Source: Closterium sp. NIES-65
Lineage: Eukaryota; Streptophyta; Zygnematophyceae; Desmidiales; Closteriaceae
Direction: 5' to 3'
Assembly: GCA_948144175.1 (NCBI GenBank)
Contig: CANXME010000398.1
Coordinates: forward strand, 647,501-711,500
Length of the DNA stretch: 64,000 nt
The position numbers were made by a program, and so were the translations under genes. Position 1 is the stretch's first letter. Each line of letters starts with the position of its first letter. Positions 1 to 64,000 of the stretch are shown here, piece after piece. The notes under the pieces were generated by a model. The model had not been told where the DNA came from. It made no database searches and worked only from the letters and a program-made list of their open reading frames with translations.

Positions 1-1990
1 CAGCTTCCGCTCGTCGCGCTGCTGCCAGTGACGGGGAGCTAGGCGATGGCGAAAGCTGCGGCCCCGGTTCGGCCACATCGCTCGTCTCACTGGCCCCTTT
101 TATCGCCACGTCGCGCTGCCCCGACTCCTGCCCGGTCGCGCTACACCGTCCCCCTGCCCTGTCGACCATAAAGTTGCCACGACTACAGCTCCTACGCTAG
201 CGACGACGAGCGACGCAAAGGCGCTCATCGCGCCCCCCATTATGACCCCTTGTCCTGCTCGTCGCAGCCCACCTGCGATCCCGCCAGGGCCAACAGCATT
301 TGCGGCTGCTTTGGGGGGGAGGGTGAAGGGGTGGGGGGAGTGTACCCGCAAGAACCAGCCGCCACCCTCCTCTCTCTTCTCTCTCCCTGCTGCATCTCTC
401 ATTGTGGGGGAAGTGGGGGAGTGTGAGGGAGTGGCGAGAGAGATTCCGAGCCAGCAGCCGCCCCTCTTCCTCTTTCTCTCACTACCGCGCGTGCCGCTGT
501 GGGGGGAGGGTGAGGCGGTGGCGGAAGTCAGCCAGGCATCTGCAGCTGCCGCCCACTGCCGCCCGCTGCTACCCTGGCACCTCCTGCTGCTGCCCCTGCC
601 TCTACCTGCTGCTTCTCCTGCTTTCTGCTACTGTTGAGCGGCAGGTGCTGTCGTTGAGCCCTGTTGTGCCGCCGCACGTTATCGCCGCACGCATCCGCTC
701 TCGAGGCGACCTGCCTCTACATGCGCCTGCTTATGCTACTTCTACCTTGGCTGAGGGGTTGGTGCAGCTGAATCAGCCACCACTGCACTGGTTGCCACTG
801 CTCTTGCCTACTATTGCTGCTTTCTCTGTTCGTGGTGTACCCATTCAGGAGGTGTTGCAGCACAAACTCATGTTTCAGGCAGTTTTGGGGGAGTGTTGGA
901 ACATATATGTAACTGCCTGTAGCTGAAGTTTAGTGTAGTCATTATAAATTGTTGGTGGTGCACCTTCTTTTCATGCTCTGTTTGCTATTTGTACCCCTCT
1001 CTCAATATTGAACTCCTCTTTGGCAATCCTCCTTCGACAAGTTCCTCTCGTCAGTCTTGACCTACCCCAAAACCCTAGTCCTAACTTTAACTACTATTTT
1101 GACATGTTACCTGGGTGTGGTTCTATTTAGGACCTACGTTCAAGGGCCCACCAAATCTGCCATCATAAATGTTGTTGGTGCGGAATCTCCTGCTATCGCA
1201 AAATTTCCTGCTAATGCGTTTCCTGCTGCTCATGTTGAACCCTGTTGCGCTGCCCATCGTGCAGCTGCTGCCCGTCGCACTTATGTCATCCGTCGCCCTG
1301 CTGCCCATCACGCATCTGCCCCGTCAGAACTACTCCACGCCTGCCCTCCCGTCGAACCTGCGGTTGCCAAAAAATGCAGCTGTCGCGCTAGCGACGGCGA
1401 CCTACACGAAGGCGCTCATTGCAGCAACTGTTGCGGCCCCCCGTCGACCCTCGGTTACGCGCCCCCGTGCTTGTCAACCCACCCGCGATCTCTCCAGCGC
1501 CGACCACGCCCGTCGCCGTGGCTTCTGCTGTGGGAGAAGGTGAGGGGGGTGGTTGACGCCACTCTGTTGCTCTATTACGTCTTCGCCCGCCTTCTCCCTC
1601 TCCCTATTGCTCGTACAGTCGTGAAGGGGGTGGGGGGATGGTGTGGGGGTGGCGGATGTGTCACACCAGCAGCCGTCCCTCCACCTCTCCTCTCCCCTGC
1701 TGCTGCTCTTACTGCATTGGGGTGGGGGGGAGGGTGGGGGGGAGGTTACCATAATGCGCCAGCCTGCCTCCTCTCTCTTCCTGTCGCCCCTCCTGGAGTA
1801 GGGGGGAGGGGAGGGAAGGGTGAGGGGGTGGCAGGAATGAACGCTCTTCTTTGTGTGTTCCCGTTTTTTTTTTGTTTCCCGCATCTCTGCTTCTTGTCCG
1901 TGCCTGTCCTGCCTTCTATGTGCCTACAATGTCTGTCTTGCTGAACTCCCGTTGTGGGGGGGAGGTTTAGGGAAGGGAGGGGAGGTTGAG
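1..1990. repeat. Degenerate repeat-rich DNA with two diverged direct copies
   Basis: No gene is recognisable here. Segments at about 120-330 and 1320-1550 are diverged direct copies of each other, sharing the blocks GCTAGCGACG and AAGGCGCTCAT and the same order of G-rich runs. The stretch is rich in CTGCTGCC and GGGGAGGG tracts. At about 887-895 a purine run GGGGGAG is followed by TGTTGGAACATATATG, which looks like the polypurine tract and start of a plant copia LTR. No second LTR or primer site was found, so this is only a hint. Open frames here follow GC bias and show no protein family. Confidence 0.4.
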
Positions 1991-1995
1991 GGGGG

Positions 1996-2126
1996 TGAGA
2001 AAACTGAAACGAGAATGAATGCACTATGAAAGAGTTGGGTACAAGTACTAACCCTAATTGGGTTGTACCCTATATGGGCTACCCCACTACAGCCTACACA
2101 AAAGCATAAGCTATAATGTTCTGACA
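1996..2126 (-). repeat. 3' LTR of copia A
   Basis: 131-bp terminal repeat with TG...CA ends when read on the minus strand. It is preceded in element orientation by a purine tract with a GGGGG core. Pairs with 9347-9477. Confidence 0.9.
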
Positions 2127-2339
2127 CACCCCCATAGGCAAAGTAGGGGAGAACAAGGGGTCACAAGACCAGTCAAGCAAAGCAAAGCAAAGCAAGCTCA
2201 GGGTGGATCACAAAGTCACCACACATTCCGAGCACAAGGTCAAGGCCAAAAGGCCAGTTCACATGCAGGAGTACATATATATATAACAGGCTAGACAAGC
2301 AAGAGCAGGGTATATATATATGTAACAGTACAAGCAAGG

Positions 2340-5300
2340 TCAAGAGGTGAGCAAGTGAGGCAAGGCAGGCACAAGACCCAGCTGAGTACAGAAGCGCTGA
2401 TGATCACAAGGCGCAAGTGCCTTGGTGAAGATATCAGCAGTGTTGGCCTCAGAGGCCACGTACGCAAGACGCAGCTGACCACGCTGCTGCAGCTCACGAG
2501 CAAGGAAGTAGCGAAGAGCTATGTGCTTCGTTCTGTGCTCCAGTCTCTGCTCTCGACACAAGGCCAGCATGGCCTTGTTGTCTACGTACAGCACTGTAGG
2601 AGAACAAGGCGGCTCTTCGAGGTCAGTCAGCAGGTAGGTGAGCCAGCGAAGCTCCTGAGCAGCCATGGCCCCGGCGTAGATCTCAGCCTCACAACTGGAG
2701 CCGAGAACAAAAGACGAGCGGGTAGCCCGCCACGAAACAGAGCCAGAACCAAGGCTGAAGGTGTAACCCTGTGACGACCGCTGCGTAGCCTGGTCGTCAG
2801 CCCAAGAAGCGTCTGCGTGCCCAGTGAGGACCACTGGACTCTACCCTCCAAGCACTAGCCCCATGCCCGACGTACTGCACAAGTAGCGCAACACCCTCTT
2901 CGCTGCAGCCATGTGCTCCGGTCTGTGTCTCCCAGGAGCAACATAGCGTGCGAGAATGCTAAGAGGGTATGCAAGGTCAGGTCGAGTGCAAGTCATCAGG
3001 TACATGAGGCAGCCAACAAGCTCTAGGTACGGGCCACTCGACTCTACGGACTCATCCGAAGGCAGAGCTGAGAGCGAGTGGCGAGTAGGCAGAGGAGTGG
3101 CCTGAGGCGAGGAGTACGTGAAGCCGAAGCGCTGAAGGACCTGCTGCACCATGTGTGACTGAGTCAGGGTAATGGTGCGGCGTGCTCTGTCCCGGGTGAT
3201 CTGCAAGCCAAGGTAGCTGCGCAGTTCACCCAGGTCTGTGCACGTGTGTCTCTTCTGCAACTCGGACTTCACGTGGGCAAGTCCAGCAGTGTCAGTTGTG
3301 GCAAAGACCAAGTCGTCGACGTACATGAGGATGTAGAACGGCGGCAAAGAAGTGTCGGTGCGCAGAAACAGCGACGGGTCGGCAGTAGAGGGAGCAAACC
3401 CAAGAGCCGCAAGTGTAGTCCTCAGTGTGTCGTGCCACTCACGCGGTGCCTGGCGGAGACCGTAGACTGGCCGCCGGAGGCTCCACTAGGTGCCAGGAGG
3501 AAAAGACCCAGTGAAGCCAGGTGGGCGACGCAGCCAGATCTCCTCGTGCAGGCTGCCCTCCAAGAAAGCAGTGTTGAAGTCAAGAGAGTGTAGCTCGTAG
3601 TCACGGTGAGCAGCTATGTGCAGCAGTACCCGAAGAGTGGTCATCTTTGGGGTGGGAGAGAAGGTCTAAAAGTAGTCAACTCCCTGCCGCTGACTGAAGC
3701 CACGAGCCACGTAGCGCGCCTTGAAGACAGGTGGAGAACCCGGCGGTCGCTTCACTCTGAAAATCCACATGCCACTGACGATGTTCGCCCCAAGCGGGGG
3801 AACCTCGTGAACGTAGGTGCCTGTGGACTTCCAGGAAGCCATCTCTGCGTCCATAGCTGCCTGCCACTGAGAGGAGTAGGGACCCTCTATCGCCTCTGCG
3901 TAAGAGCGCGGAGTCGGGATGTCAAGTGCATCCGGGTCTCCCTCAGTGGTAAGGAGTACGGACACGAGATGAGGTGAAGCAGCAGCCAGACACTGGAACT
4001 CCTCCTGCGTGTCCTCCGTGCCCAGGTTACACTCACCCCCGACGGACGGAGGACAGACAGATTCAGACTTAGCAACAAGACTGGCGGCGTAGTCTAGGCG
4101 ACAGCGAGCAGCAAAGTCGACGAGCTCAGCAACTAGGGCAAACGCAGCAGTGGACTCAAAGGAAGGGTCAGTGACAGCAGTAGCATGGAGACGCGTGACA
4201 GTAGGACTGGCAGCACGAAGAGAGTCCGACTCCGGGTCGGCAAGAGCAGGAAGAGAAGACTCAGGAGGAGAAGGTAAAGGTGCACGCAGAGGAGCAGTGG
4301 ACGGACGCAGGGACATCCGGTGCGTGCCAGGGACAGGAGGAGGACGCTGACGCGAACCATGACCACTAGTGCGAGCAGGGCGGACAGGCAACGCAGGGCG
4401 AGACGCAGGCTCACGACGCTCAGCAAGACCTCCAGTAGGACCAGTGTAGGGAGAAGGAGCAGGTAGCAGGGAGGCCGGCTGTAACTGTGACGGGACAGGC
4501 TGTGGACACTCTAAGTGAGGAGAAGGACCAGTAGAAGGCGGGAGACCAAGAACCTGCTGAAGGAGCGGAACGAAGTACGGCCGAGGCCGCGCGGCGACTC
4601 CAGACAGAGCAGGGACAGCACCAGCACCCCCAGCGGTAGCACTAGCGCCAGGAGCACCTCCAGCTCCAGTACCTCCAGCAGCACCAGTAGTACCCCCAGT
4701 AGGACCGCCTCCAGGACCGACAGCAGTAGCCTCAGCACCAACACCCTTAGCAGCTCCAGCTCCAGTCGCACCCGCAGGACCAGCAGCTCCAGTACTCCCA
4801 GCGCGAGCACCCGTGGACCCGCGGCACCAGCACCCTCAGCAGTCGGAGAACCTCCAGCTCCAGCAGCATGCCTCAAGCGCTGGGCAAACCACTCACGCAG
4901 CTCCTGTGGAGAGAGGGGCTCCCATCGAGACGAAGTACCCGGAGAACCTCCAGGCCCAGCACCGCCAGACGCCACACGAGTAGGCCCAACCCCCTCAGGC
5001 TCCGCACCTCCAGGCTCAGCACCCCCTGGCGTAGCACCCCCAGGCTCAGGACCCTCAGGCGTAGCACCCCCAGGCTTAGCACCCCCAGGCTCAGCACCCC
5101 CAGTCGCAGCACCCCCAGGCTCAGCACCCCCAGTAGTAGCACCCGCAGTCTCAGCAACCCCAGGCGCAGCACCCACACGCTCAGCACCCCCAGAGTAAGC
5201 ACCCCCAGGCTCAGCACCCTCAGCAGCACCACAGTCACCTGTAACCTCGACAGGCTCGACTGCGTCTACCTGGGACACACGTGAAGGGGCAGGACCTTGA

Positions 5301-6961
5301 GGGGGGAGGGGGTCTACCGGGGGGGGACCTGGTACAAGGAAGAGCGGCGGCGGGGGGAGGGACGGAGTGCGGTAGGGGAAGAGGCGGTAGTAGGGGACCG
5401 ACTTGTCAAACGTGACGTCCTGGGAGGACAGAACACGGCGAGAGGTGGGGTGGTAGAACTGCCACCCAGGCGCGTCAGGGGGGAAGCCAAGGAAGACGCA
5501 AGGAGCAGCACGAGGGGACAGCTTGTCCGCAGACAAGTCCCGAACAAACGCCCGAGATCCCCAGACACGGAACGCAGACGCATCGCCAACCTTCCCCGTC
5601 TACAGCAAAGCTGGGGAGGTCTCCGGCCTGGAGACCGTGGGGTGAAGGTTGATCTGATGCGCCGCGTACCAAACTGCAAGCGGCCATAGAAAATGGGGGG
5701 CAGCCGCATGCATCATGGACGTACGAGCGACATCCATGACCATGCCAATGCGGGGCTCAGCAATCCCATTTTGCTGTGGGGAGTCCGGAAGCGTGAAGGT
5801 CTGGCGGATGCCTCGTGCACGATAGTAGGCTCGCAGAAGGCCAGAGGAGAACTCTCCGCCTCTGTCAGAGTGCAGACGCAGAACAGGAAAGTCCGAGCCG
5901 AAGCTCTGCCTTAGTTGGAGACGAGCTGCGTCGATCCAGTCGATCAACACCGCAGTGACATCACCCTTGCTGCACAAGTGGAAGACTGTGGTGTAACGCG
6001 AGTAGTCGTCAACCACCAGCAGGAAGTAGCGCTCGTGACCTTGTCCACGGACGCGGGCCGGGCCCCACACGTCCATGTGAAGCGTCTGCAGCGGGGCCTC
6101 TGTCGAAGGAAACTGGGAGGAGTGAGGGGGAGCCCGCTGCCGCCCCTCGACACAGGGGACGCAGGTAGGGCCAGGCCCAGGAGGAAGGGGAGGGAGGGAC
6201 CGGGGAAGACCAGAGACAAGGACACGGGAGGCCATGCCTCGGAGACGAAGCTCGGAGGGGTGACCAAGGCGGTGGTGCCAGAGGAGAGTCTCGTGAGACA
6301 GGAGGCGACACGAGCAGGGGGCAGACTCAGAACCAGACCTGGACGCTGCAGCAAACACCTGACCCGACGCAGCTACCTGGCCAGACGAATTGACTGGAGG
6401 AGATGCAGTGGTCAGTGTGTACAGGCTCGACCTCGGCCGACGTGTAAATGTGGCCAGGTGTCGGCCTGTCCGAGCGTTCGTGAAGTGGGTCACCCGCTGA
6501 CTCGCAGGAGTGAACTGGTAAACCCCCGCATCTTGTAGGTCAGCACCACTCACCAAGTTTGTAGAGAACGAGGGGAGGTAGAGACCAGACAGGGTGTAAG
6601 AGGGGACCGCCGGACACGGGAGGACAGTGGAGTAGTGAGCAAGGACAGGACCCCCAGAGGGTTCTGCCAGAGAGACTGCAACTGGCCGGCCAAGCGGCGT
6701 GAGTGTGGTGCAGTCTTGAAAGAAGGAGCGAGAAGCCCCCGAGTCAAGGGTGAAGGTGTGGGAGGCCGAAGCCGACGCAGTACCTGAGAGAGCAGACTCA
6801 CCAGCACCTGAGGGAGCAGACGCACGAGCACCTAGAGCAGCAGCCTCGCTAGCACCTAGAGCAGCAGCCTCACCAGTACCTAGAGCGGCAGTCTCAATGC
6901 CCGGGCCGGGCGGAAAACACCGGTAACAGTCACCCTCATCACTAATAGTCACAGCATACAT
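2340..6961 (-). pseudogene. Copia A pol region (PR-INT-RT-RH), fossil
   Basis: Pol part of copia A on the minus strand, in the copia order protease, integrase, reverse transcriptase, RNase H. Visible marks are the aspartic protease motif LDSGAS near 6760, the integrase zinc-binding WHHRLGHPS block near 6270, the integrase core (DVWGPARV, VVDDYSR, LHSDRGGEF) at about 6080-5870, a Gly-Ala-Glu-Pro repeat linker near 5230-4950, the reverse transcriptase YVDDL box near 3320 and the RNase H HADASWADD block near 2820. The integrase-before-RT order places it in Ty1/copia. It is broken in several places. Confidence 0.88.
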
Positions 6962-7074
6962 GGCAGCAAGAATAGCATCAAAGTCAAGGTCAAAGACAGC
7001 TACTCCCGCCCTAGACAGCTCACCCCAGCGGGGGATCTCCGTGGCCTCCGGGAACTGGTGACCCCAAGCGTCCG

Positions 7075-8277
7075 TCAGGCGGCCAAAGCAACGCTGGGTG
7101 GAGTGCGCACCCCCGCACTGCTCACCCGCGCGGTCGCCGGTGCGTAGGACGTAGGTGCACGGACCAGTACCCCCACCCCGCTGGCGTGCAGCATAGCACT
7201 CACGGAGCTGCTGGGGGGGGGTTTGTCACGAGTGCGCTGCTCCTGCTGCTGCTGCTGGTGCTGACCTCCACCGGAGCCGACCCTCTGCGCAGTGCCACCC
7301 AGACCAGCTCCACCTCCTCCGCCACCGCCTCCTCCACCGCCGCCACCTCCGCCACCACCTCCGCTCGCATCGCCACTGCCGCCTCCTCCGCCTCCACTGC
7401 CGCCACCGACACCTCCACCCCCGCCACCACCTCCACCGCCAGCCCCACTCCCTCCGCCGCCTCCACCGCCGCCTCCACCGCCCCCGCTAGCTCCTCCAGC
7501 GCCCCTGCCCCCCTTGCCCTTCCCAGGGCGGCGTCTCCCGCTAGGGGTAGACGCCGCACCGACCGACTCAAGCCCAACGAGGTCGGCCGCAGCAGCAGAG
7601 GCAACAGAGGGCAAAAGGGGGGAGGGGGAACACCCCTCAAAGATGGGGGTGCGAGGGTCACCATGAGAGGCTCTTACAGCAACTATGCTCTTCTCCGCTG
7701 CTAGGAGGGCCTTCTCGAGGAGGTCAACAGTAAGAGTGGTGGGACAGACTAAGAGGAAGTGGTCCCTGACTACGCGAAGGGAGTCAGGGAGGCGGGTGAC
7801 TATGTAGTAGAGAGTGATGTACATGGGGGGGGTTTTCTTGGCGCAGAACTCAGCAGGAAGCGCAGCGCGGTAGTGAGTGTCACTAGTGCGGAGGTGCGTA
7901 ATGAGGTCAGCGAGGTCAGGGAAGAGGTACGGTAGCATGAGGCGGCTCAGTGCAGCAGTGGCAGGGGAAGAGTAGCGCGCAACTACAGCGACGTACAAGG
8001 TCTGAGCACTCTTGTACTGGCTAAAGTGCGCACACTCAGAGGTAGGCAGGTGGCGACACACAGCAAGACGTGCAGCAGCATCGCGTGTGGCCCACTGTGA
8101 GCAAACAGTGGCGTCAGCATCAGCAGTAGGGGCAGGAGAGGCACTAGAGGTGAGGTAAAAGAGGGAGAGACCGTCTGCCCTATCGCACTGTAGGAAAAGT
8201 TGCAGGTCATCTACCCAGACATCAAAGTCAATGGCCCGACCCTTAGTGTTAAAAGCGAGAACACTAGGGGTAGCCAT
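7075..8277 (-). pseudogene. Copia A gag region, fossil
   Basis: Gag part of copia A, starting MATPSVLAF at 8277 on the minus strand. The N-terminal half matches the gag of the other copia elements here (DVWVDDLQLFLQC and SLRVVRDHFL blocks). It is followed by a long Gly-Ser run encoded by GGC/GGT-rich DNA at about 7560-7300 and then an atypical zinc knuckle. It would form the particle shell around the element's RNA. Fossil. Confidence 0.85.
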
Positions 8278-8339
8278 GACAGCAGTAGACTAGTAGCGCG
8301 AACAGTGGGGTTAAGGCAGTGCAGTGACAAAGGCGCTGC

Positions 8340-9240
8340 TCTTACCGGACAGGGCGGCTCGGGCAGCTCGGCGGCTCGTCAGCTCGGCAGGAACTGCAGC
8401 TCAGCGGCTGGGCAGGAACTGCAGCTCGGCGGCACGGCAGGAACTGCAGCTCGGCGGCTCTGCTACTCTGCAGCTCGGGCGGCTCGGCTACTCTGCGGCT
8501 CGAGCGGCTCGGGCGGCTCGGGCGGCTCTGGCAACTCGAACGGCTCGGGCGGCTCGGCAGGACGGCGGCTCGGGCGGCTCGGGCGGCTCGCGCGGCTCAG
8601 GTGGCGCGGCGGCTCGGGTGGCGCTGGCGGCTCGGCAGTAGCCCGGCGGGGCCGCGTGAAGGCAGGGTCGGGCCGGGAAGGGCGTGCGACGGGGCCAGCA
8701 GGGGCTGGGCCGGGGCCCTAGGGTAGGCGACGGGGCCAGAGGTAGGCGACGGGGCTGCAGGTAGGCGGCGGGGCCACAGGTAGGCGACGGGGCCGCAGGT
8801 AGGCTGCGGGGCCGCAGGTAGGCGACGGGGCCGCAGGTAGGCGACGGGGCCGCAGGTAGGCGGCGGGGCCGCAGGTAGGCGGCGGGGCCGCAGAAAGGCG
8901 GCGGGGTCGCAGGTAGGCGACGAGGCCGCAGGTAGGCGGCGTGGCCGCAGGTAGGCGGCGGGGTCGCAGATAGGCGACGAGGCCGCAGGTAGGCGCCGGG
9001 TCCGCAGGTAGGCGGCGGGGCCGCAGGTAGGCGACGGGGCCCCAGGGTCGGGGCCGGATCGGGAAGGGCGGCGCGAGGGCCGCGGGGTAGGCGACGGGGC
9101 CGAAAGGGCGGCGAATCGGGGCCGCGAAGGGCGGCTCGAGGGCCGCGGGGTAGGTGACGGGGCCGCTAGGGCGGCCAATCGGGGCCGTCAAGGGCGGCGC
9201 GACACAGCCGCTAGGGCGGCGCGACACAGTGAGAAAGGGT
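8340..9240. repeat. GC-rich minisatellite leader of copia A
   Basis: Between the primer site and gag of copia A lie two adjoining tandem arrays. One is a degenerate array of about 9 bp (GGCTCGGGC-like), roughly 8345-8640. The other has units of about 18-19 bp built on GGGGCCGCAGGTAGGCG, roughly 8690-9060. Proline/arginine-rich open frames on both strands here are by-products of the repeat and not genes. Confidence 0.85.
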
Positions 9241-9346
9241 GAGCGCGACTCGGGAGAGGGCGGAGCGCGCTACGGGCAGGAAAAAAAAAATAATCGAATC
9301 GGTGGGCCCTAGAAATAGTTCCCACGAGGGATCCTGCTCGATACCA

Positions 9347-9477
9347 TGAGAAAACTGAAACGAGAATGAATGCACTATGAAAGAGTTGGGTACAAGTACT
9401 AACCCTTATTGGGTTGTACCCTATATGGGCTACACCACTACAGCCTACACAAAAGCATAAGCTATAATGTTCTGAAA
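9347..9477 (-). repeat. 5' LTR of copia A
   Basis: 131-bp LTR, first in element orientation. The initiator-Met-type primer site abuts it on the internal side at 9336-9346. It differs from 1996-2126 at three positions. Confidence 0.9.
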
Positions 9478-9549
9478 GGGGGTGGCCGACGTGAAGCCAG
9501 CAGCTCCAGACGCCCGTGAGCCTGTTGCTCCAGACGTCCGCGAATTAAT

Positions 9550-9700
9550 TGCTCCAGCCGCTCGTTAAGCCGCCCATCAGCCGAGCCGTCGAGCCGCCCA
9601 GCAGCCGAGCCGCCGAGCCGCCAAGCAGCAGAGCCGCCGAGCCGCCCAGCAGCCGAGCCGCCGAGCCGCCCTGCAGCCGAGCCCCCCGAGCAGCCCTGTC
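9550..9700 (+). repeat. Short GC-rich leader repeat of copia B
   Basis: Degenerate tandem copies of GAGCCGCCGAGCCGCC with inserted AGCAGCC. This is the plus-strand counterpart of the GGCTCGGGC array seen in the leaders of A, C, D and F. Confidence 0.7.
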
Positions 9701-9770
9701 CGGTAAGAGCAACGCCTCTTTCACAGCACTGCCCTCACCCTACTGTTTGCGCTGCTAGTCTACTGCTGTC

Positions 9771-10320
9771 ATGGCTACCCCTAGTGTCCTCGCTTTTGAC
9801 GCTAAGGGTCGGGCCATTGAATTTGACGTCTGGATAGATGACCTGCAGCTTTTCTTACATTGCGATAGGGCAGACGACCTCTCCCTCTTTGACCTCACTT
9901 TTGGTGCCTCTCCTGCCCCCGCTGCTGATGCTGACGCCACTGTTCGCTCACAGTGGGCCACGCGCGATGCTGCTGCACGTCTTGCTGTGCGTCGCCACCT
10001 GCCTACCTCTGAGCGTGCGCACTTTAGCTAGTACAAGAGTGCTCAGACCTTGTACGACGCTGTAGTTGCACGCTACTCCTCCCCTGCCACTGCTGCACTG
10101 AGCCGCCTCATGCTACCTTACCTCTTCCCTGACCTTGCTGCCTTTCCCACAGTCGCTGACCTCATTACGCACCTCCGCACTAGTGACACTCGCTACCGCG
10201 CTGCGCTTCCTGCTGAGTTCTGCGCCAAGAACCCCCCCCCCCCCATGTACATCACTCTCTACTACATAGTCACCCGCCTCCCTAACTCCCTTCGCGTAGT
10301 CAGGGACCACTTCCTCTCAG
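9771..10320 (+). pseudogene. Copia B gag remnant, fossil
   Basis: Starts MATPSVLAFDAKGRAI and follows the gag N-terminal domain of its relatives (DVWIDDLQLFLHC, DLITHLRTSDTRYRAALP, SLRVVRDHFLSVCPTT). The Gly-rich tail and zinc knuckle of the relatives are not recognised. Fossil. Confidence 0.8.
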
Positions 10321-10321
10321 T

Positions 10322-13300
10322 TTGCCCCACCACCCTCGCTCCTTCTTTCGAGACCGCACCACACTCACGCCGCTTGGCTGGCCAGTTGCAGTCTCTCTGG
10401 CAGACCCCTCTGGGGGTCCTGTCCTTGCTCACTACTCCACTGTCCTCCCGTGTCCGGCGGCCCCCTCTGGCACCCTGTCTGGTCTTTACCTCCCCTCGTT
10501 CTCTACGAACTTGGTGAGTGGTGCTGACCTACAGGATGCGGGGGCTCACCAGTTCACTCCTGCGCGTCAGCGGGTGACCCACTGCTCGGACGCTCGGACA
10601 GGCCGACACTTGGCCACGTTTACACGTCGGCCAGGGTAGCCTGTACACACTGACCAGTGCGTCTCCTCCAGTCACTGCGTCTGGTCAGGTAGCTGCGTCG
10701 GGTCAGGTGTTTGCTGCAGCGTCCAGGTCTGGTCCTGAGTCTGCCCCCTGCTCGTGTCGCCTCCTGTCTCACGAGACCCTCCTCTGGCACCACCGCCTTG
10801 GTCACCCCTCCGTGCTTCGTCTCCGAGGCATGGCCTCCCGTGTCCTTGTCTCTGGTCTTCCCCGGTCCCTCCCTCCCCTTCCTCCTGGGCCTGGCCCTAC
10901 CTGCGTCCCCTGTGTCGAGGGGCGGCAGCGGGCTGCCCCTCACTCCTCCGAATTTCCTCCGACAGAGGCCCCGCTGCAGACGCTTCACATGGACGTGTGG
11001 GGCCCGGCCCGCGTCCGTGGACAGGGTCACGAGCGCTACTTCCTGCTGGTGGTTGACGACTACTCGTGTTACACCACAGTCTTCTCCTTGCGCAGCAAGG
11101 GTGATGTCACTGCGGTGTTGATCGACTGGATCCACGCAGCTCGTCTCCAGCTCAGGCAGAGCTTCAGCTCGGACTTTCCTGTGCTGCGTCTGCACTCGGA
11201 CAGAGGCGGAGAGTTCTCCTCTGGCCTTCTCAGTGCCTACTCGGACAGAGGCCTTCTGCGTCTGCACTCTGACAAAGGCGGGGAGTTCTCCTCTAGCCTT
11301 CTGCGAGCCTACTGTCGTGCACGAGGGATTGCTGAGCACCGCATTGGCATGGTCATGGATGTCGCTCGTACGTCCATGATGCATGCGGCTGCCCCCCATT
11401 TTCTATGGCTGTTTGCGGTTCGGTACGCGGCGCATCAGATCAACCTTCACCCCAGGGTCTCCAGGCCGGAGACCTCCCCAGCTTTGCTGTGGACGGCGAA
11501 GGTTGGCGATGCGTCTGCGTTACGTGTCTGGGGATCTCGGGCGTTTGTTCGCGACTTGTCTGCGGACAAGCTGTCCCCTCGTGCTGCTCCTTGCGTCTTC
11601 CTTGGCTTCCCCCTTGACGCGCCAGGGTGGCAGTTCTACCACCCCACCTCTCGCCGTGTTCTGTCCTCCCAGGACGTCACGTTTGACGAGTCGGTCCCCT
11701 ACTACCGCCTCTTCCCCTACCGCACTCCGTCCCTCCCCCCGCCGCCGCTCTTCCTTGTACCAGGTCCCCCCCCGGTAGACCCCCTCCCCCCTCAGGGTCC
11801 TGCCCCTTCACGTGTGTCCTAGGTAGACGGAGTCGAGCCTGTCGAGGTTACAGGTGACTGTGGTGCTGCTGAGGGTGTTGAGCCTGCGGGTGCTGACTCT
11901 GGGGGTGCTGAGTGTGTGGGTGCTGCGCCTGGGGTTGCTGAGACTGCGGGTGCTACTACTGGGGGTGCTGAGCCTGGGGGTGCTGCGACTGGGGGTGCTG
12001 AGCCTGGGGGTGCTGAGCCTGGGGGTGCTACGCCTGGGGGTCCTGAGCCTGGGGGTGCTACGCCTGGGGGTGCTGGGCCTGGAGGTTCTACGGGTACTTC
12101 GTCTCGACAGGAGCCCCTCTCTCCACAGGAGGTGCGTGAGTGGTTTGCCCGGCGCTGGAGGCGTGCTCCTAGAGCTGGAGGTTCTCCGACTGTTGAGGGT
12201 GCTGGTGCCGCGGGTCCCGGGGGTGCTCGTGCTGGGAGTACTGGAGCTACTGGGCCTGCGGGTGCGACTGGAGCTGGAGCTGCTAAGGGTGTTGGTGCTG
12301 AGGCTACTGCTGTCGGTCCTGGGGGCAGTCCTGCTGGGGGTACTACTGGTGCTGCTGGAAGTACTGGAGCTGGAGGTGCTCCTGGCGCTAGTGCTGCCGC
12401 TGGGGATGCTGGTGCTGTCCCTGCTGTGTCTGTAGTCGCCGCGCGGCCTCGGCCGTACTTCGTTCCGCTCCTTCAGCAGGTTCTTGGTCTCCCGCCTTCT
12501 ACTGGTCCTTCTCCTCACTTAGAGTGTCCACAGCCTCTCCCGTCACAGTTACAGCCAGCCTCCCCACTACCTGCTCCTTCTTCCTACACTGGTCCTACTG
12601 GAGGTCTTGCTGAGCGTCGTGAGCCTTCGTCTCGCCCTGTGTTGCCTGTCCGCCCTGCTCGCACTAGTGGTCGTGGTTCGCGTCAGCGTCCTCCTTCTGT
12701 CCCTGGCACGCACTGGATGTCTCTGCGTCCGTCCACTGCCCCTCTACGTGCCTCTTTGCCTTCTCCTCCTGAGTCCTCTCTTCCTACTCTTGCCGACCCG
12801 GAGTCGGAATCTCTTCGTGCTGCCAGTCCTACTGTCACGCGTCTCCTTGCTACTTTCGTCACTGGCCCTTCCTTTTAGTCCACTGCTGCGTCTGCCCTAG
12901 TTACTGAGCTCGTCGACTTTGCTGCTCGCTGTCGTCTAGACTACGCTGCTAGTCTTTTCGCTGAGTCTGAGTCTGTCTATCCTCCGTCCGTCGGGGGTGA
13001 GTGTGCCCTGGGCACGGACGTCCTTGAGGACAGGCAGGAGGAGTTCCAGTGTCTGGCTGCTGCTTCACCTCATCTTGTGTCCGTACTGCTTACCCCTGAG
13101 GGAGACCCGGATGCACTTGACATCCCGACTCCGCGCTCTTACGCGGAGGCGATAGAGGGTCCCTACTCCTCTCAGTGGCAGGCAGCTATGGACGCAGAGA
13201 TGGCTTCCTGGAAGTCCACAGGCACCTACGTTGACGAGGTTCCCCTGCCTCGGGCGAACATCGTCGGTGGCATGTGGATTTTCAGAGTGAAGCGGCCGCC

Positions 13301-14552
13301 GGGTTCTCCGCCTGTCTTCAAGGCGCGCTACGTGGCTCGTGGCTTCAGTCAGCGGCAGGGAGTTGACTACTTTCATACCTTCTCTCCCACCCCGAAGATG
13401 ACCACTCTACGGGTTCTGCTGCACATAGCTGCTCACCGCGACTAAGAGCTGCACTCTCTTGACTTCAGCACTGCTTTCTTGCAGGGCAGCCTGCACGAGG
13501 AGATCTGGCTGCGTCGCCCACCTGGCTTCACTGGGTCTTTTCCTCCTGGCACCCAGTGGAGCCTCCGGCGGCCAGTCTATGGTCTCCGCCAGGCACCGCG
13601 TGAGTGGCACGACACACTGAGGACTACACTTGCGGCTCTTGGGTTTGCTCCCTCTACTGCCGACGCGTCGCTGTTTCTGCGCACCGACACTTCTTTGCCA
13701 CCGTTCTACATCCTCGTGTACGTCGACGACTTGGACTTTGCCCCAGCTGACACTGCTGGACTTGCCCACGTGAAGTGTGAGCTGCAGAAGAGACACACGT
13801 GCACAGACCTGGGTGAACTGCGCAGCTACCTTGACTTGCAGATCACCCGGGACAGAGCACAGCGCACCATTACCCTGACTCAGTCACACATGGTGCAGCA
13901 GGTCCTTCAGCGCTTCGGCTTCACGTACTCCTCGCCTCAGGACACTCCTCTGCCTACTCGCCACTCGCTCTCAGCTCTGCCTTCTGATGATTCCGTAGAG
14001 TCGAGTGGCCCGTATCCAGAGCTTGTTGGCTGCCTCATGTACCTGATGAACTGCACTCGACCTGACCTTGCATACCCTCTTAGCATTCTTGCACGCTATG
14101 TTGCTCCTGGGAGACACAGACCAGAGCACATGGCTGCAGCGAAGAGGGTGTTGCGCTACTTGTGCAGTACATCGGGCATGGGGCGTGTGCTTGGAGGCCA
14201 GAGTCCAGTGGTCCTCACTGGGCACGCAGACGCTTCTTGGGCTGACGACCAGGCTACGTAGCGGTCGTCACAGGGTTACACCTTCAGCCTTGGTTCTGGC
14301 TCTGTTTCGTAGCGGGCTACCCGCTCGTCTTCTGTTCTCGGCTCCAGTTGTGAGGCTGAGGTCTACGCCGGGGCCATGGCTGCTCAGGAGCTTCGCTGGC
14401 TCACCTACCTGCTGACTGACCTCGGAGAGCCGCCTCGTTCTCCTCCAGTGCTGTACGTAGACAACAAGGCCATGCTGGCCTTGTGTCGAGAGCATAGACT
14501 GGAGCACAGAACGAAGCACATTGCTCTTCGCTACTTCCTTGCTCGTGAGCTG
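10322..14552 (+). pseudogene. Copia B pol region, main part, fossil
   Basis: Remnants of protease, integrase (WHHRLGHPS near 10790, DVWGPARV near 10995, LHSDRGGEFSS near 11190), the Gly-Ala repeat linker near 11900-12110, reverse transcriptase (YVDDL near 13720) and RNase H (HADASWADD near 14225). A duplicated block of the integrase core near 11190-11300 is visible. The RNase H part runs directly into the LTR of the inserted element C. Broken many times. Confidence 0.85.
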
Positions 14553-14685
14553 TGTGAAAACAAAGAACGAGAAAATGGATGACTATGAAGTGAAGTGAAT
14601 ACAAATAGGAAACCCTAATGTGTTGTACCCCCTATGGGATACCCCACTATAGCCTACACAAACAAGTAAGCTATATGTTCTGACA
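14553..14685 (-). repeat. 3' LTR of copia C
   Basis: 133-bp LTR with TG...CA ends on the minus strand, next to the purine-rich tract at 14686-14720. Pairs with 21298-21430 with one difference. Confidence 0.93.
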
Positions 14686-14882
14686 CACCCCCATAGGCAA
14701 AGTGGGGGAGAACAAGGGGTCACAAGACCAGTCAAGCAAAGCAAAGCAAAGCTCAGGGTGGATCACAAAGTCACCACGCATTCCGAGCACAAGTTCAAAG
14801 GCCACAAGGCCAGTTCACATGCAAGATCATATATAGAGATATACAAGAGCAAGAGTATATATATGCGAAGTTACAAGCAAGG

Positions 14883-17800
14883 TCAAGAGGAGAGCAAGTG
14901 AGGCAAGACAGGCACAAGACCCAACTGCGTGCAGCAACGCTGATGATCACAAGGCGCAAGTGCCTTGGTGAAGACATCAGCAGTGTTGGCCTCAGAGGCC
15001 ACGTACGCAAGTCGCAGCTGTCCACGCTGCTGTAGCTCACGAGCAAGAAAGTAGCGAAGAGCAATGTGCTTCGTTCTGTGCTCCAGTCGCTGCTCTCGAC
15101 ACAAGGCCAGCATGGCCTTGTTGTCTACGTACAGGACTAGAGGAGAACGAGGCTGCTCTCCAAGGTCGGTCAGCAGGTAGGTGAGCCAGCGTAACTCCTG
15201 TGCAGCCATAGCCCCAGCGTAGATCTCAGCCTCACAACTGGAGCCGAGAACAGAAGACGAGCGGGTAGCCCGCCACGAGACAGAGCCGGAACCAAGGCTG
15301 AAGGTGTAACCCTGTGACGACCGCTGCGTAGCCTGGTCGTCAGCCCAAGAAGCGTCTGCGTGCCCAGTGAGGACCACTGGACTGCGCCCTCCAAGCACTA
15401 GCCCCATGCCCGACGTACTGCACAAGTAGCGCAACACCCTCTTCGCTGCAGCCATGTGCTTTGGTCGGTGTCTCCCAGGAGCAACAAAGCGTGCAAGAAT
15501 GCTAAGAGGGTATGCGAGGTCAGGTCGTGTGCAGGTCATCAGGTACATGAGGCAGCCAACAAGCTCTGCAAACGGGCCACTCGACTCTACGGACTCATCC
15601 GAAGGCAGAGTTGAGAGCGAGTGGCGAGTAGGCAGAGGAGTGGCCTGAGGCGAGGAGTACGTGAAGCCGAAGCGCTGAAGGACCTGCTGCACCATGTGTG
15701 ACTGAGTCAGGGTAATGGTGCGGCGTGCTCTGTCCCGGGTGATCTGCAAGCCAAGGTAGCTGCGCAGTTCACCCAGGTCAGTGCACGTGTGTCTCTTCTG
15801 CAGCTCGGACTTCACGTAGGCGAGTCCAGCATTGTCAGCTGTGGCAAAGACCAAGTCGTCGACGTACACGAGGATGTAGAACGGCGGCAGAGAGGTGTCG
15901 GCGCGTAGAAACAGCGACGGGTCGGCAGTGGAAGGAGCAAACCCAAGTGCCGCGAGCGTAGTCCTCAGTGTGTCGTGCCACTCACGTGGCGCCTGGCGGA
16001 GACCGTAGACAGGATGCCGGAGACTCCACTGGGTACCAGGAGGGAAAGACCCAGTGAAGCCAGGTGGGCGACGCAGCCAGATCTCCTCGTGCAGGCTGCC
16101 CTGCAAGAAAGCTGTGCTGAAGTCGAGAGAGTGGAGCTCGTAGTCACGGTGAGCAGCAACGTGCAGCAGAACCCGAAGAGTGGTCATCTTCGGGGTGGGG
16201 GAGAAGGTCTGAAAGTAGTCAACCCCCTGCCGCTGACTGAAGCCACGAGCCACGTAACGCGCCTTGAAGACAGGCGGAGAACCCGGCGGCCGCTTCACCC
16301 TGAAAATCCACATGCCACTGACGATGTTCGCCCCAGGAGGGGGAACAGCGTCAACGTAGGTGCCTGTGGACTTCCAGGAAGCCATCTTTGCATCCATAGC
16401 TGCCTGCCACTGAGAGAGTCCGACTCCGGGTCGGCAAGAGCAGGAAGAGAGGAAGCAGGAGGAGAAGGCAAAGGGGCACGCAGAGGAGCAGTGGACGGAC
16501 GCAGTGACATCCGGTGCGTGCCAGGGACAGTAGGAGGACGCTGACGCGACCCGCGACCACTAGCGCGCTCAGTACGAACAGGCGACACAGGACGAGACGC
16601 AGGCTCACGACGCTCAGTAAGACCTCCAGTCGGACCAGCGTAGGGAGAAGGAGCAGGCAAAGGGGAGGCAGGCTGTAGCTGTGGCTGTGACCGAACAGGC
16701 TGCGGACCCTCTAAGGGAGGAGGAGGAGGTGTAAGACCAAGAACCTGCTGCAGGAGCGGAACGAAGTACGGTCGGGGCCGCGCGGCGACGCTAGAAACAG
16801 CAGGAACAGCACCCGCAGCCCTGGCAGGTGCACCCACTCCAGCAGCACCTCCAGCAGCACCACCAGCCGCAGCACCAGGAGCACTGTCAGTCGGACCGCC
16901 AACGGCAGGCTCAGGGCCAACACCCTCAGCAGGACCAGCTCCGGGAGAACTCTCAGACTCAGCAGCTCCAGCACCCACAGTACGAGCACCGGCGGGGCGC
17001 GCAGCAGCAGTACCCTCTGCAGCCGAAGAACCACCAGCACCAGCAGCACGCCTCCAGCGCCTGGCAAACCACTCACGCAGCTCCTGTGGGGAGAGTGGCT
17101 CCAGGCGAGACGAAGCACCCCTAGGCACAGCACCTCCAGGCTCAGCACCCCTAGACACAGCACCCCCAGGCACAGCACCCCCAGGCTCAGCACCCCCAGG
17201 CTCAGCACCCCCAGGCTCAGCACCCCCAGACTCGGCACCTCCAGGCTCAGCACCCCCAGACTCCGCACCCCCAGGCTCAGCTCCCGCAGCAGCACCAGAG
17301 TCACCAGTGACCTCGACAGGCTCGACCGCGTCTACCTGGGACACACCTGAAGGGGCAGGACCCTGAGGGGGGAGGGGGACTACCGGGGGGGGACCTGGTA
17401 CCAAGAAGAGCGGGGGCGGGGGGAGGGACGGAGTGCGGTAGGGGAAGAGGCGGTAGTAGGGTACCAACTCGTCGAACGTGACGTCCTGGGAGGACAGAAC
17501 ACGTCGAGAGGAGGGGTGGTAAAACTGCCACCCAGGGGCGTCGGGGGGGAACCCAAGGAAGACGCAGGGAGAAGCACGAGGGGACAGCTTGTCCGCAGAC
17601 AGGTCGCGAACAAACGCCCGAGATCCCCAGACCCGGAACGCCGACGCATCGCCAACCTTCCCCGTCCATAGCAGGGCTGGGGAGGTCTCCGGTCGAGAGA
17701 CCCTGGGGTGGAGGTTGATCTGGTGCGCAGCGTACCTGACCGCAAACGGCCACAGAAAATGGGGAGCAGTCGCATGCATCATGGACGTACGAGCGACGTC

Positions 17801-18157
17801 CATGACCATGCCAATGCGGCGCTCAGCAATCCCATTCTGCTGTGGTGAGTCCGGAAGCGTGAAGGTCTGACGGATGCCTCGCGCACGACAGTAGGCACTC
17901 AGGAGGCCAGAGGAGAACTCTCCGCCCTTGTCCGAGTGCAGACGCAAAACAGGGAAGTCAGAGCCAAAGCTCCTCCGAAGCTGGAGACGAGCTGCGCGGA
18001 TCCAGTCGATCAACACCTCAGTGACCTCACCCTTGCTGCGCAAGGGGAAGACTGTGGTGTAACGCGAGTAGTCGTCAACCACCAGCAGGAAGTAGCGCTC
18101 CTGACCCTGTCCACGGACGCGGGCTGGGCCCCACACGTCCATGTGAAGCGTCTGCAA
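14883..18157 (-). pseudogene. Copia C pol region: integrase core, RT, RNase H, fossil
   Basis: On the minus strand: integrase core (DVWGPARV near 18140, LHSDKGGEFSS near 17940), integrase C-terminal part, Gly-Ala-Glu-Pro repeat linker near 17290-17110, Ala/Gly-rich spacer, reverse transcriptase (YVDDLVFA near 15860) and RNase H (HADASWADD near 15360), ending in the family's VLPHLLSS tail at 14883. These parts copy the element RNA and join it into DNA. Broken. Confidence 0.88.
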
Positions 18158-18202
18158 CGGGGCCTCTGTCGGAGGAAACTGGGAGGAGTGAGGGGCAGCA
18201 CG

Positions 18203-20386
18203 CTAGCGCCCCTCGACACAGGGGACACAGGTGGGGCCAGGGCCCGGAGGAAGGGGAGGGAGAGACCAGGGAAGACCAGACACAAGGACTCGCGAGGCCA
18301 TGCCCTTGAGCCGAAGCAGAGAGGGGTGGCCAAGGCGGTGGTGCCAGAGGAGGGTCTCGTGAGACAGACGACGGCACGAGCAGGGGGCAGACTCAGGACC
18401 AGACCTGGACGCTGCAGCAAACACCTGACCAGACTCAGCACCTGGAGGAGAAGCAGTGGTCAGTGTGTACAGGCTCGACCCTGGCCGACGTGTAAACGTA
18501 GCCAGGTGGCGACCTGTATCCGCCTCCGTGCAGTGGGTCACCCGCTGACGAGCAGGGGTGAACTGGTGGACACCCGCATCCTGGAGGTCAGCACCACTCA
18601 CCAAGTTCGTCGAGAACGAGGGGAGGTAAAGACCAGTCAGGGTGCCAGAGGGGGCCGCCGGACACGGGAGGACAGTGGAGAAGCGAGACAGGACAGGCCC
18701 CCCAGAGGGGTCAGCCAGGGACACCGCAACCGGCCGACTCAGCGGCGTGAGAGTGGTGCGGTCCCTAAAGAAGGAGCGAGACGCTCCAGAGTCAAGGGTG
18801 AAGGTGTGAGAGGCCGAAGCCGACACAGTACCTGAGAGGGCAGACTCACCAGCACCTGAGAGCACAGACGCACTGGCACCTAGAGCAGCAGCCTCACTAG
18901 TACCTGACGCGGCAGTACCAATGCCCGGGTCGGGCGGGAAACACCGGTAACAGTCATCCTCATCACTACCAATCGCAGCATACATAGCAGAGAGAATATC
19001 ATCAAAATCAAGATCATAAATAGCTACACCAGCCCTAGACAGCTCTCCCCAGCGGGGGATCTCAGCTGCCTCCGGAAACTGCTGACGCCAGGCGTCAGTC
19101 AGGCGGCCAAAGCAGCGGCGGGCTGTGTGGGCGCCTCCACACCTCTCCCCTGCACGGTCACCGGTGCGAAGAACGTAGGGGCAAGGACCAAGCGCACCAC
19201 CACGCTGACGCTGCGAGTACCACTCACGGAGCTGCTGAGGGGCGGGGACGGTGCGGGAGCGCTGCTGCTGCTGTGGCTGCTGCTGCGGCTGCTGCTGCTG
19301 CTGCTGCTGGCGCTGACCACCCCCAGAGCTGCTCCGCTGGGACGAGCCACTCCGACCCCCGCCTCCACCGCCACCCCCGCCTCCACCGCCACCCCCGTCT
19401 CCACCTCCACCTCCCCCACCAGGACCGTCGCTCCCACCGCTCCCACCGCCTCCTCCGCTACCACCTCCGCCGCCACCTCCGCCTCCACCGCCGCCACCAG
19501 TACCTCCACTCCCGCCACCACCCCCACCGCCACCCCCACTCCCCCCGCCACCCCCACCGCCTCCTCCACCGCCCCCTCTAGCTCCACCCGCTCCCTTGCC
19601 CCCCTTGCCCTTGCCAGAGCGGCGTCTGCCGCTGGGGGCAGACGCCGCGCCGACCGACTCAAAACCAGTGAGGTCGGCCGCAGCGGCAGAGGCGACAGAG
19701 GGCAGCAGGGGGGAAGGACCACACCCCTCAAAGATGGGGGTGCGAGGGTCACCCCGAGAGGCCCCTACAGCAACAATACTCTTCTCAGCCGCTAGCAGGG
19801 ACTCCTCAAGGAGGTCGACAGTGAGAGTGGTGGGACAGACAGAGAGAAACTGGTCCCTAACGACACGAAGGGACTCAGGGAGACGGGTGACGAGAAAGTA
19901 GAGAGTGATGTAGATGGGAGGAGGGTTCGCAGCGCGAAACTCAGCAGGAAGGGCAGCGCGGTAGCGGGTGTCACTAGCACGGAGGTGGGTAACGAGGTCA
20001 ACGACAGTGGGAAAGGAAGCGAGGTCAGGGAAGAGAAACGGTAGCATGAGGCGGCTAAGGGTAGCGGAGGAAGGGGAGGAGTAGCGTGCAACTACAGCGT
20101 CGTACAAGGCCTGAGCGGTCTTGCACTGACTAAAGTGGGCACGCTCAGAGGAAGGGAGGTGGCGACGCACAGCAAGACGTGCAGCAGCATCGCGGGTCGC
20201 CCACTTGGAGCGAACGGCAGAGTCAGCATCAGCAGGTGGGGCAGGGACAGCGCCAGAGACAAATTCAAAGAGAGAGACCTCATCTATCGCATCACACAGT
20301 AAGTACAGCTGCAGGTCTTCAATCCAGACGGCAAAGTCAATGGCCCTCCCCTCAGCGTCAAAAGTAAGAACATTGGGGGTGGCCAT
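18203..20386 (-). pseudogene. Copia C gag-protease-integrase N-part, fossil
   Basis: A long frame starting MATPNVLTFDAEGRAID at 20386 on the minus strand. It holds the gag N-terminal domain, a Gly-Ser run near 19600-19340, a Gln-rich run (CAG repeats) near 19320-19260, the atypical zinc knuckle (C-X13-C-X3-H-X4-C) near 19190-19115, the aspartic protease LDSGASRSFF near 18800 and the integrase zinc-binding block near 18350. Gag and pol share one frame here, as is usual for plant copia. It is part of a broken element. Confidence 0.88.
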
Positions 20387-20464
20387 GGCAGCAGCTGAAA
20401 GTCTCACCGGGCTGGGAGAGTCGGGTAGGTCAGCAGCACAGGAACACAGCTCAGGAACAGCAAC

Positions 20465-21200
20465 ACGGCTCCTCAGGCGGCTCGGGCGGCTCGGGCGGCT
20501 CGGGCGGCTCGGGCGGCTCGGGCGGCACGGGCGGCTCGGGCTGCTCGGGCGGCGGCTCGGCCGCAGCTCAGCGGCGGCTCGGGCGGCGGCTCATGTGGCC
20601 CGGGCGGCGGCTCAGGCGGCGGCGGCTCGGCGGCGGCTCGGCTGCTGCTGGGCGGCTCGGCTGATGCTGGGCGGCTCGGCGGGGCCGCGTAGCAAAGGGC
20701 GGCGGGGCCGCGTAGCAGAGGGCGGCGGGGCCGCTACCGAAGAGGGCGGCGGGGCCGCGTAGCAGAGGGCGGCGGGGCCGCGTAGCAGAGGGCGGTGGGG
20801 CCGCTACCGAAGAGGGCGGCGGGGCCGCGTAGCAGAGGGCGGCGGGGCCGCGTAGCAGAGGGCGGCGGGGCCGCGTAGCAGAGGGCGGCGGGGCCGCGAT
20901 CGAAGGGCGGCGGGGCCGCGTAGCAGAGGGCGGCGGGGCCGCGTAGCAGAGGGCGGCGGGGCCGCGTAGTAGAGGGCGGCGGGACCGCAATCGAAGGGCG
21001 GCGGGGCCGCGTATCAGAGGGCGGCGGGGCCGCGTGGCAGAGGGCGGCGGGGCCGTGTAGGCGAGGGCGGCGGGGCCGCGATCGAAGGGCGGCGGTGGGG
21101 CCGCGTAGCAGAGGGCGGCGGGGCCGCGATCGAAGGGCGGCGGGGCCGCTAGGGAAGGGCGGCGGAGCCGCTAGGGGAAGGGCGGCGCAACGGGCCGCTA
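20465..21200. repeat. GC-rich minisatellite leader of copia C
   Basis: Two arrays. A 9-bp GGCTCGGGC array lies at about 20470-20680. An array with a unit of about 23 bp (GCGTAGCAGAGGGCGGCGGG) lies at about 20690-21180. The second unit differs from the matching array of A, D or F but keeps the GGCGGCGGGGCCGC core. Confidence 0.88.
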
Positions 21201-21297
21201 GGGGCGACACGACGGGTCGCTAAAAAAAAACGCGCCTCGGGGCGCGGTTCGGTGGGCCCTAGAAGCAGTCCCTAGGAGGGAACCTGCTCTGATTCCA

Positions 21298-21430
21298 TGT
21301 GAAAACAAAGAACGAGAAAATGGATGACTATGAAGTGAAGTGAATACAAATAGGAAACCCTAATATGTTGTACCCCCTATGGGATACCCCACTATAGCCT
21401 ACACAAACAAGTAAGCTATATGTTCTGACA
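21298..21430 (-). repeat. 5' LTR of copia C
   Basis: 133-bp LTR with the primer site abutting at 21286-21297. The right flank carries the AGCTG target duplication. Confidence 0.93.
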
Positions 21431-21583
21431 AGCTGCAGCAGCGTGGTCAGCTGCGTCTTGCGTACGTGGCCTCTGAGGCCAACACTGCTGATATCTTCAC
21501 CAAGGCACTTGCGCCTTGTGATCATCAGCGCTTCTGTACTCAGCTGGGTCTTGTGCCTGCCTTGCCTCACTTACTCACCTCTT
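21431..21583 (+). pseudogene. Copia B RNase H tail, continuing after element C
   Basis: Resumes the copia B reading with LQQRGQLRLAYVASEANTAD-type residues and the family's C-terminal tail. It matches the RNase H ends of A, C, D, F and H. The 216 bp that follow (21584-21799) are the 3' untranslated part with ATATAT runs, AGCAAAGCAAAGC-type repeats (plus-strand GCTTTGCTTTGC) and the purine tract ATGGGGGTG. Confidence 0.85.
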
Positions 21584-21799
21584 GACCTTGCTTGTACTGT
21601 TACATATATATATAGTCCTGCTCTTTCTTGTCTTGCCTGTTATATATATTTGTACTCCTGCATGTGAACTAGCCTTGTGGCCTTGACCTTGTGCTCGGAA
21701 TGTGTGGTGACTTTGTGATCCACCCTGAGCTTGCTTTGCTTTGCTTTGCTTGATTGGTCTTGTGACCCCTTGTACTCCCCCACTTTGCCTATGGGGGTG

Positions 21800-21930
21800 T
21801 GTCAGAACATTATAGCTTATGCTTTTGTGTAGGCTGTAGTGGGGTAGCCCATATCGGGTACAACCCAATTAGGGTTAGTACTTGTACCCAACTCTTTCAT
21901 AGTGCATTCATTCTCGTTTCAGTTTTCTCA
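21800..21930 (+). repeat. 3' LTR of copia B
   Basis: 131-bp LTR on the plus strand, starting TGTCAGAACATTATAGC and ending TTTTCTCA. Same subfamily as the LTRs of element A but in the opposite orientation. Confidence 0.9.
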
Positions 21931-22793
21931 ATTGTAATATAATATGCTACACTAATTATTGCTACAGCCAGTTACAATGTTGCGCAAGGTGCATACAAGC
22001 TCAAACTTATACGTTTGTCAATATTGGAAGCATGGATTTTATTGTCTATGAAATACAACTTATCAGGCCGAAATAATAAAAAGGTGCATGGAACATTGAT
22101 TCCAATTCGCCTTTCGGAGGTTGCCTTCTCGTGAATATTGAGCATCGCAGAGCTTGTTGATTCGTGGCCAAATCGGCGTAAGAGTAAAACAAAATTGAGA
22201 AAGGTCGAAAATAGAGTTGTCTTGCTTGAAAGGTCTGCCCTGGCCCCACCCTGTTTTTGGCACCTACATCCTATGCTTCGACTCCCACATCCTTTATACT
22301 GATGCCTTTGACCCCCTTTTTCCCCGGCTGACTTCTTTATAATGTTATACTTTGCTGACCTGATCGGTCGAGTGAGATTCTTCCCAATCTCTCATTTCCA
22401 CATTGCGTCATAATGGATCAATGTCTTCACGCCAGCCGAATTCATTCGGCCGCCATGGATGCCATTGATGAAACATGACCGATCGGGTCGGCTATGTGTG
22501 AACCATTACAATGTGATAGCGACAAGCCGCATGGCCGCACGAAATTGACGATTGGAAAAAACACCAAATTACAGTAATAATGTTGGTAAGAGACAAGTAA
22601 TTGTGACATTAGCATGCGGTACTTGTGAGCATGCTTTGCAACGTACGCGAGAAACGCGCCATGCTGTGATTATACGACGTTTATACGAACTGCCTATGGG
22701 AACGAATTTACCTGCTCGGGCCGAACTTGTTAGGGATCATTGTCTACTTGTTCAACGTTCGCAAATAAGGCCTGCAAATGTAGTTGTATAGAT
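21931..22793. other. Unique DNA between copia B and the TRIM; no gene recognised
   Basis: Lower in GC than the retroelements. A 79-codon open frame at 22552-22791 (plus) contains CGTCEHAL and ends just before the TRIM. It matches no family I recognise and has no supporting context. No RNA gene is seen. Confidence 0.4.
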
Positions 22794-22798
22794 TATTC

Positions 22799-22939
22799 TG
22801 TCAGAATCCCAACCACTAGACCATTGGGATAAAAGGGCTTGTTTCAGTAGCGGGTCAGTGCGCCCATAACCCCCCAAGCGAATGCGCGTGTAACCCTCTC
22901 CAGGATCAATCGGGCATCCACAGTGCAGATCTACTGACA
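22799..22939 (-). repeat. 3' terminal repeat of the TRIM
   Basis: 141 bp, TG...CA. In element orientation it starts TGTCAGTAGAT and ends GGGATTCTGACA. It carries its own copy of the box A-like TGGTCTAGTGG. Confidence 0.88.
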
Positions 22940-22993
22940 CCCCTCCACACTGGGAGGCCCAAGACTAAGCACAGCGGCAACGGCCTACATGTG

Positions 22994-23064
22994 CATACAC
23001 CGGGAATCGAACCCGAGACCGCTCTGATACCATGTCAGAATCCCAACCACTAGACCATTGGGAT
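22994..23064 (-). promoter_or_regulatory. tRNA-Glu-like fold with Pol III box A and box B across the LTR/primer-site junction
   Basis: Read on the minus strand from 23064: ATCCCAA, box A TGGTCTAGTGG (23057-23047), then TCTGA-CATGGTA-TCAGA, a perfect 5-bp stem with a 7-nt loop (23039-23023), then box B GGTTCGATTCC (23013-23003) inside a T-arm-like hairpin. The order and spacing follow tRNA-Glu within about one nucleotide. The 3' acceptor strand does not pair, so this is not a working tRNA gene. It may act as an internal polymerase III promoter. The primer-binding site overlaps the 3' half of the anticodon arm. Confidence 0.7.
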
Positions 23065-23172
23065 AAAAAGGCTTGTTTCAGTAGCGGGTCAGTGCGCCCA
23101 TAACCCCTAGGCGAACGCGCGTGTAACCCTCTCTAGGATCAATCGGGCATCCACAGTGCATATCTACTGACA
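23033..23172 (-). repeat. 5' terminal repeat of the TRIM
   Basis: 140 bp, TG...CA, with the primer-binding site directly adjoining at 23021-23032 with no spacer. Confidence 0.88.
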
Positions 23173-23214
23173 TATTAGTAGACGAATACAATATAAACAT
23201 AAAATATAAAAAAC

Positions 23215-23405
23215 GAACAGCACGAAGGGAGTCAGGGAGGCAGGTCATGAGGAGATAAAAAGGTGAGATACATGGGGGGCTTTTTCTCAGCCCGAAAGGC
23301 GGGCTCAAGAGCGGCTCAATAACAGATATCAAGGAAGCGCAGGTGAGTAAGGAGGTCAGATACAGTGGCGAAGTCTGACAGCTCATGAAAGAGGAACGTC
23401 CTTAG
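23215..23405 (-). pseudogene. Old copia gag relic
   Basis: Read on the minus strand, it still resembles the copia gag blocks TVSDLLTHLR, PPMYLT and LPDSLR-VR of the elements nearby. Much more diverged than any of them and without LTRs, so an old fragment, broken several times. Copia D lies immediately to the right. Confidence 0.65.
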
Positions 23406-23413
23406 TTGATAGA

Positions 23414-23534
23414 TGAGGAAAGTAGAACGAGAATGAATGAATAAGGAATGGAAGTGATACAAATATGCAACCCAAGAAATGTGTACCCCATAAGGACTAC
23501 CCCACTATAGCCTACACAATATTATAATTTGACA
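23414..23534 (-). repeat. 3' LTR of copia D
   Basis: 121-bp LTR, the shortest of the copia LTRs here, TG...CA. It is followed on the internal side by the shared purine tract. Confidence 0.93.
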
Positions 23535-23743
23535 CACCCCCATAGGCAAAGTGGGGGAGAACAAGGGGTCACAAGACCAGTCAAGCAAAGCAGAGAAAGC
23601 TCAGGGTGGATCACAACGTCACCACACAGTCCGAGCACAAGGTCAAGGCCACAAGGCCAGTTCACATGCAGGAGTACACATATATATATAAGGCTAAACA
23701 AGCAAGAGCAGGTATATATATATATGTAAGAGTACAAGCAAGG

Positions 23744-25990
23744 TCAAGGGGTGAGCAAGTGAGGCAAGACAGGCACAAGACCCAGCTGAGTGCAGAAGCG
23801 CTGATGATCACAAGGCGGAAGTGCCTTGGTGAAAACATCAGCAGTGTTGGCCTCAGAGGCCACGTACGCAAGTCGCAACTGACCACGCTGCTGCAACTCA
23901 CGAGCAAGAAAGTAGCGAAGAGCAATGTGCATTGTTCTGTGCTCCAGGCGCTGCTCCCGACACAAGGCTGCACCGGAGGAGAACGAGGCGGCTCTTCGAG
24001 TTCAGTCAGCAGGTAGGTAAGCCAGCGAAGCTCCTGTGCAGCCATGGCCCCGGCGTAGATCTCAGCCTCACAACTGGAGCCGAGAACAGAAGACGAGCGA
24101 GTAGCCCGCCACGAAACAGAGCCGGAACCAAGGCTGAAGGTGTAACCCTGTGACGACCGCTGCGTAGCCTGGTCGTCTGCCCAAGAAGCGTCCGCGTGCC
24201 CACTGAGGACCACTGGACTCCGCCCTCCAAGCACTAGCCCCATGCCCGACGTACTGCACAAGTAGCGTAACACCCTCTTCGCTGCAGCCATGTGCTCTGG
24301 TCTGTGTCTCCCAGGAGCAACATAGCGTGCAAGAATGCTAAGAGGGTATGCAAGGTCAGGTCGTGTGTAGGTCATCAGGTACATGAGGCAGCCAACAAGC
24401 TCTGGGTACGGGCCACTCGACTCTACGGACTCATCCGAAGGCAGAGCTGAGAGCGAGTGGCGAGTAGACAGAGGAGTGGCCTGAGGCGAGGAGTACGTGA
24501 AGCCGAAGCGCTGAAGGACCTGCTGCACCATGTGTGACTGAGTCAGGGTAATGGTGCGCTGTGCTCTGTCCCGGGTGATCTGCAAGCCAAGGTAGCTGCG
24601 CAGTTCACCCAGGTCTGTGCACGTGTGTCTCTTCTGCAGCTCGGACTTCACGTGGGCGAGTCCAGCAGTGTCAGCTGTGGCAAAGACCAAGTCGTCGACG
24701 TACACGAGGATGTAGAACGGCGGCAGAGAGGTGTCGGTGCGTAGAAACAGCGACGGGTCGGCAGTAGAGGGAGCAAACCCAAGAGCCGCAAGTGTAGTCC
24801 TCAGTGTGTCGTGCCACTCGCGCGGTGCCTGGCGGAGACCGTAGACTGGCCGTCGGAGGCTCCACTGGGTGCCAGGAGGGAAAGTCCCAGTGAAGCCAGG
24901 TGGACGGCGCAACCAGATCTCCTCGTGCAGGCTACCCTGCAGGAAAGCAGTGCTGAAGTCAAGCGAGTGAAGCTCGTAGTCACGCTGAGCGGCTATGTGT
25001 AGCAGCACCCGAAGAGTGGTCATCTTCGGGGTGGGAGAGAAGGTCTGAAAGTAGTCAACTCCCTGCCGCTGACTGAAGCCACGAGCCACGTACCGCGCCT
25101 TGAAGACAGGTGGAGAGCCCGGCGGCCGCTTCACCCTGAAGATCCACATGCCACTGACGATGTTCGCCCCACGAGGGGGAACTGCGTCAACGTAGGTGCC
25201 TGTGGACTTCCAGGAAGCCATCTCTGCATCCATAGCTGCCTGCCTTTGAGAGGAGTAGGGACCCTCTACGACCTCCGTGTAAGAGCGCGGAGTCGGGATG
25301 TCTAGTGCATCCGGGTCTCCCTCAGGGGTAAGCAGTACAGACGCGAGATGAGGCGAAGCAGCAGCCAGACACTGGAACTCCTCCTGCCTGTCCTCAAGGA
25401 CGTCCGTGATAAGAGTACACTCACCCCCGACGGACGGAGGACAGACAGACGCAGACTCAGCAACAAGACTAGCAGCGTAGTCTAGACGACAGCGAGCAGC
25501 AAAGTCGACGAGCTCAGCAACAAGAGCAGACGCAGCAGTGGACTCAAAGGAGGGGTCAGTGACGACAGTAGCAAGGAGACGCGTGACAGTAGGACTGGCA
25601 GCACGAAGAGAGTCCGACTCAGGGTTTAGGAAGAGAGGACTCAGGAGGAGAGGGCAAAGGGGCATGCAGAGGAGCAGTGGACGGACGCAAAGACATCCGG
25701 TGCGTGCCAGGGACAGGAGTAGGACGCTGACGCGAACTACGACCACTAGTGCGAGCAGCACGAACAGGCGACGCAGGACGAGACGCAGGCTCACGACGCT
25801 CAGCAAGACCTCCAGTAGGACCAGTGTACGGGGAAGGAGAAGGCAGTGGGGAGGCCGGCGGTAATTGTGATTGCGACTGGACAGGCGGTGGACACTCTAA
25901 GGGAGGAGGAAGACCAAGAACCTGCTGAAGGAGCGGAACACAGTACGGCCGAGGCCGCGCGGCGACTCAAGACATAGCAGGGACAACACC
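23744..25990 (-). pseudogene. Copia D RT-RNase H region, fossil
   Basis: Minus strand. The spacer after the repeat linker is followed by reverse transcriptase (WQAAMDAEMASWKSTGTYV-type start near 25240, YVDDLVFA near 24700) and RNase H (HADASWADD near 24200, family tail near 23770). Left of the solo LTR. Part of a broken element. Confidence 0.85.
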
Positions 25991-25995
25991 AGCAC

Positions 25996-26397
25996 TGTCA
26001 CAGGATCGAATTCTCAATCGAAACTTGTCACTAAAACTGAATACAAGGCCTATTTATACTCAGAAAGTACAAGGATAAATGAGATAAAACGAACCTTCGG
26101 GAACACACCCTTTCCGACACTACAATCACAAGTGCGCATAAGCACGCAATTCTATTGGCACTTGGGATTACGCCCAGATTACACCGTATACACCACTGTC
26201 GGCGCTGTCGGTGCCGTATAATAGGTATGTCGGTGGGAAAAGTAGGAAGTAAGAGAAATAAATAGAAGGCTCTAGAGAATAGAATAGTAGGCCGATAGAG
26301 ATGAGATAAAGACCAAAAAAAAGAGGAGAAAAGGGAGATTAGGATAACGGAAAAATATAATAGTGAGAAAATATTATAACGGGGACGTCCTCTCACA
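25996..26397 (-). repeat. Solo LTR of another LTR-retrotransposon family, inside copia D
   Basis: 402 bp of AT-richer DNA with TG...CA ends, flanked by an exact 5-bp duplication AGCAC (25991-25995 and 26398-26402). It splits the spacer coding part of copia D. On the minus strand it has a TATA-like GAGTATAAATAGG (near 26060) about 60 bp from its 3' end, as expected of an LTR promoter, and ends CCTGTGACA. No internal domain is present, so it is best read as a solo LTR left by recombination. It does not resemble the LTRs of E or G. A non-autonomous single-unit insertion is the alternative. Confidence 0.75.
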
Positions 26398-26402
26398 AGC
26401 AC

Positions 26403-28732
26403 CCCCAGCAGCAGCACCAGTGTCAACAGCACCTCCAGCTACAGTACCTCCAGCAGCACCAGTAGCACCCGCAGCAGGACCGCCGCCAGGACTGACAGCA
26501 GCAGCCTCAGCGCCAACACCCTCAGCAGCTCCGACTCCAGTAGCACTCGCAGGACTAGCACCTCCGAGACCGGCGGCACCAGCACCCTCAGCAGCCGAAG
26601 AAGCACCAGCTCCAGTAGTATGCCTCCAGCGCCGGGCAAACCACTCGCGCAGCTCCTATGGAGAGAGTGGCTCCCGCCGAGACGAAGCACCCAGAGAACC
26701 ACCAGGCCCAGCACCGCCAGAGGCCACACGAGTAGGTCCAGCGGCCGCGGGCTCCGCACCCCCAGGCTCAGTAGCTCCAGACTCAGCACCCCCAGGCTCA
26801 GCAGCTCCAGACGGAACCCCCAGGCGAAGGACCCCCAGGCTCAGCACCCCCAGTCGTAGCACCCCCAGGCTCAGCACCCCCAATCGTAGCACCCCCACGC
26901 TCAGCACCCCCAGGCACAGCACCCCCAGTCGCAGCACCCCCAGACTCAGCACCCCCAGGCTCAGCACCCATGCGCGCAGCACCTCCAGAGTCAGCACCCC
27001 CAGGCTTAGCACCCGCAGCTGGACCAGAGTCACCAGCAACCTCTACCGGCTCGACTGCATCTACCTGGGACACACCAGAAGGGGCAGGACCTTGAGGGGG
27101 GAGGGGGTCTACCGGGGGGGGACCTCGCACAAGGAAGTGCGGTGGCGGGGGGAGGGAAGGAGTGCGGTAGGGGAAGAGGCAGTAGTAGGGGACTGACTCG
27201 TCAAACGTGACGTCCTGGGAGGACAGAACACGACGAGAGGTGGGGTGGTAGAACTGCCACCCAGAGGCGTGAGGGGGGAAGCCAAGGAAGACACAGGGAG
27301 CAGCACGAGGGGACAGCTTTTCCGCAGACAAGTCGCGGACAAACGCCCGAGATCCCCAGACACGTAACGCAGACGCATCGCCGACCTTCCCCGTCCACAG
27401 CAAGGCTGGGGCGGTCTCCGGCCTGGAGACCCTGGGGTGAAGGTTGATCTGATGCGCCGCGTACCCAGCCGCAAACGGCCACAAAAAATGGGGGGCAGCC
27501 GCATGCATCATGGATGTACGAGCAACGTCCATGACCATGCCAATGCGGCGCTCAGCAATCCCATTTTGCTGTGGAGAGTCCGGAAGCGTAAAGGTCTGGC
27601 GGATGCCTCGCGCACGACAGTAGGCTCGCAGAAGGCCAGAGGAGAACTCTCCGCCTCGGTTAGAGTGCAGACGCAGAACAGGAAAGTCCGAGCCGAAGCT
27701 CCTCCTGAGCTGGAGACAAGCTGCGCGGATCCAGTCAATCAACACCTCAGTCACATCACCCTTGCTGGGCAAGGGGAAGACTGTGGTGTAACGCGAGTAG
27801 TCGTCAACCACCAGCAGGAAGTAGCGCTCGTGACCCTGTCCACGGACGCGGGCCGGGCCCCACACGTCCATGTGAAGCGTCTGCAGCGGGGCCTCTGTCG
27901 GGGGAAACTGAGAGGAGTGAGGGGCAGCCCGGAGCCGCCCCTCGACACAGGGGACGCAGGAAGGACCAGGCCCTGGAGGAAGGGGAGGGAGGGACCGGGG
28001 GAGACCAGAGACAAGGACACGGGAAGCCATGCCTCGGAGACGAGGCAGAGAGGGGTGACCAAGACGGTGGTGCCAGAGGAGAGTCTCGTGAGACAGGAAG
28101 CGACACGAGCAGGGGGCAGACTCAGGACCAGACCTGGACGCTGCAGCAAACACCTGATCCGACGCAGCTACCTGGCCAGACGCAGGGACAGGAGGGGACC
28201 CAGTGGTCAGGGTGTAGAGGCTCGACCCCGGCCGACGCGAAAACGTGGCCAGGTGCCGGCCCGTGCGTGCGTCCGAGCAGTGGGTCACTCGCTGACTCGC
28301 AGGAGTAAACTGGTGAACCCCCGCATCCTACAGGTCAGCACCACTCACCAAGTTCGTCAAGAACAAGGGGAGGTAAAGACCAGACAAGGTGCCAGAGGGG
28401 GCAGCCGGACACGGGAGGAAAGTGGAGAAGTGAGAGAGGACAGGACCCCCAGAGGGGTCTGCCAGGGAGACTGCAACCGGCCGACCAAGCGGCGTGAGTG
28501 TGGTGCGGTCTCGAAAGAAGGAGCGCGAAGCCCCTGAGTCAAGTGTGAAGGTGAGGGAGGCTGAAGCCGACGCGGTACCTGAGAGCGCAGCCTCACCAGT
28601 ACCTAAGGGCGCAGACGCGCTGGCACCTAGAGCAGCAGCCTCACTAGCACCTAGCGCAGCAGTACCAATGCTCGGGTCGGGCGGAAAACACCGGTAACAG
28701 TCACCCTCATCACTAATAGTTACAGCATACAT
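26403..28732 (-). pseudogene. Copia D protease-integrase region, fossil
   Basis: Minus strand. Aspartic protease LDSGASRSFF near 28540, integrase zinc-binding WHHRLGHPS near 28065, core DVWGPARV near 27860 and LHSNRGGEFSS near 27665, and the Gly-Ala-Glu-Pro repeat linker near 27010-26770. Broken. Confidence 0.85.
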
Positions 28733-28858
28733 GGCAGCAAGGATAGCATTAAAGTCAAGATCATAGATAGCAACACCTGCCCTAGACAGCTCTCCCCAGC
28801 GGGGGATCTCACTAGCCTCCGGGAACCGCTGACGCCAAGCGTCCGTCAGGCGGCCAAA

Positions 28859-30070
28859 TCAGCGCTGGGTGGGGTGGGCACCCCCACACTGCTCACCAGC
28901 GCGTTCGCCGGAGCGAAGGACGTAGGTGCACGGACCGAAACCCCCACCACGCTGACGCTGCGTGTACCACTCACGGAGATGCTGAGGAGGGGGGATGTCC
29001 CGAGAACGCTGCTGCTGCTGGTGCTGCTGCTGGCGCTGACCACCACCGGAGCCGCTCCGCTGCAAAGCACCACCTCGACCAGCTCCACCTCCTCCACCAC
29101 CGCCGCCTCCACCTCCGCCACCACCGCTGCCTCCGCTCCCACCGCTACCGCCTCCGCCGCCTCCGCCTGCGCTGCTGCCACCGCCACCTCCACCCCCGCC
29201 GCCACTCCCACCGCCACCCCCACTCCCTCCGCCGCCTCCACCGCCACCTCCACCACCCCCGCTAGCTCCACCCGCGCCCTTGCCCCCCTTGCCCTTGCCA
29301 GAGCGACGTCTCCCGCTAGGGGCAGCCGCCGCACCGACCGACTCAAGACCAACGAGGTCGGCCGCAGCAGCAGAGGCGACAGAGGGCAACAAGGGGGAAG
29401 TGGAACACCCCTCAAAGATGGGGGTGCGAGGGTCACCACGAGAGGCTCCTACAGCGACTATGCTCTTCTCCGCTACTAGGAGGGCCTTTTCGAGGAGGTC
29501 GACAGTGAGAGTGGTGGGACAGACTGAGAGGAAGTGGTCCCTTACTACGCGAAGGGAGTCAGGGAGGCGGGTGACTATATAATAGAGAGTGATGTACATG
29601 GGGGGGGGGTTCTTGGCGCAGAACTCAGCAGGAAGCGCGGCGCGGTAGCGAGTGTCACTAGTGCGGAGGTGCGTAATGAGGTCAGCGACTGTGGGAAAGG
29701 CAGCAAGGTCAGGGAGGAGGTACGGTAGCATGAGGCGGCTCAGTGCAGCAGTGGCAGGGGAAGAGTAGCGCGCAACTACAGCATCGTACAAGGTCTGAGC
29801 ACTCTTGTACTGACTAAAGTGCGCGCGCTCAGAGGTAGGCAGGTGGCGACGCACAGCAAGACGTGTTGCAGCATCGCGTGTGGCCCACTGGGAGCGAACA
29901 GTGGGGTCAGCATCAGCGGCAGGAGCAGGAGAGGCGCCAGAGGTGAGGTCAAAGAGGGAGAGACCGTCTGCCCTATCGCACTGTAGGAAGAGCTGCAGGT
30001 CATCTACCCAAACCTCAAAGTCAATGGCCCGACCCTCAGCGTCAAAAGCGAGAACACTGGGGGTAGCCAT
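28859..30070 (-). pseudogene. Copia D gag region, fossil
   Basis: Starts MATPSVLAFDAEGRAIDFE at 30070 on the minus strand. It holds the gag N-terminal domain, a Gly-Ser run near 29270-29080, a Gln-rich stretch near 29030 and the zinc knuckle C-X13-C-X3-H-X4-C near 28930-28862. A long uninterrupted gag frame, but the element as a whole is broken. Confidence 0.87.
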
Positions 30071-30224
30071 GACAGCAGTAGTCTAGCAGGACCAACTGTA
30101 AGACAGGGGCAATGCAGTGACAGAAGCTCTGCTCTCACCGGACAGGGTGGGTCGGGCAGCTCAGTAGTGCAGTAACACGGCAACACGGCTGCTCGGACGG
30201 CACAGCAGCGACCGCGGCTCCGCG

Positions 30225-31090
30225 GCACCGGCGGCTCGGCTGATCAGGCGGCTCGGGCGGCTCGGGCGGCTCGGGCGGCTCGGGCGGCTCGGGCGGCTCG
30301 AGCTGGTCGGGCGGCTCGGGCGGCTCAGGAGAGTCGGGCGGCTCGGGCGGCTCGGGCGGCTCGGGCTGGTCGGGCGGCTCGGGCGGCTCAGGAGAGTCGG
30401 GCGGCTCGGGCGGCTCGGGCAGCTCGGGCAGCTCGGGTGGTGCGGGCGGTGTAGGGCGGCAGTGCCGCTGGTGAAAGGGATGGCGGGGCCGCTGAGGAGG
30501 GCGGCGGGGCCGCAGTAGAAGGGCGGCGGGGCCGCTGAGTAGGGCGGCGGGGCCGCTGAGAAGGGCGGCGGGGCCGCAGTAGAAGGGCGGCGGGGCCGCT
30601 GAGTAGGGCGGCGGGGCCACAGGAGAAGGGTGGCGGGGCCGCTGATTAGGGCGGCGGGGCCGCTGAGTAGGGCGACGGGGCCGCAGGAGTAGGGCGGCGG
30701 GGCCGCTGAATAGGGCGGCGGGGCCGCAGGAGAAGAGCGGCCGGGCCGCGGATTAGGGCGGCGGGGCCGCTGCAGAAGGGCGGCGAGGCCACGGAGTAGG
30801 ACGGCGGGGCCGCTGAGTAGAAGGGCGGCGGGGCCGCTGAGTAGGGCGCCGGGGCCGCGGAGTAGGGCGGCGGGGCCGAAGTGTGGGGCGACGGGGCCGC
30901 CGAGAGGGGCGGGGCCGCAGCAACGGTCGACGGGGTCGCGAAGACGGGCGGCGGGGCCGCAATGCGGGGCGACGGGGCCGCTGAGAAGGGCGGCGGGGCC
31001 GCTGAGACGGGCGGCAGGACCGCACGAAAGGGCGGCGGGGCCGAAGCGACGGGCGGCGGGGCCGCTAGGGGAAGGGGCCACTAGGGCGTA
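30225..31090. repeat. GC-rich minisatellite leader of copia D
   Basis: A 9-bp GGCTCGGGC array with two copies of a longer higher-order block (about 30300-30420) at 30225-30450. It is followed by an array of about 21-bp units (GCTGAGTAGGGCGGCGGGGC) to about 31080. Open frames of up to 346 codons on the minus strand here are repeat artefacts. Confidence 0.88.
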
Positions 31091-31222
31091 GGGGCCGCTA
31101 GGGCGGCTCGACGAGGTGAGAGCCCGAAGCGCGAATCGGGCGGAGCGCGCTTCGGGCAGGAAAAAAAAGTCGATGTGATGGGCCCTAGGCACAGTTCCCA
31201 CGGGGGAACCTGCTCGATACCA

Positions 31223-31343
31223 TGAGGAAAGTAGAACGAGAATGAATGACTAAGGAATGGAAGTGATACAAATATGCAACCCTAGAAATGTGTACCCCAT
31301 ATGGACTACCCCACTATAGCCTACACAATATTGTAATTTGACA
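31223..31343 (-). repeat. 5' LTR of copia D
   Basis: 121-bp LTR with the primer site at 31212-31222 on its internal side. Confidence 0.93.
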
Positions 31344-31348
31344 ATAGA

Positions 31349-32833
31349 TACACGACTGCTAGATGGTTAAATTGAGACAAGCTAAGGCATATACATGGTG
31401 TACATGAATGTCAGTATAGTTATTTACGCGTGAAGCCTTTTCTGAATCTGCCAGCACACTATTGCACCTTAATTCATGCGTTCTTATGACACGGTGTCAC
31501 AATAACGAGGCCTCTCGATCTGAGCTTTCGAACTTCGAAACAAACCCCACCGTGTATTTCGGCAGGCAGCAATGATGTGCACTCACCGCCGTCGATCTGG
31601 ATACTGGTGCCCTGGTGACGCGGAGCAAGCCCCCAGGAGGTCCCCTATCTTGTCGTTTCTGCAGCGAAACCCTCGCTTTCCCTCCGCCTTGCTGCTGGTG
31701 TTCCCCTCCAAGCCACTCTTCTGCCGAGGCCTCACCCTACCAAACCCCACCGCTCTCCCCTTCCCCTTCCGGCAAGCCCAAGGGTCTCCCGTGGTCCCTC
31801 CGGGAACTCCCGATTCCCGTCCCGAGTCCCTCCCAGCCAGCCCACCCAACCCAACCTCCAGTCCCCTTCCCGCTCCCCGCTTATCCCATCCGCTTCTCAT
31901 TTGACCGCTCTTAGTTTTTCCGCTCCTTGTTTTCCATTCCGCACTGCCGGTTAGCCGCAGAGCTCCGTGTCCCCTCCTCCCCTGGAACACTGGCGCGCGG
32001 ACACTAGGACATGCCCAGCAATCTGCACATGGCTTCCCTGTCGGCATGAGGCGCGAAGCCGAAGCGGGCCCGAATCCTACTGCAATGGATCAGTAATTTT
32101 TTTTCCTGCTGACTAGTGAGTTACAGCTCGGTGGATGTAGAAGCTCCTAGACTATGTCGACTATTGTGAATGCTAACTAGGTCGCTCGAGCGCTAAACAC
32201 GGATCCTCTTTACTGTGGGGAGTACCTCGTTCTGGATGTTCGCTTGCATCCCTATTTTTATCTTAACTAACGCTTGCTTTTTTCTCTGCATTGTCTCCCT
32301 CCCACGTCCGTCTGTTTTTTTTCGCTTAACATCGTGGGATCCATGTGTGGTTTCGCTTGATCAGTTTTCCATTGTGTTGTTTAACGTGTACTCGTGCTGT
32401 TTACCCATGCCTGCTTCGTGAACGTGTCTTAGATCTTCGATTCGCTTCGTCTACTCCAGCGTGCTCTGTTACGCTGCGTCGTTCCTGGCTCTGTTATCGT
32501 GATTTGTATTCCTTCCGTGAACTGCGTGCATCGCATGCCTTAATATTTTTATTACGTCGTGTCGGAGGCAGCATGATTGTGAGGCTTCCACGGAAAGCAT
32601 TCTTAACATTTTTTTTTTTCTTCCCTTGTTTATGTATCTGTGTAACAGGTTTTGTTTCTCCTCCGTTCCCATCGTAGGAATCCCAACTCCTGCTCGTGCG
32701 GTCTCCAGTAATCGAACCAGCGGGACTAGGCGTCGGCAACACGCATTCTTAGCTTCCGTAGCGTAAATATTCACTCGTTTCGAAAGCTTCAAGTGCTGGA
32801 GTACATAAGAAAAGAGGCTATAAGGCCCGGATT
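31349..32833. other. Upstream region of the first host gene; no gene recognised
   Basis: Sequence composition changes to host-like DNA right after the copia D target duplication. 31600-32000 is C-rich and 32100-32800 is T/pyrimidine-rich, as in a plant promoter and 5' untranslated region. I see no convincing protein frame or RNA gene and cannot place a transcription start. Confidence 0.4.
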
Positions 32834-35746
32834 ATGGATTTGAGCCTTCAGCAGCAGCAGCAGCAGCACGGTGCAATGCCTGGAGGTACTGCAAGTTACT
32901 ATTACCACCGTGGATCAATGGCCTCTCCATCCCAGCCTGTGTTCCAGGTCCATTTGGGTTCTTGCTCGGGGATGCTTCTTGTGAACTCTTAACTCGTCAT
33001 TTTTTTTCCCTGGGTTTGGGCATCGTTTTTATGTTGTCTTTTTGTAACATCGTTGTTCATGCCTCTTCCAATAGTGATGTGCTGTCATTTTCCATTTATG
33101 CATTCCTGTTAGCTGCCTGTCTTATCTCGCTTGCGTTTTCAACCATGATACTTTATTCATTTGTACCAGAGCTCTTCCCTGACCATCACCACCATGGAGA
33201 ACATCATCTGATGCAGCACCAAGCCTTGGCTAAAGGAGACTACGTAACTGCGTCGAGCCTTCGCCACTTCCAACAATCCCAACAGCAGGGCCAAAATAAT
33301 TCGCCGACTTCGCAGCAGCAGCTTCAGGCGTCGCTGGGCTTGGGACAAATCGACCAACATGGCCACCCGATGCCCGTTCTGCACCATCAGCAGTTCCACC
33401 ATGTTAGCATGGCGCAATCTGCTCAAGCAGCAGCGGCAGCCGCTGCTGCAGCTGTAGCTGCTGCAACCGCGTCCGGATTCCCACCCCAACGAGGCGATCA
33501 GCAGCAGGATCAAGATCAGGACCAGCAGGGAGAGCAGGAGAGGCATCAGGACCAGCAAGAGCAGCGGCAGCAGGACCCGAACCAGCCGCGTCAGTTGAGG
33601 CCGGGGTCGCCGCAGCAAGGCGGGGCGATGCAAACGGCGGATCCGCAACAACAGGCGCAGCAGGCGCAGCAAGCGCTGCAGAAGCGCAAGGGTCCAGGCG
33701 ATCCGGCGGCGGGGTCCGCGCTTCACGCCTGCAGCGCGCCGACGGATCTGGCGGGAAACCCGTTGCGCCGAACGCTGTGGATTCGCTTCAAGCACGGGCG
33801 GCCGACGGAGGTGGAGCTGGAAGAGGACGAGTTGCACATCGACCACCTGAAGAAACGCCTGAAGCTGCTGTTTCCGAAGATGCTGGGCCACGTGGAAGTG
33901 TTTGAGTTTTCAATAAGGCACTCCGCTGCGGATCATGGCTGCGTACCCGAGGATTTCCCGTTGGATCACCTGCGGGAGGGGAATCGCGCTGCTGCTCCAC
34001 TGCTCGTCGATGCGCCGGAGCCAAGTAAGTTTATGCCGTTCGTCCCCCCATGTGTAGCGTTGGATCTGAGGGGTTATGGTTGTTTTCAGTCCCACGGCTG
34101 GAGTGAGAAGGGATGAGAGCTCACGGATAGGTGGGAATGAAGTTTCGGTACTTGTTGCTGGTTAGTTGATTGGAAGATGGTGTATCATGGCTGATCTAGG
34201 GTCTCGCGTGTTTATGAAGCCAAGGGTCGCTGGGTGGGTGGGTTTTCTTTTTTTCCTCTGGTACTGCCGCTGCAGCGTCAATGCACCGTTCGTGGTCCTC
34301 GCTGCTCCATTCCGCCTCGGCGCTGGTCGCTGTTGCTGCTCCGGCAGCAGCAACGTCGCCCCACAGTCAGGGCTCGTTGCAAGCGCACGGAGCTCATGGG
34401 ATGATGCCATCCGCCAATGGAACGCTAACTCTGCAGATGGTGCCAACGCCACCGGATAGGCTCACAGGTGCTCGAGACTTGGCTCTTCGGCCTGCCTTAC
34501 GGCTTGCCGTTGCAGCTAACCGTTTGCCGTCAGCCTGTACAGTAGGCCGTCAGATCCTGCTACGCACGTTTTGCAGGACTTGTTTACCGGTTCCTTGATT
34601 GTTTAAAGGCTCGCTGCACGAAAGGCTTGGCTGCATTATCACGGTCGAGCATTGGACTGGTAAACTCTGATGTATGCCCGCGTAAGGAGATGCGGGTAGA
34701 CCAAGGGTAGGCTTCCCGCCATGTTTTCCTTTCTTTGTCTGTGCGTCTTTGCTTGTTTTTCTGTCTTTTTGGTCGTCATTTGTAAGGGCTTACAATGCTC
34801 TCTGGCCAGCTAGGACTCCCACGGTGTCCCCCTTTTGCATCCCGTTTATGGTTACGCTTGCGTTTTTTGTATTCCGTATTGACGTGTTTGCAGCTCCCAA
34901 CCTTGCATCTGCTGCCCTGGTTGCAGTGGCTCCGCCGGTGTGCCTCGACCCTGCAGCAGGCCCGGGGGGAGTGAACCTCTCATACGTGGTGGACGGCGGC
35001 CGCGACGACGCGTTTGGTGCTATGGGCGCGGTACCAGGCTCGCTCGCGGGGAAGGGGATAGGCATGGGCCCAGGCGGGATGGGCGGGGGCGGCATGCACT
35101 GCGATCCTGACGACATGCGGCAGCTGTTTCACCCAGAAGCAGCACCGCCGCCCCCAGCAGAAGTCAAGGTCGGAGGGAGGAAACGGAAAAACGCTGCTGG
35201 GGGTGGAGCAGGGGGCGCGGGAGGAGCTGGGGGATCGGGTGGTATGGCGCATCTTGGGGCCAACGGGCTGACGGAGATCTCTCCAAATAGTCGCAGCAAG
35301 AAGGCCGCGGATGGGCTACACAAGGGGCAGAGCATCATCATGCGTTACAACAACGAGGATGTGGCCAAGGCTCGCATAGTCTCGTGTGAACGGTGAGTCT
35401 GGTCGAAAGCCTGTCAGCAGTTCCGCAGCGCATTTGGCTGATTGTCTGGGCCTCTATGGGTAAAACTGTGTCCAAGAGTCACGTTCTTCATCTAATACCA
35501 CTACCCCTAATTTTTTCCGATCTCTCTTTCCTGAATGTGGTTTCCAGGAGTGGATTCTGCAAGGTACGGCTGCACAGCCTGATAACAGATGGCAGTACGC
35601 TGCTGTATGAGAACAGCCTGCCTTCTGGCCTGCGTATCCCCCTCAGTGAGGTGGGTTCACAGGAGTTCTTGTGGCCGCGGGCAGACTGTCGCAGGGACTA
35701 CTACTCATACAGCGAGAAAGCTGACAACTCGCAAGCCTCTTCTTGA
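32834..35746 (+). CDS. Host gene of unknown function; Gln/His-rich protein with two conserved-looking blocks
   Basis: Not recognised. The start ATG at 32834 is the first after an in-frame stop upstream. Proposed exons: 32834 to about 32947, about 33169-34024, 34276-34467, 34894-35392 and 35548-35746. Reading phase agrees at introns 2, 3 and 4, with donors GTAAGT and GTGAGT at introns 2 and 4. The first junction is uncertain. The product is about 617 residues. It opens with a six-Gln run, then a His/Gln/Ala-rich stretch to about residue 235. A charged block at about 236-320 begins RRTLWIRFKHGRPTEVEL and could be a ubiquitin-like fold (inference). A Ser/Ala and Gly-rich middle carries a basic GGRKRKN patch, a possible nuclear signal. 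A compact C-terminal block follows (about 528-617: GQSIIMRYNNEDVAKARIV, ending in a D-Y-Y-S-Y-S tail). A nuclear regulatory or adaptor role is possible but unproven. Confidence 0.7.
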
Positions 35747-36724
35747 GTTTAATTCGGTGCTTTGGTTCTGCGCACAACTCTTATTAGCAACTGACCCTTT
35801 GCTGCTGCTACCGGGATGCTCCCTTCTCTCATTCGGTCTTCGTCTTTTCCGCTGAGCAACGGCTGCCAGGAGCATGTGTTGAGGCATGGTTCTTGCAAAG
35901 TGAGCAATACGAGCCGTGTAACTGGTGGTTCTGCTCGTACTCCTCCTGCCCGCCCGCCTGCCCGGTGTTGTACCCATGACCCATCCTATCGCAACGCACT
36001 TCACACTCTACCTTATCTACGCGTTTCTTCCTCAAAAGGATTCACGCACGCCTTGTTATCCTATCATCCCAGTCTTCTCCTGTCCTTATCAGCGCGATCG
36101 CTCACCACCGCCCTCCGTAACACCCTGGGCTTCTCGCTGCTGCTTTTTCAACTCTAGCTCATGGATCTGGCTGACTGCTGGTCAGTTGGTAACACACTGC
36201 TGCTGCTTAAGCCTCCTATCTTGTGTCTTAGGTTACTCTCTGGAATTCACATTCCAATCCTCCAGGCTAGCTTGTTTCTTTGTGGGCTTCTAAAAGGGGT
36301 TGCAGATATATGGCTTCTAGCAACTCCTGTGCTTGTGTGATACACGTTTTAGAGTGCTTGTGTGATTGGCGTTGGCTAGTCTGTGGAGCGACCACTGGTG
36401 TTGAATGTGGTGGCCATGTCTTCCTAATGCTTGTATTTTGATAGAGTTAATTAGCTATTATAGTGAAAAGAAGCTAACACCAATCATCATGAACCACTGC
36501 GTTAGATATAACATGAGTGGCAGCTCGTTTGTCAACCGCCATGTGTAACAATCGTTTCAAAACTTCCGCAAACAAACACGCTGTTTAGAACCGGGAGTTC
36601 TGACAACGCGGATGGTGCAGCCCAAAAGCACTTGCTCTTCCTCTCGAACCTCGTAGCTTCGGCGGAATATCAGCCGCCGCTTACGGCGCTTGCGGCACCT
36701 TCTTCTGCCTGTCATCTCGCAGCA
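35747..36724. other. Intergenic region between the two host genes
   Basis: Should hold the 3' untranslated part of the upstream gene and the promoter and 5' leader of the downstream gene, which are in the same direction. It has T-rich stretches and no coding frame I trust. No RNA gene or repeat is seen. Confidence 0.4.
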
Positions 36725-39700
36725 ATGCCTGCGCATGCCGCAACATGCTTCGCCCCTTCCGCGTCTCTCCTCTGTGCACATGCCGCCACTGCTCCGCGGT
36801 TCCATGGCGCGCGAAAAATGGCGTCCGCGGCCTATGCTAAGTGCGTAAAGCGTAGCGCGGATCCGTGCGCCAAGGCCAGCGCGCCTGCGCTAGTGCGCAC
36901 AATTCGCGGAGGATCCATTTACGCGCAAGGCTCCCTCGCCTCGCAAGCATCGTGGGGATCCCGCGGAGGCCGCGCCATGGCAGGGTTTGGGGTTTGGAGA
37001 TCGTGTGTATCATCACGGCTGTTGCACACCGCTAGCGTCGCGCGGTCCAGCGTCGTGCGCTCTTCTAGCGGTAGCAGCAATATCTGCTGCCTCGGTCTCC
37101 TCGGCTCTCGTCCTTCTCCTTCTCCTTCTCGCGTTTCTAGTCGCCGTCTCTCCTTCTCGCCTCCCCACCCTCCTCGCGACGGATCCGCCACATGTCATTA
37201 TCGCGCTTCGTTATCTCTCACCATCTCCTCCTCCTCCGCCTCTTTCTTGACCGCCGCCGTCGTATCCGCTTCCGCCCCGTCCTGGCGATCTGGCACGCAC
37301 GCGTCCTTCCCGTTTGTTCTCTCCGCGTTCCCGACTTTTGTTGCGCCATCCGCGCTCCCCGCTTCCGCCAGCTGGGCCAGCTTCCCCGCCGCCGCGGCGC
37401 TCTCTTTCCCCGCCGATGCTGCGCGCGCGGGCTGGGTGCGCGGATTCGGCAGCTCCGCGGGGGGCTCCGTTGCGCCGAGGCGGAAAGAGCGGCTGCGGAT
37501 AGTCGATAAGACCGGCGGAGAGGCCAATAAGGCCCTGGGAATAAGAGAGAAGAAGAAGAAAAAGAAGAAGACTGGGAAAGCGGACGAGAAAAAAACGGGG
37601 AAGTACTACGGGGAAGGGTTCGGGACGACGGGAGTTCCGCTTGCGCGGAGGTGGGGGGATTACGACAAGCGCCAGTGGGAGGATCCGGAGGGGTGGCGCG
37701 GGGGGATCTTAGGCCGCCCGGAGATCTCGGGGAATCGCGCGAAGCCGGTGGACTCGGCGACAATGAGGGTTTATAAGAATTGGGGGCGGCTCGAGGATGG
37801 GCTGTCTCAGTTGAAAGCGCTCCAGCGGGGGGACGGGGAGGGAGATTCGCGGAGGGGGAAGGTGGGGAGTGGGGGAGCAGTTGCGGAGTGGGGTGGGGGA
37901 AGGGGAGGAGGGGGAGGGGGAGGGGGAGGGGGAGGGGGAGGAAGTCGTTATAAGAAGAAGGCTGGAGAATTTAGTTGGAAGCCTGATTCGAACGATTTGC
38001 AAGGCGCTCGCGGTGTTGGGGGGAAGGACGATGAGAGAGAGGAGGAGGGGCGGAGAGGTGATTGGCGGGACGGCGGGCGGAGAGAGGGTGGCGAAAGGGG
38101 AAGAGAGGAGTGGGGGGAGAGGGGGTTGCGGGGGGAGAGGGGCGAGAGGGGCGGTGGGAGTGCGTGGGGGAATGAGGGGCGGGAGCGGAACAGGGAGTGG
38201 GGTGGGCGGAAGGAGTATGGGGGAGAGCGGGAGTTCGGGGGGGATAATCAACAGGCGAGGCAGTATGAGGGCGGAAGGGAATATGGCGGAAGAAAGGAGT
38301 ATGGCGGAGGAAGGGGGGGAAGGGAGGCGGGGGAAGCAACAGGGGGAAGGTCCCCACGCAGGGAGTCCGGGAGACGGTCTTGGGATGACGTGGATAGTGC
38401 CCGTAGTGACGAGGACGCTGACGTCATGGCGTTCTGGTCCAACGTGGACGTGGACAGCCCCCCTGGCGCCGCGCGGAAGGGCGCAGATCAGGGGGCTGGC
38501 CGGGAGAGGGTGGGGGGAGACGCTGGGCGGGGACGGGGCGGAGAAAGCGGAGGCGAGAGAGGGGAAGGGAGGGGAGGGGGAGGTAAGGGTTGGTCGCGGG
38601 ATTATGCAGCTATGGAGTGGGGAGAAGGGGAGGGGGGAGTGGCAGGAAGAAAGGCAGGCGGAAGGGCAGGGGGAGAGGCGGAAGGAGACAGGGAAGGGTT
38701 TGGGGAGCCCAGGCGCGGGGGAGCTGGGCGCGGAAGGGGCATGCTTCCGCGCAGCAGCGCGCCTGGCGCAGGGGGAAGGGGAGGCTGGGGGGATGCGGAA
38801 GGCAGGGGGGATGCGTTTGGGGGAGATGACTGGCGGGGAAGGGCAGTCGGGGGAGCCCCGCGGCCGGTGATGAGAGGAGGGGCGCAGGGGCGCGCAGATG
38901 GCGGAATGGACAGGGGGGGATGGGGGGGCCGGGGGGAATTCGGCGGGCGGAACGCGCAGGGCGCAGGGAGGGGGAGGGGGGGCGGCGGACAGTGGGGGAG
39001 AGGGGGCGATGGGGGGGAAATGGGGTCACAAGGTGGCAGGGAAGGGGTGTGGGGAGTGAGCGACGGGGGGTGGGGAGGAGGGAGGGGGGCCGGCATAGGT
39101 CCACGGGGAGGGGTAGGAGGTGAGAGGGGGATGGATGGTAGTATTCAGTCTAGCAGCGGGCGGTTCAGAAGGTCTCAAGCCCAGGAGCCTTTCAGAGGTC
39201 CCAGCGGGCGGGGGCGGTTCAGTGATGCAGAGAAGGAGAGTGAGAACGATAACAATGATAATATTGACTCTGGTGCGGAGGGGGAGGGTGACTACGACGA
39301 CGGCGATTACAGCAACAATTATTCCGAGTGGGATAACAGCAACAGCAGCTGGGGAACCCCGTCTATCACCCCGTCTGCTCTCCGCGGGGAGCCCATCTAC
39401 GGCGTCTCGCCCGTGCTCGCCGCGCTCCTCTCGTCCCGCCGCCGCATACACACGCTCTACACGCAGGAAGGGCTGCAGGACGGGCTGAGAGGCGGGGGCA
39501 AGCGCAAGGACAAGGCCGCAGTCGAGCGCGTGCTGCGTGTGGCGGAACAGAGCGGTGTAGAGCGGTTGTCGGTGAGCAAGCATGAGTTGAATCTGCTGTC
39601 TGGGAACCGACCGCACCAGGGACTGGTGTTGGATGCGTCTGGGCTGCAGCTAGAGCCCATAGAGGCGCTCCCGGTGTGGTCTGCTGGTGCGGCTGCGGCT

Positions 39701-40905
39701 GCACGCGCTACTGCTGCTGCTCTGGGTGGTGCGGGCGCAGGAGAAGCAGGGGCGGAAGCTGGGGCTGCAGGGACGGCAGCAGGGCCGGCAGGGACAGGGG
39801 CGGCGGCAGGGGCGGGGGGGGCGGCAGTGGCGCCGCCGGTGTGGGTGGCGCTGGACGAGGTGACGGATCCGCAGAATCTGGGGGCGATTCTGCGGTCGGC
39901 GCACTTCCTCGGGGCGGCCGGCGTGGTGGTGTGTGCTAAGAACTCCGCCCCGCTCTCTGCTGTCGTGTCCAAGGCCAGTGCAGGCGCGCTCGAGATCATG
40001 CAGGTACGTCGTGTTTGATCTTATGCTGAGAGCTGTGTTGGGGCATTTTATCGGCCCTCCGCTCTCCTCTCTCTACTGTAATGTCCAAGGCCAGTGCAGG
40101 CGTGCTCGAGATCATGCAGGCACATCATGGGACATTTTACTGGTCAGAGCAGAGTGAAAGAGCAGAGTGAAAGAGCAGAGTGAAAGAGAACGTGTGTTGT
40201 GCTGTCCAAAGCCCGTGTCCCCCATGTCCCCCCGGTGTTTCCCCCATGTACTCCATGTCCTCCATGTACCCCATGTACCCCATGTACCCCACCCCATGTA
40301 CCCCATATCCCCCATGTACCCCATATCCCCCATGTACCCCATATCCCCAGGTGCATGAGTGCAGCAACATGATGCGTTTCCTCGCCCGATCTGCCGCCAA
40401 CGGCTGGCTGGTGGTGGGCGCAGCAGCGGACCCCTCCGCCATCCCCATCTCCCGCCTCTCCTCTGGAGGCTCCCCCACGCTGCTCGTCCTGGGGAGCGAG
40501 GGAGCAGGGCTGCGCACCAATGTGAAGCGCGCCTGCGCGCACCTTGTGCGGATTAGCGGAGCGGGTTTTAGTGGGGATGTTGGTGGAGGGGTGGGGAAGG
40601 GAGGGGGTGTGGGTGAGGCGGCGGAGGAGGAGGGGTGGGGAAGTGGGGAGGAGGAGGGTGAGGGGGAGAGGGAAGGGAAGGAGGGAGAGGTTGTTGCTGG
40701 TGCTGTGAAGGATGGATCAGGAAAGAGAGAGGATGGGGCAAGTGGAACTGTGGGGGATGTGCGCGGGCTGGGGGCTGGGAGTGGCGTGAAACGTGGAAGT
40801 AAGAGCGGAAGGCTCAAGGTGGTGGATAGTCTGAATGTGAGTGTAGCTGCTGGCATTCTTCTACACCATCTCATCAACTCCTCTGTCGACGCACAGGAGC
40901 CGTAG
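36725..40905 (+). CDS. MRM1: SpoU/TrmH-family rRNA 2'-O-ribose methyltransferase, MRM1 type, organellar
   Basis: Two exons, 36725-40003 and 40351-40905, joined in phase 0 with donor CAG|GTACGT and acceptor CCCCAG. About 1277 residues. The start chosen is the first in-frame ATG; another is at 36818. The Ala/Ser/Arg-rich N-terminus looks like an organellar transit peptide. A Lys run follows at about 275, then a very long Gly/Arg/Glu-rich low-complexity stretch (about 380-870). The SpoU substrate-binding domain begins at about 888 (EPIYGVSPVLAALLSS) and the SPOUT catalytic domain at about 1037. All three SpoU motifs are present: DPQNLGAILRS (about 1046), LVLGSEGAGLR (about 1137) and SLNVSVAAG (about 1252). 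The family methylates a ribose of mitochondrial or chloroplast large-subunit rRNA using S-adenosylmethionine. It is far longer than yeast or bacterial relatives (about 250-410). About 75 extra Gly/Glu-rich residues sit between motifs 2 and 3. The family call is firm; the exact rRNA target is inferred. Confidence 0.88.
40004..40350 (+). repeat. Intron of the MRM1-like gene with copied exon end and minisatellites
   Basis: At about 40080-40123 the intron repeats the last 40 or so bases of exon 1 (39966-40003), from GTCCAAGGCCAGTGCAGGC to the final CAG. In the copy the base pair after CAG is CA instead of the GT donor. Next comes a 13-bp unit GAGCAGAGTGAAA three times (40147-40185), then a CCATGTACC / CCATATCCC array (about 40235-40345) running into the splice acceptor. 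Confidence 0.85.
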
Positions 40906-41252
40906 AAGTGCGTAATGTGTACGCGCGGCTTTGTGGATGCATGCTGTGATGTGTTCCCTAAAATACCATGTGTCTTTTTCTAACATTCCACTGTATGAGG
41001 GTGATTGGTCTTGTAATTCTGAGAACCAAGAGAAAGTGGGGTTTTTTTTTTAATGGTGCCTACATACATTCAGTTATAGAGTTTCTGTTGTGTTTTTTTA
41101 TCTTGATTAGTTCAGGCGCAGATGCCCATGCCACAGTGGGAGGTACGGTACGTTCTACGAACCTCCTTCGTCATGCCCAAACAGGGTGCCCTCCGTGGTT
41201 TGGGCACCCGAAGCCCAAACCTTGCGCCCTGTTTGGCAGGCATCATGGCCAT
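40906..41252. other. 3' flank of the MRM1-like gene with an imperfect palindrome
   Basis: Probable 3' untranslated region and intergenic DNA. At 41175-41237 an imperfect inverted repeat has outer arms GCCCAAACAGGG and CCCTGTTTGGC and inner arms GGTTTGGGC and GCCCAAACC. It may be a small foldback element. No gene is seen. Confidence 0.5.
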
Positions 41253-41257
41253 TATGG

Positions 41258-41598
41258 TGTTACGAGTGCAATTGAGTGAACGAACGAGAATTGCACTATC
41301 GAAGCAAGAATACAATGAGCGAAGGCATGAGCGAAGAATATATAGCGAAACTACAGTGGTAACGGTAATGGACTGTGGTTGTCGTGCGACGAGCCTGGGA
41401 CCGAGGTTGGGAAAGTGTCGAAGCGGAGGCCCGGAGCGCGGGTTACCAGCCGAGCCGTGAGGTCGGGGTGCGATGTGCTAAGATGGCGGGATGATTGTCG
41501 ATGCGAGGATCGCAAGTGGTAACGGTGCTGACTGAGGTGCTACAGTGATGTACGCGTTGAGCAAGGATGCGAAGTAAGGAAAAGGGATTTTCCTTACA
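41258..41598 (-). repeat. 3' LTR of gypsy E
   Basis: 341 bp, TG...CA. On the minus strand it begins TGTAAGGAAAATCCC after a GGGGGG tract. It contains TATATAGC-like AT-rich sequence near 41340. Confidence 0.93.
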
Positions 41599-41625
41599 CT
41601 ACCCCCCCTCCTGAGGAGGTCCTTT

Positions 41626-44600
41626 TTACGGAAGAGCGTGGACGTCTCTGAAGTTTCGGCTGCGCAGATATTCGGTGAGAACAGGGTGGTTTTCAATTCT
41701 GTCCAGGGGAACCCAGTTGTCCTCGGTGGGTGTACGGTCTTTCCAGCGGAGCAGGAACTCGATCTTTCGGGCTCCTCGAGGGTCGCGAACTCTGTGGCTC
41801 AGGATTTTGTCGGGGGTGATGATTGGTTCCGTTGGCGGACGAGCCATGCTGGCTGGGCGATTTCGTGGGAGTTGGCTTGTGGATGGTACGTAAGGGCGAA
41901 GCAGGCTGACGTGGAACGAGGGGCTGACGTACCAGTCAGTAGGGAGGAGGAGGTGCGCGGTGACAGGTGTTATCATATGGCTAATTCGAAATGGCCCGCA
42001 GTATCGAGGGCGGAGTTTGGGGGTGATGGGCAGGCGGAGGTTTTGAGTGTCGAGTAAAACGAGGTCGTCGGGCTGGTAAGTGATAGGTTTGCGGTGGCGG
42101 TCAGCGTTGCGTTTAGCGATGATGTTTGATTTTTTGATTGCTTCTGCTGCCCTGGTTCGTGCTGCTTGCAAAATCTCAGCGAACTGTTGTGCGCGTGGAA
42201 CGGGGTTGTCGGGATTCGGGGTCATGGGTACTGTTGGGTCTTGTCCGTAATTCAGGTAAAATGGTGACTGTTGGGTCATGGCGGATGGGGCGTTGTTGTA
42301 TGCGAATTCGATGAGTGGCAGTTGTTGTTCCCACGTGTTTGGATCATCACACGTGGCCCTAATGAGCTGTTCCATGGTCTGGTTTGTCCGTTCGGTCTGT
42401 CCGTCGGTTTCGGGGTGATACGATGAACTGAACTGTAGGCGCGTGCCGAACTGCTGCCACAGGTTCCGCCAGAAGTTGCTAGTAAACTTCGTGTCTCTGT
42501 CGCTGATGATTGATGCTAGTATCCCGTGCAGTCGAACGACGGTAGAGATGAAGAGGCGGGCTGTTTCTTCGGCTGTGATTGATTTCTTGCAGGCTGCGAA
42601 GTGTGCCATTTTCGTCAGTCGATCGACGACGACCAGGATTACGTCATTCCCACTCGTCCCGACCGGTAACCCCGTGACGAAGTCCATCGTCACTTGCTGC
42701 CAAGCACGCTCTGGAGGTGGGATTGGTTGCAACTGTCCCGCCGGCCGCTTCCGGGTTGACTTCATGATCTGGCAAGTGGGACACGATGCCACGTGTCGTT
42801 GCACGTCGGTCAACATTTCGGGCCAGTAATAATACCGCTGCAGCTGCTGCCGTGTTTTCTCTACTCCGAAATGTCCCGAGGTAACTCCGTCGTGTGCCTC
42901 CTGTAACAGTAATTCCCGTAGTAGTGTGTACCCTGGTACCCAAATGCGTTTGGTCCCAGCTTTTACGTAATAGACTCCCTTGGCTGCTGCGAATTGCTGC
43001 GAGTTTCCTCCTGTGAAGAATGGATCTGTTTGATATCCGTGGGTAAATAGTCCTGTCAGTAGCGGGCTGGTCTGGGCGAGTAGTATCGCATGGATCTGGG
43101 CAGTGGGGCGGGTCAGTGCGTCGGCGATATTCGAGGCTCCTTTTTTAAAGGTGACCGTATAATGGAAATTTGACTCGAGGAAATCGAGCCACCGAATCTG
43201 TCGTGGGTTGAGGTGGGGCTGTGCACGGAGGTACTGTAGGGATCGATGGTCTGTCCGTACTGTTACGTCTGCGCCGGTCAAGTAGCAGCGCCACACCTTG
43301 AATGCATGCACGATCGCGAGCATTTCGCGGTCGTGTATCGGGTAATTTCGTTCAGGCGGATGCAGTTTTCATGATTCGTAGGCGATGGGCTGGAGGCCGT
43401 TGCCGAAGTCTTGTAACAGTACGGCTCCAATGGCGATGTCGCTTGCGTCTGTAACAACTTCGAAGGGGCGATGTGGGTCAGCGATGCGTAGGACGGGTGG
43501 TGAACAGAGAACATGTTTCAGGGCAGAGAAGGCAGCATGCTCTTTCTCCCCCCACGTAAAAGCGACCCCCTTGCGTAGTAAATCTGTTAGCGGGGCTGTT
43601 AATCGTGCCATGTCGGGGACGAACCGATGAACGTAATTAACGAACCCTAAAAAACTCTGCAGCTCCGTGATGTTCGTCGGGGGATGCCACGCTTTTACGG
43701 TATCCAGCTTCTTGGGGTCGATTTCAACTCCAGCCTATGAAATAACGTGCCCTAAAAATTCTAGCCTATCCCGAAAAAACTCGCACTTGGAGCCCTTGGT
43801 GAGTAACCGATGTTCCTCTAAAATTTTAAACACTGCTTCGAGATCGACTAAGTGCTGCTGCTGGTCGCGACTGTAAACGAGGATGTCGTCGAGGTAAATT
43901 ATCACGCATTTATCTAAAAGTGGCCTAAACGCCTCGTTCATGGTCATCTGAAATGTTGCGGGCGCGTTGATCAGCCCGAAAGGCATCACCGTGTACTCGA
44001 ATGACCTGTACCTAGTCCTAAATGCTGTCTTGGCGAAGTCCGATGGTTCGACCCGAATTTGATGGTAACCCCCCCGTAAGTCTATTTTCGAAAATACCCG
44101 TGCTGTCCGCAGCTGGTCGATCAGTTCGTCGGCGCGGGGGATGGGGTATCGCGATTTGACTGTTACTCTGTTGAGCGATCGTTAATCAATGCACATGCGA
44201 AATCCTCCGTCTTTTTTCGGTGTGAACAATATCGGTGCGGCGAACGGTGACGAGCTCGGTCGGATAAACTGCTTCTCTAACAAATAATCTAACTGCTTAC
44301 TTAGTTCGTCGAGCTCGGGCTGTGTCAGTCTGAACTGGCGCTGTACGGTTGGCTGTGCCCCCGGTTCTAACTCGATCCTATGGTCATGCGCCCGCTGAGG
44401 TGGCAATCCTTGCGGTAAATCGTCTGGAAAAATCCCCGGGTACCGTTTCAACAGATCCTGAAGTACGGGCGGTACCGCTGCCAACAGTTTCTGAAAATCG
44501 CTCAGCTGCTCCTCTTCTCCTACTAGTGCTATATCCACTGCGTACACGTCAGCTCCCGCGGCAACAACCCGTTTCATCATGATGGCGTTGACGTGGACCG

Positions 44601-45006
44601 TTGAAGACTCGGGTGACCGCCAGCGAGGTAGTTCGACCTAGTTACCACTACTTCGCATGGTGCAGCTACCCGTAGTCCAGTCAATTCGCGGGTTATACCG
44701 TCGCAGCCAATCACGTCCCAATAAGATGTCGTGCCCATCCAGTGTCGTGGCGAGCATTTCCTGTGTAAACCCGAAGTTCCCTCCGCAGCGGATTTTTACT
44801 CGCTCCACCTTTTCCCGTATGGCCAGTGGCGTGCCGTCGACTAAGCGTGCGTCTATCTCAGGTAAGCAGCGGTTAAGTGTTAACTGCAGTTTCCGTGCGG
44901 TCGCGGTATTAACTAAACTGTGACTTGCTCCTCCGTCAATAAAAATCTTCACTGCTGCTCCCTGTATCTTCCCGTAGATCAGTACTGGGCAATCCGTCGC
45001 TGTACC
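41626..45006 (-). pseudogene. Gypsy E pol region with chromodomain, fossil
   Basis: Minus strand, in gypsy order. Aspartic protease (IDGGASHSLV near 44950), reverse transcriptase (YLDDILVYS near 43885), RNase H (VTDASDIAIGAV near 43450), integrase zinc-binding region near 42850 and core (DFVTGLP, SDRDTKF, SYHPETDGQTER near 42690-42400), then a C-terminal chromodomain (IEFLLRWKDR, W-V-P-L) near 41790-41640. RT before integrase plus the chromodomain makes it a chromovirus; the chromodomain is thought to steer insertion to particular chromatin. Broken several times. Confidence 0.88.
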
Positions 45007-45137
45007 TGTGAATAATAGAACGAGAATGAATGAACTATGAGTGAAGTGGGTACAAGTACTAACCCTAATTGGGTTGTACCCCCTATGGGATACCCCACTA
45101 TAGCCTACACAAAAGCATAAGCTATAATGTTCTGACA
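45007..45137 (-). repeat. 3' LTR of copia F
   Basis: 131 bp, TG...CA, identical to 52209-52339. The purine tract adjoins it on the internal side. Confidence 0.95.
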
Positions 45138-45349
45138 CACCCCCATAGGCAAAGTGGGGGAGAACAAGGGGTCACAAGACCAGTCAAGCAAAGCAAAGCA
45201 AAGCAAGCTCAGGGTGGATCACAACGTCACCACACAGTCTGAGCACAAGGTCAAGGCCACAAGGCCGGTTCACATGCAGGAGGAGACATATACATATAAG
45301 TCTAAACAAGCAAGAGCAGGTATATATATATGCAAGAGTACAAGTAAGG

Positions 45350-48300
45350 TCAAGAGGTGAGCAAGTGAGGCAAGACTGGGACAAGTCCCAGCTGAGTACA
45401 GAAACGCTGATGATCACAAGGCGGAAGTGCCTTGGTGAAAACATCAGCAGTGTTGGCCTCAAAGGCCACGTACGCAAGTCGCAACTGACCACGCTGCTGC
45501 AGCTCACGAGCAAGAAAGTAGCGAAGAGCAATGTGCTTCGTTCTGTGCTCCAGGCGCTGCTCTCGACACAAGGCCAGCATGGCCTTGTTGTCTACGTACA
45601 GCACTGGAGGAGAACGAGGCGGCTCTCCAAGGTCAGTCAGCAGGTAGGTGAGCCAGCGAAGCTCCTGAGCAGCCATGGCCCCGGCGTAGATCTCAGCCTC
45701 ACAACTGGAGCCGAGAACAGAAGATGAGCGAGTAGCCCGCCACGAAACAGAGCCGGAACCAAGACTGAAGGTGTAACCTTGCGACGACCGCTGCGTAGCC
45801 TGGTCGTCAGCCCAAGAAGCGTCCGCGTGCCCATTGAGGACCACTAGACTCCGCCCTCCAAGCACTAGCCCCATGCCCGACGTACTGCACAAGTAGCGCA
45901 ACACCCTCTTCGCTGCAGCCATGTGCTCTGGTCGGTGTCTCCCAGGAGCAACATAGCGTGCCAAGATGCTAAGAGGGTATGCAAGGTCAGGTCGTGTGCA
46001 GGTCATCAGGTACATGAGGCAGCCAACAAGCTCTGGGTACGGGCCACTCGACTCTACGGACTCATCCGAAGGCAGAGCTGAGAGCGAGTGGCGAGTAGAC
46101 AGAGGAGTGGCCTGAGGCGAGGAGTACGTGAAGCCGAAGCGCTGAAGGACCTGCTGCACCATGTGTGACTGAGTCAAGGTAATGGTGCGGCGTGCTCTGT
46201 CCCGAGTGATCTGCAAGCCAAGATAGCTGCGCAGTTCACCCAGGTCTGTGCACGTGTGTCTCTTCTGCAGCTCGGACTTCACGTAGGCGAGTCCAGCAGT
46301 GTCCGCTGTGGCAAAGACCAAGTCGTCGACGTACACGAGGATGTAGAACGGCGTCAGAGAAGTGTCGGTGCGCAGAAACAACGACGGGTCGGCAGTAGAG
46401 GGAGCAAACTCAAGAGCCGCAAGCGTAGTCCTCAGTGTGTCGTGCCACTCACGCGGTGCCTGGCGGAGACCGTAGACTGGCCGTCGGAGGCTCCACTGGG
46501 TGCCAGGAGGGAAAGTCCCAGTGAAGCCACGTGGACGGCGCAGCCAGATCTCCTCGTGCAGGCTACCCTGCAAGAAAGCAGTGCTGAAGTCAAGAGAGTG
46601 GAGCTTGTAGTCGCGCTGAGCGGCTATGTGCAGCAGCACCCGAAGAGTGGTCATCTTTGGGGTGGGAGAGAAGGTCTGAAAGTAGTCAACTCCCTGCCGC
46701 TGACTGAAGCCACGAGCCACGTACCCCGCCTTGAAGAAAGGTGGAGAGCCCGGCGGCCGCTTCACCCTGAAGATCCACATGCCACTGACGATGTTCGCCC
46801 CAGGAGGGGGAGCCGCGTCAACGTAGGTGCCTGTGGACTTCCAGGAAGCTATCTCTGCATCCATAGCTGCCTGCCACTGAGAGGAGTAGGGACCCTCTAC
46901 GGCCTCCGTGTAAGAGCGCGGAGTCGGGATGTCTAGTGCATGCGGGTCTCCCTTAGGGGCAAGCAGTACAGACGCGAGATGAGGTGAAGCAGCAGCCAGA
47001 CACTGAAACTCCTCCTGCCTGTCCTCAAGGACGTCCGTGCCAAGAGCATACTCACCCCCGACGGACGGAGGACAGACAGACGCAGACTCAGCAACAAGAC
47101 TAGCAGCGTAGTCTAGACGACAGCGAGCAGCAAAGTCGACGAGCTCAGCAACAAGAGCAGACGCAGCAGTGGACTCAAAGGAGGGGACAGTGACGACAGT
47201 AGCAAGGAGACGCGTGACAGTAGGACTGGCAGCACGAAGAGAGTCCGACTCCGGGTCGGCAAGTGCATGAAGAGAGGAATCAGAAGGAGAGGGCAAAGGG
47301 GCACGCAGAGGAGCAGTGGACGGACGCAGAGACATCCGGTGCGTGCCAGGGACAGGAGGAGGACGCTGACGCGAACTACGACCACTAGTGTGAGCAGCAC
47401 GAACAGGCGACGCAGGACGAGACGCAGGCTCACGACGCTCAGCAAGACCTCCAGTAGGACTAGTGTAGGGAGAGGGAGAAGGCAGTGGGGAGGCCGGCGG
47501 TAACTGTGACTGCGACTGGACAGGCGGTGGACACTCTAAGGGAGGAGGAAGACCAAGAACCTGCTGAAGGAGCGGAACGAAGTACGGCCGAGGCCGCGCA
47601 GCGGCACCAGATACAGCAGGGACAGCACCAGCACCCTGAGCACCTCCGGCAGCACCAGCGCCAACAGCACCTCCAGCGGCAGGACCTCCAGCACCGCCAG
47701 CAGCACCCGCAGCACGACCACCACCAGGACGGACAGTAGTAGTCTCAGAACCAACACCCTCAGCAGCTCCAGCTCCAGGTGGACCCGCAGGCCCAGCAGC
47801 TCCGGGACCGGCGGCACCAACACCCTCAGCGCCCGAAGAAGCGCCAGCTCCAGCAGTACGCCTCCAGCGGCGAGCAAACCACTCACGCAGCTCCTGTGGA
47901 GAGAGTGGCTCCCGCCGAGACGAAACACCCGGAGAACCTCCAGGCCCAGTATCGCCAGACGCCACAAGGGGAGGTCCCGTGGCCGCAGGCTCCACACCTC
48001 CAGGCTCAGCAGCTCCAGACGCAGCACCCACACGCTCAGCACCCACGCGCGCAGCACCCTCAGAGTCAGCACCCCCAGGCTCAGCACCCCCACAGGCAGC
48101 ACCCCCAGGCTCAGCACCCCCAGGCTCAGCACCCCCAGACTCAGCACTCCCAGAGTCAGCACCCCCAGGCTCAGCACCCCCAGGCTCAGCACCCCCAGCA
48201 GTACCTGAGTCACCAGCAACCTCGACCGGCTCGACTGCATCTACCTGGGACACACTTGAAGGGGCAGGACACTGAGGGGGAAGGGGGTCTACCGGGGGGG

Positions 48301-49942
48301 GACCTGGCACAAGGAAGTGCGGTGGCGGCGGGAGGGAAGGAGTGCGGTAGGGGAAGAGGTGGTAGAAGGGGACGGACAGAACACGGCGAGAGGTGGGGTG
48401 GTAGAACTGCCACCCACGGGCGTCGGGGGGGAACCCGAGGAAGACGCAGGGAGCAGCGCGAGGGGACAGCTTGTCCGCAGACAAGTCGCGAACAAACGCC
48501 CGAGATCCCCAGACCCGGAACGCCGACGCATCACCAACCTTCCCCGTCCACAGCAGGGCTGGGGAGGTCTCCGGCCTGGAGACCCTGGGGTGGAGGTTGC
48601 TCTGATGCGCCGCGTACCTGACCGCAAACGGCCACAGAAAATGGGGGGCAGCCGCATGCATTATAGACGTACGAGCGACGTCCATGACCATGCCAATGCG
48701 GCGCTCTGCAATCCCATTTTGCTGCGGTGAGTCTGGAAGCGTGAAGGTCTAACGGATGCCTCGCGCACGACAGTAGGCACGCAGAAGGCCAGAGGAGAAC
48801 TCTCCGCCTCTGTCCGAGTGCAGACGCAACACAAGAAAGTCCGAGCCAAAGCTCTGCCTGAGCTGGAGACGAGCTGCGCGGATCCAGTCGATCAGCACCT
48901 CAGTGACATCACCCTTGCTGCGCAACGGGAAGACCGCGGTGTAATGCGAGTAGTCGTCAACCACCAACAGGAAGTAGCGCTCGTGACCGAGTCTACGGAC
49001 GCGGGCAGGGCCCCACACGTCTATGTGAAGCGTCTGCAACGGAGCCTCTGTCGGAGGAAACTGGGAGGAGTGAGGGGCAGCACGCTGGCGTCCCTCGACA
49101 CAGGGGACACTGGAAGGGCTAGGGCCCTGAGGAAGGGGAGGGAGGGACCTTGGGAGACCAGAGACAAGGAGACGGGAGGCCATGCCTCGGAGCCGAAGCA
49201 GAGAGGGGTGACCCAGGCGGTGGTGCCAGAGGAGAGTCTTGTGAGACAGGCGACGACACGAACAGGGGGCAGACTGAGGACCAGACCTGGACGCTGCAGC
49301 AAACACCTGACCTGACGAAGGGACCCTACCAGACTCAGGAGCGGGAGGAGAAGGAGTGGTCAGTGTGTACAGGCTCGACCCTGGCTGACGCGTAAACGTA
49401 GCCAGGTGACGACCTGTGCTAGCCTCTGTGCAGTGCGTCACTCGCTGACGAGCAGGGGTGAACTGGTGGACTCCCGCTTCCTGTAGGTCAGCACCACTCA
49501 CCAAGTTCGTAGAGAACGAGGGGAGGTAGAGACTAGACAGGGTGCCAGAGGGAGCCGCCGGACACGGAAGGACTGTGGAGAAGCGAGACAGGACAGGACC
49601 CCCAGAGGGGTCAGCCAGGGACACCGCAACCGGCCGACTAAGCGGCCTGAGTGTGGTGCGGTCCCGAAAGAAGGAGCGAGACGCTCCAGAGTCAAGGGTG
49701 AAGGTGTGGGAGGCAGAGGCCGACGCAGCACCTGAGAGCGCAGACTCACTAGTACCTGAGAGAGCCGCCTCACCAGTACCTGAGAGCACAGACGCACTGG
49801 CACCTAGAGTAGCAGCCTCAATGCCCGGGTCGGGCGGGAAACACCGGTAACAGTCACCCTCATCACCAATGGTCACAGCATACATAGCAGCAAGGATAGC
49901 ATCAAAGTCAAGATCAAAAATAGCTACACCAGCCCTAGACAA
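45350..49942 (-). pseudogene. Copia F pol region (PR-INT-RT-RH), fossil
   Basis: Minus strand. Protease LDSGASRSFF near 49700, integrase zinc-binding WHHRLGHPS near 49220, core DVWGPARV near 49015 and LHSDRGGEFSS near 48820, repeat linker near 48200-48000, RT (YVDDLVFA near 46325) and RNase H (HADASWADD near 45825). One frame of more than 1100 codons covers the integrase end through RNase H, longer than in the older copies. The element as a whole is broken. Confidence 0.9.
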
Positions 49943-50041
49943 CTCTCCCCAGCGGGGGATCTCCGCGGCCTCCGGGAACTGTTGGCGCCAAGCGTCCGTC
50001 AGGCGGCCAAAGCAGCGCTGGGCGGAGTGGGTACCCCCACA

Positions 50042-51226
50042 CTACTCTCCAGCGCGGTCGTTAGTGCGAAGAACGTAGGTGCAAGGACCAAAACTCCCAC
50101 CCTGCTGATTCTGCGTGTACCACTCACGGAGCTGCTGAGGGGTGGGGACGTCGCGAGAACGCTGGTGCTGCTGCTGCTGCTGCTGGCGCTGACCACCTCC
50201 AGTGCTGCTCCGCTGCGAAGCGCCACTCCGACCACCTCCACCACCGCCACCCCCGCCTCCTCCTCCACCGCCACCGCCTCCGCCACCTCCGCTCCCACCG
50301 CCACCGCCGCCGCCACCTCCGCCTCCACTGCCGCCACTAGCACCCCCACCCCCGCCACCACCTCCACCGCCACCCCCACTCCCTCCGCCGCCTCCACCTC
50401 CACCTCCACCGCCCCCGCTGGCCCCACCCGCTCCCTTGCCCCCCTTGCCCTTTCCAGAGCGGCGTCTCCCGCTAGGGGCAGACGCCGCACCGACCGACTC
50501 AAGACCAACGAGGTCGGCCGCAGCGGCAGAGGCTACAGAGGGCAAGAGAGGGGAAGGAGAACACCCCTCAAAGATGGGGGCGCGGCGGTCACCTCGAGAG
50601 GCTCCTACAGCGACGATGCTCTTCTCCGCCGCTAGGAGGGCCTTCTTGAGGCTGTGGACTGTGAGAGTGGTGGGACAGACCGCGAGGAAGTGGTCCCGGA
50701 CTACACGAAGGGAGTCAGGGAGACGAGTGACTAGAAAGTAGAGAGTGATGTACATGGGGGGAGGGTTCTTGGCGCAGAAGTCAGCAGGAAGCGCAGCGCG
50801 GTAGCGGGTGTCACTAGTGCGGAGGTGCGTAATGAGATAAGCGACAGTGGGAAAGGCGGCAAGGTCAGGGAAGAGGAAGGGGAGCATGAGGCGGCTCAGT
50901 GCAGTAGTGGCAGGGGAGGAGTAGCGCGCAACTACAGCGTTGTACAAGGTCTGGGCACTCTTGTACTGACTAAAGTGGGCACGCTCAGCAGTAGGCAGGT
51001 GGCGACGCACAGCAAGACGTGCAGCAGCATCGCGTGTGGCCCACTTGGAGCGAACAGTGGGGTCAGCATCAGCAGCAGGGGCAGGGACGGCGCCAGAGGT
51101 AAGGTCAAAGAGAGAAAGGTCATCTACCCTATCGCACTGCAAGAACAGCTGCAGGTCGTCGACCCAGACCTCTAAGTCAATGGCGCGGCCCTCAGCGTCA
51201 AAAGCAAGGACACTAGGGGTAGCCAT
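50042..51226 (-). pseudogene. Copia F gag region, fossil
   Basis: Starts MATPSVLAFDAEGRAIDLE at 51226 on the minus strand. Gag N-terminal domain, long Gly run near 50450-50220 interrupted by Ser, a Gln-rich stretch near 50190, and the first part of the zinc knuckle near 50060. An upstream ATG at 51295 exists, but the family alignment favours 51226. Confidence 0.87.
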
Positions 51227-51349
51227 GACAGCAGTCGACGGTCTCACCAGACAGGACGGGTCGGGCAGCTCAGCAGCACAGCAACACGGCAACACAGCAG
51301 CTCGGTCGGCCCAGCAGCAACAGCAGCTCCGTGGGACCAGCGGCTCGGC

Positions 51350-52090
51350 TCCTCAGGCGACTCGGGCGGCTCGGGCGGCTCGGGTGGCGCAGGCGGCTCG
51401 GGCGGCGCAGGCGGCTCGGGCGGCTCGGGCGGCTCGGGCGGCTCAGGCGGCTTGGGCGGCTCGGGCACTCAGCGGCACAGGCGGCTCGTGCGGCTCGGCT
51501 CCTCAGCGGCGCAAGCGGCTCGGGTGGCTCGGGTGACGCGGGTGGCACGAGCGGTTGGGTGTCACAGCGGCGTACGGGCGGCGTGGGGCCGGGACGGCGG
51601 CGTGCGGCAGGGACGGGTGGCGCACGGGCGGCTGGGAGCGGGGCCGGGACGAGCGACGCACGGGCGGCTTGGGGCCGGGACGGTGGCGAGGGGTCAGGAC
51701 GGACGGCGCACGGGCGCCGAGGGGCCGGGACGGCTGTGCGCGGCAGGGATGGGCGGCGCACGTGTGGCGTGAGGCCGGGACGGGCGGCGCACGGCGTCGA
51801 CGGGCCAGAACGGGCGGCGCGACGGCGTCGTGGGGCCTGACGGGCGGCGCACGGGTGGCGCGAGGCCGGGACGGGCGGCACACGGCGCCGACGGGCCGGG
51901 ATGGGCGCCGCACGAGCGCCTAAGGGTGGCGCGACGGCGGCTCGGGGCCTGACGGGCGGCGCGCGGGCGGCGTGAGGCCTGGACGGGCGGCGCGCGGGCG
52001 TCTAGGGGCCGAGACTGGCGGCGCGCAGGCGGCTAAGGGCGGCGCGCGGGCGTCGAAGGGCCAGGACGGGCAGCGCGCGGGCGTCTGTGA
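51350..52090. repeat. GC-rich leader repeats of copia F
   Basis: A 9-bp GGCTCGGGC-type array at about 51355-51540. It is followed by an irregular array of GGGCGGCGCACGGGCG-like units of varying length to about 52080. Less regular than the second arrays of C and D, and with a different unit. Confidence 0.82.
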
Positions 52091-52179
52091 GCCGTAGGGT
52101 AGGTCGACAGATCGAGAGAGAGAGCCCGGAGCGCGCTCCGGGCAGGAAAAAAAGTTCGAAGTGGTGGGCCCTAAGCACA

Positions 52180-52195
52180 GTTCCCACAGGGGAAC
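52180..52195 (-). promoter_or_regulatory. Conserved hairpin beside the copia primer-binding site
   Basis: On the minus strand GTTCCC-CTGT-GGGAAC, a perfect 6-bp stem starting about 3 nt after the GAGCAG that ends the primer-site block. The same hairpin is at 31194-31209 in D, in slightly weaker form at 9318-9333 in A, and as a variant at 21268-21283 in C. Conservation in a leader that is otherwise changing fast suggests a role in RNA packaging, dimer formation or priming (inference). Confidence 0.65.
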
Positions 52196-52208
52196 CTGCT
52201 CTATACCA

Positions 52209-52339
52209 TGTGAATAATAGAACGAGAATGAATGAACTATGAGTGAAGTGGGTACAAGTACTAACCCTAATTGGGTTGTACCCCCTATGGGATACCCCAC
52301 TATAGCCTACACAAAAGCATAAGCTATAATGTTCTGACA
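52209..52339 (-). repeat. 5' LTR of copia F
   Basis: 131 bp, identical to the other LTR. The primer site lies at 52198-52208. Confidence 0.95.
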
Positions 52340-52451
52340 GTACCCTCCTTATTCATCCGAGCCCGATCGATGGCGTGAATCGGTACTGTGACTCGGTGAG
52401 GGTCGGTGCGGTTGGGCGAGCAGGCAGTCTCGTCAGTAGTTGGCCCAACTT

Positions 52452-53696
52452 CTACTGACTGCTGGCGTTTCCCGGCCTCTGAGACTCCCTCCCCTGCTCT
52501 GCTCCGCGGCGCCTCAGCTCCTCTGGGCATTCGCTCTTGCGATGGCTCGGCCTGTTGCAAGCAAAGCAGCGCCCCTTGAACGGTGCGGCAGCTGCATTTG
52601 TTGCGACGGCGTGTACAGTGGCGTGCTCGGTCGGTCCCGGAGGGCGATGTCCGTAGTAGGACCCCGGTCTCGGTCGGCGTAGAATGTCGATTTTCTCGGC
52701 GAGCGCGAGAATCTCGTTGAAGTTAGAGAGTCCGCGCAGCATGATTTCGTGCGAGATATCCGGCTTCAGCCCTCCGATGTAACGGTCCACCCGCTCCGTT
52801 TCGTGCATGTAGCCGACCTGTTCGCAAAGTGCGAGAAAACCGCTTGTATAATCTTGAACCGACTCGAGCTGGCGCCAAGTGCGCAATCTCTGACGCGCCG
52901 AAATCGAAGCCGCGATCGGCTCGAAGCGCGCCCGTAGTCCTGCGCACCACGCATCCCACGTGCTGTATTGGGCGGTCTCGCAGAACGAACTCCTGGTGAC
53001 AGCTGGACCCGTGGGCCCTTCCTCGTGCGACGGTGGCTCGTAGGCGCGTGGCGATGTCACGATGACTCGCCACCAGTCCATGGCGGGGCCCCTTAGCAGC
53101 GAAACTGCATACCGGATCTTCGCAGCGTCCGACTCGACGTAGTTTGCGTCGAAGAAGACGTTCATCGTGAAGACCCACGATTGAACCGTCGGACCTCCGC
53201 GTTGGCTTGGGTCGAAGCAGGGCGGGCGTTGCGGTTTGAGCGGCATTGGTGCCATAATGGCCTGTTCGCCACTTGTTGCCACAAATTCCACGTGTCGACA
53301 GGCTTCCCGGGGCTCCCGCGGGCTTGGTGCAATCTTGTCTCCCCCCATGCCAGGCATCGGCTGGGCGGCGCCATCACTGGCTACGCCTGAGCGCTGTCCC
53401 ATGTTGTCGTGTTGTGTTGGTGTGCCGGACGAGATGATGATCGGCTCGTCCGATTGTGCAGATGCATTTGTCGGTGCGTCTGGTGTCGCGGGAATGTTCA
53501 CCGTGGATTGTTGACGGGCGGAGTCACGTTCCGTCGTGAGCGTCGCGATTTCGAGCGCCGAATCTTCTAGTTGACGCACGAGACGATCAAGCTGCTCCTG
53601 CGTCAATGTGGCGAGCGTGAAATCGGCCATGGCGGGGGTGTCGGGCAAGCTCAGCGAGAGCCTCGGTCGTGGCCGTGCGTTTTTACGAGAGTGCAC
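52452..53696 (-). pseudogene. Gypsy E gag region, fossil
   Basis: Minus strand. The likely protein start is MADFTLATLTQEQLDRLV at 53630. A coiled-coil-like N-terminus is followed by the gag capsid-like retrotransposon domain (WRVIVTSPR, W-D-A-W-C-A-G-L-R-A-R-F blocks) and a canonical zinc knuckle CFACNRPSHRKSEC near 52570-52530. It lies right of copia F and left of the 5' LTR. Confidence 0.85.
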
Positions 53697-53814
53697 TACG
53701 AGCGGCGGTGCTGTATCGCTGAGAGACGTCTACCCCCCCCCCAAAAATTGAGATAGTGGAGAAGCGAAAGTGTGGATGCGGTCCAAGAAGAGATCGTAGG
53801 CTCTGAACACCAAG

Positions 53815-54155
53815 TGCTACGAGTGCAATTGAGTGAACGAACGAGAATTGCACTATCGAAGCAAGAATACAATGAGCGAAGGCATGAGCGAATAATATAT
53901 AGCGAAACTACAGTGGTAACGGTAATGGACTGTGGTTGTCGTGCGACGAGCCTGGGACTGAGGTTGGGAAAGTGTCGAAGCGGAGGCCCGGAGCGCGGGT
54001 TACCAGCCGAGCCGTGAGGTCGGGGTGCGATGTGCGAAGATGGCGGGATGATTGTCGATGCGAGGATCGCGAGTGGTAACGGTGCTGACTGAGGTGCTAC
54101 AGTGATGTACGCGTTGAGCAGGGATGCGAAGTAAGGAAAAGGGATTTTCCTTACA
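53815..54155 (-). repeat. 5' LTR of gypsy E
   Basis: 341 bp, TG...CA on the minus strand, six differences from 41258-41598. The TATGG duplication follows at 54156. Confidence 0.93.
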
Positions 54156-54160
54156 TATGG

Positions 54161-55026
54161 CCTCAATGGCTGCGTTCTGTAGCCATTTCCCTTGGGAGGG
54201 AGGTGCGGGGGCGAAGGGAAATGACGAGGGTTCCAAGGCAGTTTCCCCTTCGAATCCCCCCCCCCTCCCGCTACAACCGAAATTTCCAAATTTCGGGTGT
54301 AGGGTGCGAAGCTGCTGAAGTTGGGTGTAAATGCCGAAAAATCAGCCACAATTTCCAACTCACAGAAGTTGGGTAAATAGAGCTTCGTGAAATCAGAAAA
54401 AGAGCTGAAATTTTGAGAAGGGTTACCACGTAGGAAAAAAGGGTCCCACCCTGCACTCCCTGTTTGGCCTGTTTTTTTTTACCTGTTAGTTTGACGCGTC
54501 CCTGTTTGGGCTACTCAAGGGAGGGGCTGTTTGCTTTCCAGGGTTCAAGTGTGGTGTTCCCTAACCCAGCACCTCCCTCCCCCCTCCGTCTCACATCCCG
54601 GGCAAGAGCAGTTTTCGAAAGGGGGGGAGGAGGAGGCAAATTTTGCCAGAGAAGGAAGGTGGGGTGGGGAAATAGGCAGCTTCCTACACCCTCATATCCA
54701 TGAGGGTAAATGGTTGTTCTGTTGCCATTTACCTTCGTTTACGTTCGGAGGGTAAATGGGAGGCTCGGATCCATTTTCCGGGCTGACCGTGCGTTTGATC
54801 CAAAAAACGCAGTTGGGGGAAGGTTCCTATTTACCGCCTCCCCCCCCTCTGTCGTGCCTGCAGAACGCAGCCAAGGGCATTTCTAACGGGCCCCCAAAAA
54901 ATGCTGCCTGGGCATTTTGAGAAACAGCATCGAAATCGGATTGTAGCTGTAGTGCACATTCGGAAAACCGGAGTGGAGGGTTTGGTTGGCATTATGTGGG
55001 TGTAGATTGATGGCATCTATCGAAAT
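54161..55026. other. Intergenic DNA between gypsy E and the MITE; small palindromes only
   Basis: No gene recognised. It contains a hairpin with arms GGTAAATGG (54705-54713) and CCATTTACC (54725-54733), a further GGTAAATGG at 54751, and two CCCTGTTTGG motifs (54458, 54500) like the palindrome at 41175-41237 on the other side of gypsy E. Confidence 0.45.
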
Positions 55027-55029
55027 TTA

Positions 55030-55549
55030 GGACGTGGGCCCAATCGACTTTGATCGGCTCTGATCGGATCGGTTTGGGTCGGATCGGATTGCTTGTGATC
55101 GTTTTTCTCGCGCCGCCCGATCAGAGATGATTTTCCTCGAATGTTTTGCGCTCTTGCATGAAAACTGTCGGCCCATTACCTGGTAGTTGCATCCCAACTT
55201 TGGCGATACGGACGAATCTCAGTATCGTGGTAATGTCGCCAACATCATGTCCCAACACACAGTTCTCGCCGATCTGAGTGTTTTCGCAAGGATTTTTGAG
55301 ACCTCATGGCGAGGCGTGTTACACTTCGCGTATGTCGCCCAGGTCGCCGATCACATGCAATCAAGTGATTGGGGCTGATTGTGTCTGACCGGGTCTGATC
55401 GGGCTGTTTGAGGCGGTCGATTGAGTTGGCGCGATCAGCTGATCGCGATCAGCTGATTGCCCCTGATTGCCTGAAATGTGCTTCCCGCCTTCCTCGAAGT
55501 TTTCGATCGCCTCTGATCGCACCGATCAAAGTCGATTGGGCCCACGTCC
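55030..55549. mobile_element. PIF/Harbinger-like MITE
   Basis: 520-bp non-coding element with perfect 28-bp terminal inverted repeats (55030-55057 and 55522-55549), starting GGACGTGGGCCCAATCGA. It is flanked by the 3-bp duplication TTA (55027-55029, 55550-55552), which is the target choice of PIF/Harbinger transposons. The inside is rich in TGATCG and GATCAGCTGATCG motifs that may act as subterminal binding sites. No transposase is encoded, so it must be moved by an autonomous relative elsewhere. The identical inverted repeats suggest a fairly recent insertion. Confidence 0.85.
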
Positions 55550-55552
55550 TTA

Positions 55553-56023
55553 GGGTTTTGCAGAAGATGAAGGCAGTTGCCATGATGGCTCGCGTGATCA
55601 TATGATTGGCTGGCATATTTGACCAGTCACTTTTGATTGCCCCGAATCACTGATACCCCGCATAGTGCGTGGCCTCGAGGCCGCATGGTGCGGGGGATCA
55701 GAAAATGGGCACTTTGCCAGAGAACTCGTTTGGGTGTAGATTCCGGCGGTTGAAAACGCCTGCAGAAAAAGGGGTGTTTGGTTGGCATTTCATTATTGTC
55801 AGGCTCGGCGTAGTCCGCTTATATCGAGCCTTGATAGCCTTTGACGCGCTTATCAAAGAAGGTTCCAGGGTGATCGGTTCACTGTAGCCCATACCCCTCG
55901 CCCGTTTTTTCATGCCTGCCAAACCGGGCCTTGGTGTTATCTTTCCTTCCGAGCCTCTCAATCAGGCTCGAAAAGGTTCTGCCACCTGTTTTCCCGATCC
56001 ATTTGGGATGTGCGATCAGAGAC
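55553..56023. other. Intergenic DNA between the MITE and gypsy G; nothing recognised
   Basis: Low-complexity free, moderate GC, with no protein family in any frame. It shares the short phrase GTTTGGTTGGCATT (55780) with 54976 on the other side of the MITE. Confidence 0.4.
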
Positions 56024-56028
56024 CATCT

Positions 56029-56367
56029 GTTACGAGTGCAATTGAGTGAACGAACGAGAATTGCACTATCGAAGCAAAAGTACAATGAGCGAAGGCATGA
56101 GCGAAGGATTATATAGCGAAACAATAGTGGTAACGGTAATGGACTGTGGTTGTCGCGTGTCGAGCCTGGGACTGAGGTTGGGAAAGTTCGAAGCGTAGGC
56201 CCGGAGCGCGGGTTACCAGCCGAGCCGTGAGGTCGGGATGCGATGTGCGAAAAGGCGGGATGATGAATGATGCGATGGTCGCGAGTGGTAACGGTGCTGA
56301 CTGAGGTGCTACAGTGACGTACGCGCTGGGCAGGGACGCGAAGTAAGGAATAGGGAATTTCCTTACA
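56029..56367 (-). repeat. 3' LTR of gypsy G
   Basis: 339 bp, TG...CA, closely related to the 341-bp LTRs of gypsy E but clearly diverged from both, so G is a separate insertion and not a duplicate of E. Confidence 0.9.
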
Positions 56368-56394
56368 CTACCCCCTTCCCCAAGGAGGCCCCTC

Positions 56395-58698
56395 TTACGA
56401 GAGCGCATGGACGTCGCGGAAATTTCGGCTTCGCAGATACTCGGTGAAGACAGGGTGGTTCTCAATTTTATCCAGGGGGACCCAGTTGTCTTCTGTGGGC
56501 GTTCGGTCCTTCCAGCGAATTAGGAACTCGATCCTTCGGGCTCCCCGAGGGTCGCGGACGCGGTGGCTGAGGATTTTTTCAGGGGTGATGAGTGGTTCGG
56601 TTGGGGGACGTGTCATGCTGGCTGGGCGATTTCGTGGCAGTTGGCTCGTGGATGGGATGTAAGGGCGAAGTAGGCTGACGTGGAATGACGGGCTGACGTA
56701 CCAGTCAGCGCGGAGGAGGAGGTGGGCGGTGACGGGTGTGATCATGTGGCTGATGCGAAATGGCCCACAATATCGGGGGCGAAGTTTTGGAGTGATGGGC
56801 AGGCGAAGGTTCTGAGTGTCGAGTAAAACGAGGTCGTCGGGCTAATAAGTAACGGGTCTGCGATGTCGATCGGCGTTGCGTTTAGCGATGATGTTTGATT
56901 TTTTTATTGCTTCTGCTGCCCTGGTCCGTGCTGCTTGCAGAATCTCGGCGAACTGTTGTGCTCGTGGGACGGGGTTGTCGGGATTCGGTGTCATGGGTAC
57001 TGTTGGGTCCTGTCCGTAATTTAGATAAAACGGCGACTGTTGCGTCGTGGCTGATGGTGCGTTATTGTATGCGAACTCAATGAGTGGCAGTTGCTGTTCC
57101 CACGTATTCGGGTCGTCGCACGTGGCTCGAATCAGCTGCTCCATGGTCTGATTTGTCCGTTCCGTCTGTCCGTCGGTTTCGGGGTGATAGGATGAACTGA
57201 ACTGTAAGCGCGTGCCGAACTGCTGCCACAGGTTCCGCCAGAAGTTGCTGGTGAATTTCGTGTCCCTGTCGCTGATGATCGACGCGGGTATCCCGTGCAG
57301 GCGTACGACGGTGGAGATGAATAGTCGGGCGGTTTCTTCGGCTGTGATGGATTTCTTGCATGCTGCGAAATGAGCCATTTTCGTTAGTCGATCGATGACG
57401 ACCAGGATCGCGTCATTCCCACTCGCCCCAGCTGGTAACCCCGTGACGAAGTCCATCGTCACCTGCTGCCAAGCACGCTTTGGAGGCGGGATGGGTTGTA
57501 ATTGCCCCGCTGGTCGCTTCCTGCTTGTCTTCATGAGCTGGTAAGTGGGACACGATGCCACGTGTCGTTGCACGTCAGTCAACATTTCTGGCCAGTAGTA
57601 GTACCGCTGCAGCTGCTGCCGTGTTTTTTCTACCCCGAAATGTCCCGAGGTAACTCCGTCGTGTGCTTCCTGTAACAGTAGTTCCCGAAGTAACGTGTAT
57701 CCCGGTACCCAGATGCGGTCGGTTCCAGTTTTTACGTAATAGACTCCTTTTGCCGCTGCGAATTGCTGTGAGTTGCCTCCTGTAAAGAACGGGTCTGTTT
57801 GATATCCGTGGGTAAATAGGCCGGTAAGCAGTGGGCTGGTCTGGGCGAGTAGTATCGCGTGGATCTGGGCAGTGGGGCGGGTCAGTGCGTCGGCGATATT
57901 CGATGCCCCTTTTTTGTATGTGACCGTATAGTGAAAATTCGACTCGAGGAAATCGAGCCATCGAATCTGTCGTGGGTTGAGGTGGGGCTGTGCGCGGAGG
58001 TACTGTAGAGATCGGTGGTCTGTCCGTACTGTCACGTCTGCGCCAGTCAAGTAGCAGCGCCAAACTTTGAATGCATGCACGATCGCGAGCATTTCGCGGT
58101 CGTGTATCGGATAATTTCGCTCAGGCGGATGTAGTTTTCGTGATTCGTAGGCGATGGGTTGGAGGCCGTTGCCGAAGTCTAGTAACAGTACAGCTCCGAT
58201 GGCGATGTCACTTGCGTCGGTAACCACTTCGAAAGGGCGGTGGGGATCAGCGATGCGTAGGACGGGTGGTGAGCAGAGAACATTTTTTAGGGCAGAGAAG
58301 GCAGCATGCTCTTTCTCCCCCCACGTAAAAGCGACCCCCTTACGCAGTAAATCAGTTAGTGGGGCTGTTAAACGTGCCATGTCGGGCACGAACCGTCGAA
58401 CGTAATTAACAAACCCTAAAAAACTCTGTAGTTCCGTGATGTTCGTCGGGGGGCGCCACGCTTTTACCGTGTCCAGCTTCTTTGGGTCAATCTCAACCCC
58501 AGCCTCTGAAATGACGTGACCTAAAAACTCTAGCCTATCCCTAAAAAACTCGCACTTGGAGCCCTTGGTGAGCAGCCGATGTTCCTCTAAAACCTTAAAA
58601 ACTGCTTCAAGATCTGCTAAGTGTTGCTGCTTATCCCGACTGTAAACGAGGATATCGTCGAGGTAAACGATCACGCATTTATCTAAAAGTGGCCTAAA
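56395..58698 (-). pseudogene. Gypsy G pol region with chromodomain, fossil
   Basis: Minus strand. Reverse transcriptase end (YLDDILVYS near 58660), RNase H (VTDASDIAIGAVLL near 58230), integrase zinc-binding part near 57600, core (DFVTGLP, SDRDTKF, SYHPETDGQTER near 57460-57170) and chromodomain (IEFLIRWKDR near 56540). The same protein as in E with few changes. Fossil. Confidence 0.87.
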
Positions 58699-58829
58699 TG
58701 TGAAACTATGAGCAGAGGAATGAATTGACTAAGTCAGAGTTGGGTACAAATACAACCCTAGCAAACTGTACCCCATATGTGCTACCCCACTATAGCCTAC
58801 AAACATGCATCAGCTATAATAATCTGACA
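58699..58829 (-). repeat. 3' LTR of copia H
   Basis: 131 bp, TG...CA. The purine-rich tract adjoins it at 58830. The partner LTR is outside the window. Confidence 0.9.
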
Positions 58830-59033
58830 CACCCCCATAGGCAAAGTGGGGGAGAACAAGGGGTCACAAGACCAGTCAAGCAAAGCAAAACAAGCTCAGG
58901 GTGGATCACAAAGTCACCACACAGTCCGAGCACAAGAGCAAGGCCAGAGGCCAGTTCACATGCAGGAGTAAAGACATATATATAAAACTAGACAAGCAAG
59001 AGCAGGTATATATATGTCAAAGTACAAGTAAAG

Positions 59034-62000
59034 TCAAGAAGAGAGCAAGTGAGGCAAGACAGGTACAAGACCCAGCTGGGTACAAAAGCGCTGATGGTCG
59101 CAAGGCGCAAGTGCCTTGGTGAACACATCAGCAGTGTTGGCCTCAGAGGCCACGTAAGCAAGTCGCAACTGACCACGCTGCTGCAGCTCACGAGCAAGGA
59201 AGTAGCGGAGAGCAATGTGCTTCGTTCTGTGCTCCAAGCGCTGCTCTCGACACAAGGCCAACATGGCCTTGTTGTCTACGTACAGCACTGGAGGAGAACG
59301 AGGCAGCTCTCCAAGGTCAGTCAGCAGGTAGGTGAGCCAGCGAAGCTCCTGTGCAGCCATGGCCCCGGCGTAGATCTCAGCCTCACAACTGGAGCCGAGA
59401 ACCGAAGACGAGCGAGTAGACCGCCACGAGACAGAGCCGGAACCAAGGCTGAAGGTGTAACCCTGTGACGACCGCTGCGTAGCCTGGTCGTCAGCCCAAG
59501 AAGCGTCTGCGTGCCCAGTAAGGACCACTGGACTCCGCCCTCCAAGCACTAGCCCCATGCCCGACGTACTGCACAGGTAGCGCAATACCCTCTTCGCTGC
59601 AGCCATGTGCTCTGGTCGGTGTCTCCCAGGAGCAACATAGCGTGCAAGGATGCTCAGAGGGTATGCAAGGTCAGGTCGAGTGCAGGTCATCAGGTACATG
59701 AGGCAGCCAACAAGCTCTGCATACGGACCACTCGACTCTACGGACTCATCCGAAGGCAGAGCTGAGAGTGAGTGGCGAGTAGGCAGAGGAGTGGCCTGAG
59801 GCGAGGAGTACGTGAAGCCGAAGCGCTGAAGGACCTGCTGCACCATGTGTGACTGAGTCAGGGTAATGGTGCGGCGTGCTCTGTCCCGAGTGATCTGCAA
59901 GCCAAGGTAGCTGCGCAGTTCACCCAGGTCTGTGCACGTGTGTCTCTTCAGCAGCTCGGACTTCACGTAGGCGAGTCCAGCAGTGTCCGGTGTGGCAAAG
60001 ACCAAGTCGTCGACGTACACGAGGATGTAGAACGGCGGCAGGGAAGTGTCGGTGCGAAGAAACAGCGACGGGTCAGCAGTAGAAGGAGCAAACCCAAGAG
60101 CCGCAAGCGTAGTCCTCAGTGTGTCGTGCCACTCACGCGGTGCCTGGCGGAGACCGTAGACTGGCCGTCGGAGGCTCCACTGGGTGCCAGGAGGGAAAGT
60201 CCCAGTGAAGCCAGGCGGACAGCGCAGCCAGATCTCCTCGTGCAGGCTACCCTGCAGGAACGCAGTGCTGAAGTCGAGAGAGTGAAGCTCGTAGTCGCGC
60301 TGAGCGGCAATGTGCAGCAGCACCCGAAGAGTGGTCATCTTCGGGGTGGGAGAGAAGGTCTGAAAGTAGTCAACTCCCTGCCGCTGACTGAAGCCACGAG
60401 CCACGTAACGCGCCTTGAAGACAGGCGGCGAGCCCGGCGGCCGCTTCACCCTGAAGATCCACATGCCACTGACGATGTTCGCCCCAGGAGGGGGAACCGC
60501 GTCAACGTAGGTGCCTGTGGACTTCCAGGAAGCCATCTCTGCATCCATAGCTGCCTGCCACTGAGAGGAGTAGGGACCCTCTACGGCCTCCGCGTAAGAA
60601 CGCGGAGTCGGGATGTCTAGTGCATCCGGGTCTCCCTCAGGGGCTAGCAGTACAGACGCGAGACGAGGTGAAGCAGCGGCTAGACACTGGAACTCCTCCT
60701 GCCTGTCCTCTAGGACGTCCGTGCCAAGGGCACACTCACCCCCGACGGACGGAGGACAGGCGGACTCAGACTCAGCGACAAGACGAGCAGCGTAGTCTAG
60801 ACGACAGCGCGCAGCAAAGTCGACAAGCTCAGTGACAAGGGCAGACGCAGCAGACGACTCGAAGGAAGGGTCAGTGACAGCAGTAGCAAGGAGACGCGTG
60901 ACAGTAGGACTGGCAGCACGAAGAGAGTCCGACTCCGGGTCGGCAAGAGCAGGAAGAGAGGAAGCAGGAGGAGAAGGCAAAGGGGCACGCAGAGGAGCAG
61001 TGGACGGACGCAGTGACATCCGGTGCGTGCCAGGGACAGGAGGAGGACGTTGACGCGACCCGCGACCACTAGCGCGCTCAGTACGAACAGGCGACGCAGG
61101 ACGAGACGCAGGCTCACGACGCTCAGTAAGACCTCCAGTCGGACCAGCGTAGGGAGAAGGAGCAGGCAAAGGGGAGGCAGGCTGTAGCTGTGGCTGTGAC
61201 CGGACAGGCTGCGGACCCTCTAAGGAAGGAGGAGGAGGTGTAAGACCAAGAACCTGCTGCAGGAGCGGAACGAAGTACGGTCGAGGCCGCGCGGCGACGC
61301 CAGAAACAGCCGGAACAGCACCAGCACCCCCGGCAGGAGCACCCACTCCAGCAGCACCTCCAGCAGAACCACCAGAAGCTCCAGAACCTCCAGCAGCAGC
61401 ACCAGGAGCACCGTCAGTCGGACCACCAACCGCAGGCTCAGCGCCAACGTCCTCAGCAGGACCAGCTCCAGGAGAACACTCAGACCCAGCAGCTCCAGCA
61501 CCCACAGGACGAGCACCGCCAGGTCGCGTGGCAGCAGCGCCCTCCGCAGCCGAAGAACCACCAGCACCAGCGGCACGCCTCCAGCGCCGGGCAAACCACT
61601 CACGCAGCTCCTGTGGAGAGAGCGGCCCCCGGTGAGACGAAGCACCCCCAGGCACAGCACCTCCAGGCTCGGCACCTCCCGGCTCAGCACCCCCAGGCTC
61701 AGTACCCCCAGACACAGCACCCCCAGGCACAGCACCCCCAGGCTCAGCACCCCCAGGCTCAGCACCCCCAGGCCCAGCACCCCCAGACTCCGCACCCCCA
61801 GGCTCAGCACCCCTAGACTCCGCACCCCCAGGCTCAGCTCCCGCAGCAGCACCGGAGTCACCAGTGACCTCGACAGGCTCGACCGCGTCTACCTGAGACA
61901 CACCTGAAGGGGCAGGACCCTGAGGGGGGAGGGGGACTACTGGGGGGGGACCTGGAACCAAGAAGAGGGGGGGGTGGGGGGAGGGACGGAGTGCGGTAGG

Positions 62001-63792
62001 GGAAGAGGCGGTAGTAGGGTACCGACTCGTCGAACGTGACGTCCTGGGAGGACAGAACACGTCGAGAGGTGGGGTGGTAAAACTGCCACCCAGGGGCGTC
62101 GGGGGGGAACCCGAGGAAGACGCAGGGAGAAGCACGAGGGGACAGCTTGTCCGCAGACAGGTCGCGAACAAACGCCCGAGATCCCCAGACCCGGAACGCC
62201 GACGCATCGCCAACCTTCCCCGTCCACAACAGAGCTGGGGAGGTCTCCGGTCGAGAGACCCTGGGGTGGAGGTTGATCTGGTGCGCAGCGTACCTGACCG
62301 CAAACGGCCACAGAAAATGGGGAGCAGCCGCATGCATCATGGACGTACGAGCGACGTCCATGACCATGCCAATGCGGCGCTCAGCGATCCCATTCTGCTG
62401 TGGTGAGTCCGGAAGCGTGAAGGTCTGACGGATGCCTCGCACACGACAGTAGGTACTCAGGAGGGCCGAGGAGAACTCTCCGCCTCTGTCCGAGTGCAGA
62501 CGCAAGACAGGGAAGTCAGAGCCAAAGCTTCTCCGAAGCTGAAGACGAGCTGCGCGGATCCAGTCGATCAACACCTGAGTGACCTCACCCTTGCTGCGCA
62601 AGGGGAAGACTGTGGTGTAACGCGAGTAGTCGTCAACCACTAGCAGGAAGTAGCGCTCCTGACCCTGTCCACGGACGCGGGCTGGGCCCCACACGTCCAT
62701 GTGAAGCGTCTGCAACGGGGCCTCTGTCGGAGGAAACTGGGAGGAGTGAGGGGCAGCACGCTGGCGCCCCTCGACACAGGGGACACAGGCAGGGCCAGGG
62801 CCCGGAGGAAGGGGAGGGAGGGACCGGGGAAGACCAGACACAAGGACCCGCGAGGCCATGCCTCTGAGCCGAAGCAGAGAGGGGTGGCCAAGGCGGTGGT
62901 GCCAGAGGAGGGTCTCGTGAGACAGACGACGACACGAACAAGGGGCAGACTCAGGACCAGACCTGGACGCTGCAGCAAACACCTGACCAGACGAAGGGGC
63001 CCTACCAGACGCAGTACCTGGAGGAGAAGCAGTGGTCAGTGTGTACAGGCTCGACCCCGGCCGACGTGTAAACGTAGCCAGGTGGCGACCTGTATCCGCC
63101 TCCGTACAGTGGGTCACCCGCTGACGAGCAGGGGTGAACTGGTGGACACCTGCATCCTGGAGGTCAGCACCACTCACCAAGTTCGTCGAGAACGAGGGGA
63201 GGTAGAGACCAGTCAGGGTGCCAGAGGGGGCCGCCGGACACGGGAGGACAGTGGAGAAGCGAGACAGGACAGGCCCCCCAGAGGGGTCCGCCAGGGACAC
63301 CGCAACAGGCCGACTCAGCGGCGTGAGAGTGGTGCGGTCCCTAAAGAAGGAGCGAGACGCTCCAGAGTCAAGGGTGAAGGTGTGAGAGGCCGAAGCCGAC
63401 ACAGTACCTGAGAGGGCGGACTCACCAGTACCTGAAAGCACAGACGCACTGGCACCTAGAGCAGCAGCCTCACTAGTACCTGACGCGGCAGTACCAATGC
63501 CCGGGTCGGGCGGGAAACACCGGTAACAGTCATCCTCATCACTACCAGTCACAGCATACATAGCAGAGAGAATAGCATCAAAATCAAGATCATAAATAGC
63601 TACACCAGCCCTAGACAGCTCTCCCCAGCGGGGGATCTCAGCGGCCTCCGGAAACTGCTGACGCCAGGCGTCGGTCAGGCGGCCAAAGCAGCGACGGGCT
63701 GTGTGGGCGCCTCCACACCTCTCCCCTGCACGGTCACCAGTGCGAAGAACGTAGGGGCAGGGACCAAGCGCACCACCGCGCTGACGCTGCAA
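59034..63792 (-). pseudogene. Copia H pol region, fossil
   Basis: Minus strand. Zinc knuckle C-X13-C-X3-H-X4-C near 63770-63700, protease LDSGASRSFF near 63370, integrase zinc-binding WHHRLGHPS near 62900, core DVWGPARV near 62690 and LHSDRGGEFSS near 62490, repeat linker near 61850-61640, RT (YVDDLVFA near 60015) and RNase H (HADASWADD near 59510), with the family tail at 59034. Fossil. Confidence 0.88.
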
Positions 63793-64000
63793 GTACCACT
63801 CACGGAGCTTCTGAGGGCCGGGGACGGTGCGAGAGCGCTGCTGCTGCTGCGGCTGCTGCTGTGGCTGCTGCTGCTGCTGCTGCTGGCGCTGACCACCCCC
63901 AGAGCTGCTCCGCTGGGACGAGCCACTCCGACCCCCTCCTCCACCGCCACCCCCGCCTCCACCGCTACCCCCGTCGCCACCGCCACCTCCCCCACCAGGA
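63793..64000 (-). pseudogene. Copia H gag, C-terminal part only
   Basis: Gln-rich run from CAG repeats (63835-63885) and the start of the Gly-Ser run, matching the same positions of element C. Cut by the window edge. Confidence 0.75.

Follow-up and report, generated by a model that had tools for sequence, protein, structure and literature searches.

A tRNA-Glu-like candidate Pol III promoter laid across the LTR/internal border of a TRIM in Closterium sp. NIES-65

Introduction

In tRNA-derived SINEs, a tRNA head with boxes A and B drives the synthesis of a short non-coding RNA. Among LTR elements, a tRNA-derived Pol III-type sequence has been described within the LTRs of Helenus (TRIMp3; Kojima 2024, PMC10886601), which is reported from plants and fungi. 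Helenus elements measure 311–1263 bp, possess a PBS and a PPT, generate a 5-bp target site duplication (TSD), and, in fungi, are proposed to depend on Copia for their movement (PMC10886601). The same paper gives one plant family as known, that of Selaginella, its Table 1 contains no zygnematophyte alga, and Pol III promoter function is called unproven there for Helenus too (PMC10886601). Cassandra is a second precedent, in which Pol III transcription is described as starting in the 5' LTR and ending in the 3' LTR with an R region of 18 bp (PMC10886601); another report assigns to it tandem arrays and the PBS string TGGTATCAGAGC, which is also that of the element described here (PMC7215508). A third system, SMART/FRetro129, is a tiny LTR element whose PBS and PPT are described as common to a Copia-type partner (PMC3281118).

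Our literature search, in which subscription papers were mostly outside coverage, found no paper on a junction-spanning Pol III promoter of a TRIM or on the Closterium element. Here we describe a TRIM of Closterium sp. NIES-65 and consider, with a probability of roughly two in three, that a type 2 Pol III promoter derived from tRNA-Glu and laid across the border of its 5' LTR and internal part drives this element.

Results

Structure of the element

The analyzed stretch of DNA, called the window, comprises 64,000 nucleotides of the Closterium sp. NIES-65 genome. It is crowded with Copia copies, and at 36632–40905 it holds a gene with SpoU-type rRNA methyltransferase domains (PF08032 and PF00588 in the matches), the product of which is, within the region searched, a 100% match to a protein of Closterium sp. 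NIES-64.

A 374-bp element was located at 22799–23172 on the minus strand. Its 5' LTR (140 bp, TGTCAG...CTGACA) lies at 23033–23172 and its 3' LTR (141 bp) at 22799–22939; aligned with one gap, the two agree at 134 of 140 positions, and they enclose a 93-bp internal part at 22940–23032. This internal part opens with the PBS TGGTATCAGAGC (23021–23032), which is putatively of the initiator-Met type, continues with box B, and ends with a purine-rich tract GTGTGGAGGGG (22940–22950) adjoining the 3' LTR. Among 30 full-length copies, one of them that of the window, an exact 5-bp target duplication was found in 23; some copies have common flanks, so that not all represent separate insertions. The window copy's own duplication reads TATTC/TATTA, with 4 of 5 bases matching. 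No open reading frame of at least 150 aa is listed over 22799–23172, and a length of 374 bp is too short to leave room for a mobilization protein. The element is hence a TRIM, having TG...CA direct repeats, a total length below 1 kb, no coding capacity for mobilization proteins, a PBS, a PPT, and a TSD.

The tRNA-Glu-like module

Box A (TGGTCTAGTGG, 23047–23057) lies inside the 5' LTR, and box B (GGTTCGATTCC, 23003–23013), which has T-arm-like flanks, lies in the internal part. Each LTR of the window copy holds a single match to the box A consensus, and the box B motif is internal only (position 160) and present in neither LTR. The PBS occupies the place of the anticodon arm, and the string TCTGA-CATGGTA-TCAGA is present between the two boxes on the minus strand. 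An earlier sequence-only reading had described a TRIM with box A, PBS, box B, and this string on the minus strand, and all of them were located on that strand.

The pair of consensus motifs TRGYNNARNGG and GGTTCRANTCC, spaced 25–75 nt apart, appeared in 0 of 200,000 mononucleotide shuffles of the 85-nt zone. Element positions 110–174 align with tRNA-Glu except in the anticodon arm, and gave z scores of 10.9 (CTC) and 10.6 (TTC). The same region scored 3.6–5.8 for Asp, Gly, Lys, and Val and −0.1 for initiator Met, with 500 shuffles for each isotype; the earlier description of the module as tRNA-Glu-like is supported by this comparison, in which none of the five other isotypes exceeded 5.8. It could be argued that the boxes are accidents within a Pol II TRIM, as the genome is rich in repeats and the finding was picked from a long window. 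The shuffling result, the z score of 10.9, and the constraint on box A described below make such a coincidence highly improbable.

The identity of the source gene as tRNA-Glu is a well-supported lead and no proof. Three patterns were tried for a tRNA-Glu gene of the host, and none recovered it: one gave 15 matches, all TRIM-like by sequence, and the other two gave 0. The likeness did not extend to a tRNA covariance-type search, which had been named as a check on the module. ARAGORN found 0 tRNA genes in the window, and Rfam at E ≤ 10 over 22500–23500 listed no tRNA-family match; the tool suppressed one match of the tRNA-related clan that overlapped a higher-scoring one. The best match of the tRNA-related clan in Rfam was a 15-nt T-arm piece (E 0.75), and the listed matches otherwise comprised short stretches corresponding to the T-arm in tmRNA families and, on the opposite strand, a weak match to a plastid 5'UTR family; no 5S match was listed in the same region at the same threshold. 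A functional tRNA gene with a cloverleaf, an acceptor stem, and a Glu anticodon was rejected on the ARAGORN and Rfam results.

Copies and subfamilies

Further genomic copies, which the sequence-only reading had suggested looking for, were obtained by pattern searches of the 874-Mb genome. The PBS followed by 4–14 nt and GGTTCGA was found at 3456 places, box A (GGTCTAGTGG) followed by 8–24 nt and the PBS at 3113 places, and the reversed-pattern controls for both searches gave 0 matches each. As judged by these patterns, thousands of places share a box A situated in the LTR and a box B situated in the body. A single match in a viral contig was located inside an open reading frame and taken as chance, and a longer pattern gave 0 matches against viral contigs.

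For closer comparison, 71 distinct sites with PBS and box B in 70 loci were taken from the first 100 listed places, without being chosen for box A. Box A was present upstream within 2 mismatches in 59 of the 71, was one base shorter in 3 (L104–L106), and was absent in 9. Unit lengths group at 234–235 and 207–208. A second subfamily has a shorter body and carries GAAGGTCTC in place of GGTCTC after the PBS, and the spacer between the PBS and the T-arm-like part differs by 3 nt between the subfamilies.

This spacer bears on another explanation of box B. In Ty1, an extended primer contact involves the T-arm of the initiator-Met tRNA, and box B might represent such a contact and no promoter. The region of box B indeed aligned, over 15 columns with one gap and two mismatches, to a plant-type initiator T-arm in reverse complement; a reversed T-arm resembles a T-arm. 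Box B is, however, an exact ungapped match to GGTTCGANTCC, of which the sole position varying in at least 3 copies is the N, the spacer is not constant between subfamilies, and the likeness of box A is independent of the primer. We therefore regard the primer-contact explanation as improbable.

Tandem arrays were observed at L046/L047 and L095; such arrays of TRIMs are described as common in plants (PMC4717578). On one contig (C1944), four copies (L037–L040) are arranged in facing pairs and have an 8-bp tandem duplication at the LTR/PBS border, which probably represents one segmental duplication.

Constraint on box A, the hairpin, and the T-run

The alignment started from 69 sites, of which 5 were dropped to give 64; the chimeras L048, L080, L082, and L098 and the divergent L046_1264 were then dropped, leaving 59 copies for the comparison of substitutions and hairpin states. 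The inherited/private test used a separate filter, which retained 59 sites with a TRIM-type 5' LTR, of which 57 elements had both LTRs. A change present in both LTRs was regarded as mostly inherited through transposition and a change in one LTR (private) as mostly later, with the reservation that private changes are not all post-insertion decay, since some elements (e.g., L066, L068, L087, L105, and L106) carry LTRs of two subfamilies.

LTR positions 105–133, which include the T-run, the hairpin, and box A, showed 4 inherited and 49 private changes versus 259 and 227 in U3 (positions 13–95), and box A alone showed 1 and 16, with p values (Fisher 1.6e-11 and 7.5e-5, respectively) that overstate independence because the copies are related. 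Bootstrapping over elements is the fairer measure, and it gave inherited fractions of 0.02–0.18 for positions 105–133 versus 0.42–0.66 for U3. When divergent LTR pairs were removed, the inherited/private counts were 4/37 versus 247/119 in 51 elements and 4/29 versus 227/96 in 47 elements; stricter removal left 37 elements with 4/16 versus 180/57 and with 1/4 for box A alone (p 0.015). A singleton/shared comparison gave 8/2 versus 43/35, in the expected direction and non-significant (p 0.18), and sites with a shared variant numbered 2/29 versus 30/95 (one-sided p 0.005).

Ten of the 57 elements had the consensus TRGYNNARNGG broken in a single LTR, and none had it broken in both. These ten losses represent fewer events, as L104–L106, which lie on one contig, carry the same one-base deletion, and the change of G126 to A is found in each of L087, L093, and L102. 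For the T-run, 7 of the 57 showed a break in a single LTR and 2 (L097 and L109) in both. Constraint on box A is supported by these observations. Box B stands outside the inherited/private test, since GGTTCGA is fixed by the sampling pattern and there is no second copy per element. Across the 5' LTRs of the 59 copies, 13 box A changes were counted, of which 7 are allowed by the Pol III consensus (117 A, 120 A/T, and 123 A) and 6 fall outside it (117 T, 126 A twice, and a deletion at 120 in three copies).

Box A is flanked by ATCCCAA (23058–23064), at about tRNA-equivalent bases 1–7, and by TTGGGAT (23040–23046), which could form a 7-bp stem with box A as the loop. Only two stem changes occur in at least 3 of the 59 copies, A115 to G in 6 of them and T127 to C in 8. 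G115 is always accompanied by C127 (6/6), the remaining two C127 copies are unpaired (A.C and C.C), and L066 has two changed pairs (CCTAG/CTAGG). Exact genome-wide counts of the 115/127 states were 287 for G-C, 153 for G.T, and 38 for A.C. A partner of the same state at LTR spacing was found for 45 of the first 100 listed G-C places, 32 of the first 100 listed G.T places, and 0 of the 38 A.C places (p 8e-6, with related copies and events that are not independent). Among the listed places, the unpaired state never occurs in both LTRs, whereas the wobble and G-C states do so in both body-length classes, and the mixed LTR pairs comprise 4 of G-C/G.T and 2 of G-C/A.C. None of the 57 sampled elements has G-C in both LTRs; such pairs come from the genome lists. 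In L066, L068, L087, L102, L105, and L106, the hairpin is G-C in one LTR and A-T in the other, as if these were LTRs of two subfamilies.

RNA folding of the module was no better than that of shuffles (z −0.13 and −0.16), nor was that of the box-A hairpin alone (z −1.15). Thermodynamic folding was accordingly rejected as evidence, and the case for the box-A hairpin rests on the paired changes. Such changes had been asked about for the TCTGA/TCAGA stem, and they were detected instead in the different stem around box A. The LTR side of TCTGA/TCAGA has 7 substitutions in 59 copies, and its PBS side is fixed by the sampling pattern, which leaves no room for compensation to show; the stem was rejected as a maintained structure. 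Its two sides have other roles, the LTR end CTGACA as the terminal inverted repeat and the PBS as a sequence set by the primer tRNA.

The paired changes around box A also suit a Pol II TRIM that contains a fossil tRNA-Glu piece, derived from a tRNA gene or a SINE and kept for a U5–PBS RNA structure used in reverse transcription or packaging; the L066 pairs, the 6/6 association, and the genome-wide partner counts all fit a structure of this kind. Such a fossil would not explain why box A in the loop is conserved as strongly as the hairpin stem or why the T-run is conserved too, and Cassandra and, by proposal, Helenus provide Pol III precedents. The box A changes themselves point both ways, seven of the 13 fitting the Pol III consensus and six not. 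Taken together, we consider a Pol II element with a fossil tRNA piece unlikely.

Proposed transcription

In the split-promoter reading, which we prefer, box A near the LTR end, the PBS in the position of the anticodon arm, and box B just past the PBS would together constitute the promoter. TFIIIC would bind boxes A and B in complete elements only, and Pol III would start at the CAA triplet (23073–23075), about 9–12 bases before tRNA-equivalent base 1, giving a start approximately 16–18 nt before box A at about 23073–23074. CAA is described as a frequent start motif of plant tRNA genes (PMC11700998). The triplet is not strictly kept among copies: its C (position 98) has 7 inherited changes and differs between subfamilies, and its AA is invariant in the sample. 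A second conserved stretch, in which all 11 changes are private and none is inherited, was observed at LTR positions 71–80 (window 23093–23102), about 20–30 nt upstream of the proposed start; it is a possible upstream promoter element.

After initiation, the polymerase would read through the promoter-proximal T-run (23065–23069), which lies immediately before the tRNA-like start, cross the element, and stop at the TTTT of the 3' LTR (22831–22834), the proposed terminator. The predicted product is an RNA of approximately 243 nt, or approximately 217 nt in the subfamily with the shorter body, with a terminal repeat (R) of approximately 10 nt. The window copy has only two runs of T4 or longer, one in the 5' LTR and one in the 3' LTR. 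In 45 of 54 filter-passing copies there is no such run before that of the 3' LTR, which itself has T4; 2 of the other 9 have an inner T4 and 7 lack the terminal T4. The absence of T4 over 230 nt was rejected as stand-alone evidence, as 43–68% of shuffles likewise lack it, and the absence of any TTT over this length is rarer (3% of mononucleotide shuffles). The double T-run losses in L097 and L109 count against a strict need for T4. Under the model, the 5' end would be the template for R, and there the T-run would not have to act as a terminator.

The RNA would then be primed by the initiator-Met tRNA and copied by co-resident Copia proteins, with Copia RNA packaged together with it. Having box A without box B, a solo LTR or a 3' LTR should be promoter-dead, so that thousands of copies could exist without an active Pol III promoter in every LTR. 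The fuller scheme, in which the LTR/PBS border would serve at once as a tRNA-Glu-like promoter, a primer site, and the R/U5 border, one T-run would act as both 5' leader and 3' terminator, solo and 3' LTRs would be promoter-dead, and the element would ride in Copia particles, strikes us as having an even chance of being right.

Chimeras with Copia-type elements

Nine sites with PBS and box B and without box A were surveyed for chimeras. In L043, L048, L058, L075, L082, and L098, the PBS is the exact point at which a different LTR-like sequence meets the TRIM body with its TRIM LTR, with two LTR copies in the L043 chimera and two TRIM units in L058. All six then bear a second PBS, which is exact in L043 and L082 and changed in L048, L058, L075, and L098. 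In L048 and L075 the sequence after this second PBS is of the Copia leader type present in the window, in L082 and L098 it matches other window stretches, and for L043 and L058 it gave no window match. The 5' parts of the six chimeras and of L080 match window stretches, mostly of the Copia LTR type near 21345–21430 or similar, and the 5' LTR of L048 is 100% identical over 131 bp to window 58699–58829. L080, whose joint is likewise exactly at the PBS, has the arrangement LTR, TRIM body, and TRIM LTR with a 5-bp duplication (GTATC), and L069 showed no window match and no clear duplication. From the positions of the joints, which match plus-strand transfer between co-packaged cDNAs via a common PBS, we infer that such transfer may have produced them. 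The PBS-joined chimeras make this Copia group the likely mobilizer of the TRIM.

The window itself contains a Copia-type PBS with one mismatch (TGGAATCAGAGC) at 21286–21297 after an LTR of approximately 130 bp, and 58699–58829 is a further Copia-type LTR. At L049 (1385–1501 and 1807–1923), the LTR consists of the TRIM U3 and a different U5 (CATTCCTCATTTCTTCACA), with the joint near the proposed R region.

Discussion

If the split-promoter reading is true, sequences on the two sides of the LTR border can together make up the Pol III promoter of a TRIM, and promoter function is tied to an intact primer site. A zygnematophyte alga, from the group closest to land plants, would also join the range of TRIMs with tRNA promoters. 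The reading predicts that complete elements are active and solo LTRs silent, and that the RNA of approximately 243 nt has a triphosphate start and a U-tail. The element would in addition serve as a natural test of the minimum R length.

Compared with known systems, tRNA-derived SINEs differ from the Closterium element in that they lack LTRs, a PBS, and an integrase-type TSD and are moved by LINEs. SMART/FRetro129 differs in having a TATA motif in its LTR, and the main text of its description makes no use of the terms polymerase III, pol III, or tRNA (PMC3281118). Cassandra resembles the present element, so far as its described features go, as a TRIM with a Pol III promoter, a terminator, and a short R, of which the Closterium counterparts are putative. 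Its promoter, however, is a 5S rRNA sequence situated entirely in the LTR, so that every LTR has the whole promoter, and Rfam found no 5S rRNA sequence in the LTR of the Closterium element.

The nearest relative in kind is Helenus/TRIMp3. As described (PMC10886601), it is likewise a TRIM with a tRNA-derived Pol III-type sequence, a PBS, a PPT, and a 5-bp TSD. Helenus is defined by a tRNA-like sequence within the LTRs, whereas in the window copy the LTR holds the box A half of such a sequence and neither LTR has box B. The Closterium element differs from the described Helenus by having only box A in the LTR and by enclosing the PBS in a tRNA-like module whose box B is internal; a split at the border is unmentioned in the parts of the Helenus paper compared here. 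The sequence-only reading had proposed a second way, besides that of Cassandra, for a TRIM to capture a Pol III promoter, and in its general form this was preceded by Helenus/TRIMp3 in 2024 (PMC10886601), while the sharing of the promoter between LTR and internal part stands as new relative to that text. The idea that a TRIM may use a Pol III promoter derived from a tRNA is therefore not new, and what the Closterium element adds is the split of the candidate promoter across the LTR/internal border, with the PBS taking the place of the anticodon arm.
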